Shown: piece after piece, positions 1 to 47,164 of the stretch | Layout of the letters: each line of letters starts with the position of its first letter | How positions within the stretch are numbered: the stretch's first letter is position 1 | Assembly: GCA_018396435.1 (NCBI GenBank) | Contig: JAGTRG010000006.1 | Location: forward strand, 1 to 47,164 | DNA length: 47,164 nt | From: Candidatus Bathyarchaeota archaeon | GTDB lineage: Archaea; Thermoproteota; Bathyarchaeia; Bathyarchaeales; DTEX01 | Reading direction: 5' to 3' | Program-made: the position numbers and the translations under genes | The notes under the pieces: generated by a model | Databases searched by the model: none | Seen by the model: only the letters and a program-made list of their open reading frames with translations | Told to the model about the DNA's origin: nothing

Positions 1-1016
1 AAACCAGAAAACCATATAACGGCTTTGTCACAAAAGGTGAGTGTGATGCACACCAAAAGGCGGCTAAGCTTTTGGTGGAAGCCCAAAAGCAAACTGAAAA
101 GCAGGAAGCGGGAGCCACAGAAAAGGCAAACGAGGCCGATCTTTATGGAAAAATCGTTGAGTTTCTCTGGTGGATGAAGAAGCAGGGATATAAAGAAACA
201 ACAATAATTGGAAAAGGTTCAAGGTTAAAGAGGCTAGTAGCACTTGGAGCCAACCTTCTCGATCCAGAGAGCGTTAAAGAAGTTCTAGCCTCGCAAAACT
301 GGTGTGACTCTGGAAAGGAGACAACAGCTTACGCTTATGACCTTTTCGCCAAATACATGGGAATGAAATGGGAAAGGCCTTCATACAAACCAGCTAGAAA
401 ACTGCCTTTCATTCCAATTGAAAGAGAAATTGATGATTTAATAGCCGGATGCAACAATAAATCGGTGGCAACGTTTCTTCAGATAGCTAAGGAAACAGGT
501 GCAAGAGCAGGTGAAATCTTCAACTTGAAATGGATCGATGTTGACTTTGAAGCTAAAACTTTAAGAATTACACCCGAAAAAGGAAGCAACCCAAGAATGC
601 TTCGCATGTCTAGCAAACTGATTGGAATGCTTCAAAGTCTTCCCAAAACTAGCGAGAGAATCTTTGGCAACTATAGGCGGCTTAAAGACTTAAGCCGAAC
701 TTTTGAAAGACATAGAAAAAGGATAGCGTATAATCTTGGAAACCCGAGGCTACTTAGGATCAGCTTCCATACTATACGACATTGGAAGGCAACTATGGAA
801 TACCATAGGACAAAGGATATACTTCACGTAATGCAAATGTTAGGGCATAGAAACATCAAGAATACGCTTGTATACACACAATTAATCAATTCCCAAGAAG
901 ATGGTGAATATGTTTGTAAAGTGCCAAAACAGTGGAGCAAGCCTCCGAGAATTGAAGCTGGCTTTGAGTATGTATGTGACTTCGACTGTGTAAAGTTGTT
1001 TAGAAAGAGAAAGTAG
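1..1016 (+). CDS. Tyrosine recombinase/integrase (XerC/D-like), 5' end open at window edge
   Basis: C-terminal domain has ETGARAGEIFNLKW (Arg box I) and HTIRHWKATMEYH...MLGHRNIKNTLVYTQ (HxxR, H, Y). The frame stays open upstream of the listed start at 72 (...RKPYNGFVTKGECDAHQKAAKLLVEAQ), so the true start is probably outside the window. Confidence 0.9.
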   Translation, partial: TRKPYNGFVTKGECDAHQKAAKLLVEAQKQTEKQEAGATEKANEADLYGKIVEFLWWMKKQGYKETTIIGKGSRLKRLVALGANLLDPESVKEVLASQNWCDSGKETTAYAYDLFAKYMGMKWERPSYKPARKLPFIPIEREIDDLIAGCNNKSVATFLQIAKETGARAGEIFNLKWIDVDFEAKTLRITPEKGSNPRMLRMSSKLIGMLQSLPKTSERIFGNYRRLKDLSRTFERHRKRIAYNLGNPRLLRISFHTIRHWKATMEYHRTKDILHVMQMLGHRNIKNTLVYTQLINSQEDGEYVCKVPKQWSKPPRIEAGFEYVCDFDCVKLFRKRK

Positions 1017-1041
1017 AGGTGCCGTTGTCTTGTCCAAATTA

Positions 1042-1119
1042 TGGTGCGGCCGCCGGGATTTGAACCCGGGTTAACGGCGCGGGGGGCCGGTGTCCTAGAC
1101 CAGGCTAGACCACGGCCGC
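1042..1119 (-). tRNA. tRNA-Gly(CCC), intronless, encoded CCA
   Basis: Minus strand GCGGCCG-TG-GTCT..GGAC-A-CCGGC-CCCCCGC-GCCGT-TAAC-CCGGG-TTCAAAT-CCCGG-CGGCCGC-A-CCA. Acceptor, D and T stems are perfect. The anticodon stem has a C27xU43 mismatch and position 33 is C. Confidence 0.85.
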
Positions 1120-1237
1120 TCTTTTTTTGAATTATTTTTCAGGGTGCTTATTTATGTTTCTAGGATCAAGTTTTTACTTTAAATTCACAAAGCTTATAAT
1201 GGTGATCTTCCATCATATAGTTTTACGGTTATGTTAA

Positions 1238-3061
1238 ATGTGCGGTATTTTTGGCTGCGTATCTAAGGCTGATGGCGCCGCTAAGATCATCCATGAATCT
1301 TTGAAGAGGCTTGAATATAGAGGCTACGATTCTGTCGGTGAGGCCACAATATTCAACGGCAGGATCCATGTTAAGAAAGATGCGGGAAAAATTGATGATG
1401 TACATATGGTTCACAATCTCGATGATTTGCCTGGATCAGTGGGTATAGGGCACACTAGGTGGGCAACTCATGGCGCTCCAAGCAGGGTTAATGCTCATCC
1501 ACACTCAGATTGCGAGGATAAAATAGCCGTCGTCCATAACGGCATAATTGAAAACTTCTCTGAGTTAAAGGCGGAGCTGGAGAACCTTGGGCACATATTT
1601 AAGTCCAAAACGGACACGGAAGTTATACCGCATTTGATTGAGGAGAACATTAAGAGGGGTTTACCATTCATCGAGGCTGTTCGTGAAGCCCTTAAGAGGC
1701 TTGAGGGCTCTTATGCAGTAGCCATAATTACATCCCTAGAACCGGATAAAATTATATGCGCCAGAAAAGAAAGCCCGCTAATCCTTGGAATCGACGAAAA
1801 ATCTCTGTATTGCGCCTCCGACATACCCGCTTTCCTACCTCTTACAAATAAAGCCGTAATCCTTGAAGAGGGAGACGTTGCCATACTTCAACATGACAGA
1901 TATGAGATTTGGAGACTGGAAGATTGGAAACAAATCATTAGGGAGATTCAAGTAATCGCATGGACCCCAGAGATGGCTGAGAAGCAGGGGTACCCGCACT
2001 TTATGCTGAAGGAAATCCATGAACAACCGTTATCACTTAGAAATGCGCTTAGACCTCAAGAGCTATACATGGATCTGATGGCAACCTTCCTAGATAGGGC
2101 TAAAAATGTTTTTCTAGTTGCTTGCGGAACATCCTACCATGCTTGTTTAGCAGCATCCTACATGCTTTCTAAACTCGCGTATCTTCCAACATATCCGATT
2201 ATAGCATCAGAATTCGCTGAGCATATTGGAATGGCTGTAAACATTGATAGCACAATCCTCGCGGTCAGCCAGTCAGGTGAAACAGCTGATACGCTGGCTG
2301 CGGTTGAACATGCAAGAAATAGGGCTGCAACGGTACTAGGCCTAACAAATGTTGTTGGGTCAACATTAACCCGTGTTTCCAGAGTTTATATACTTCAGCA
2401 GTCCGGTCCAGAAATAGGTGTTGCAGCAACAAAAACGTTCACAGCGCAGCTTCTAGTGCTCGCTCAGCTAGCCTTGAGGGTTGCGAAGTTACGTGGCAAA
2501 GTCAGCCATCAGGAGATTAAAGCGATAGAAAAGAAGCTTAAGGAGATCCCCGATATAGTTGAGCGGACAATAAAGGTGAATGAAGAAAAAATTAAGCAAA
2601 TTGTGAGGAAGTATAAGGATAGCAGATCTTTTATCTTCCTAGGTAGGGGAATTAGCACAGCAACATCTTTAGAGGGGCGGCTTAAACTGATGGAGATAGC
2701 CTATGTTCCAGCGTTTGCATTTCCAGCTGGCGAAAGTAAACATGGCCCCATAAGCCTTGTTGAGCCCGGCGTCACGGTCATATTTATCTGCCCGAGGGAT
2801 AGAACGCGTAAAACAATAATTGGCAATATAATGGAGATGAAAGCCCGTGGAGCATCGATAATCTCCGTGATTGAGGAGGGTGATGAAGAAATTAAACAGT
2901 TGTCAGATGATTATCTTGAGGTTTTAGGCGAAGTCCCCGAATGTCTTTCTCCAATAGCATTCGTAGTTCCACTGCAGCTATTCGCATACTATATGGCTGT
3001 TGAAAAGGGCCATAACCCCGATATGCCGCGCAACTTAGCGAAGTCTGTAACTGTTAAATGA
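1238..3061 (+). CDS. glmS: Glutamine--fructose-6-phosphate aminotransferase (isomerizing)
   Basis: N-terminal MCGIFGC Ntn amidotransferase motif, GHTRWATHG, two SIS domains (SQSGETADT), C-terminal NLAKSVTVK. Confidence 0.97.
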   Translation: MCGIFGCVSKADGAAKIIHESLKRLEYRGYDSVGEATIFNGRIHVKKDAGKIDDVHMVHNLDDLPGSVGIGHTRWATHGAPSRVNAHPHSDCEDKIAVVHNGIIENFSELKAELENLGHIFKSKTDTEVIPHLIEENIKRGLPFIEAVREALKRLEGSYAVAIITSLEPDKIICARKESPLILGIDEKSLYCASDIPAFLPLTNKAVILEEGDVAILQHDRYEIWRLEDWKQIIREIQVIAWTPEMAEKQGYPHFMLKEIHEQPLSLRNALRPQELYMDLMATFLDRAKNVFLVACGTSYHACLAASYMLSKLAYLPTYPIIASEFAEHIGMAVNIDSTILAVSQSGETADTLAAVEHARNRAATVLGLTNVVGSTLTRVSRVYILQQSGPEIGVAATKTFTAQLLVLAQLALRVAKLRGKVSHQEIKAIEKKLKEIPDIVERTIKVNEEKIKQIVRKYKDSRSFIFLGRGISTATSLEGRLKLMEIAYVPAFAFPAGESKHGPISLVEPGVTVIFICPRDRTRKTIIGNIMEMKARGASIISVIEEGDEEIKQLSDDYLEVLGEVPECLSPIAFVVPLQLFAYYMAVEKGHNPDMPRNLAKSVTVK

Positions 3062-3138
3062 TGAGTTAATAATGTTAACGCTAATATTTTAAGGTTGCAC
3101 ACGCAATATTTGTCTTGACGTTAAAGGGAGGATGATTA

Positions 3139-3848
3139 TTGGAGGATTGGAAGAGGCTTATAGAAGATCTGATGAGATATAAAATATTAAAGTCGCCAAG
3201 AGTTATCAGGGCTATGAAACTTGTTCCAAGAGGAAACTTTCTTCCTGAAGACCAGAAAATCTATGCTGCAATTGACACGCCGCTACCCATAGGCGATGGA
3301 CAAACCATTTCTGCGCCACAGGGTTAGCCGCAGAGTTAACCCGGCGATACATGGTTTCAATAATGAACGAGGCTTTGGATCTCAACGTTGGACATAAGGT
3401 TTTGGAGATTGGCGCCGGGTCCGGCTGGCACGCCTGCACAATAGCTGAAATAGTTGCGCCGACAGACGCTCCAAAGGAGAGGTGGGGGCACGTATACACC
3501 ATAGAGATACTACCTAGACTGGCGGATTTCGCCAGAAGAAACATTGTTAAAGCCGGCTATAGCAATAGGGTTACAGTGATTTGTAAAGATGGATCGGAGG
3601 GATATGCGGATGAAGCTCCATATGACAGAATACTTGTCACTGCAGCTGCGCCATCAATTCCAAACCCGCTGAAGGAACAGCTGAAGCCTGGGGGAATCAT
3701 GGTTATACCAGTTGGCGAGATCGGATTCTACCAGACTCTTATAAGAGTGAGAAAGATAAACGGACGGATCATTGAGGAAGACCTCGGCGGAGTTGCCTTC
3801 GTTCCATTAGTCGGCAAGTATGGGCACAAAATAAATCGCTATTGGTGA
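3139..3848 (+). CDS. pcm: Protein-L-isoaspartate O-methyltransferase, interrupted by a 29-nt BHB intron (exons 3139-3319 and 3349-3848)
   Basis: ORF 3139-3327 ends ...[10 protein letters not shown] and ORF 3351-3848 begins [28 protein letters not shown]. Removing 3320-3348 gives ...[17 protein letters not shown]..., one frame of 681 nt (226 aa plus stop). Confidence 0.92.
3320..3348 (+). other. Predicted archaeal BHB pre-mRNA intron (29 nt) in pcm
   Basis: AGGGUUAGCCGCAGAGUUAACCCGGCGAU. Central helix CGCC(3314-3317)/GGCG(3343-3346), 3-nt bulges ACA(3318-3320) and AUA(3347-3349), intron helix GGGUUA(3321-3326)/UAACCC(3337-3342), exon pairing AAACCAU(3302-3308)/AUGGUUU(3351-3357). Cuts at nt 2|3 of each bulge restore the pcm frame exactly. 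Confidence 0.9.
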
Positions 3849-3953
3849 GGACGAAATATTCGTCTGCAAATTATGAAGCAAAAATAGAAAACGATGAAGG
3901 GAATATCGCAAACATAAGTTTTGGTGGGCCGGGCCGGACTTGAACCGGCGGCC

Positions 3954-3975
3954 TTACAGATGCCTCTTAAAGGTT
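3954..3975 (-). other. Predicted tRNA-Val intron 2 (variable region, about 22 nt)
   Basis: Minus strand AACCTTTAAGAGGCATCTGTAA. BHB with exon GCAG / intron CUGU central helix, bulges AAA and AAG, CCU/AGG intron hairpin. Excision leaves variable loop AGGCC. Confidence 0.6.
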
Positions 3976-3983
3976 TTCTGCGC

Positions 3984-4000
3984 CTCCCGGGATTTCTCCA
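3984..4000 (-). other. Predicted tRNA-Val intron 1 (anticodon loop, about 17 nt)
   Basis: Minus strand TGGAGAAATCCCGGGAG, containing a GGA-GAAA-TCC hairpin. Excision leaves the 7-nt loop CUGACGC with anticodon GAC. Boundaries follow a relaxed BHB. Confidence 0.65.
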
Positions 4001-4170
4001 GTCAGGCAGACGTCCTAACCAAGCTAGACGACCGGCCCTTAGCACGCTGGAAGACTTAACTATTATTTTCTTGATGAGTTCTTGTTATAAAGTTTTGCGT
4101 TCTATGCCGCTACAATTTTGCTAAGCCTTTTATAGTTAGGTTTGCTATCCACATATTTAGGGAGATCTTT

Positions 4171-6429
4171 ATGAGTGAAGATGCTGTGAATAATAAAGTT
4201 AGAAGTTTAGTTAAGCAAATGAGCATTGAGGAAAAAATCGCTCAGTTAGGTTCAATCCCAGCTTCGGAGCTTTTAGAAAATGGAAGATTCTCCCATGGAA
4301 AGGCTCTAAATCTTATTAGTAAGGGTATTGGACAGATCACCCGACTGGCCGGAAGCCGCGAGTCTCCTAGAGACCCAGCCGGCATAGCTGCCACAGCAAA
4401 TAGCATTCAAAGGTTCTTAATGGAGGAGACAAGGCTCGGCATACCGGCCATAATCCATGAAGAATGCTTAAGCGGATTGATGAGTTATGGCGCAACAACA
4501 TTTCCACAGGCTATAGGGTTGGCGAGCACATGGGATCCTGATCTGATTCAAAGCGTTACAACGGTTATTAGGAAACAGATGAGGGCTTTAGGGGCCCATC
4601 AGGGGCTTGCGCCAGTTCTTGATGTTGCCAGAGATCCTAGATGGGGTAGAACCGAGGAAACATACGGTGAAGATCAATATTTAGTTGCCAGCATGGGTGT
4701 GGCATATATAACTGGACTTCAGGGGGACAATTTGTCCTCAGGGGTTATAGCTACTCCGAAGCATTTCGCGGGTCATGGCTTTTCAGAGGGTGGAAGAAAC
4801 TGCGCACCCGTGCATGTTCCACCTAGGGAGTTTAGGGAAATATTTCTGTTCCCCTTTGAGACCGCTATCAAGAATGCTGGAGCATACTCCCTAATGAACG
4901 CCTACCATGACATAGATGGTGTGCCATGCGCTGCCTCCAGAGAGCTGCTAACTGAAATCCTCAGGTTCGAGTGGGGATTTAAGGGATACGTTGTCTCAGA
5001 TTATGGAGCAATCGAAATGCTTAGAACCTTCCATCACGTAGCGGCGGATGAGAAGGAGGCCGCTTTGCAGGCCCTAGAAGCCGGCATAGATATAGAGCTG
5101 CCGAGACTTAAGTGCTACGGTGAACCCTTACTTAACGCCGTTAAAGAAGGCACCATTTCAGAGGCGACAATAGATGAAGCCGTCTCTAGAGTTTTAAGGG
5201 CCAAATTCCTTCTAGGGCTCTTTGATAACCCATACGTTGATGTTGAGAAGGCTTCAAGAGCCTTAGACACGCAGGAAGATAGGATGTTAGCCCTAAGATC
5301 TGCGAGAGAATCCATAATACTCCTAAAGAACGATGGAATTCTCCCATTGAAGAAGAATTTGGGAGCAATAGCTATTATAGGACCAAACGCTGACACAACA
5401 AGGGGTTTACTAGGCGATTACAGTTATACGCTGCATCTAGGCTGCGAGCAAGATGCTGTCAGAATAATCAGCATATTAGAGGCTGTCAAAGGCAAGGTTT
5501 CACCTCAAACGCTCATACATTTCGCGAGAGGATGCGACATATATGAACCATCAAAGGATGGATTTAAGGAGGCTCTTGAAGCCGCATCAAAATCAGACGT
5601 TATCGTGGCGGTAATGGGCGAAAGATCCGGAATGTTTAATCTGCCAGCCGTAACCGGTGAGGGAAGAGATCGCGCAAGCCTTTCACTTCCCGGAGTTCAG
5701 GAAGATCTTATTGAGAGACTTTTCGATACAGGTAAACCATTAATAATAGTGCTCGTGAACGGTAGACCTCTATCAATAGGACGAATAGCCGGAAAAGCAT
5801 CCGCGATAGTTGAGGCATGGTTCCCAGGGGAGGAAGGTGGGAACGCTGTAGCAGACATCCTATTCGGCGATTATAGCCCTGGCGGCAAGTTGCCCATCAC
5901 CATACCGCAGGATGCTGGGCAGATACCAATCTATTACAATAGAAGGAACTCTTCGTTCAGAGACTATGTCTTTATGAGCGCCAAACCTTTATTCCCATTT
6001 GGGCATGGGTTAAGCTACACAAAGTTTGATTATTCCTCGCTTGAAATAGAGCCGAGTAAGGTTGGGCCAGCAGGCAAAGTCTCTATTGGCTTCTATGTCA
6101 AAAACGTCGGCGAAATAAGGGGCGAAGAAGTTGCACAACTATACATCCGCGCCACAGTGGCATCGGTCTCTAGACCGGTTAAGGAACTAAAGGGGTTCAG
6201 GAGAATTGCATTAGAGCCGGGAGAAAGACGGAAAATAACATTCAGATTACATATGGATCAGATTGCCTTCTATGATCGGGATATGAGATTAGTGGTTGAA
6301 CCCGGCTTATATGAGGTCATGGTTGGCAGCTCATCTGAGGATATAAGGCTCACCGGCAAGTTTGAAGTTACTGGCAGAAGAAGCCTCCTCCATCTACGAA
6401 AATTCTTTAGTGAGGCAGAGATCCAGTGA
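4171..6429 (+). CDS. Glycoside hydrolase family 3 (beta-glucosidase/beta-xylosidase type)
   Basis: Full-length GH3 architecture: KHFAGHGFSEGGRNCAPVH, GYVVSDYGAIEML nucleophile region, GH3 C-terminal domain and fibronectin-III-like tail. Confidence 0.93.
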   Translation: MSEDAVNNKVRSLVKQMSIEEKIAQLGSIPASELLENGRFSHGKALNLISKGIGQITRLAGSRESPRDPAGIAATANSIQRFLMEETRLGIPAIIHEECLSGLMSYGATTFPQAIGLASTWDPDLIQSVTTVIRKQMRALGAHQGLAPVLDVARDPRWGRTEETYGEDQYLVASMGVAYITGLQGDNLSSGVIATPKHFAGHGFSEGGRNCAPVHVPPREFREIFLFPFETAIKNAGAYSLMNAYHDIDGVPCAASRELLTEILRFEWGFKGYVVSDYGAIEMLRTFHHVAADEKEAALQALEAGIDIELPRLKCYGEPLLNAVKEGTISEATIDEAVSRVLRAKFLLGLFDNPYVDVEKASRALDTQEDRMLALRSARESIILLKNDGILPLKKNLGAIAIIGPNADTTRGLLGDYSYTLHLGCEQDAVRIISILEAVKGKVSPQTLIHFARGCDIYEPSKDGFKEALEAASKSDVIVAVMGERSGMFNLPAVTGEGRDRASLSLPGVQEDLIERLFDTGKPLIIVLVNGRPLSIGRIAGKASAIVEAWFPGEEGGNAVADILFGDYSPGGKLPITIPQDAGQIPIYYNRRNSSFRDYVFMSAKPLFPFGHGLSYTKFDYSSLEIEPSKVGPAGKVSIGFYVKNVGEIRGEEVAQLYIRATVASVSRPVKELKGFRRIALEPGERRKITFRLHMDQIAFYDRDMRLVVEPGLYEVMVGSSSEDIRLTGKFEVTGRRSLLHLRKFFSEAEIQ

Positions 6430-6450
6430 AAATTACACGCTATGTTACCC

Positions 6451-6966
6451 TCAATATCCTTTTTTATAAAATATGTAGAAGCCCGGCGTCACGTGCATTG
6501 TTGAATAAAATTGTTTTTGCCTAAGCCCTGAAGCCACCTCTATGAATTCAGGTATCACCTTATAGATTAATTCAGCAGATGGTGGACCCCAACGTATGCC
6601 GGGACAGAATGGATCAATATATATGAATAATTTTTGCCCATTATAGTTGAAGAGTGCTTCATTAGCACCGCCATACTTTGGCTTATTAAGTATCTTAAAG
6701 GGCCAAACCTTACAGGCAAGCGGTTTATTATTCTGTAACCCGCATAATTGTCTCCCATCGGGGACAGTATATAGGAAGACGCATGAACCATCGCTCTTTT
6801 TACCCATATAAAATTTATTTAGACCAGCCCGTGTTACGCTAGCGCCGTAAGTCTTAGTTATATTAAGCCACTCATTAAAGGTCAAGACTACCTCAAATTC
6901 CCTACAGCACAGCCCGCATCCATTACAGCACCATGAGTTAATGTATCTCCAAGGAACGAAGCCCAT
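6451..6966 (-). CDS. YkgJ-type cysteine-cluster (putative Fe-S/Zn) protein
   Basis: N-terminal CCNGCGLCCREFEVVLT and later CGLQNNKPLACKVWPF, typical of the YkgJ family. Confidence 0.8.
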   Translation of the reverse strand: MGFVPWRYINSWCCNGCGLCCREFEVVLTFNEWLNITKTYGASVTRAGLNKFYMGKKSDGSCVFLYTVPDGRQLCGLQNNKPLACKVWPFKILNKPKYGGANEALFNYNGQKLFIYIDPFCPGIRWGPPSAELIYKVIPEFIEVASGLRQKQFYSTMHVTPGFYIFYKKGY

Positions 6967-7167
6967 TTTACTGCTCCCCGGAGACCTTGAGCCTCAGAAA
7001 TTTTGAATTAAAATCTTCCTAATAAATTTTCCAATAGTTGACAGCGCACTAATTTAATTTTCGGGGATTCTTAAAAATTAAGTAAAAATGAGGACTGGAG
7101 GATTATGTCGGAAGAGATTGCGGATATTTGATTATGCAGCGATGGATAAGGTGCCCGCTGCGAAAAC

Positions 7168-7665
7168 TTAAATCTTCCTATAAAGGTATAATGTGTGAGT
7201 TGGAAAACCTAAAAATTGATTCTCACAGAATTTTTCAACTTTAATTGGCCTCCATCCCATTATCTCGTAATCATGTGATACAATCCTTGTTCCCTTTCTG
7301 AGCTCAGATTCGAGCTTTGGCTTAACCTTTTCATTGGCGCTCGTAGTAAGATATAAGTAGACAACATCAGCCATGCTTATGTCAACGTTAAAGAGATCAT
7401 CATTAATTATTTTAACCCTCTCCTGTAGACCTAACTCGCTAACTCTTCTCATAGCTTGTTTCGCCAAATCTTCCCTGATTTCTATACCAATGGCTACGGC
7501 CCCGAATTCTTTTGCAGCAATAACGGCCGGTCGACCGTCACCAGCGCCAAGATCGACAAATATTTCGCCAGGCTTCAGCTCAGCCATAGTTAAAAGCCTT
7601 CTTATAACTGATTCGGGAGAAGCAACGAAGGGAGATATTAACAAATGTTTCCACCTCTTTTTCAC
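7168..7665 (-). CDS. SAM-dependent methyltransferase, archaeal protein-lysine methyltransferase (aKMT-like)
   Basis: FVDLGAGDGRPAVIAA...GIEIR motif I and KPKLESELRKGTRIVSHDYEIMGWRP...HTLYLY, resembling the aKMT pattern. Confidence 0.75.
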   Translation of the reverse strand: MKKRWKHLLISPFVASPESVIRRLLTMAELKPGEIFVDLGAGDGRPAVIAAKEFGAVAIGIEIREDLAKQAMRRVSELGLQERVKIINDDLFNVDISMADVVYLYLTTSANEKVKPKLESELRKGTRIVSHDYEIMGWRPIKVEKFCENQFLGFPTHTLYLYRKI

Positions 7666-7732
7666 TTTTCCATTTAATCATCGAGGCATTATTTTTACCT
7701 TACGCTTCTAGATGATTTTCAAATATATAAAT

Positions 7733-10657
7733 TTACCAGAACCTTCTCTTTAGCGCCTCGCGTTCAGCCTCTATTATTAATTCAAAAAATTCGTCCGTGA
7801 TCTTGCTCTCTTTAGCCAATATCTCCTTCACATTGCTTAGCCTAAGTCTTCTACCTGAGAGAGCCACCGCCGCGGCTTTTCCATATTTTGAAACGAGCTT
7901 AGCTGTTTCAAACGCTTCGTCCCTGAGATGCTCTTCACTCTTAGTCAGCTTCTCATTTTTCTTTTCAATCAATGGGTAAGCTTCGTAATCTTCAACCTCA
8001 AGCAAACCAAGGTTCGGTGACCCACACTTGGGACAGCGCGGATGCTCCGGTAAATCCTTAATGCTTACCATCTCTATGTAATCCCAGCAGTCTGTGCAGA
8101 CAAAAGTTCTCGTCTCACCTAGAAGCCTAGCTTTGGCCGATTCTATGAGGATTCTCCGCATTTTTTCCGGCGGTATAAGGTCTGTTTTCATGCTTACACG
8201 CTCTATGCCTACGCGGGCTATTGGGCTTGCCTCTCCACGCGTTTCAATTCTAACTATTTCTATCCTACCACGTCTCATCATGTCAAGAACATTGATCAGA
8301 TTTTTAATATCCAAATCCTTCGTGAAAACCTCTTTTAGGGACTCTTCATAGATTACTGTATCCTCAAAACTTTTGATCAAGTTTCTTAGGCTAACGCTTT
8401 CGAAGTCAACCCACTTTTTTATAGCTCCAAAACGTCGAGCAACATGTATTAGGCGCCTCTTAAATATGCCTGTTTTAACAACAGCCTTTGTAAGTGTCTC
8501 CTTAATGAAATCTTCCGTCGAATTCTTCAGATCTGAGAGTATTTCCATGATTGATTCAGGCTTAATTTCCCCCATGGTTTGAATGAATATCCTGTACGGA
8601 TCATGCTGAACAATCACGGAGTATCCTGTCCGCTCAGAAATCACGTGGCCAAGAACTTGAGCTAAAGCCCTATTGGTTAATGAGCCGAAGCTGCAATGCA
8701 TTATTATGAAGTCGCCCCATACCTCAATTGTTATCCGCTTGTCCGTTGGAGCTGGGCAGCCTTCCTTAACATGCTCAACAGTTTCCTTTATTGCTTCCAA
8801 AATTGTTTCTTCATCCGCCGGATATATTTTAGCCAGATCCCTCGCAATCTCTTCAGGGCTTAAGTTCGCCATTATTTTTTCCTCCACAAATCCCCTTATG
8901 GCGCCAACCTCCTGAGCGACCTCGAAGGGCACCGGTATTTCCTCGCCAACCCAGCTCGGTATAGCCCCTGTTGGATCATCAATTGACTTCACATAAATTT
9001 TGTCCGCATCCATGCTCATAATTTTCCAGGGGCTTCCACGTATGATAAATTTCACACCCGGCTTACCATACTCAGCTACAAAAGCTTCATCCAGCAGCCC
9101 TATCGCCGTGTCCGTGTTCTTATCAACGACAAGGTAATGTTTCTCATCAGGTATCATTGAGAGGTTCTCGAAGAAATATTCGAAGAGGGCCTTTGTTCTA
9201 CGAGGCTTTAGAACCACATTATCCTCAAAGGAAACCCACGCCAATCTTGGGAAGCGATTATGCATATACTCTAAAACCCGTTTCACATCGTCAACAACTA
9301 AATTCCTATAAGGGTAGGATCTTTTATAAACCTCGCATATTTCATCGAATGTTAGGCGTTTCCTCTTCAGCAAGGAAGCCGTTATCTGATGGGTTAAAAC
9401 ATCCAAGGGCTTTTCAGGTATGTCAACAGGCTCCAGCTCCTCATTATACGCTTTTCTGCCTATAACCATTGCCTCTAAGGTGTCGTCGGAATCCATCGTT
9501 ATAATTATGCCGTTCGCAACCAATCCAATCCTGTGACCGCTTCTCCCAACACGCTGTATTAACCGTGTAACCTGCCTTGGACTCATATATTGAATCACCA
9601 GATCTATTCTGCCAACATCTATTCCAAGCTCCAGACTGCTTGTGCAAACTAAACCACGCAATTCCCCCTGTTTAAGCCCCCTCTCAGCTGCGATCCTAGA
9701 GGACTTAGCTAAGGAACCATGATGAATGGAAACTGGAAAGTTAACATCCCATATTTTAAATCTGCTCGCTAAGATTTCGGAAATTGTACGTGTGTTAGTA
9801 AATAGTAGAGCCGAACTGTGTCTCTCAATAAATTGACGCATCACGCGCAATCTCGCCGCAACTTCAGGGTGGGTGAAAAGCGATGAAGCTAATTCTTCAT
9901 CCTTCTGTTCAGGTTTAGGATATATTATCTGCAACCTCATCATCCTTGCAACGGGAACCTTGACAATTTCAACCGGACGATTGTTTCCCACGAGAAACTG
10001 CGCAACCTTCTCCGGCGTGCCAATGGTTGCAGAAAGTCCAATTATTTGAAAGTCTTCATTAGTTATAGTTCTTAATCTTTCAAGCGCTAACGCTAGTTGA
10101 CTGCCACGTTTATTATCAGCAAGCTCATGCACCTCGTCAACAACAACCCATCTCATGGATTGCAGGTGGCGGCGCATGATCCACCCAGATAAAATTGACT
10201 GTAGCGTTTCAGGTGTCGTTATTAACATGTCCGGCGGGCTTCTAGCCTGCTTCGAACGTTCATTTGCGTCCGTATCACCATGCCTAACAGCTAATTTAAT
10301 ATCTAAATTATTACACCACCATTCTAAACGCTCAAGCATGTCACGGTTTAGAGCCCTTAAAGGCGTAATGTAAAGAACTTTTATCCCAGGCTCTCTCCTA
10401 GGCATCTGAATAAGCATGTTAAGAATTGGAAGGATCGCCGCCTCAGTCTTCCCGCTCGCAGTCGGCGATATAAGAAGAACATTTTTACCCTCAAGAATTT
10501 TAGGTATAACCTTTGATTGAGGCTCCGTTGGATATTTGAAACCCCTTTCCTCAATAAGCTTGCGTATTGGACGAACCAGCAAATTAAATACATTGTCTTG
10601 AACTTCCTTCATCTCTTGCGTTTGTTCAAATGATAAATCCATCGCCCGACAGCTCAT
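7733..10657 (-). CDS. lhr: Lhr-family ATP-dependent superfamily 2 helicase
   Basis: Walker A PTASGKTEA, DEVHE box, SATIG, QRVGRSGHR motif VI, long Lhr C-terminal region with a CxxC...CPKCGSPN zinc site. Confidence 0.9.
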   Translation of the reverse strand: MSCRAMDLSFEQTQEMKEVQDNVFNLLVRPIRKLIEERGFKYPTEPQSKVIPKILEGKNVLLISPTASGKTEAAILPILNMLIQMPRREPGIKVLYITPLRALNRDMLERLEWWCNNLDIKLAVRHGDTDANERSKQARSPPDMLITTPETLQSILSGWIMRRHLQSMRWVVVDEVHELADNKRGSQLALALERLRTITNEDFQIIGLSATIGTPEKVAQFLVGNNRPVEIVKVPVARMMRLQIIYPKPEQKDEELASSLFTHPEVAARLRVMRQFIERHSSALLFTNTRTISEILASRFKIWDVNFPVSIHHGSLAKSSRIAAERGLKQGELRGLVCTSSLELGIDVGRIDLVIQYMSPRQVTRLIQRVGRSGHRIGLVANGIIITMDSDDTLEAMVIGRKAYNEELEPVDIPEKPLDVLTHQITASLLKRKRLTFDEICEVYKRSYPYRNLVVDDVKRVLEYMHNRFPRLAWVSFEDNVVLKPRRTKALFEYFFENLSMIPDEKHYLVVDKNTDTAIGLLDEAFVAEYGKPGVKFIIRGSPWKIMSMDADKIYVKSIDDPTGAIPSWVGEEIPVPFEVAQEVGAIRGFVEEKIMANLSPEEIARDLAKIYPADEETILEAIKETVEHVKEGCPAPTDKRITIEVWGDFIIMHCSFGSLTNRALAQVLGHVISERTGYSVIVQHDPYRIFIQTMGEIKPESIMEILSDLKNSTEDFIKETLTKAVVKTGIFKRRLIHVARRFGAIKKWVDFESVSLRNLIKSFEDTVIYEESLKEVFTKDLDIKNLINVLDMMRRGRIEIVRIETRGEASPIARVGIERVSMKTDLIPPEKMRRILIESAKARLLGETRTFVCTDCWDYIEMVSIKDLPEHPRCPKCGSPNLGLLEVEDYEAYPLIEKKNEKLTKSEEHLRDEAFETAKLVSKYGKAAAVALSGRRLRLSNVKEILAKESKITDEFFELIIEAEREALKRRFW

Positions 10658-10686
10658 CCCTAATTAAATCAAAGAATAAGTGCGAT

Positions 10687-11397
10687 TCAACAGTAAAAGC
10701 GTTTTGTCCAGAATCTTATGAACGCATTAACGAGCATATTAACTTGAAAATAAAGTGAAAATGGCAAATAAATTGCGAGAGAGATTAGGACTATGGAACT
10801 GCCAAAAAGTATTGCCTTAACAATTCTCCTGCTTAAAAATTTTCTACTTTTATGAATTGAGTAGCTTTTGAAACTAAACCACGCTAAATCCGCAAATGCA
10901 TGCCCAAACAAGAACGCTAATAAGCCTGATGCCCCAGCGATAGATACAGCGCTCATTATTAAAGGGGATCCCTCCATCAGCCACCAAAGATAGAAATAGG
11001 GATTCGAACCGCTACTTAAAAATCCGGAAATAAGTAAGCCACGCGAACCCCACCTTGTTTTGGCAAGGTTAGAATTGGAGGCTAAGACTACATCGTTAAT
11101 TTTTAGGTTTAATGAATCCCTCATCAGACGAAAACCCATAAAAAACAGCATGGCTCCACCTATAAAACTCATCATAGTTAAAGCATGCTTAGTTTTCATC
11201 AATGGACCCAATCCTAAGAAAACTAGGTAAATTATAAGTAATTCAAGAATCAAATGTCCAAGCACAATTAAGGGACCGGCTATCCTACCGCTTCTCATAG
11301 ACTCCGAGACTACGAGCGTGAAAACTGGTCCTGGAACAACGGCTCCGGATAGAGCTGCCATAAACGATAGAGAAGCTATACCCAGCAGTTCAAGCAC
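10687..11397 (-). CDS. LysE-family amino-acid exporter-like membrane protein
   Basis: N-terminal GAVVPGPVFTLVVSESMRSGRIAGPLIVLGHLILELL LysE signature, multiple hydrophobic segments. Confidence 0.8.
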   Translation of the reverse strand: MLELLGIASLSFMAALSGAVVPGPVFTLVVSESMRSGRIAGPLIVLGHLILELLIIYLVFLGLGPLMKTKHALTMMSFIGGAMLFFMGFRLMRDSLNLKINDVVLASNSNLAKTRWGSRGLLISGFLSSGSNPYFYLWWLMEGSPLIMSAVSIAGASGLLAFLFGHAFADLAWFSFKSYSIHKSRKFLSRRIVKAILFGSSIVLISLAIYLPFSLYFQVNMLVNAFIRFWTKRFYC

Positions 11398-11407
11398 GCT
11401 ATCTTCC

Positions 11408-11920
11408 TCAATACACCGAAACCTTCGAAACGCCTTTTATCCTTAGGAACTCAGGTATAAGTTCACCAGGCACCTTCATTTCGGTTATAAGCGTCAGCTT
11501 CGGCTCAGGAGTGAGCTCCGGATCATCAACTATCGCTTGTCTTATACTTATGTTCTTTTGCGCTATTAGCGAGGCTGAAGCCGCCAATATGCCAGGCGTT
11601 CTGGCATCCACCGGAGTTATCTCGACAACACCAAAGTTTAAATGCTTAGCCACATCGCGCAGTGATGACCCAGCTGGGCTTATACCATTAAATATGACCT
11701 TCAAATCCGGGTTGCCCTCAATCATCTTCACCGTTTGAGTAACTGTTCTCCTATCAACCTTAGCAACCCGGCTTATCCTAACGACTGGTATAATTATGTC
11801 TCCGCAGTAGATTTTCCCATTTCTCACACTTAAGCCATTCTTAATGAGTATTTTTGCAACATTGAGTCTTTCAGGGTAACCTTCCAAGGCTTTTACTATC
11901 TTATCCCACATAATAACCAC
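11408..11920 (-). CDS. ACT-domain regulator of amino-acid metabolism (COG2150-like)
   Basis: Conserved archaeal pattern VVRISRVAKVDRRTVTQTV...SPAGSSLRDVAKHLNFGVVEI plus a C-terminal ACT domain. Adjacent to the LysE exporter. Confidence 0.75.
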   Translation of the reverse strand: MVIMWDKIVKALEGYPERLNVAKILIKNGLSVRNGKIYCGDIIIPVVRISRVAKVDRRTVTQTVKMIEGNPDLKVIFNGISPAGSSLRDVAKHLNFGVVEITPVDARTPGILAASASLIAQKNISIRQAIVDDPELTPEPKLTLITEMKVPGELIPEFLRIKGVSKVSVY

Positions 11921-12159
11921 TTTTTGTATAATTTTAAACAGCCTAAGTAATTATTGTACAATCGCGCTTTTAATCTTTCCTAATTGAAACATTGATTATT
12001 CCCACGGCTAAGTTAGGAACTCTCATTTCATCTCTCCTTTATAAATTATCGCCACATGAGGGAATGCGTATTAATCATGTGGAAGATTAGGAAATGGGAA
12101 CAACAAAGCTTTTAAATACGTGTGCGTCTCTTTTTCAAAAGCTTATTGGAGGATCAGTA

Positions 12160-12600
12160 TTGCCCAAAAAGGAAAAAGGGCGCTCACATTCCACCAGACC
12201 CGTTGGGAAAAGATCCCCAAGCTGGTGTAAGTATCAACCTGAGGAGATTGTAGCCTTAATAGTTAAGCTTGCTAGGGAGGGGATCCCGTCAAGCAGGATA
12301 GGTGTGATACTGCGCGATCAGTATGGTATTCCGCTTGTAAAACCCATCGTTGGAAAAAGCATAACTGAAATACTTAAAGATAATGGTCTGGCGCCTAAAA
12401 TTCCTGAGGATTTAGAAAATCTCCTCAGAAAAGCCGCGCGTATAACAGCCCATTTGCAGAGGAACAAGAAAGACAAGCGTAATAAGAGAGCCTTGCAGCT
12501 CATTGAATCTAAGATTCACCGCTTATCTGACTACTATAAGGAGAAGGGCATATTGCCCTCAAACTGGGAGTATAAGGCAATAGTAGCCTCTATTACCTAA
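12160..12600 (+). CDS. rps15: 30S ribosomal protein S15
   Basis: ORF 12094-12600. The likely TTG start at 12160 (LPKKEKGRSHSTRPVGKRSPSW) follows a ggagg ribosome binding site. S15/S13e family. Confidence 0.92.
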   Translation: MPKKEKGRSHSTRPVGKRSPSWCKYQPEEIVALIVKLAREGIPSSRIGVILRDQYGIPLVKPIVGKSITEILKDNGLAPKIPEDLENLLRKAARITAHLQRNKKDKRNKRALQLIESKIHRLSDYYKEKGILPSNWEYKAIVASIT

Positions 12601-12611
12601 AAGGGTTCTAA

Positions 12612-14069
12612 ATGACCCGTGATAAAATTAGTGATATCATTAATGAAGCCCGTGCGGCGTCCAAGATTATTCTTGAAAACCTTGATGAGGGTAAAAAGAT
12701 CCTTGTAATATCTCATATGGATGCCGACGGCATATCGTCCGCCGGAATTCTGGGGAAAGCTCTGTTCCGGTCTGGGGCTAGCTTCTGCATTAGAATAGAG
12801 CGATGGTTAGATGAGGATGTTATAAATGAGGCATATTCACAGAGCGGAGATGATACACTAGTAATATTTACTGACATGGGAAGCGGCTACCTTGACGTAT
12901 TATGCGCTAAAGCAGAGAGTAGGGAAACAATTATATTAGATCATCATCAGCCTATAGGTAAACCTAAAGAATCCTTTATACATGTTAATCCACATCTGTT
13001 AGGGATAGATGGGGCTCGGGAAATAAGCTCCGCTGGAATAGCGTATTTGGTGGCAAAGTCCATAAATGAGAATAATATTGATCTTTCGCATCTAGCCGTT
13101 ATAGGAGCTTTAGGAGATCTACAGGATAAATATGACGAGAGAAGGCTAGGCGGCGTAAATGAGTTTATTGTCAGTGATGCCATTAGATCCGGGCTACTAG
13201 CCGTTGAAATAGATCTTCTGTTCTTCGGTAGGGAAACGCGGCCAATACATAAAGCCCTAGCTTATACGACAAACCCTTACATACCCGGAATAAGCGGGGA
13301 GGAGGATCGAACCCTAGCGTTCCTAAGCGAACTACATATTGAACTCAAAAGAAACGATAGGTGGCGCGCTCTAAGGGACCTAGCGTCAGACGAAAAACGT
13401 AAGATATTCTCCGCTCTGCACGACTATCTGATCTCGAAAGGTTTTAAAAGCGAAGTAGCCATGAACCTTATAGGTGCGGTGTATATCCTTTTAAAAGAGG
13501 AGCCGTGGACGCCGCTTAGAGATGCCCGAGAGTTCGCGCTTCTCCTAAATGCAACTGGAAGAATGGGGGTTCCGGGCTTAGGCGTAGCCATATGCATGGG
13601 CGATAGAAGCGCAACCTATGAGGAAGCCCTAACAGTTCTAGAGGATTATAGGCATACGATCACTAAATACCTTAAATGGTTGAATGAAAATCCGGATCGC
13701 ATTGAAGAATGGGAGAACATCTATATCCTTCATGGCGAGAAAGATATTGATGAGAAATCTATAAGCGCAATATCGACCATAATCACAACGAACTTGCCGA
13801 AGCCAGAGAAGCCGCTGGTTGCATATTCTTTCATGCCTAAAGAAAGAGTGCTTAAAATTTCAGCACGCACAACAGATTCGATAGCTAGGATGGGATTAAA
13901 TCTTGGAGAAATAATAAGCATGGCTGCGGAGAAATGTTCGGGAATAGGCGGCGGACATGATATTGCAGCTGGCGCTCAAGTACCTTACGAGCAGAAAATA
14001 CAATTCTTGAAGTATGTTGACTCCCTTGTAAAAGAATATATGGTGAGGATGAAAAGAGGTGGAAGCTGA
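12612..14069 (+). CDS. DHH-family RecJ-like single-strand exonuclease (GAN/archaeal RecJ)
   Basis: ISHMDADGISSAGILGKAL, DHHQP, DHHA1 terminal GIGGGHDIAAGA. Confidence 0.9.
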   Translation: MTRDKISDIINEARAASKIILENLDEGKKILVISHMDADGISSAGILGKALFRSGASFCIRIERWLDEDVINEAYSQSGDDTLVIFTDMGSGYLDVLCAKAESRETIILDHHQPIGKPKESFIHVNPHLLGIDGAREISSAGIAYLVAKSINENNIDLSHLAVIGALGDLQDKYDERRLGGVNEFIVSDAIRSGLLAVEIDLLFFGRETRPIHKALAYTTNPYIPGISGEEDRTLAFLSELHIELKRNDRWRALRDLASDEKRKIFSALHDYLISKGFKSEVAMNLIGAVYILLKEEPWTPLRDAREFALLLNATGRMGVPGLGVAICMGDRSATYEEALTVLEDYRHTITKYLKWLNENPDRIEEWENIYILHGEKDIDEKSISAISTIITTNLPKPEKPLVAYSFMPKERVLKISARTTDSIARMGLNLGEIISMAAEKCSGIGGGHDIAAGAQVPYEQKIQFLKYVDSLVKEYMVRMKRGGS

Positions 14070-14307
14070 AATATTGCTCGTCTACGATGATGAGGCGGAG
14101 GCGGAAGCCATATTTAAGGCTGTCTCGCCTGATAATGCGGAGACGCCCAGTGGATTAATCGTGGAGACGCAGAAGATGGAGAGAAAAGTTGTTACAACCA
14201 TAAAGTACTGTGGCGACAATATTGCAACCCTACTATCAACGATTGATGATCTGCTAAAATGCGTATTGACCGCTGAAAAAACCATTTCAGTTGTTAAAAA
14301 TATCTAA
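14059..14307 (+). CDS. Pcc1-family KEOPS subunit (first of two paralogues in the window)
   Basis: 82 aa with CTAG/Pcc1 fold pattern; overlaps the recJ 3' end. Confidence 0.65.
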   Translation: MEAEILLVYDDEAEAEAIFKAVSPDNAETPSGLIVETQKMERKVVTTIKYCGDNIATLLSTIDDLLKCVLTAEKTISVVKNI

Positions 14308-14406
14308 GCAAAAGCGGACTTAAATACAAAAGGTTTTTTAGTTTCATCTTCTACTTCTCAAAGAGAAGAGAAAGATTTGATGATGGAAGAGAGGGTGATA
14401 TGAAAA

Positions 14407-15126
14407 TTGTCTGTCTTTGCAGTTCCAGGAGCATATGATAGAGCCATCACAGTTTTTTCCCCAGATGGCCGATTATTCCAAGTTGAATACGCATTGGAAA
14501 CAGTTTATAGGGGCTCAACCATTATAGGTATAACATGCCCCGAGGGGGTCATTATAGGGGCTGAGGAAAAAATTGAGTCTAAACTGCAGAATCCAAAGTT
14601 CACCCAGAAAATATATGAAGTTGATGAGCACATTGGAGCCGCAGTTGTCGGCTTAAGCTCTGATGCACGAATATTGATCGATGAGGCCCGGGTTTTCGCT
14701 CAGAGCAATAGGCTCATGTACGATGAGCCGGTGGATGTAGAGGTTGTTGCAAAGAGAATAGGCGACATAAAACAGCTTTACACACAGCATGCTGGAGTCA
14801 GGCCCTTCGGCGTTTCCATAATTTTCGCCGGAGTCGATAAGAGCGGAAGCCAACTCTTTACGACGGACCCAAGCGGAACATACAGGGCATATAAGGCTGT
14901 TGCTATAGGAATTGGCCGTGAAACCGCTGAGAACGTGCTTAGGGAGGAGTACCGTGATGACTTAACCCTTGAAGAAGCCATAAAGCTCGGGGTTAAATGC
15001 TTAATTAAGTCGATGCAGGCTAGGGGCGAACAGCCTAGAATCAAAATATCCGTCATTCCAGCCTCAACCAGACGGTTTAAGATGCTGTCTGACGAAGAAG
15101 TTGAGAAATACACGAAGGAAGTGTAA
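14407..15126 (+). CDS. psmA: Proteasome subunit alpha
   Basis: AYDRAITVFSPDGRLFQVEYALETVYRGSTIIG, the canonical alpha-subunit N-terminus. Confidence 0.97.
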   Translation: MSVFAVPGAYDRAITVFSPDGRLFQVEYALETVYRGSTIIGITCPEGVIIGAEEKIESKLQNPKFTQKIYEVDEHIGAAVVGLSSDARILIDEARVFAQSNRLMYDEPVDVEVVAKRIGDIKQLYTQHAGVRPFGVSIIFAGVDKSGSQLFTTDPSGTYRAYKAVAIGIGRETAENVLREEYRDDLTLEEAIKLGVKCLIKSMQARGEQPRIKISVIPASTRRFKMLSDEEVEKYTKEV

Positions 15127-15141
15127 GGTAGCTGAGAGGAG

Positions 15142-15831
15142 ATGAGTAAAAACTATACGATTGCGCGCATAAATATAAATGGAGAGAATTTTGAGATAAT
15201 AGTTAAACCAGACCCAGCATTTGCATTCCGTAGCGGAAAATCCGTATCGCTTTCAGATATACTAGTTACAGATGTAATATTTACTGACGCAAACAAGGGC
15301 TTAAGGTCTCCTGAAAAGAAACTGAAAGAAGCCTTTGGAACCCTAGACCCGCTAGAAATAGCCAAAATCATACTTAAGAAGGGCACTCTTCAGCTAACAA
15401 CCCAGCAGAGGAGGCAGCTTATTGAAGAAAAGCGTAGGCAGATCATTGATTTTATATCACGTAACGCTATGGATCCGAGAACGAAGCTTCCTCACCCGCC
15501 AACCCGTATAGAACAGGCTCTTGAGCAAGTTCACTTTCCCATCGATCCATTTAAAAGCGTCGAGGAGCAAGCAAATGAGGCCATCAAGGTTCTGCGCACA
15601 GTTTTACCGCTCAGCGTCGAAAAGATCTCCGTAGCGGTCCGCATACCCCCCGAGCATGCTGGCAAAGCCTATGGGGCTCTAAAATCCTTCGGAACAATAA
15701 AAAATGAGGTTTGGTTAAGCGACGGCTCACTTTCCATAATCCTAGAGATGCCCGCTGGATTTTACGGACCCTTCTTAGAGAAGATGGGTGAAATCACCCA
15801 TGGAAACCTAGAGGCCAAAATTTTAAAGTAG
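15142..15831 (+). CDS. Ribosome maturation protein SBDS/SDO1
   Basis: SBDS domains: FAFRSGKSVSLSDIL, KGTLQLTTQQRRQLIEEKRRQIIDFISRNAMDPRTKLPHPPTRIEQAL. Confidence 0.95.
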   Translation: MSKNYTIARININGENFEIIVKPDPAFAFRSGKSVSLSDILVTDVIFTDANKGLRSPEKKLKEAFGTLDPLEIAKIILKKGTLQLTTQQRRQLIEEKRRQIIDFISRNAMDPRTKLPHPPTRIEQALEQVHFPIDPFKSVEEQANEAIKVLRTVLPLSVEKISVAVRIPPEHAGKAYGALKSFGTIKNEVWLSDGSLSIILEMPAGFYGPFLEKMGEITHGNLEAKILK

Positions 15832-15847
15832 TTTAGGTGGCGTCATC

Positions 15848-16540
15848 ATGTTCTTTTTTGAGAATAGGCAGGTAGTAACTCCCGGCGATCTTCTAGCAGA
15901 AGGTGACTATATAGCTGGCAACAACACGTATAAGGAGGGATCTAGGATTTACGCTAGCAGACTTGGACTTGTAGAGTACGGGGAAAAAGTGGTTCAAGTT
16001 GTTGCATTAAACACGTTCTACATCCCTTCAGTTGGCGACCAGGTTATTGGCAAGATAGAAGATGTGAATATTAATGGTTGGGTTGTCAACATAAATTCCC
16101 CCTATCAGGCTACCTTAAGAGCCAGCGAGGCGCTAAACAAACCTTTTAGACAGCAAAAGGATGATCTAACGAGGTTTCTGGACGTTGGAGATTTAATTTT
16201 TGCAAAAATCATATCTTTTGACCGAACCATCGACCCGGTTCTCACAATTAAGGAACCGGGGCTTGGAAAAATCACTCAAGGGCAAATAGTTAAAGTTTCT
16301 CCTGCAAAAATACCTAGGATCATAGGGCGTAAAGCCTCGATGATAAATATGCTTAAAAATGAGACTGAATGTAAAATAACCGTTGGGCAAAATGGCATAA
16401 TATTAATTTCTGGACCAAGTCCTGAGCATGAAAGATTGGCTATTATGGCAATTGAGAAGATTGCTCAGGAAGCTCACACCTCTGGACTGACGGATCGGAT
16501 TACTGAAATGATAAGGAAAGAGAAAGGTGCAAAGAAATGA
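15848..16540 (+). CDS. rrp4: Exosome complex RNA-binding protein Rrp4
   Basis: [20 protein letters not shown]1 domain and KH domain; directly upstream of rrp41. Confidence 0.95.
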
Positions 16541-17280
16541 GTGGAAAAATCAGGTTGATAAATGAAAATGGTCTGAGGGTTGATGGAAGAAGACCGAACG
16601 AGCTTAGGCCAATAAAGATGGAAGTAGGTGTATTAAGTAATGCTGACGGCTCAGCTTATATTGAGCAGGGAAAAAATAAAATATTAGCCGCTGTTTACGG
16701 ACCTAGAGAGGTTCACCCTAGACATTTAGCTTTACCGGATAGATCTCTTCTCAGATGCAGATACCATATGGCTCCATTCTCAGTTGAGGAGCGTAAGTCC
16801 CCAGCACCATCGAGACGTGAAATAGAACTCTCCAAAGTTATAAAAGAGGCCCTTGAGCCAGCAATATTTCTTGAGAAGTTCCCGAGAACATCCATTGATA
16901 TATTCATCGAAGTGCTTCAAGCCGATGGGGGAACAAGATGCGCTGGCACAACTGTCGCCGCTTTAGCATTAGCCGATGCTGGCATTCCTATGAGGGACCT
17001 TGTGGTTGCATGCGCCGCTGGAAAGGTTGACGGCGTCTTAGTGCTAGATCTCAATGACATTGAAGATAAGGAGGGTGAGGCTGATGTGCCAGTTGCGTAT
17101 ATGCCAAATCTGGGATTAATATCGCTTCTTCAAATGGACGGATCATTAACCATTGAGGAGTTTAATCAGTCCCTAAACCTTGCAATGGAGGGCTGTAAGC
17201 AAATATATAAATTTCAGAAGGAGGCCCTGAGGTCCAGATATGTAACAATTAAGGAGGAGGTTGAAGAATGTCTTCGATAA
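16537..17280 (+). CDS. rrp41: Exosome complex exonuclease Rrp41
   Basis: [34 protein letters not shown]; RNase PH fold. Confidence 0.97.
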
Positions 17281-18065
17281 TGGTTTCACGCATAAGGCAG
17301 AAGCAGATAGCCCAGATGGTGGCCAGCGGCAAGAGACTTGATGGTAGAGGACTTAAAGATTACCGCCCGATTAAGGTGGAAACAGGAATAATTGAGAAAG
17401 CTGAAGGTTCGTCCAGAGCGCTGCTTGGCAAAACAGAAGTCGTCGTGGGAGTTAAAGTTGAGATAGGCGACCCCTTTCTAGATAGGCCTGATGAGGGAGT
17501 CTTCACTGTAAACTCAGAGTTTGTGCCGCTGGCATCGCCAGAGTTTGAAGCCGGCCCGCCCAGCGAAGAATCCATCGAATTAGCAAGGGTTGTTGATAGA
17601 GGCATACGGGAATCCAAAGCCATCGATCTTGAGAAATTATGTCTTATCCCGGGGAAAAAAGTTTATGTAATATTCATTGATATCTATGTGCTTAATCATG
17701 ACGGAAACTTAATTGACGCATCATCACTAGCGTCATTAGCTGCTCTATTGAATACTAAAATACCTGTATACGTTGTGGAGGATAACGAAGTTAAGAAAAC
17801 AAACGATTATATTCCGCTGCCAATAAAGAATCTCCCGGTATCTATCACCTTAGCGAATATAAGCGATAAGCTCATCGTAGACCCATGGCTTGAGGAGGAG
17901 GAGGCTATGAGCGCACGGTTAACAATAACATTTGATAAGGATAATAAGATAAGCGCGATTCAAAAGGGCGGCCCTGGAGCGTTAACACCGCAACAGATTA
18001 TGGAAGCCGCTCATATGGCCCGAGAGAAAGCTGAAGAACTTAGAAAAATGTTGGTGAAGACCTGA
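17268..18065 (+). CDS. rrp42: Exosome complex component Rrp42
   Basis: [43 protein letters not shown]; operonic with rrp41. Confidence 0.96.
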
Positions 18066-18325
18066 TGGGAAAAAGAACAAAGAAGGTTGGACCAGCTAGG
18101 GGGTTCGGCACAAGATACGGCGTATCCGTTAGGAAACGCTATGTTGAAGTTATGTCTGAAATGAGGAAACCACATCCATGCCCACAATGCGGATTAAATT
18201 ATGTGCGCAGAGAAAGCGTTGGCATATGGATCTGCGGTAAATGCGGCTTCAGATTTGCCGGTGGAGCGTACACTCCGAAAACCAAGATTGGCATAACTGC
18301 TGAGCGCGCAGCCAAGGGCGCTTAA
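18065..18325 (+). CDS. rpl37ae: 50S ribosomal protein L37Ae
   Basis: RYGVSVRKRYVEV...CPQCGLNYVRRESVGIWICGKCGFRFAGGAYTP. Confidence 0.95.
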   Translation: MGKRTKKVGPARGFGTRYGVSVRKRYVEVMSEMRKPHPCPQCGLNYVRRESVGIWICGKCGFRFAGGAYTPKTKIGITAERAAKGA

Positions 18326-18339
18326 AAAGGATAAAACAA

Positions 18340-18897
18340 ATGATTTTATTAACGACCTCGCATAGGCCTACTAGAAGAGTTAGAAGCCTATGTAACGATC
18401 TAGCCTGTTCAATACCCGGCTTAGTAAAAATTAACCGGGGAAAAACAAGCTTTTTCGATCTTGCTGAAAAAGCCGTTCAAATGAAGATCGAAAAAATTAT
18501 TGTGGTCGATAGATGGAAGGGTGGTCCGGGAAGGATAAGATTCTTTAGGGTAATTGATGGAAAAATGAGAGAGAAAGCGCCACGCCTATATGTTTCAGGT
18601 GTGAGGTTGAAAAGGGAGTTCGGGGCTTCTAAAGAGAATAACCAGAAACTAATTAGATGTATGTTTTTGGATTCTACGGAAATAAAGAATGATGAAGTGG
18701 AAAAATTGGCATCAAGCCTATCAGAATTTTTTGAGATGCCCCTATTCAAGGCTGAGGAAGCCCCATCAATATATAACGCATATTTACGCTTCACAAGTAG
18801 TGAAGATTGCTTGGCATGCATCTCTTTTTATGTTTTACCCAGCAACGCTGAAATAGGGCCGCGTATAAAAATCTCTCATGTAGTGTGGCAGGTATGA
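18340..18897 (+). CDS. Brix-domain ribosome-biogenesis protein (Imp4-like)
   Basis: LTTSHRPTRRVRSLCNDLACSIPGLVKINRGKTSFFDLAEKA. Confidence 0.85.
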   Translation: MILLTTSHRPTRRVRSLCNDLACSIPGLVKINRGKTSFFDLAEKAVQMKIEKIIVVDRWKGGPGRIRFFRVIDGKMREKAPRLYVSGVRLKREFGASKENNQKLIRCMFLDSTEIKNDEVEKLASSLSEFFEMPLFKAEEAPSIYNAYLRFTSSEDCLACISFYVLPSNAEIGPRIKISHVVWQV

Positions 18898-19154
18898 TTG
18901 AGGAAGCGTCAGCAGTTATACGCCTTACGTTTCCATCTACTAATGAAGCTGAGATAATAAGGAAATCTATTGAGCCAGAAACCGCTGCAACCTTAAGATA
19001 CCGCTCAAAGGTTAAAGTATTTAGGGATAGGGAAAGCATACTATTGAAGTTTAAGGCTAAGGATACTACGGCGCTTAGGGCTTCAATAAACTCCTACCTA
19101 AGTTGGCTCATATCCCTAGTAAATATTTACGATTTTTTAGAGAACCAGAAATAA
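18885..19154 (+). CDS. KEOPS complex subunit Pcc1 (second paralogue)
   Basis: SAVIRLTFPSTNEAEIIRKSIEPE...VKVFRDRESILLKFKAKDTTALRASINSYLSWL, canonical Pcc1. Confidence 0.8.
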   Translation: MAGMIEEASAVIRLTFPSTNEAEIIRKSIEPETAATLRYRSKVKVFRDRESILLKFKAKDTTALRASINSYLSWLISLVNIYDFLENQK

Positions 19155-19210
19155 TTCAGGCATAACATATTTTATAATCGAAGTAGGCGAAGTAAAAGTT
19201 AGGAAAAATC

Positions 19211-19528
19211 ATGAGTGAAAGAGAAAAAATTAAAGAAATAGCTCTGGAACGCATCAAACGGCTCTTCAACCTAGCCCTAGAAATGCTTCATGAAAGGCCG
19301 GATCTAGCACAGAAATATGTGGAAAACGCGAGGAAGATTGCTATGCGAGCTAGGATAAAGTTGCCGAGGGAAAAACGCCTCTTAATATGTAAGCATTGCA
19401 AAAGGTTTATTTTCCCCGGAGTAAGCTCACGTTTTCGCATACAATTAAGAAGAGAACCGCATGTGGTTGTCACATGCTTATATTGCGGTGGGCACATGAG
19501 GAGACCATTAAGAAAGAGGGATAAGTAA
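19211..19528 (+). CDS. rnp4: Ribonuclease P protein component 4 (Rpp21/Rnp4)
   Basis: AQKYVENARKIAMRARIKLPREKRLLICKHCKRFIFPG...CLYCGGHMRRPL. Confidence 0.9.
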   Translation: MSEREKIKEIALERIKRLFNLALEMLHERPDLAQKYVENARKIAMRARIKLPREKRLLICKHCKRFIFPGVSSRFRIQLRREPHVVVTCLYCGGHMRRPLRKRDK

Positions 19529-19788
19529 TGCCAGCGCGCGCATCTTCTAAGAAAATTTCCTCTAAAGAACCAACTGTTCGAATAGGCAAGAAGGGATTAA
19601 CTGAGGCCCAGATCATTGAGATAATCAAGCATCTTGATAAGAGAAGAACCGTGAAGGTTAAAGTGTTAAAAACGGCTTTAACAAGCGGCGCTGTGGAGAG
19701 CATAGCCCAAAAAGTATCTTTAGCAACCGGCGCAAGAGTAACTCAAATAATTGGCCATACATTCACATTATCTAAGCCTAAAAAATGA
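19528..19788 (+). CDS. CRM/YhbY-domain RNA-binding protein
   Basis: RIGKKGLTEAQIIEIIKHLDKRRTVKVKVLKTAL...GARVTQIIGHTFTL. Confidence 0.85.
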   Translation: MPARASSKKISSKEPTVRIGKKGLTEAQIIEIIKHLDKRRTVKVKVLKTALTSGAVESIAQKVSLATGARVTQIIGHTFTLSKPKK

Positions 19789-19856
19789 GAAGTAAGTATT
19801 TATAAGACCGCATTCTAGAATAGTGAAGAAGTATATTAAGCGAGGAATGAGTAACA

Positions 19857-20312
19857 TTGCCAACACCATACGATGTCCCACCGGCAATATTGATAGAACG
19901 GTTAGCGAAATACTTAAAGGATAATGTCGACGCTATCAAGCCCCCGGAATGGACGCCATATGTGAAAACTGGCGCCCACGCTGAGCGCCCCCCGCAGAAC
20001 CCAGACTGGTGGTATATTCGATGCGCATCCCTACTTCGGAAGGTCTACGTGACGGGGCCAATAGGTATTGAACATTTACGCTCTGAATATGGTGGAAGAA
20101 AGAATATGGGAGTTAGACCCGAGCATGCTAGGAAGGGGGGCGGAGCAATAATAAGAAGAGCCTTACAGCAGCTTGAAAAAGCCGGTTTCATAGAGACTGT
20201 AAGGGGTAGAGGAAGAGTAACCACCCCTGAGGGAAGGAAGCTTCTAGACTCGCTTGCAGCTGAAATTAAAAAGGAGCTAGAAAAGACCATCCCGGAGCTA
20301 ACGAAGTACTAA
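19857..20312 (+). CDS. rps19e: 30S ribosomal protein S19e
   Basis: [55 protein letters not shown]. Confidence 0.97.
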
Positions 20313-20330
20313 AAGGCAGGTGCATCATCT

Positions 20331-20666
20331 TTGAATGCAGATGAAGAGGAGCTTGAAGCAATAAGAAAACGAAAACTCATGGAGCTACAGCAGAGGCTTT
20401 TGCAGGAGCAGGAGGCTGTAGAGGCACAGAAAAAATTTGAGATGGAGAAACAAGCCATATTGCGAAAAATACTCACTCCGGAAGCTAGGCAGAGGCTTAC
20501 AAACCTCAAAATGGTTAAACCTGAGTTTGCGTCTCAGCTTGAACTGCAGCTCATTCAGATTGCACAGCAAGGGAGAATAAGCATTCCGATAGATGATGAA
20601 CAGATGAAAGAGATTTTAAGAAAACTGCAAATGGATAAAAAGGAGATTCGTATAAGGAGGATGTGA
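20331..20666 (+). CDS. PDCD5-family DNA-binding protein
   Basis: [41 protein letters not shown]. Confidence 0.92.
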
Positions 20667-20668
20667 AA

Positions 20669-20821
20669 ATGGCTAGATACAAGCCCCTTGCCAAAAAACT
20701 TAGACTTATAAAAGCTGGTAAGGAAAGAAAGGCCGTACCCTCATGGGTCATAGCCAGAACCTTAGGTAAGATCAGCAGAATCCCTAAAAGGCATTGGAGA
20801 AGAACAAAGATAAAAGCTTGA
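20669..20821 (+). CDS. rpl39e: 50S ribosomal protein L39e (not in the supplied ORF track)
   Basis: Hand translation: [50 protein letters not shown]. Confidence 0.95.
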
Positions 20822-20831
20822 GGTGTTGCAG

Positions 20832-21164
20832 ATGAGTGATAAGGGAGAGGAAGAGAAAACTGAGGAAAAGAAAAAAACTGAGCCTAAATCTGAAAGCGAT
20901 ATCGTAGAAGAACGCATATATACTGTTCCGCTCAGCAAGGCATGGATTATGCCAGTAACCAAAAGGGCTCCTAGAGCAGTACGCATACTTAGGGAGTTTA
21001 TTAGAAGACACATGAAGGTTGAGAATGAAGACATAATAATCTCAAACGAGGTTAATGAAAAGATTTGGAGCAGGGGAATTGAGAAGCCTCCGCGAAAGGT
21101 TAGGATAAAAGCTGCAAAGGATAAGGATGGGCTGGTAACAGTCCGCTTAGCTGAAGGAGAATAG
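20832..21164 (+). CDS. rpl31e: 50S ribosomal protein L31e
   Basis: ERIYTVPLSKAWIMPVTKRAPRAVRILREFIRRHMK; start MSDKGEEE likely inside ORF 20823-21164. Confidence 0.94.
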   Translation: MSDKGEEEKTEEKKKTEPKSESDIVEERIYTVPLSKAWIMPVTKRAPRAVRILREFIRRHMKVENEDIIISNEVNEKIWSRGIEKPPRKVRIKAAKDKDGLVTVRLAEGE

Positions 21165-21166
21165 GG

Positions 21167-21853
21167 ATGCCGCTTTTCCTCCTCGATATTTTTGGCAGCG
21201 CAAGTATAGGTGTATTCATGCGAGCAACCGACAGATTCGTCATCGTGCCAAATCAGCTGCCCGAGAACACAATAAAGAAGATTGAGAAATGGTTCAACGT
21301 AAACGTCGTAAAGACGAACGTAAGCGGCTCAGTGTTAATTGGTTCTTTGGTATGCGCCAACTCTTACGGACTGATTCTTCCGCATTCGGTATATGATGAG
21401 GAAATAGCCGCCTTAAAAAAAACGTTAACCGAGGTAAATATAACCGTAATGGGGGATAGTAAAAAGACTGCTTTCGGAAATCTTGTTTTAGCCAATGATC
21501 GCGGCGCAATAGTTGACCCAAGGCTGAAAAAACCTGAGGTTAAGGCGATTTCTGATACGCTTGGTGTTGAGGCTGTACCCAGTGAAATAGCTGGACTGCC
21601 TCATGTTGGCTCGCTTGCAGTCGCAACAGATAAGGGGGTTTTAGCCCATCCGCTAATTAAACCCGAGGAGGAAAAACTTTTAGGTGAGGTTTTAAAAGCT
21701 CCTATTAATGCTGGAACCATCAACTGTGGAATCCCATATGTGGCCACGGGCCTTATTGGAAACAGCAATGTTGCCGTCGCAGGCTCCTTAACAACAGGTC
21801 CGGAATTGTTCATGATAAGTCAAGCCTTGAAGGTGGTTGAACATCATGAGTGA
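21167..21853 (+). CDS. Translation initiation factor aIF6
   Basis: FGSASIGVFMRATDRFVIVPNQLPENTIKKIEKWFNVNVV...GNSNVAVAGSLTTGPELFMI. Confidence 0.96.
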   Translation: MPLFLLDIFGSASIGVFMRATDRFVIVPNQLPENTIKKIEKWFNVNVVKTNVSGSVLIGSLVCANSYGLILPHSVYDEEIAALKKTLTEVNITVMGDSKKTAFGNLVLANDRGAIVDPRLKKPEVKAISDTLGVEAVPSEIAGLPHVGSLAVATDKGVLAHPLIKPEEEKLLGEVLKAPINAGTINCGIPYVATGLIGNSNVAVAGSLTTGPELFMISQALKVVEHHE

Positions 21854-22049
21854 AATTAAAATCTATAAGGTAACTGGAAAAATCATGAAATCAAACTTTA
21901 AGACAACATTTAAGAAGGAGGTTAGAGCACTAAAACCGGAGCATGCCATAGAGGAAATCTATAAACTCTTAGGAAGCAAGCATAGAGTTAAACGTTTTCA
22001 AATAGAGATCGAAAACATTGAGGAGATGCCGTCCAAGGAGGAAACCTAA
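21846..22049 (+). CDS. rplX: 50S ribosomal protein L18Ae/L20A (LX)
   Basis: IKIYKVTGKIMKSNFKTTFKKEVRALKPEHAIEEIYKLLGSKHRVKRFQIEI. Confidence 0.9.
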   Translation: MSEIKIYKVTGKIMKSNFKTTFKKEVRALKPEHAIEEIYKLLGSKHRVKRFQIEIENIEEMPSKEET

Positions 22050-22096
22050 CCTATTTAAGCTACGTGACCTCTTTATGCTTTCGGGTGATTTAATAA

Positions 22097-22525
22097 ATGT
22101 CAACCTCAACTGAGGATGATGTTAGAAGGCTGATAGTTGAGCTTAGAATATTGGAAAACACCGCTGAATATCTCCAATCGAGAGTAAACCTCATTAATGC
22201 GGCCATAAGAGAACTCAATTTAGCCAGCATGTCTCTTGAGGGAATCGAAAAGAAAGATTCCGATTCGATATTTGTCCCAATCGGCGGAGGTTCATATGTT
22301 AAAGCTAAACTTGAGGATACGGATAAAGTTGTTTACGGTATAGGCGCCGGGATAGCTGTTGAAAAATCTATAAAGGAAGCTAAAGAAGATATAGCAAACC
22401 GTATAGCTGAACTAAACAAGACTAAAGCGGCCTTAGAGCAGCAGCTAAATCAAGTTTTAATCAGAATGCAAGAAGGACAAGATAAACTTCAAGAATTAAC
22501 AGCAACGCTTAGAGGGCAGGGCTAA
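22097..22525 (+). CDS. pfdA: Prefoldin subunit alpha
   Basis: Coiled-coil/beta-hairpin/coiled-coil pattern with FVPIGGGSYVKAKLEDTDKVVYGIGAGIAVEKS. Confidence 0.92.
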   Translation: MSTSTEDDVRRLIVELRILENTAEYLQSRVNLINAAIRELNLASMSLEGIEKKDSDSIFVPIGGGSYVKAKLEDTDKVVYGIGAGIAVEKSIKEAKEDIANRIAELNKTKAALEQQLNQVLIRMQEGQDKLQELTATLRGQG

Positions 22526-22538
22526 GAGAGAAAAGGGC

Positions 22539-23447
22539 ATGTTTGAAAGGCTACGTGAAGTCATAAGTGGATTCGTAACTAAGGTTTCAACTACAGAACT
22601 TAGACCGGAAGAAATCCGCGAAATTATTTGGGAATTTAAGCTCGCTCTTATAGAAAATGATGTCGCTGTTGTTGTTGCTGATCATATATGCGAGCATCTT
22701 GAGAACAACCTTGCAGGTTTAAAGATAGGCAGATTTAATGATAGGCGTAGAATAATAAAAGAGGCATTGAAGGAAACGCTTCTAAAGCTGTTTGAAACCC
22801 CAAATAAAGTGGATCTTATAGAGATCATTGAGAAGAAGCAAGTTTTGAAAGAACCATGCGTCATCGTTTTTGTTGGAATAAATGGGACTGGAAAAACAAC
22901 AACTATCGCTAAAATCGCTAATCTGCTGCTAAAGAGAGGCTACACTGTTGTCTTGGCATGCAGCGATACTTTTAGAGCTGGCTCAATAGAGCAGATTGAG
23001 CAGCATGCCAAGAATCTTGGAGTTCATTTAATAAAGCACAAGTATGGTTCAGATGCTGCCGCCGTGGCATATGATGCTGTACAGTACGCTAAAACAAGGG
23101 GGATAAATGTAGTGCTAGTTGATACAGCTGGGCGAATGCAGACAAACAAAAATCTTATGGCTGAAATGGAGAAAATAATCCGTATTGTAAAGCCGGACCT
23201 CACAATATTTGTTGGTGATGCCTTAACCGGAAATGACGCCGTCTCGCAAGCGGAAGAATTTGATAGATATGTAAATATCAGCGGCTCAATTTTAACGAAG
23301 ATGGATGCTGATGCAAAGGGTGGATCGGCAATCTCAATAGTTTATGTGACAAAAAAGCCGATACTATTCCTTGGCGTCGGTCAAAGATACGAAGATATAG
23401 AGCCGTTTAAGCCGGATCTGATAATAAATCAGATATTAAATATTTAG
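22539..23447 (+). CDS. ftsY: Signal recognition particle receptor FtsY
   Basis: GINGTGKTTTIAKIANLL, DTFRAGSIEQIEQHAK, DTAGRMQTNKNLMAEM, TKMDADAKGGSAISI; follows pfdA. Confidence 0.95.
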   Translation: MFERLREVISGFVTKVSTTELRPEEIREIIWEFKLALIENDVAVVVADHICEHLENNLAGLKIGRFNDRRRIIKEALKETLLKLFETPNKVDLIEIIEKKQVLKEPCVIVFVGINGTGKTTTIAKIANLLLKRGYTVVLACSDTFRAGSIEQIEQHAKNLGVHLIKHKYGSDAAAVAYDAVQYAKTRGINVVLVDTAGRMQTNKNLMAEMEKIIRIVKPDLTIFVGDALTGNDAVSQAEEFDRYVNISGSILTKMDADAKGGSAISIVYVTKKPILFLGVGQRYEDIEPFKPDLIINQILNI

Positions 23448-23551
23448 CAAAACAGATTGATTCCTTTTTATATTTTAGATTTTTTGATGTAAAAGCGGGA
23501 ACATTGTGAAGATTTTTATGGTTAAATAGTGAAGATAATTCATGATGGAAT

Positions 23552-25294
23552 ATGAAGAGCTGGTTTAGACCTAAAATATCCTTAGAGGGATTCTGGAAAT
23601 TTAGAGTTGATGAGGATAACATCGGTGAGAAAGAGGAGTGGTTTAGGGGATTTGAATCAGAAGATTTGATTTATGTTCCATCATCATGGAATGAGCAAAA
23701 TCCTAAATGGGATCAATTTAGCGGCGCCGCCTGGTATCAGAAAGACTTCTATATAGGGGAAAACTTGGAGGGAAAGATGGCTTGGATTATATTTGAGGGG
23801 GCGGGATATAAAACTAAAGTTTGGATTAATGAAAAATTCGTGGGAGAACACGAAGGCTCTTTTACATCATTCAAATTTAAAGTTGGCGATTTAAAAACCG
23901 GAGGCTTCAATAGGGTTGTGGTGAAAGTGGACAACACGCCGTCAATAAGCGCTTTGCCCCCAGCAGTGAAACTTAATGTAGCAGCTTTTGATTTCTTCCA
24001 TTACGGAGGCATACATAGACCAGTATACGTAGAGTTCACCGATCAGCATTATATTAGAGATGTAACCATAAATGCCGACAGTAAGGGATCCTTGAAGGTT
24101 TCAGTCGACATTGCATCTGAGGAGACTGTTGACTTAAATGTAATTTTAGGCAGCAAAGACGTAACCTCAATTATATATAGGGAGAGAATCAGCGATGTGG
24201 AACCCGGCAAATATGTTTATGAGAGAAAAATTGACGGAGTTAAATCTTGGAGTCCAGAGGCACCCAACCTATATACTCTAATCCTAGAAATCTGTATTGG
24301 TGGATGTATTAGGGATTCTGTGTATGAGCGTATAGGTTTCAGAGATGTTGAAGTTAAAGGCAGCAGAATATACTTAAATGGAAAGGCGATCTTTTTAAAG
24401 GGTTTTGGCAGACATGAAGATTTTATTATTTTCGGCAAATATTTGCCGGGTCCGGTGCTTGTGAGAGATTTTTACCTTATGAAAAAGATGGGGGCGAATT
24501 CTTTTAGAACATCTCATTATCCATATTCGAGCGAACATTTAGACCTGGCGGATGAATTCGGTTTTCTAGTGATTTTAGAGCCACCCCTATGCTACTCGGG
24601 CATTGAGAGAATAATCGCAAAAAGAGAGGATTTATCTGAACTATTTAGCGGTGGGGACTACTTGGCTAAGGCAAGAGAAGTTATCAGCGAGATGATTAGG
24701 GAACACAGGAATAGGCCGTCAGTCATAATGTATAGTGTTTTAAATGAGCCACCAAGCGACATACCTGAGGTTGCCGAGTTCATAAGGAAACTTGCCGCAT
24801 ACTTCAAGGAGATAGATCCCTCAAGGCCAATAACATTTGCATCTCATAGAAGCGTTAGAGATCTGGCTTTAGGCTACGTAGATGTCATATCGCTGAATTT
24901 TTATCGAGGATGGTATTCTGAATGGGGCAACATAGATGAGGGAGTAAATTCCATGATAACAGATCTCGAGGAGATTAACGAGGAAAATCCAGATAAACCC
25001 ATAATCATAACGGAGTTTGGCGCTGACGCTATTACAGGGTTACACAGCGACCCCCCGAGCATGTGGTCTGAGGAATATCAAGCAGAATTTATTAGGAAAT
25101 ATGTGGAGGCCCTGTCAAAGAAGAGTTTTATCGCTGGTTTACATGTATGGAACTTTGCGGATTTCAGAACCCCACAGAACCCGGGAAGAACAATCTTAAA
25201 CAGGAAGGGCGTGTTTACTAGGGATAGACAGCCAAAAATATCAGCGCTAATTCTCTCGTCGCTGTTTAAAGATTTGCCCACCTTCATGACTTGA
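23552..25294 (+). CDS. Glycoside hydrolase family 2 (beta-glucuronidase/beta-galactosidase type)
   Basis: GGIHRPVYVEF, NSFRTSHYPYSSEHLDLADEFGFLVILEPP, SVLNEPPSD acid/base, IITEFGADAI nucleophile. Confidence 0.9.
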   Translation: MKSWFRPKISLEGFWKFRVDEDNIGEKEEWFRGFESEDLIYVPSSWNEQNPKWDQFSGAAWYQKDFYIGENLEGKMAWIIFEGAGYKTKVWINEKFVGEHEGSFTSFKFKVGDLKTGGFNRVVVKVDNTPSISALPPAVKLNVAAFDFFHYGGIHRPVYVEFTDQHYIRDVTINADSKGSLKVSVDIASEETVDLNVILGSKDVTSIIYRERISDVEPGKYVYERKIDGVKSWSPEAPNLYTLILEICIGGCIRDSVYERIGFRDVEVKGSRIYLNGKAIFLKGFGRHEDFIIFGKYLPGPVLVRDFYLMKKMGANSFRTSHYPYSSEHLDLADEFGFLVILEPPLCYSGIERIIAKREDLSELFSGGDYLAKAREVISEMIREHRNRPSVIMYSVLNEPPSDIPEVAEFIRKLAAYFKEIDPSRPITFASHRSVRDLALGYVDVISLNFYRGWYSEWGNIDEGVNSMITDLEEINEENPDKPIIITEFGADAITGLHSDPPSMWSEEYQAEFIRKYVEALSKKSFIAGLHVWNFADFRTPQNPGRTILNRKGVFTRDRQPKISALILSSLFKDLPTFMT

Positions 25295-25295
25295 A

Positions 25296-25675
25296 TTGAG
25301 AAAAATATCATCTATCAGCCCTGAAGCTAAAGACGTGAAGATAGGCGTTATTGGGGCGGGAAGTATGCGGAGCGTTGCGAGATTACCAAGCGACATCGCT
25401 GTTGAGGTGCCAACACGAGTATCTGGAGAGAAAATTGTGCCGGAGCCTCTGGAGCATATACCGAAAAGAATGTACGCATGCGTATTTTATCCTAGGATAG
25501 AAAGGCTTGACTGGCTTTAGAAGCGTTTATAGCTAGAAGTAAAGATTTGCTGATAGACATGCTCATGAGGGACCCGCGGACCATCTCCAATAAACAGGCG
25601 GAGGAAGCCATAGATGCGATATTAAATTTGCCATTTAACCAGAATCTAAGTCACAGAAAGCGTTCTCATCAATAA
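25296..25675 (+). pseudogene. Remnant of a GH4-family (NAD-dependent) glycosidase: internal deletion plus frameshift
   Basis: N-terminal Rossmann piece KDVKIGVIGAGS is fused directly to C-terminal GH4-like LPSDIAVEVPTRVSGEKIVPEPLEHIPKRMYACVFYPRIERLDWL. The next frame continues LEAFIARSKDLLIDMLMRDPRTISNKQAEEAIDAILNLPFNQ. Confidence 0.7.
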
Positions 25676-25720
25676 TGAGAAAATCCGAAAAGTAGTTAAG
25701 CTGGATTTAACTTCAACCAG

Positions 25721-26581
25721 TTGCGAGTGGTTACAATGAAGAAGGCAACGGTATCTGTCGTTAAAGGTGACGATTTGTATGAAATGCTAGAGAAAGCCCT
25801 AAAATTAATTGGCTCTGAAAAAATCATATCAAGCGAGGATAAAGTTCTTATCAAGCCAAATTATGTTTCAGCTAAGCATCCCTCAACGGGCGTTACAACT
25901 GATCCACGCATTATTGAGGGCATAATTATGTACCTCAAGGATTTGGGAGTCAGCGGAAATGTAGTTGTGGGCGAAGGCGGAGCTGGCGACACTGAGAGGG
26001 CGTTTAACGTTGTGGAAATAAAGGACGCTGTAAGACGACATAACATTAGGCTCATAGACTTAAATAGAGACCGAATAATTAAACTAAAAATACCCAACGC
26101 TTTAGCATTGCACGAAGTTGGGATTGCTGAAACAGCTCTTAAAAGCACATGCATAATAAATGTTCCGAAGCTTAAAGTTCATCATATGGCCCTAGTTACA
26201 TTATGCATGAAAAACCTCATGGGTTTGATCCTTCCAAAAAGCATCATGCATGATAGATTGGATGAGAAAATAGTTGATTTAGCCATGCTCTTCAGGGACA
26301 AAGTGAAACTTAACGTTGTAGACGGGCTGGTTGGTTCCGAAGAAGATGAAGTCTATGGTTCACCAGTTCAAATGAATCTCATTATTGCAGGCACAAATAT
26401 GGTTGCTGTGGACGCCGTCGCTACGGCAGCCATGGGCATAGATCCTAGCAAAGTGAAATATCTGAGGCTTGCCGAGGAAAGAAAACTTGGAACAGCAAAC
26501 CTGAATGAAATAGAAGTTATTGGAGAACAAATCGATAGGGTTAAAAGAAAATTTAAGTTGCCTTCAGCGTTCAGAAAATAG
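25721..26581 (+). CDS. DUF362-domain protein
   Basis: VLIKPNYVSAKHPSTGVTTDPRIIEGIIMYLKDLG...INVPKLKVHHMALVTLCMKNLMG. Confidence 0.85.
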   Translation: MRVVTMKKATVSVVKGDDLYEMLEKALKLIGSEKIISSEDKVLIKPNYVSAKHPSTGVTTDPRIIEGIIMYLKDLGVSGNVVVGEGGAGDTERAFNVVEIKDAVRRHNIRLIDLNRDRIIKLKIPNALALHEVGIAETALKSTCIINVPKLKVHHMALVTLCMKNLMGLILPKSIMHDRLDEKIVDLAMLFRDKVKLNVVDGLVGSEEDEVYGSPVQMNLIIAGTNMVAVDAVATAAMGIDPSKVKYLRLAEERKLGTANLNEIEVIGEQIDRVKRKFKLPSAFRK

Positions 26582-26759
26582 GCATCTTTTGAGGCTTGGG
26601 GCTAAAATAGGTCAGTGGAGTAACTCTCGGTCACGGCGCGGTTTGGCTCCAGCCTTTTTATCACATCATCCCTATTACATCATAGACCTGGCGGCAAATA
26701 AAACATTTATTCTTCATCTGTTGTTACACCATTGAAAATAGCTTAATTGGAGGATAAGA

Positions 26760-27815
26760 TTGGACGTGAACCGATTGATTATTCCTGAACCATTTTCAGG
26801 CGGAATATTTCTAACCTACAAGTGCACTAATGAATGCAGGCATTGCATGTATGCTTGCTCCCCTACGTGGAGAAGCGATTGGATAAGCTTAAGTGACGCT
26901 GAGAAAATTCTAAAAATTCTCTCAGCATCTTTTAAAAAGTGGTATCCGAAAAATTCCGGCCAAATAGGGGTTAATCTTGGCTTACACCTCACTGGTGGGG
27001 AGCCTTTCCTGAATTTTAATTTATTGCTTAACTTGGTTAAAATGGCTGATGAGCATGAAATCCCTTCGGTTTTTGTTGAAACAAACTGTTTCTGGTGTAC
27101 TGATGATGAGGAAACTGAGGGGAAACTTTGTGAGCTCAGAGATGCGGGTTTAAAGGGCATACTTATAAGCGCCAACCCGTTTCTCGTCGAGTATATTCCC
27201 TTCGAGCGTATAGAGCGGGCCATAAAGATAAGTAAACGCATATTTAACGGCAACGTGGTTGTTTATCAAAACCTTTTCTTAAATCAGATGAGGGCAATAG
27301 GTCTTAAGGGAACCTTATCTTTTGAGAAGTATCTATCTGTGATGGGTGAAAAGGATCCGCTGGGACTTTACGCTGGACTAAGCTTTCCCTCAATTTTACC
27401 TATGGGTAGGGCACCATACAGAATCGGTCATCTTTATAGGAGATATCCGGCCAGCAGATTCTTTAATGAGTCATGCATGGAAGAGCTAACGAGGGATTGG
27501 CATGTTCATGTAGATAACTATTGCAATTACATTTCAGGTTATTGTGCCGGCATATCTTTGGGAGATGCTAGAGATTTGGAAAAAATCTGTCAAGATGGAG
27601 TGAATCTTGATGAACATCCAATAATAGAGATTCTAGCATCGCCTAGAGGCGTAATGAAGCTCTTTGAATACGCAGTTAGAGAATATGGATATAGGGAAAA
27701 GGACAATGGGTATGTGTCAAAGTGTCATCTCTGTCTTGATATAAGGAAACATATTGTAGAGCAGACAGACGAGTTTAGTGAGCTTAAACCTAGGGATTTC
27801 TATAGGTATTTATAG
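26760..27815 (+). CDS. Radical SAM protein
   Basis: CTNECRHCMYAC (CxxxCxxC), HLTGGEPFLNFNLLL; extra C-terminal Cys motif SKCHLC; TTG start. Confidence 0.88.
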   Translation: MDVNRLIIPEPFSGGIFLTYKCTNECRHCMYACSPTWRSDWISLSDAEKILKILSASFKKWYPKNSGQIGVNLGLHLTGGEPFLNFNLLLNLVKMADEHEIPSVFVETNCFWCTDDEETEGKLCELRDAGLKGILISANPFLVEYIPFERIERAIKISKRIFNGNVVVYQNLFLNQMRAIGLKGTLSFEKYLSVMGEKDPLGLYAGLSFPSILPMGRAPYRIGHLYRRYPASRFFNESCMEELTRDWHVHVDNYCNYISGYCAGISLGDARDLEKICQDGVNLDEHPIIEILASPRGVMKLFEYAVREYGYREKDNGYVSKCHLCLDIRKHIVEQTDEFSELKPRDFYRYL

Positions 27816-27981
27816 TTGAAAGATTCTAAATTTATAAACTCTTAAGAATTAAGAAATAAAAAGGTGGTAAAATACTTATTATAAGCATATTTTTGCGGCA
27901 CATATTTTTTCAATAGACTTTTATTTTTAATCACAGAAATCTTATCAGATCACCAGCGATTTTGGGCAGAGTGAAGAATAC

Positions 27982-28446
27982 ATGCCCCTTCAAAAGAACT
28001 CTTTAAGAAAAAGAATCGAAGGCGAATTCATAGAGGATGAAGCAAACATATCTAAGCTAATCGAAGTATTAATAAAGAGCTTTCTAATGACTGACAGCGA
28101 TTACGGCGTGATATCCGACATAAAGATTGATATAGATCATGTTTATAGACTTGTAAGAAACTACATATCTGAAGAGAGACTGGACATATGCGCGTTGAAA
28201 CTCGGCGACCGCATATTTATGTCAAAGACAAGCATAGGTTTTGATGACATTTACGCAGTCATACAAGGGCATTCGCTGCTGAAAGCGAAGAAGCATATGA
28301 TTGAAATATGGGATGATACGATGAACAGAATAATACATTTCCTAATAATGCCATTAAGAAAGCATTTTCCAATAGAATATACGACGGAAGTTGAGAGAGA
28401 TGAAATTATAGGTACGCTTCTTGAGGAGTATTCAGATATATGGTGA
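27982..28446 (+). CDS. Hypothetical protein
   Basis: 154-codon ORF with plausible composition; no recognised family. Confidence 0.55.
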   Translation: MPLQKNSLRKRIEGEFIEDEANISKLIEVLIKSFLMTDSDYGVISDIKIDIDHVYRLVRNYISEERLDICALKLGDRIFMSKTSIGFDDIYAVIQGHSLLKAKKHMIEIWDDTMNRIIHFLIMPLRKHFPIEYTTEVERDEIIGTLLEEYSDIW

Positions 28447-28476
28447 TAAAAGATAAACTTAAATTATTTGCATGTT

Positions 28477-28920
28477 TTAACGTCGAGGCTTCTCCTTTCT
28501 CCCAATTACTAGATCTTTGAGGGAAACCCCATTAACTGTAACTACCTTCCATCTGACTCCGGGAATATCTCCCATCGATCTACCCCTTGAGCCGCCTATT
28601 CCCTCAATTATCACCTCATCATGCTCGTCAACAACGTTTAATGCTCCGTCACCAGGAAGAAAAGCTGTAACAACCTTACCATTCTTTATTAGTTGAACTC
28701 TTACGCATTTTCTTATGGCGCTGTTTGGCTGCTTACTTTCCCGCCCAACTTTTTCAAGAACTATACCGCGGGCCATTGGGGCGCCCTCAAGGGGATCGGC
28801 TTTAACATCCAACATTAGCATGCGCCGCTTATAGTATATGCTCCTCCAACGCCACTTCTTTCTATTCCTGACCAGCTTTTTCGCAGCGAACTCGCCCTTT
28901 GGCGCTTTTCCCATAACCAA
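28477..28920 (-). CDS. rps12: 30S ribosomal protein S12
   Basis: [57 protein letters not shown]. Confidence 0.97.
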
Positions 28921-29005
28921 TTAACCTCGCGCGCTATATTGCCAAATTAATATTTCCTATTATAAATGTTTCGTTCGGATGTTTAATGTTTTCCTAAACA
29001 ATCTA

Positions 29006-29452
29006 TTAAACAATAAAGACGCTGCTTATCTGAAAATACCGCTTTGCAAGAAACCTTAATTTCTCAGCGTTTCTACCATTCTTGCCAATAGCCATACCTT
29101 TATCCTTATAATCCACTGCGACGACAGCAATAGTATTTCCATCAGGTTTCTTAGTTATCCGCACTTCCTTCACCTTCGCAGGCTTCAAGGCATTCTTTAT
29201 CAGTTGAACTGGATCGTCGGAAAATTCAACTATCTCGTATTTTTTACCAGTCATCTTCTCAAGAAGCGATATGTTCTTTCCCCCTTTGCCTATTGCTACT
29301 CCAGCCTCACCCTCTTTAACTACAAATATTATTCTATCAAATTGGTTGTCAATTATGCAGTCCCTAACACTTGCCCCTGTCAGGCTTTCAAAAAGCGCTA
29401 TATATTTTAGTTCCTCATTGGTGAAACGTATTCCCCTAGACATTTTCACCAC
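29006..29452 (-). CDS. NusA-like KH-domain transcription factor
   Basis: GVAIGKGGKNISLLEKMTGKKYEIV and MAIGKNGRNAEKLRFLAKRYF; conserved rpoA-rpl30e-nusA-rps12 order. Confidence 0.92.
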   Translation of the reverse strand: MVKMSRGIRFTNEELKYIALFESLTGASVRDCIIDNQFDRIIFVVKEGEAGVAIGKGGKNISLLEKMTGKKYEIVEFSDDPVQLIKNALKPAKVKEVRITKKPDGNTIAVVAVDYKDKGMAIGKNGRNAEKLRFLAKRYFQISSVFIV

Positions 29453-29774
29453 CCGAGAATTTGAGTATATCCGAATCGCCGGGGTCTCTTACTGCTAAAG
29501 AGGCAACTAGAAAGGGTTTTCTGCAGGCTGCACCAAGATCTAGACTTGAGCCGGGATATATAATAAATGGGATGTTCGATAGTTTGCAATAGTATTTTAT
29601 TTTTTCACGTATGTCGCTTGGACAGTTATATGCTACGATTACGAGCCTAACCCTCCCGGCCATAACATTTTTTATAGTTACATTTGACCCGAATAAAATT
29701 TTTCCGGATCTAACGGCTATACTTAGAGATTTATCAATGTCGCTTTTACTGAGACTACTCAACTTTTTCACCAC
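29436..29774 (-). CDS. rpl30e: 50S ribosomal protein L30e
   Basis: LSIAVRSGKILFGSNVTIKNVMAGRVRLVIVAYNCPSDIREKIKYYCKLSNIPFI. Confidence 0.93.
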   Translation of the reverse strand: MVKKLSSLSKSDIDKSLSIAVRSGKILFGSNVTIKNVMAGRVRLVIVAYNCPSDIREKIKYYCKLSNIPFIIYPGSSLDLGAACRKPFLVASLAVRDPGDSDILKFSGGENV

Positions 29775-32700
29775 TCTCCTTGTTTGCAGTTGCTGAGGGA
29801 GCCGTCATATAAATTTCAACCAGCCCTGTCCCTATCGGGATGGTCTGCCCGATTATAACGTTTTCAGTTACGCCCTTTAATGGATCGACTTCCCCTCTAA
29901 TGGCAGCCTCAACAATGTTTGGGACTGTTATTTCGAAGGCTGCTCTTGCAAGAACGCTTGGTTTTCCGCCGCTAACTCCGTGCCGCCCTATCTGCCTAAT
30001 GCTACCTGTCGCCGTCATTATATCGGCCACGAGCATTATGTGCCTTATGTCAACGTCCAAACCTTGCTCCTCAAGTACGCTCGTTGCTTCTTCCACTATG
30101 GCGTTTCTGGCGGCTTCCACGCCCAATGTCCTTTCTATTTCATGTAAATTGTTTGTGGTTGTTCTAGTTGGGTCAACACCTATAACCTCTAGAACCCTTG
30201 GCAGATTAGAGCCGTCGGTTCTTATAATCCATTCGCCCTCTTCTTCAGTCACATAAACTCTTCGTATGCCGTTTATGCCCCCTATATGATAAGATGAAAC
30301 TTTGCCTAGAAGTTTCTTTACATCCATCTTCTTCTTAGGCTCAATAAACAGCATATTTTCTTCAAACTTCAGAGAGCAGGTCGGCATATTAACAATATTG
30401 TTTAGATCATCCATCGTTATGCCGCGCTCATCCATTCTACGCTTGTCGAATTTAACAATTATCCCTCCAGTTTCAGGGTTTATGTAAATTGCCTCAGAAA
30501 TATCCTCTACCGTTGTGTAGAGAATTTTTCGGGCAACCTCTGTTGCCTTTTCCCTACTCTTCCTATGCTCCTCATCTAAATATATAGTCATTATTGGCGT
30601 TGATGGTTCCCTTCTCGCATCAACTATCTCTATTAAACGCGGTAATCCAAGCGTAACATTCTGTTCTCTTACACCAGCATAGTGGAAGGTTCTCAGAGTC
30701 ATCTGGGTACCGGGCTCGCCGATAGATTGAGCTGCAATTACACCAACTGCTTCTCCAGGCTCAACAAGAGCTTTCCTATAACGTTCTAGAGCCAAGTTAA
30801 CCGCTAAGTCTACGCCCTCCTCACTAAGGCCAGAGTTTACCAATCCATCTAGGAGCTCACGAACCAGAAGCGGCGTTAGCTCTTCTTTAGCCTTATTTAT
30901 CTGCTCCTCAATGTACTCTTTTGTTGCGAACTCTCCCCGCTCAACCATGAGTTTAACCTGCTCAATAAGTCTGCTAACATTAACAGCCTTACCATGATCG
31001 CTTTTAGCTGGATCAACGCCATCTTCGCCATACTTGAACTGTATGATTTCACCTAGGGGATTTCTTACTGTTCCATCGTATTCAACACGCAGGTGCTCCA
31101 ATGCATTAATCAATCTTCTCTGCATATATCCGCTCTGCTGAGTTCTAACGGCTGTGTCTACTAGGCCTTCGCGCCCGCCCATAGCGTGGAAGAAGAATTC
31201 AATCGGATCCAGACCATCCCTATATGATGAATATACGAACCCCCTTGCCTTAGGGAATGGGTCGCCTAGTTCAAAATGTGGCAAAGCCCTCTCTAGGTAT
31301 CCGCGTATGATACGTTTGCCGCGTATTGATTGCTGACCTAGTATTGCAGCCATCTGCCCTATGTTAAGCGTTGAACCCCTAGCGCCAGTCTTAGTCATTA
31401 TTATGCCTGAATTATCGATTTCAAGATCTTCCTCAGCTATTTTGCCAGCCTTCTCCCTAGCCTCAGCCAGCTCATTCATGACATATAGTTCAAATGAGTC
31501 CATGATGGTCTGTCCTGGGAGCCGCTCAAGAGTCCCGTCTCGCAGAGCTTTAGTGAACTCAGCTATTCTCTTCTCGGCCGTTCTCACTATTTGGCGTATT
31601 TTCCGCTTGGCTTCGGCAGAAAGATCAAGCTCTTCGAAGGAGTATGTGAAGCCGCGCATCGTCATGAATCTTGTGAGAAAGTGGCTGATTTGATTAAGGA
31701 ATTTTCTGCCCGCTTCAGTTCCATAATCCTTTATTATTCTATGGAGAAGACTCTCTGATTTCTCAGCCCCTATGGAGTTTTTATCAATTACTCCTTTAAT
31801 TAGAACGCCATTCTTAATGACAACGTAAGCATCGTATGGGCAATCCTCTTTCAAGCATTGCTCACAACTTCTACAAACGCTGGCCCTAAGCGTATAGCTG
31901 AAATCCTTCGGAAGGAATAAGCTGAATATTTGCTTACCGGTCCATAATGGTTTAGGCTCCTTAATAGCCGGTTCAGGGAGGGGACCATCATATTCAGCAG
32001 CAGACAATAATTCGCATACTTCCTTTTTGTCTAGAAATGTTGATTTTCGAGTTAAGAGGAAAGAAGCTGTTATAAAGTCTCTTATGGCACCTATTATTGG
32101 ACCTCCAAATCTCGGCGACAAAATGTGGTCTTGGACCTGCATGAGAAGGCGGGCTTCGGTTTGAGCCTCCTCACTCTGTGGAACATGAAGATTCATTTCG
32201 TCCCCATCGAAATCAGCGTTGTATGGTGGACAGACGCATAGGTGAAGCCTAAAAGTCTTATATGGAAGAACCTTAACGTAATGAGCCATTATAGACATCC
32301 TATGTAATGATGGCTGCCTGTTAAAGATCACTATATCACCATTCTGCAGATGCCTCTCGACGATGAAGCTCGGCTCAAGGGCCTCCGCCAGCTTATCTCT
32401 GTCCGTAACAAACTCTAGCCTAACACGTTTCCCATCAGGTCTAACAATATATAGTGCTCCCGGATATTTATCCGGACCATTTTTTACAAGTTCACGTAAT
32501 CTTTCAATGTTCCATGGGGTGACCTTCTCCGGTAAGGTTAATCTCATAGCTACGCTTATCGGCACACCAACCTCGTTTACATCTAGGTTTGAGTCCGGAC
32601 TGATAACGGTTCGGGCTGAGAAATCAACCCTCTTGCCGGATAGGTTGCTTCTGAACCTGCCCTCTTTCCCCTTCAAGCGTTGGGACAGCGTTTTCAGAGC

Positions 32701-33597
32701 TCTTCCAGATCGATGTCTGGAGGGCGGGATGCCGGATGATTCATTGTTAAAGTATGTTGTGACATGATACTCTAAAAGCTCAGATAAGTCCTGAATTATA
32801 AGCGTTGGTGCACCAGCCTCTATGTTCTCCTTAAGACGTTGATTTATTCGGACTATATCAACAAGTTTATGCGTTAAATCATCTTCGGATCTTATTCCCG
32901 ACTCAAGCGTTATAGAGGGTCTAACATAGACCGGTGGAACCGGTAAAACTTGAAGTATCATCCATTCTGGGCGCGCATTTTTCGGGTCGAAACCTAGAAG
33001 CTCAAGGTCCTCGTCGGATATCCTCTCGAATCTTTCACGTACCATGTTTGCAGTTAAACGCTGGGAGCCTTCCTTCTCCGTATACTCGTGAAAGATCGTT
33101 GGCTTAACAAACTCTATTTTATATTGCTTGGCGCCGCAGTATGGACATTCTCGATTCCTTTTTGCCTCTTCAAAAACCCTATTATAGAATGAGGCTGGCA
33201 CAGTACCAATCAATCTACGCAGTCTTTCCATCCTAGCTTTAAGAGATTTAACCGTTTTCTCGGGGAGAAGCACGCGTCCACAATTCCTACATATTGCTTG
33301 GAGAAGATTATGTATTACCTCGGTGAACTCAACATGGATTATTGGAACTGCAAGCTCAATATGTCCAAAATGCCCAGGACACCTCACCGATGTATTTCCG
33401 CAGGTCCTGCAACGCTGCCCAGGCTCAAGAACACCTAGTCGGCTATCCATGAGCCCAGATGGTATTACTGCCCCATCCTCATCGTAGGTGTCAGCTGTTT
33501 GAATTTCAACAACGGACATCTTCCTTATTTCTTGTGGTGAGAGTATTCCGAAACTTATCTGGTCTATTACTTTATAGTACGCTTCTTCAACTGCCAT
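29755..33597 (-). CDS. rpoA: DNA-directed RNA polymerase subunit A, unsplit (A'+A'' in one ORF)
   Basis: 1280 aa containing NADFDGDEMNLHVPQ (A') and GEAVGVIAAQSIGEPGTQMTLRTFHYAG...GVSGGKPSVLARAAFE (A''). Confidence 0.97.
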   Translation of the reverse strand: MAVEEAYYKVIDQISFGILSPQEIRKMSVVEIQTADTYDEDGAVIPSGLMDSRLGVLEPGQRCRTCGNTSVRCPGHFGHIELAVPIIHVEFTEVIHNLLQAICRNCGRVLLPEKTVKSLKARMERLRRLIGTVPASFYNRVFEEAKRNRECPYCGAKQYKIEFVKPTIFHEYTEKEGSQRLTANMVRERFERISDEDLELLGFDPKNARPEWMILQVLPVPPVYVRPSITLESGIRSEDDLTHKLVDIVRINQRLKENIEAGAPTLIIQDLSELLEYHVTTYFNNESSGIPPSRHRSGRALKTLSQRLKGKEGRFRSNLSGKRVDFSARTVISPDSNLDVNEVGVPISVAMRLTLPEKVTPWNIERLRELVKNGPDKYPGALYIVRPDGKRVRLEFVTDRDKLAEALEPSFIVERHLQNGDIVIFNRQPSLHRMSIMAHYVKVLPYKTFRLHLCVCPPYNADFDGDEMNLHVPQSEEAQTEARLLMQVQDHILSPRFGGPIIGAIRDFITASFLLTRKSTFLDKKEVCELLSAAEYDGPLPEPAIKEPKPLWTGKQIFSLFLPKDFSYTLRASVCRSCEQCLKEDCPYDAYVVIKNGVLIKGVIDKNSIGAEKSESLLHRIIKDYGTEAGRKFLNQISHFLTRFMTMRGFTYSFEELDLSAEAKRKIRQIVRTAEKRIAEFTKALRDGTLERLPGQTIMDSFELYVMNELAEAREKAGKIAEEDLEIDNSGIIMTKTGARGSTLNIGQMAAILGQQSIRGKRIIRGYLERALPHFELGDPFPKARGFVYSSYRDGLDPIEFFFHAMGGREGLVDTAVRTQQSGYMQRRLINALEHLRVEYDGTVRNPLGEIIQFKYGEDGVDPAKSDHGKAVNVSRLIEQVKLMVERGEFATKEYIEEQINKAKEELTPLLVRELLDGLVNSGLSEEGVDLAVNLALERYRKALVEPGEAVGVIAAQSIGEPGTQMTLRTFHYAGVREQNVTLGLPRLIEIVDARREPSTPIMTIYLDEEHRKSREKATEVARKILYTTVEDISEAIYINPETGGIIVKFDKRRMDERGITMDDLNNIVNMPTCSLKFEENMLFIEPKKKMDVKKLLGKVSSYHIGGINGIRRVYVTEEEGEWIIRTDGSNLPRVLEVIGVDPTRTTTNNLHEIERTLGVEAARNAIVEEATSVLEEQGLDVDIRHIMLVADIMTATGSIRQIGRHGVSGGKPSVLARAAFEITVPNIVEAAIRGEVDPLKGVTENVIIGQTIPIGTGLVEIYMTAPSATANKESGEKVE

Positions 33598-33598
33598 T

Positions 33599-36500
33599 TT
33601 AAGCCCTCTCCTTTAATTTAAGCCTAGGTGTAATGCATAGGCTCATTAACTCCTGTAAGAGAAGCTTGAATGCGTATGAAACTACAGCCGGCGAGATGTC
33701 AGCTTTATCTCCGCAGACGTGACACAGGTACTTACGCTGTTTCATGTCATAGTATGCTATAAAGCCGCAGTTTTCACAAATATGCAGCATGTATTTATCT
33801 GATTCTTCAAGTAACCTATCTTGTAGGAGTAATGCTACGCCATGCCCTATTAGGCAATCTCTTTCCATTTCACCGAAGCGTAGCCCGCCGCCTCTAGCCC
33901 GTCCTTCAGTCGGCTGCCTAGTCAGCATTTGAACCTGGCCTCTAGCTCTTGCATGAATCTTGTCAGCAACCATGTGATGCAGCTTCTGGTAGTAAACAAT
34001 GCCCATAAATATGTCAGCCACATACTTTTCGCCGGTTACGCCATTATACAGAACCTCTCGCCCAGTATAGCTAAAGCCCATGTTTATCAGCATGCGTTTC
34101 AAGGCTTCGCCGCGCCTCTTGCCGATGAACGGTGTGCCATCCATGGCTTCACCTCTTAAGGCCGCTATCTTGCCAGCCATAGATTCCAGGAACTGCCCAA
34201 TGGTCATCCTTGAGGGCATAGCGTGCGGATTAATTATCACGTCGGGAACAAGTCCGTCTACGCTAAATGGCATATCCTCCTGCGGCACTATCATACCTAT
34301 TACCCCCTTCTGCCCATGTCTGGAAGCGAACTTGTCACCCAACTCCGGTATCCGCTCATCCCGCACTCTAACCTTAACCAGCCTGTTTCCCTCGCTTGTT
34401 TCAGTTATGAAAACAGCATCAACCACGCCATTTTCAGAAGGCCTCATTTCAATCGATGAATCCCTCATTGCCGGACCCCTAGTTTCAAACTCCTTATATT
34501 CCTCGAGAAACCTTGGCGGGCTAATTCTGCCTATTAAAACGTCTCCGCCTGAAACCTCCGCTTCAAGTCCCACTATTCCATCTGGTTCGAGAAGACGGTA
34601 GTATTGCTCTCCTCTATAACCTCTCGTCCCAGGCTCCGGCACCGCTAAGCGATCCCTGAGCCCACCTAAATATTGGCGGCACTCAACCTCATAAAGCCTA
34701 TAGAAAGTGGAGCGGGCTAAACCGCGCTCTATGGATGCCTTATTGAAAATTATAGCGTCTTCCATATTGTATCCTTCATACGATAGAACCGCTACAACGC
34801 AATTCTGCCCAGATGGGCGCAGATCATAGCTTATGATTTCCATAGACTTAGTTTTTACCAGCGGTTTCTGCGGGTAATGAAGTATATGAGCTCGTGAGTC
34901 AACTCTAAAGGGGAAGTTAATTGCGTATATGCCTAAAGCTTGCTTAGCCATTGCTGACTCATAAGAGTTGCGCGGAGACTGGTTGTGCTCCGGGTATGGT
35001 ATCAATGATGCGCAGATCCCAAGGATCAAGTATGGTGCCAGCTCTAGATGAGTATGCTGAGGCGTGATACTTTCAGGGTATAGCGCTATATAGGCGTTCT
35101 CCTCCTCTTCAGCGTCTAAATATTCAATTATGCCATGCTTCATTAAGTCGCTCCAAACCCATTCCTTAGAAGCGATTTTCTCAATATGTTCTTCCTGCAG
35201 CTTCGGCACGCCGTTCTCAACTATAATTAAGGGTCTACGTATTCTTCCCTCATCACAGTTTACGTAGACTTCACGCTTAACGCCGTAAACCTCTGAGAAG
35301 TAGGCGACGTTGATCTCCGGCGAGATCTCGCCTCTCCTTCTTACCCTTCTCAACTCCGAAACTAGCCTTTCTGGGTTATCATGATAGCCCATCGGGACGC
35401 CGTTCACGAAAACTTTTGCACCATTAATCTTCAGCGACTCGCCGGCTTCAGATAGCGGAACAACACCACGCTTATAAAGCTCATGCTTAACTCTTTCAGG
35501 GTCTACACCTATTGATATTGAAGCCGATAACGCTAGATTCTTGACTAATCCACAGTTTGCGCCCTCAGGAGTTTCATTTGGACACAGCCTACCCCAATGC
35601 GTAGCATGCAGATCCCTAGCCTCAAAGTTAGGTTGACTTCTGCTCAGCGGTGACTGCAGCCTTCGGAGATGACTGTACGTTGATGTGAGATTTGTTCTAT
35701 CAAGTAATTGTGTTATGCCGACTTTTCCACGACCCCAATTGCCGGTTGCTAGGGCATGCTGAATCTTCTCGGTCACTATTCCAGGCCTAACAGCTATTGA
35801 AACGCTTATCATACGCTTTCTTGAACCCATCCTCTCGAGCTGATATTTAATGTCACGGCACAAGTTTCTGAACGCAATTCGGAATAAATCAGCAAGCAAT
35901 GGGCCAGCTAACTTTAACCGCTTATTTTTAACATGATCTTTATCATCAGGTTTACGTCTGCCGAGCTTAAGTTCAACGATTCTAGCGGCCATCTCACCAA
36001 GCAGATAAGCCTTATCGATTCTTTTACTGGAGGACCTTCCGATGTGAGGCATGAAGTTTTGATCTATGAGCTGTTCAGCTCTCTGAAGGCGGTAGCTTTT
36101 AACTTGCCCATGAGCTACGCGGTTTCCAATGAATAAAAGCGCATCTTCAACAGTATTTACGTCGGCAGCCTCCTCAAATGACGGCTCAAGCTCGCTTTGC
36201 ACTTCCTTATCCAGCGAAACCGCTTCAGCTATTTCCTTATCGGATTCAAGACCAAGCGCCCTCATAAGGACAACAAAAGGTATTTCTGATGGAACGCCGG
36301 GCATAGAAACATGCAGCGAACCATTAGGTTTCATACGCATCTCAATTCTAGCCCTAAAACCAACCGTTGTCGAAAATATCTTAGCCCTATAAATCGGTGT
36401 AGCTCCCTTAGTTTCTACATCTACAAGTATACGGTTAGGAGCTAAATCCTCAAGGGCAACGATAACCCTCTCAGACCCGTTAATTATAAAGTAGCCTCCG

Positions 36501-36967
36501 GGATCAAGCGGATCTTCACCATGCCTAATTAATTCATCCTCGGAGACGCCGGAGAGATAACAGTACTTTGATTTGAGCATTGTTGGCAGATCACCTATAT
36601 AAACAAGCTCCTTATCCATCTCTCTGCCACCTATGACAGGCATCATCTCAACAGACATGGGCATTGCATACGTTAGGTTCCTTAGGCGTGCCTCCATAGG
36701 ATAGATCTCATGACGGGTCCCATCAACCTCAGTAACGTACGGCCCGTAGATAACTCCGTTCTCAGTCTCACGGGCAATGAAAATTCTGCCAAACCTTATT
36801 TTATAAGGCCCCTCTGGAACCTCGATCTCTATTTCTTTAACTTCGTCTATTATTTTCTGGAGACCATGCTCGATAAACTCATTATAGGAGTCAAGATGTT
36901 GCCTAACCAGCCCCTTCTCTTCAAAAAAAGATTTCATAACCAGAAAGGAATCCTTAAGATTAGTCAA
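33599..36967 (-). CDS. rpoB: DNA-directed RNA polymerase subunit B, unsplit
   Basis: 1122 aa; GDKFASRHGQKGVIG, YNMEDAIIFNKASIERG, C-terminal zinc site CENCGF...CHVCGD. Confidence 0.97.
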   Translation of the reverse strand: MTNLKDSFLVMKSFFEEKGLVRQHLDSYNEFIEHGLQKIIDEVKEIEIEVPEGPYKIRFGRIFIARETENGVIYGPYVTEVDGTRHEIYPMEARLRNLTYAMPMSVEMMPVIGGREMDKELVYIGDLPTMLKSKYCYLSGVSEDELIRHGEDPLDPGGYFIINGSERVIVALEDLAPNRILVDVETKGATPIYRAKIFSTTVGFRARIEMRMKPNGSLHVSMPGVPSEIPFVVLMRALGLESDKEIAEAVSLDKEVQSELEPSFEEAADVNTVEDALLFIGNRVAHGQVKSYRLQRAEQLIDQNFMPHIGRSSSKRIDKAYLLGEMAARIVELKLGRRKPDDKDHVKNKRLKLAGPLLADLFRIAFRNLCRDIKYQLERMGSRKRMISVSIAVRPGIVTEKIQHALATGNWGRGKVGITQLLDRTNLTSTYSHLRRLQSPLSRSQPNFEARDLHATHWGRLCPNETPEGANCGLVKNLALSASISIGVDPERVKHELYKRGVVPLSEAGESLKINGAKVFVNGVPMGYHDNPERLVSELRRVRRRGEISPEINVAYFSEVYGVKREVYVNCDEGRIRRPLIIVENGVPKLQEEHIEKIASKEWVWSDLMKHGIIEYLDAEEEENAYIALYPESITPQHTHLELAPYLILGICASLIPYPEHNQSPRNSYESAMAKQALGIYAINFPFRVDSRAHILHYPQKPLVKTKSMEIISYDLRPSGQNCVVAVLSYEGYNMEDAIIFNKASIERGLARSTFYRLYEVECRQYLGGLRDRLAVPEPGTRGYRGEQYYRLLEPDGIVGLEAEVSGGDVLIGRISPPRFLEEYKEFETRGPAMRDSSIEMRPSENGVVDAVFITETSEGNRLVKVRVRDERIPELGDKFASRHGQKGVIGMIVPQEDMPFSVDGLVPDVIINPHAMPSRMTIGQFLESMAGKIAALRGEAMDGTPFIGKRRGEALKRMLINMGFSYTGREVLYNGVTGEKYVADIFMGIVYYQKLHHMVADKIHARARGQVQMLTRQPTEGRARGGGLRFGEMERDCLIGHGVALLLQDRLLEESDKYMLHICENCGFIAYYDMKQRKYLCHVCGDKADISPAVVSYAFKLLLQELMSLCITPRLKLKERA

Positions 36968-37473
36968 ACTTTCATGTTCCCTCCGATAAAGATTTGAGAT
37001 TTATGCGATGTACGTATTATTAGGATTAACACTTCCCCCATTAAATCGCCTCATCCATCAGTAGCTGCGCATCCATAACTGCAAGGGCAAAAAAGTAAAC
37101 AACAAGACGAGACTAATAAACTTTCCCTTAAACAAATGCTATGAATATAAAAATTTTGCGCATATAATCCACTGGCTGAAGGCAAAATAAAAATAGGTTT
37201 CAGAGACCCGCATTCTCAAAGTACATATGATATGAACGTTGATAAAGAAAGTTATAGAATGCGAAAATACGTGTCAAAAGACACCGCATTTTTAGGATTT
37301 ATTCTTAAAGTGGCCATATACATTTGTAAAAAGGCTCCAGCTCTTATAGCAGAAATAACAGAAACATATGATGCTAATTCAATATAAGTATCAGCAGCCC
37401 TAGCTCTAACAGACGCCATCTCTATTAAATTCCGTAATTCTGCGATGTATGAGAGTAACTGCGCCTTTTTTCA

Positions 37474-37854
37474 TTAGGTATTTGGGCATTCAAACATGGT
37501 TTCTTTAGAAACTGCCTTTAGGATCATAATATGTGTTAGATGACTTTCTTTCTTCGCTCCATGCCAATGCCTCTCTCCAGCCGGGATTAAAACAAATGTT
37601 CCTGGCGTTACTTCGTACTGCGTATCCTCGTTTGCTACAATCCCTATGCCGGCCAAAATATATAATGCTTGATCACAATCATGGATGTGCCATCGTGTTC
37701 TATGACCTGAGGGGAAATGAACTATAAATACTCTAAAGTCTTTTGAGTCGTTAGGAGTTATGAAACGCTGAACCTCAGCCCTTTCGCAAAACGCTCCTCC
37801 TTCCATATTTTCGACCGGCACATCTGAATATCTCAAGACCTTCAACTTTCCCAC
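37474..37854 (-). CDS. Cupin-domain protein
   Basis: FPSGHRTRWHIHDCDQALYILAGIGIVANE...PGTFVLIPAGERHWHGA. Confidence 0.85.
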   Translation of the reverse strand: MGKLKVLRYSDVPVENMEGGAFCERAEVQRFITPNDSKDFRVFIVHFPSGHRTRWHIHDCDQALYILAGIGIVANEDTQYEVTPGTFVLIPAGERHWHGAKKESHLTHIMILKAVSKETMFECPNT

Positions 37855-38022
37855 TCTCCATCCATATATTCATATGCATTACTTATTTGAATATAATGTT
37901 TCCATGAATTTAGATTTATGATAAGACATGGTCTCTGGTGCCACGGAAAAATGGGCTATCGAAAAGTTCATGAAAAATCATCTTATGCGATGATTGGATT
38001 TGGTGGTAAAAATTATTCTTCA

Positions 38023-38157
38023 GCCCCAGCTCCGCAGGCCGACGTCTTAATCCTGGCTAGACTACGGGTCCATAATTCAACGTTTCGGCTGATCTAATTT
38101 AGTTTGGCGGACCCGGTGGGATTTGAACCCACGATCTCCGGCTTTCCGCGCTGGGGC
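38023..38157 (-). tRNA. Circularly permuted tRNA-Arg(GCG) gene: 3' half 38105-38143, 33-nt intervening sequence 38072-38104, 5' half 38032-38071
   Basis: Minus strand: GCCCCAGC-GCGG-AAA-GCCGG-AGATC-GTGGG-TTCAAAT-CCCAC-CGGGTCC-G-CCA ... GGACCCG-TA-GTCT-AGCCAGGATTA-AGAC-G-TCGGC-CTGC-GGA-GCTGGGGC. The halves are in reversed order. They share acceptor stem GGACCCG/CGGGTCC, anticodon stem TCGGC/GCCGG, 8-bp terminal helix GCCCCAGC/GCTGGGGC, BHB central helix CTGC/GCGG and 3-nt bulges GGA/AAA. Joining gives loop CUGCGGA. Confidence 0.93.
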
Positions 38158-38171
38158 ATATTTGACATGCA

Positions 38172-38181
38172 ATTTATAAAT
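38172..38181 (-). promoter_or_regulatory. Candidate TATA box for the permuted tRNA-Arg gene
   Basis: atttataaat lies about 15-24 nt upstream (minus strand) of the GCCCCAGC leader. Confidence 0.45.
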
Positions 38182-38333
38182 GAAGGAAAGGAAATTATAA
38201 ATGCTTTGTCTATTTCGCTGCGGCTATCCCTAGATTCATGTTCAGACTCGATGACGCATCATCCCCATATGGAATAAATGGGATGATAAGAGCTTTTATA
38301 TTTCTGATGGTGGAATCATTTCTTGGTGTTTAT

Positions 38334-38600
38334 ATGAGCGTTCAAATATCTCCTGAAGATTTAGCCGAGGCTGAGGATGTTGACTTTGTTGAGGAGAAAG
38401 AAGTATGGAACATTTATAAATTAAGTGACGGCTCAACGCTTAAGGTTAAGCTTGTTCTGACCGGCGTTAAGAGGCTTAAAAAGTGGAACCCTGATGGAAC
38501 ACCCATATATGTGATAAATTCGCAGAACATAGTTCGCGTCGTCAATGTTCCAAAGGAATTAAAAGCCAAACCTAAAGAGCCAAGCTTCAGGCCAGCCTAG
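38334..38600 (+). CDS. Conserved archaeal small protein of unknown function
   Basis: MSVQISPEDLAEAEDVDFVEEKEVWNIYKLSDGSTLKVKLVLTGVKRLKKWNPDGTPIYVINSQNIVRVVNVPKEL. An internal Met inside ORF 38238-38600 is the likelier start. Confidence 0.65.
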   Translation: MSVQISPEDLAEAEDVDFVEEKEVWNIYKLSDGSTLKVKLVLTGVKRLKKWNPDGTPIYVINSQNIVRVVNVPKELKAKPKEPSFRPA

Positions 38601-38759
38601 GTGAAAAGGATAGTAAAAAGTATAAAAATTCATAGTTCCACTTATTACCTTTCGCCTTTCAACAGTCAGAGACGACGTTACTTCTAATTCTAAACGTTAA
38701 GATTACCAATCATTAAAATTTTGAGGACCCTAGTAAATCGAAGTGTCTGAAAGATAAAA

Positions 38760-40190
38760 TTAAGTGGCTATGCCTATTTCTCTTAGAAATCCATTTATGC
38801 AATCCTTCATGGATTGTATGAATGGGTGCTTTATTCTTTCAGGTTCAATCATATTTTCAAGCCGCTCAATCCGAAATGAGAGAGGCGGATGGGGATCCAG
38901 GCCTATCCAGCTGCCAATCCTACTTGAGGACCTTTCAGCCAATATTCTTCTATATCCTATTTTTCTCAGGGCGTCGGCCAGTTCGTTCTGCTTCTTAAGC
39001 ACGATTGCTGATTCAAGGTCTGCTCTAGCCTCAAAGAATTTTGCAATAAAGTAAATGAGGCTTAAAGCGAACAGAAAATAAAAGAAGCCAAAGAATAGGA
39101 TGAAGGGCCAGAGAACGTACACCCTCAGCAGATACTCAGCCGATGTCAATGCGAAGAGAATAAGCGGATCCCTGCTCTTAACATGGCTCATTTCATGCCC
39201 GACAACAGCCAAGATCTCATCATCATCCAGTTGGATAAGCAAACCCGTGGTTATTAGGACAAGTCCGAAGCGCGGCGCCGGACCGGTGGCAGCGGCATTA
39301 GGAACTATAATGTTTGCCACTCTGATTTTCGGAATAGGCATATTAAATACGTGCGCGGCTTCCTTCACAATTTGATATATATTTATGCTTCTTACAAGCA
39401 TGTTTTCAGGCTTAATGTTTACTCCATGCTGAAAGAAAACCTCTTGAACATCTTGTGCATTGATGGGTTTTCCTAAAGCCAATGTTCTCTCATAAATTTC
39501 TCTTTTTATTCGGAGGAGACGTTCCCTGTTGTAATTCCGCCGAATAAATTCGAAGTCCTCTGTGGGAATATGATACTGGAGAATATGCACGTGGGGCGAC
39601 TCTTCAGCGATCGACCAATCGCCCATCCTCATTATTATCTTGTCCGATAGTAAAACTAGAACTAGCTGCGAGAGCACTAATATAATGGGCGCGTACATTT
39701 GAGTAAGCAGAAAAACCATGTAACTGAAGAGGATAAATATGACGAATAAAAACATCATGTTTCCAGTGAATATTTGGCTTAAAATCTTCTTTCTTTGTGT
39801 AAGCGCCTTCTCGCCCACAATATATTCGCTTGGGCCCCAAGCAAAGTAGAGCGTGGTTCTTCTAACATTATCCTCAAACATCTGAATTGTAGTTATCAAG
39901 TCTTCTCTAAGCTTGCTTAGAACCTTTTTGGGCGTATAGGCGCTTGGTTTCATTTTTATTTCTAGGGGGTTTCCGGAAGTAACTTCCACATCAACGTACC
40001 ATGCGCCGCTGGAATCAACGAATGTGAAAGCTAATGTTTCCCGCCCATCCAGTATCCAGCGCCTAACATTAGCGAAGCTCCGATAGAATGGGACGATGTA
40101 TTTCTGATATACAAAGAGAAGTAGTTCGCTATAGTAGGCGGGTGAAACTTCCGTATACACTTTAAATATGGGGGCTTCTGAGATCTCCAT
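38760..40190 (-). CDS. M48-family (HtpX-like) membrane metallopeptidase
   Basis: VVGHEMSHVKSRDP zinc motif (HExxH), downstream E in FFEARADLESA, flanking transmembrane segments. Confidence 0.85.
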   Translation of the reverse strand: MEISEAPIFKVYTEVSPAYYSELLLFVYQKYIVPFYRSFANVRRWILDGRETLAFTFVDSSGAWYVDVEVTSGNPLEIKMKPSAYTPKKVLSKLREDLITTIQMFEDNVRRTTLYFAWGPSEYIVGEKALTQRKKILSQIFTGNMMFLFVIFILFSYMVFLLTQMYAPIILVLSQLVLVLLSDKIIMRMGDWSIAEESPHVHILQYHIPTEDFEFIRRNYNRERLLRIKREIYERTLALGKPINAQDVQEVFFQHGVNIKPENMLVRSINIYQIVKEAAHVFNMPIPKIRVANIIVPNAAATGPAPRFGLVLITTGLLIQLDDDEILAVVGHEMSHVKSRDPLILFALTSAEYLLRVYVLWPFILFFGFFYFLFALSLIYFIAKFFEARADLESAIVLKKQNELADALRKIGYRRILAERSSSRIGSWIGLDPHPPLSFRIERLENMIEPERIKHPFIQSMKDCINGFLREIGIAT

Positions 40191-40342
40191 CGCTTAATCA
40201 TTCCGGAGGCATTAATAAAAATGTTCGCCAGCCCATTATTAAATGTGTTCCCGAACAGATGCCATAGGCATTTAAACTTTGCAATAATGCTTTTATAGTA
40301 AAAAGTTAAGAATGGTAATAGCAATAATCTGGCGGTAAACCT

Positions 40343-40588
40343 ATGGAACCCAGCAAGAAACCATTAAATGTACTAATAAAGCAAATGAACTCCTACATTG
40401 GGGTTACACTTAAAAATAACATTGAATATAGAGGGGCGATGGTGCACTGTGACAGCTACATGAATATAATTCTTGATGGAGCATCAGAGTATAATAATAG
40501 TCAGCTAATAGCGAATTATGGTAAGGTTTTAGTTAGAGGAAATAATATACTTTATATAACGCTGAACCCGCCGCAAAAGAAGGAATAA
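40343..40588 (+). CDS. LSm/Sm-like RNA-binding protein
   Basis: VLIKQMNSYIGVTLKNNIEYRGAMVHCDSYMNIILDGA...KVLVRGNNILYI. Confidence 0.92.
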   Translation: MEPSKKPLNVLIKQMNSYIGVTLKNNIEYRGAMVHCDSYMNIILDGASEYNNSQLIANYGKVLVRGNNILYITLNPPQKKE

Positions 40589-40631
40589 TCATAGCAGCAG
40601 CGTTGGAAAATAAATCTGGAGGAGACGCTAG

Positions 40632-41540
40632 TTGAATAAACGATTTTTATTGAGCTTAGTGGTAAGCATATTTATTTTATATCTTCTCTTTTCACAATTC
40701 TTAAATTTTGATAAGTTTTTAGCAGCCCTATCTTCTGTAAGCATTCTGCTATTCTTAGCCAGCGATCTCCCATATCTAGTACAAGCGGTTTTGATGGGAT
40801 ATAGGCTTTCCTGGTCGATGCGTAGAAGCGGCGTTGAAGCGGGCTGGAAGGACGGTTTTTTCGCCCATCTTTTCGGAATGTTAGGTAGCGATTTTAGCGT
40901 TGGAAGAACAGGGTATTTGCTTTCTTCACTGCCATTTAAGTCAAAGCTCGCCGGAAATATCGGGGTTGTTTCAGCCCTAACTGTTGTCGACGTGATTGCA
41001 AAGGCCATTTTTGGCACCATTTCAGCGGTTTTCCTAATTTATCTGTTTGGAGTAAGCATCAATCCGACCCTGTTTTTATTCTCCGTTGCGGTAATTTTAG
41101 GAGGAATACTGTTTTTTACACTCATCGCAAGCCAAAGAAGCGTTAAAACAGTGTCTAAGCTCCCATTATTAGGAAAGAAACTCCTACCCTACTATCAAGA
41201 TTTTAGAAACTCGCTTGAAAGCCTAAAAAGAAACTTATTATTTCTTTTCATTTTTCCGCTTTTAGGATGGTTTTTACGGGGGTTAGAATGGAATATCCTC
41301 GGCTACGCTGTAGGGATATTCTTCCCCTTCCACATATGGCTCATGTTACATCCGATTTTAACCCTTGTCAGATTAATTCCAGTAACTGTAACGGGGTTAG
41401 GCGTCTTCGAGGCTACCCTAATACTTCTTTTTCCGGATATTAACCCTGAAAACCTAGTTGTCTTCGGCATACTGGACATGGTAAATAATAGTTTAGTAGA
41501 TATTTTTGGTTTATTTTCCCTATGGAAGATGAGAGAGTGA
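40632..41540 (+). CDS. Lysylphosphatidylglycerol synthase TM/flippase-like (UPF0104-type) membrane protein
   Basis: Polytopic; FFAHLFGMLGSDFSVGRTGYLL...RLIPVTVTGLGVFEATLILLF pattern. Confidence 0.75.
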   Translation: MNKRFLLSLVVSIFILYLLFSQFLNFDKFLAALSSVSILLFLASDLPYLVQAVLMGYRLSWSMRRSGVEAGWKDGFFAHLFGMLGSDFSVGRTGYLLSSLPFKSKLAGNIGVVSALTVVDVIAKAIFGTISAVFLIYLFGVSINPTLFLFSVAVILGGILFFTLIASQRSVKTVSKLPLLGKKLLPYYQDFRNSLESLKRNLLFLFIFPLLGWFLRGLEWNILGYAVGIFFPFHIWLMLHPILTLVRLIPVTVTGLGVFEATLILLFPDINPENLVVFGILDMVNNSLVDIFGLFSLWKMRE

Positions 41541-42205
41541 AAATAGGAAATTGAAAACTCTTCCAACGAGCCATAAACTTAAAAATTTAATCCCAAAACT
41601 CGTCTAGAATCAAATATAGGCGTCGCCTTGCTCTCGGCGAGCCGTATGCTCCTAAGCCTATCAAGCAGCCTCTGCTCCTTAAGCGACTGCGCTATTATAG
41701 TGAGAAATGTAAGCATTAGGAGCTGGCTTCTACTTAGCTCAGCGAACACTATGAGGAGGATCTTCAAAGGATCTTGGAGATGCACTAATAGATAAGAGAG
41801 TCGGAAAGCGACTTAACCATAAAAATGGCTGAAATGACATAGGCAAAGAAAAAGATGGATGCAAAGCCGAGAACACGGAGGATTCTAATCCACCGCTAAA
41901 AACATGACTAAAGAAAGAAAAATCAAATTCAGCGTTTTAATCCCAGAACTAATATGGGAAAAACTTAGCATACTAGTAATAAAAAACGCATAAGTAAAAA
42001 CAACTAATCCAAGGAGCCCTAGAAAAAGAGGCTCAAGAAGCATGCTCTGCTTTCTCTCTTTTTTGCGGGGGAATTTTTAATTAGGAAGATGAAGTATTAG
42101 AGTGAGTGAGAAGTGGGATTTTTTAGATTGAGAAAGTTCCAATTTTTCAAATGCGATTCGTGACGGGGCTAGATTCAAGTCCGATTTCAGAAAGCAATAA
42201 ATGTT

Positions 42206-43378
42206 TTACCCTGTGGACCAATTAGAATAGGATTTTCTATATGTACCGTCAGGGGTTTCTGTGCGAATGACATACCCTTGCTGCCATGAGCCAGCTCTGA
42301 TGATTAGTTTGGCTTGGGGCGCCGGGGTTGTCGAAACGCTCACTCCTAAACCCAAACTCACTGCATATGGATAGCCTATAGAGAAGCTTACGCTAACTGA
42401 CCAAATATAGTTGACGCCTCCACTTACAGCTATTTCTCTCGTATAGCCCTGAGGAGTGATGTAATAGTATGGGTGGCCCGGTAGATTTCCACTCCAAGAT
42501 TCAGAGGTCCGCTTAAGACTTCTGGGGTCCCCGGAAGTATCAGCAGCATAAACTATTTCGTATGCTAGAGGCGGGGCTGTCATCACCCACTCCGTCTTAT
42601 AGATGTATTTAAATTCAAAATAGAGTGTGTACTTCTTCTCACCCGTATGTTCATCACTAATAACACCGCTATCCATAGTGACTTCTGTGCATCCCTCTGA
42701 GAACCAGGGGCTTATTATCTCACCTGTTGCAGCATTATAAAGTCTCTTCTTACATTCAACCCTCACTTTGGAGCCAATAGGATGCTGGGTTTTCGCATAT
42801 ATGCTTGTCCAGATAGAATATTCTAGAACTGGTGTATATGAGTAGTTTGTTGTCATGTAGCCGGGGGGAGGTGGAGAAAACTGTTGCTCAATTTGGCTTT
42901 GAGCGACACTATAGACGCTAGATAAGTTAATTTTGGCAAGCCTTATCTGGACTGATTCCACATCTATGGGCCATTTGAGATTTGCCGGGTCAATTGTAAG
43001 CGCCCGACCTCCCACCTGATGATCCTCGGTGCACGCATCTATAAGTAGGTTAACTGATGCATAAACATCCCTCCCCTCATATGTTGCCACGCGCCTTCTT
43101 GGGATTATTACTCGCAGAGGATCACCCCTATGTATGAGGCTTCCAGATAGTCTTATAGGGCCATCATCTGACAGATGAATGATGGTTACGAAGCATTTGT
43201 CTAGGGGTTTACCATAGGCATCAATAACATCCACATAGAAGTCTACAACTTGCTTTTCCTCCGAAAGATATAAATAATCTAACGTGGCAGAGCATTCGTA
43301 ACACAAAATGTAAATTGAAAGCAGAAGCGTAAATACGCCGAGAAAAATAAGTTTCTTCATTCCATCCACCACCCCCAC
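42206..43378 (-). CDS. Hypothetical secreted protein
   Basis: 390 aa, N-terminal signal-like hydrophobic segment KKLIFLGVFTLLLSIYILCYEC; Ser/Thr/Tyr-rich beta-type sequence; no recognised family. Confidence 0.6.
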   Translation of the reverse strand: MGVVDGMKKLIFLGVFTLLLSIYILCYECSATLDYLYLSEEKQVVDFYVDVIDAYGKPLDKCFVTIIHLSDDGPIRLSGSLIHRGDPLRVIIPRRRVATYEGRDVYASVNLLIDACTEDHQVGGRALTIDPANLKWPIDVESVQIRLAKINLSSVYSVAQSQIEQQFSPPPPGYMTTNYSYTPVLEYSIWTSIYAKTQHPIGSKVRVECKKRLYNAATGEIISPWFSEGCTEVTMDSGVISDEHTGEKKYTLYFEFKYIYKTEWVMTAPPLAYEIVYAADTSGDPRSLKRTSESWSGNLPGHPYYYITPQGYTREIAVSGGVNYIWSVSVSFSIGYPYAVSLGLGVSVSTTPAPQAKLIIRAGSWQQGYVIRTETPDGTYRKSYSNWSTG

Positions 43379-43621
43379 TTATACTACTCCATCCGTATAT
43401 AAAAACTTTTCAAAAAAGATGTTTAAAGATTGTTTCATGACTCGAAAATCCCCCATGTTTAAGTTTTTGAAGCAGATGTTCAACTTCTTCAGGCTCGCTC
43501 TGCACTCGTAAACTATCTTATATCCAAAGCATATAAGGCAAAATCCTTCAGAGATGGTTTGTTCATTTGTTTGTTCGATTATTCGGCCTCCCTCTCTGTC
43601 TTTGTGCGTTTGGGTTTGGGG

Positions 43622-44182
43622 TTAAAAATTTAATTGCGAGACGGAATAATATACTATCTCTCCTCTTCTGTTTATCACGGCCAATATAAGGGTCTTCTTT
43701 AAATTTTGCGCGCGATTTAGTATTTGGGCCAGATCTTCCGTGAAGAGAGGCATGCCTTCATATATTCCCAAAACTAGGTAATTTGCAGAGTCCTTACTAT
43801 ATTCGCCTCTCTCATAAAGGCGGAAATCTATGCCTAATCCAAAACCATCGCGCACAACGTAGCCTCTGCTTCTTAAATCACGGTAAATTAAGTATTTTAC
43901 CCATGCATTTTCATCAACGTTCTTATATTTTTCCAGTAAATCCTGAAACCCAGCTGGTTTTCCAGTTTTATCATCTTTAATTTTAAGCAGCCCTTTGCTG
44001 TGCAAATACATGGCTTCATAGAAGGCTAAGATCAGTTTTCCATCCTTCGGTGTGCCATAGCCTTTTGAGGATAAACTCTCAGCGTCCTCAGCGGACTCAA
44101 CTAGGACCCCCTCATCCCTAAGCAGGGCTTTAATGTCCTTTTTACTTACTTCATCTTTCTTCTTAATGTTATTAGGCAACAT
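43622..44182 (-). CDS. endA: tRNA-splicing endonuclease (EndA family)
   Basis: VKYLIYRDLRSRGYVVRDGFGLGIDFRLYERGEY...NYLVLGIYEG...LKKTLILAVINRRGEIVYYSV. Catalytic Tyr and Lys regions are present; the His position appears to be Ser. Confidence 0.9.
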   Translation of the reverse strand: MLPNNIKKKDEVSKKDIKALLRDEGVLVESAEDAESLSSKGYGTPKDGKLILAFYEAMYLHSKGLLKIKDDKTGKPAGFQDLLEKYKNVDENAWVKYLIYRDLRSRGYVVRDGFGLGIDFRLYERGEYSKDSANYLVLGIYEGMPLFTEDLAQILNRAQNLKKTLILAVINRRGEIVYYSVSQLNF

Positions 44183-44198
44183 GATGTTTTGACCCCAA

Positions 44199-45227
44199 TT
44201 ATGCGGAATGGTGGGCTTTAGCCATCTTACTAAGATCTTCCCTACTCAAAATTCCTTTCTCACATATTATATAGTTAACATATTTCATTGGCGTTATATC
44301 AAATGCCGGATTCAGCGCGTTTACGCCCGGCGGGGTGATTCTCACAGATTTTATATATGTAACCTCCTCAGGGCTTCTTTCCTCTATGATCACATTTTTC
44401 GCAGAGATGTTTAAGTCGAATGTGGAAAGAGGCGCTGCAACATAGAATGGAACTTTATGCTCATACGCCAGAACAGCAATGCTATATGTGCCTATCTTAT
44501 TTATTATCGCATCGCAAACTATTCTGTCAGCGCCAACAATAACTTTATCCACAAGTCCCCTAAACATTACATATCCAACCATATTGTCTGTTATTAATGT
44601 TACTGGTATGCCGTCACGCATCAGCTCGTAGGCTGTTAATCTGGCGCCTTGAAGTTTAGGCCTTGTTTCATCAACTATGACCTTTATACGCTTACCCTCC
44701 TCCCATGCAGCTCTTATAACCGCCAGCGCTGTGCCATAGTCCACAGTGGCCAGTCTACCGGCATTACAATGCGTTAAAATGGTATCGCCATCTGATATAA
44801 GTTTAGAACCGTGCTTTCCAATCATTTTGTTAACAACGGCATCTTCCTCAGCGATGCTCTCAGCCTCCTTAATAACAATGCTTTTCAGCGTTTCCACATC
44901 GCCCTCCGCGCTCTTAGCCTTCTTTAGGATTCTATCCACTGCCCAAAAGAGGTTAACCGCTGTAGGCCTAGTTCTCTTAAGCATATCGGCTGAAATATCT
45001 ATTTCCTTTAGAAAATCCTCTCTGTTCTCAGCGTTTGAATGGTAGGCTGTTAGGGCTAAACCATACGCTGCTGCCACGCCTATTAAAGGAGCGCCCCTAA
45101 TCTTCATCTCTTTAATGGCCTTAGCGATCTCATCGCAACTTCTCATCTCAATCCAAATTTCTTCATCAGGAAGTATGGTTTGGTCTATAGTGATTACAAC
45201 GCCATCCTTCCATATGATAGTCCGCAT
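44199..45227 (-). CDS. mtnA: S-methyl-5-thioribose-1-phosphate isomerase (MtnA/eIF2B-like)
   Basis: MKIRGAPLIGVAAAYGLAL, LTHCNAGRLATVDYGTALAVIRAAWEEGK, VDETRPKLQGARLTAYEL, GADRIVCDAIINKIGTYSIAVLAY. Likely start MRTIIWKDG at about 45227. Confidence 0.93.
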   Translation of the reverse strand: MRTIIWKDGVVITIDQTILPDEEIWIEMRSCDEIAKAIKEMKIRGAPLIGVAAAYGLALTAYHSNAENREDFLKEIDISADMLKRTRPTAVNLFWAVDRILKKAKSAEGDVETLKSIVIKEAESIAEEDAVVNKMIGKHGSKLISDGDTILTHCNAGRLATVDYGTALAVIRAAWEEGKRIKVIVDETRPKLQGARLTAYELMRDGIPVTLITDNMVGYVMFRGLVDKVIVGADRIVCDAIINKIGTYSIAVLAYEHKVPFYVAAPLSTFDLNISAKNVIIEERSPEEVTYIKSVRITPPGVNALNPAFDITPMKYVNYIICEKGILSREDLSKMAKAHHSA

Positions 45228-45309
45228 TTCTGTGCGCTCCCAACATCCCAGTATGCTAAATCTTATGAACAAAAATAGATTCTTGAAATTTTTAAGGATT
45301 CTTATGGTT

Positions 45310-45726
45310 CTAAAAGGCTAAGCCTAGCTTCCATAGGTAAAGGGCTGCTTCAATAACTATGAACGTTAAGATTAGTAGAGCTGCGCCTATTTTAATTAGC
45401 AGAGACGCTTGGTCCGGATTACGCATATATCTCGTGCTTCGATATATGAGGATTAATCCTGCAGCCCCAAGGGCGTAAACTATCATTATGGCGATGCTTT
45501 CGTTAAGAATCTGCTCATGTAAGCTTGGATATAGGAAGATGAAACCGCTAGAGTACGGTATTACACTTCTAGGCTTCAGCGTAACATCGTATATGCCTCC
45601 GCCAAGCAGAAAAATTGTTATGGCTGCTAAGATGATGGCTATAATATGGGGTGATGGCCGATAATTTATCAGCCTAATGATTTTTTGGATGAAACGCATT
45701 ATCGATGAAGATGATTGTTTACTCAT
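45310..45726 (-). CDS. Hypothetical membrane protein
   Basis: 138 aa with about three hydrophobic segments; no recognised family. Confidence 0.55.
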   Translation of the reverse strand: MSKQSSSSIMRFIQKIIRLINYRPSPHIIAIILAAITIFLLGGGIYDVTLKPRSVIPYSSGFIFLYPSLHEQILNESIAIMIVYALGAAGLILIYRSTRYMRNPDQASLLIKIGAALLILTFIVIEAALYLWKLGLAF

Positions 45727-45891
45727 TGCTGATCATGCCAGCCACTGGGCTTTACTGAGATTTAGAGAATATAAAGACGCTAACAAGATTTAAGCGTTGC
45801 TCCACACTTTTCAAATATGAAAATATTGAGAAACCTTAAATGCCTCGTCATCACTTTACTAATCATTACATGATGCTACTGGTGATTTGGA

Positions 45892-46071
45892 ATGCCTCAA
45901 AAAGTCTTATGTAGTGATTGTGGGGAACTCCTTTATCAGGGTGAGGACGTAAAATCACCTGAAGAAATACATCAAATGTATAATGGGAGATGCCCGAAAT
46001 GCGGGAGGAAACTTTCGCTTATTCCGCAAAAGGTTGAGGTTTTTTCAGCTAGGGAATATAGGAAGACTTAG
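45892..46071 (+). CDS. Small double-CxxC zinc-ribbon protein (not in the supplied ORF track)
   Basis: Hand translation: MPQKVLCSDCGELLYQGEDVKSPEEIHQMYNGRCPKCGRKLSLIPQKVEVFSAREYRKT*. Confidence 0.75.
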   Translation: MPQKVLCSDCGELLYQGEDVKSPEEIHQMYNGRCPKCGRKLSLIPQKVEVFSAREYRKT

Positions 46072-46151
46072 ATGGGGAATCATATAGCTTGGGAAATAAG
46101 AAAAGATAAATAAATTACTTTTACTTTCATAAGTTAAAAAGGTGCCTAATA

Positions 46152-47164
46152 ATGAAGGCAGCAAAGGGTGCTCTTAAGAAAATCGGTTTGCTTATGCAGA
46201 GAATCCCATCCCTTCGTCCAAAAATCTCCCATTCCTCATTAATTAAGGGAACTATGCTCTTCTTAATAATCGTGATCGCTTCCGGAATCAGGTTGATGCC
46301 CCTGCGCTGGGGCTTCTATTTAAATGAGTTTGACCCCTACTATCATTATTATGTGGCTAAAAATATTGCTGAAAATGGACTTTCATACTGGTTTTCGTGG
46401 CATGACTACGCTGGCTGGTATCCTTACGGCAGAAATGTGCCATACGTGTCTAACCTAGGATTAACATTGACGGCTGTCTCATTATACAAGATTTTGAGCT
46501 CCCTTGGGGTTCCGCTGAATTTTGGATTAACTTTAAATCCGCTTGATCCATTAAGCGCAGACCCGCTATACAATCTATGCGTTATATTCCCAATCATAAT
46601 GGCGGCACTCACATGTATCATCATGTATTTCCTCGGCAGAGATTTAGGCGGCGACTCCGTCGGCTTATTTGCGGCACTGCTATTAGCGCTGGATTCTTCT
46701 TATATTAGCAGAACCTCGCTTGGATGGTTTGACGATGAGACCATTGGGATATTCAGCACATTATTGTTCGCATTGTTCTTTAATAGGTCTATAGATGCGA
46801 AGAAGCCCATAAAATACAGCCTCATATATGCTGTTGCTTCGGGACTTGCTCTAGGCTATCTATGCGCTTCATGGGGCGCTGCACGCTATCTAGTAGCAAT
46901 AGCTGCGCTCTTCACCTTTATGCTTCTGCTGCTAAAGAGGTATTCGCAGCGCCTCTTCATATCATATGCAACAACGTTTGCAATCGCCTTCTCTATAGCG
47001 GCAAATGTCCCACGAGTGGGATTTAACTTCCTTTTTGAAACCTTTAATCTTCCGGTTTACGGCGTTCTCGCTTTATTATGCATTGCCGAAATAATTAGGC
47101 GAACCGCAGCAATGAGTAGGAAGCTAATTTACACATCAATCTTCATTATACTTGTCGCCGCCGC
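46152..47164 (+). CDS. Oligosaccharyltransferase STT3/AglB-type, truncated by window end
   Basis: LRWGFYLNEFDPYYHYYVAKNIAENGLSYWFSWHDYAGWYPYGRNVPYVSNLGLTL; repeated transmembrane segments. Confidence 0.85.
   Translation, partial: MKAAKGALKKIGLLMQRIPSLRPKISHSSLIKGTMLFLIIVIASGIRLMPLRWGFYLNEFDPYYHYYVAKNIAENGLSYWFSWHDYAGWYPYGRNVPYVSNLGLTLTAVSLYKILSSLGVPLNFGLTLNPLDPLSADPLYNLCVIFPIIMAALTCIIMYFLGRDLGGDSVGLFAALLLALDSSYISRTSLGWFDDETIGIFSTLLFALFFNRSIDAKKPIKYSLIYAVASGLALGYLCASWGAARYLVAIAALFTFMLLLLKRYSQRLFISYATTFAIAFSIAANVPRVGFNFLFETFNLPVYGVLALLCIAEIIRRTAAMSRKLIYTSIFIILVAA

What the first reader, a model, noticed from the sequence alone, without database searches (positions are those of the whole stretch)
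38023..38157. Circularly permuted tRNA-Arg(GCG) gene with a textbook BHB
Seen directly. On the minus strand the T-arm/3'-acceptor half with encoded CCA (38143 to 38105) comes first, then a 33-nt spacer (38104 to 38072), then the 5'-acceptor/D-arm/anticodon half (38071 to 38032). The outer ends are perfectly complementary (GCCCCAGC/GCUGGGGC). They lead into a canonical BHB: exon CUGC pairs with GCGG, with 3-nt bulges GGA and AAA. Cutting GG|A and AA|A and joining gives GGACCCGUAGUCUAGCCAGGAUUAAGACGUCGGCCUGCGG+AGCCGGAGAUCGUGGGUUCAAAUCCCACCGGGUCCGCCA, a complete cloverleaf with loop CUGCGGA. Established: permuted tRNAs are known from Cyanidioschyzon-type algae and a few archaea (e.g. Thermofilum) and are thought to mature through a circular intermediate. 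Inference: this is a functional permuted tRNA-Arg(GCG), likely missed or called as fragments by standard annotation.
Basis: partly seen in the sequence, partly recalled or inferred. Interest (0 to 1): 0.96.

Follow-up and report, generated by a model that had tools for sequence, protein, structure and literature searches.

The report
Permuted tRNA-Arg gene in Bathyarchaeia
In a group of uncultured archaea, the only gene found for one arginine tRNA has its back half written before its front half, so the cell must probably make a circular RNA to assemble it; the arrangement is conserved across 13 genomes, and one close relative carries the normal gene in the same place.

Summary
Window 38157-38023 (minus strand) is a circularly permuted tRNA-Arg(GCG) gene: 3' half with CCA, 33-nt spacer, 5' half, with a strict bulge-helix-bulge (BHB) joining positions 37 and 38. 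The minimum-energy fold gives that BHB exactly. It is not an assembly error: a covariance model finds the same arrangement at 132-152 bits in 13 genomes of one Bathyarchaeia family (next best hit 46 bits; 260 genomes of the class searched). Spacers diverge, the tRNA halves stay nearly invariant, and the outer helix covaries. No linear GCG gene was found in any of the 13, so it is the only copy seen. One species nested among them, G007, has an ordinary intronless gene at the same locus behind the same promoter-like element. The genomes encode two EndA paralogs, one without the catalytic His, as in an alpha2beta2 splicing endonuclease; that one lies in this window. Permuted tRNA genes are a known kind, but the archaeal ones I found reported (Thermofilum pendens) join at 59/60; position 37/38 was described from algae. 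I found no paper reporting permuted tRNAs in Bathyarchaeota. Circular processing is inferred, not shown.

The parts
38144..38157 (-). leader: 5' strand of outer helix (GCCCCAGC, 38157-38150), central-helix strand GCGG (38149-38146), first two bulge bases AA (38145-38144)
   Evidence: fold; covariation
38105..38143 (-). 3' half of tRNA-Arg(GCG), position 38 to the encoded CCA
   Evidence: ARAGORN on joined halves; nearly invariant in 13 genomes
38072..38104 (-). intervening spacer, 33 nt (9-34 nt in homologues)
38032..38071 (-). 5' half of tRNA-Arg(GCG), positions 1-37, anticodon GCG
38023..38031 (-). trailer: third base of bulge GG|A (38031) and 3' strand of outer helix GCTGGGGC (38030-38023)
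38158..38230 (-). promoter-like region: conserved ACAAAGCATTTATAA element (BRE/TATA-like) upstream of the 3' half
   Evidence: alignment over homologues and the G007 conventional gene
43622..44182 (-). EndA paralog (tRNA splicing endonuclease, PF01974) lacking the catalytic His: probable structural beta subunit

Best explanation
A functional circularly permuted tRNA-Arg(GCG) gene, probably the organism's only tRNA of this anticodon. One promoter upstream of the 3' half transcribes leader, 3' half, spacer, 5' half and trailer (inferred from the conserved element). The RNA folds so that leader and trailer form an 8-bp helix and a strict BHB at 37/38 (shown by folding and covariation). EndA, probably alpha2beta2, cuts GG|A and AA|A; the tRNA ligase RtcB joins G37 to A38, giving a 112-nt circle; RNase P and 3' processing then release the 33-nt spacer and leave mature tRNA with CCA (inferred from known archaeal and algal pathways). 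It descends from a conventional intronless gene at the same locus (inferred from relatives).
For: Coordinates and cloverleaf. MFE equals the BHB. 13 genomes at 132-152 bits against 46 bits or less for everything else in 260 class genomes. Outer and central helix 98.7% paired with three outer pairs changed on both sides; 3' partners slid by 1-3 columns fall to 28-43%. tRNA body near-invariant while the spacer varies from 9 to 34 nt. No linear GCG gene in any permuted genome. 127 CGU/CGC codons in 9,266, 25 in rpoB alone. Conserved TATA-like element upstream, shared with the G007 conventional gene. Catalytic and His-less EndA paralogs present.
Against: No RNA data. The own assembly is 87% complete, so a linear copy could be missing, although the same absence holds in relatives up to 99% complete. 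RtcB was not found in the own assembly, nor in G004 (99% complete), although 11 of the 13 permuted genomes have it. All genomes are metagenome assemblies.
Confidence: 0.93

Rival explanations
1. The two halves are trans-spliced (split tRNA) from separate transcripts that happen to be adjacent.
For: Adjacent split halves exist in Aeropyrum (PMC3218864); the BHB would look the same.
Against: Same strand; spacer as short as 9 nt in four homologues, which leaves no room for a promoter; the conserved TATA-like element lies upstream of the 3' half and spacers hold no conserved one.
Confidence: 0.04
2. A dead remnant of a tandem duplication, not used; a missing linear gene does the work.
For: The own assembly is incomplete (87%).
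Against: Conserved in two genera with compensatory changes in the outer helix; no linear copy in any of 13 genomes, several 95-99% complete.
Confidence: 0.02
3. Assembly rearrangement or bin contamination.
For: All sequences are from metagenomes.
Against: 13 separate assemblies with diverged flanks and spacers (74-98% identity); ten named GenBank contigs from different isolates.
Confidence: 0.01

Closest known systems
[quoted passage not shown] 2011, PMC3218864)
   Same: Archaeal, CCA encoded, 3' half upstream of 5' half, BHB-type junction, single upstream promoter, organism with an alpha2beta2 endonuclease
   Different: Their junction is at 59/60 in the T loop, with spacers of 7 and 1 nt and an additional 37/38 intron; here the junction itself is at 37/38, no intron, spacers of 9-34 nt, another isotype, conserved across 13 species
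Algal type II permuted tRNAs, junction 37/38 (Cyanidioschyzon, green algae, Bigelowiella nucleomorph; review PMC3978253)
   Same: Junction at 37/38 in the anticodon loop; BHB-type termini; the circular intermediate was shown experimentally in algae
   Different: Eukaryotic, CCA not encoded, in green algae and nucleomorph a relaxed hBH motif; here archaeal, CCA encoded, strict hBHBh'
Conventional intronless tRNA-Arg(GCG) of the same family (G007, G011, G012, G015)
   Same: Same isotype and anticodon arm; in G007 the same locus and the same upstream element
   Different: Halves in normal order, no BHB needed

Membership tests
circularly permuted tRNA gene | 3' half precedes 5' half on the same strand, separated by a spacer | tested here: met
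circularly permuted tRNA gene | joined halves give a complete tRNA | tested here: met
   ARAGORN tRNA-Arg(gcg) on the joined sequence
circularly permuted tRNA gene | termini form a BHB at the junction | tested here: met
   MFE fold; covariation in 13 genomes
circularly permuted tRNA gene | single promoter upstream of the 3' half | tested here: inconclusive
   a conserved TATA-like element lies upstream of the 3' half by alignment; promoter activity not measured
circularly permuted tRNA gene | splicing endonuclease and ligase in the genome | tested here: inconclusive
   EndA alpha and beta found; RtcB found in 11 of 13 permuted genomes but not in the own 87% complete assembly
circularly permuted tRNA gene | circular RNA intermediate and mature tRNA | not testable with these tools
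   needs RNA
archaeal permuted tRNA of the Thermofilum type | junction at 59/60 in the T loop | tested here: not met
   junction is 37/38; published position from PMC3218864
split (trans-spliced) tRNA | halves transcribed separately | tested here: inconclusive
   9-34 nt spacers without a conserved TATA-like element argue against it; RNA evidence lacking

The most novel reading that the evidence does not exclude
The permuted gene arose from an intronless tRNA gene, not from an intron-containing one as the usual model assumes. [quoted passage not shown] The change is reversible: in G007 a conventional gene has replaced the permuted one at the same locus and promoter.
Probability: 0.35. Interest if true: 0.82.

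Novelty: new variant of a known kind. Interest (0 to 1): 0.74.

Why it matters
The archaeal permuted tRNAs I found reported come from one species, both at 59/60. Here is an apparently sole-copy tRNA gene permuted at the canonical intron position, kept across two genera with covariation, and a sister species with the ordinary gene at the same place. That gives a direct comparison for how permuted tRNA genes arise and are lost, and a test case for whether archaea use the circular intermediate seen in algae. It also means that standard annotation misses this tRNA in these genomes.

Tried and rejected
Rfam at a relaxed threshold gave weak hits to permuted tmRNA (18.6 bits, cut-off 47), tmRNA (15.0, cut-off 47) and YrlA (19.4, cut-off 69), all far below cut-off; the permuted tmRNA and tmRNA hits rest mainly on the T arm. 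Lower-scoring matches of the model in other genomes (46 bits or less) were not examined one by one; my scan of the DNA held, which includes the best of them, found no further permuted gene, so I take them as conventional tRNAs. Neither a 5' half nor a conventional gene was found in G014, G017, G020 and G013: undecided, probably assembly gaps or divergence. The RpoB tree alone could not reject a clade of all permuted g1 genomes without G007 (AU p 0.10); the concatenated tree could (p 8e-8). Similarity of the trailer to the 3' exon (p 0.001-0.03 per genome, 0.003-0.06 when the first A is fixed; genomes are not independent) is suggestive only.

Full report
Observation. On the minus strand the window reads leader GCCCCAGCGCGGAA (38157-38144), 3' half AGCCGGAG...CGGGTCCGCCA (38143-38105), a 33-nt spacer (38104-38072), 5' half GGACCCG...CCTGCGG (38071-38032) and trailer AGCTGGGGC (38031-38023). 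Joining GG to A gives a 79-nt tRNA that ARAGORN calls tRNA-Arg(gcg). The unconstrained fold of the precursor is the predicted BHB exactly. ARAGORN, and Rfam at gathering score, see nothing at the locus.

Conservation. A BLAST search of the own genome and 100 relatives found the whole 135-nt arrangement in 12 other genomes, at 74-98% identity. A covariance model built on the 13 scores them 132-152 bits; the next match among 165 genomes of the order, and 260 of the class, is 46 bits. The 13 are ten of eleven genomes of the window's genus and three of six of a second genus of the same family. A pattern search in named genomes returned ten records, nine titled Candidatus Bathyarchaeota and one uncultured archaeon. 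The tRNA halves are nearly invariant, while spacers run from 9 to 34 nt and diverge. The outer helix varies at every pair yet stays 99% paired, with three pairs changed on both sides; sliding the 3' partners of the outer and central helix by one to three columns drops pairing from 98.7% to 28-43%. This is the main evidence that selection maintains the BHB.

Only copy found. In every permuted genome the GCG 5' half occurs once, in the permuted gene, and no linear GCG gene matches within three mismatches. Several of these assemblies are 95-99% complete. Twenty window genes use CGU/CGC 127 times in 9,266 codons, 25 of them in rpoB; these codons are expected to be read by tRNA-Arg(GCG) in archaea (general knowledge). 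The gene is therefore probably essential (inference).

Promoter and machinery. The loci carry an AT-rich BRE/TATA-like element upstream of the 3' half; spacers hold no conserved one, and in four homologues the spacer is only 9 nt. G004's spacer does contain a TATAAA, which is not conserved. Two PF01974 paralogs occur in most family genomes. The one at C39 keeps the Tyr, His and Lys of the catalytic triad; the one in this window (43622-44182) has Ser in place of His, and none of its relatives read here has a His there (triad positions from general knowledge of the M. jannaschii enzyme). This fits an alpha2beta2 endonuclease, the type reported for T. pendens and said to accept both strict and relaxed motifs (PMC3978253). 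RtcB is in 16 of 21 family genomes, including 11 of the 13 permuted ones, but was not found in the own assembly.

Evolution. G011, G012, G015 and G007 have conventional intronless GCG genes, and contiguous GCG genes are common across the order, so the ordinary arrangement is taken as ancestral. G007 lies inside the permuted genus: a concatenated tree of RpoB and neighbouring genes puts it with G005 (support 100/100) and rejects a clade of the ten permuted genomes without it (AU p 8e-8). Its gene sits next to the same M48 peptidase and small ORF, behind the same upstream element as the permuted ones. The simplest reading is replacement of the permuted gene by a conventional one in G007, source unknown; its 3' half is identical to that of other Arg tRNAs in several relatives (G000, G001, G004, G006, G010), so gene conversion is possible. 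In the second genus the locus differs, but shared acceptor and T-stem pairs (A3:U70, and G49:C65) point to one origin of the permuted gene. Vertical descent with losses, and transfer between the genera, cannot be separated.

Mechanism proposed. Transcription from upstream; BHB folding (shown in silico); EndA cuts at 38032|38031 and 38144|38143; RtcB ligation makes a 112-nt circle; RNase P and 3' processing remove the spacer. The circular step is known from algae; for archaea the review states that it is unclear (PMC3978253).

Origin. Because the relatives' genes are intronless, the published model of duplication of an intron-containing gene (PMC3978253) may need a variant: the anticodon loop CUGCGGA is self-complementary (CUGC with GCGG), and a trimmed tandem copy of the G012 gene folds into a similar outer and central helix in silico. 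The trailer also resembles the 3' exon. This is suggestive, not shown; a lost intron in the immediate ancestor is not excluded.

Comparison and novelty. The known archaeal permuted tRNAs join at 59/60 (PMC3218864). The 37/38 type is described from algae. Full-text searches for permuted tRNA with Bathyarchaeota, and related searches, gave no report of it; subscription journals and preprints are not covered, so priority is not certain. I rate it a new variant of a known kind.

Noticed in passing
window 43622-44182 (-): An EndA paralog without the catalytic His lies 5.5 kb from the permuted tRNA; the linkage is kept in many g1 genomes, with LSm and M48 genes between.
   Followed up: partly
G000, G004, G007: RtcB, the known archaeal tRNA ligase, was not found in these assemblies, although G004 is 99% complete and carries the permuted tRNA.
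   Followed up: no
L158-L166, L168-L172, L176-L178: The tRNA-Arg(CCG) genes of this family appear to carry an intron in the anticodon-stem region, upstream of the anticodon.
   Followed up: no
L063 (G000:C1:13284): A heavily interrupted tRNA-Arg-like gene with apparent introns, whose spliced anticodon loop I could not settle.
   Followed up: no
locus around the permuted tRNA in G002, G005, G007: The block between tRNA-Arg(CCG) and tRNA-Arg(GCG) is rearranged between close relatives; the two tRNA genes are similar and oppositely oriented and may mediate it.
   Followed up: partly
L028 (G000:C15:80-180): A tRNA 3' end is followed within about 100 bases by a second partial copy of the same T-arm sequence; possibly an integration scar.
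   Followed up: no
L018 (G000:C2:30336-30432): ARAGORN calls an intron-bearing tRNA-Pyl(cta); not checked, may be a misread isotype.
   Followed up: no
window 72-1016 (+) and 1042-1119 (-): An apparent tyrosine recombinase gene sits directly beside tRNA-Gly(CCC), as at an integration site.
   Followed up: no
G014 (95% complete): Neither a permuted nor a conventional tRNA-Arg(GCG) was found, though its close relative G019 has the permuted gene.
   Followed up: partly
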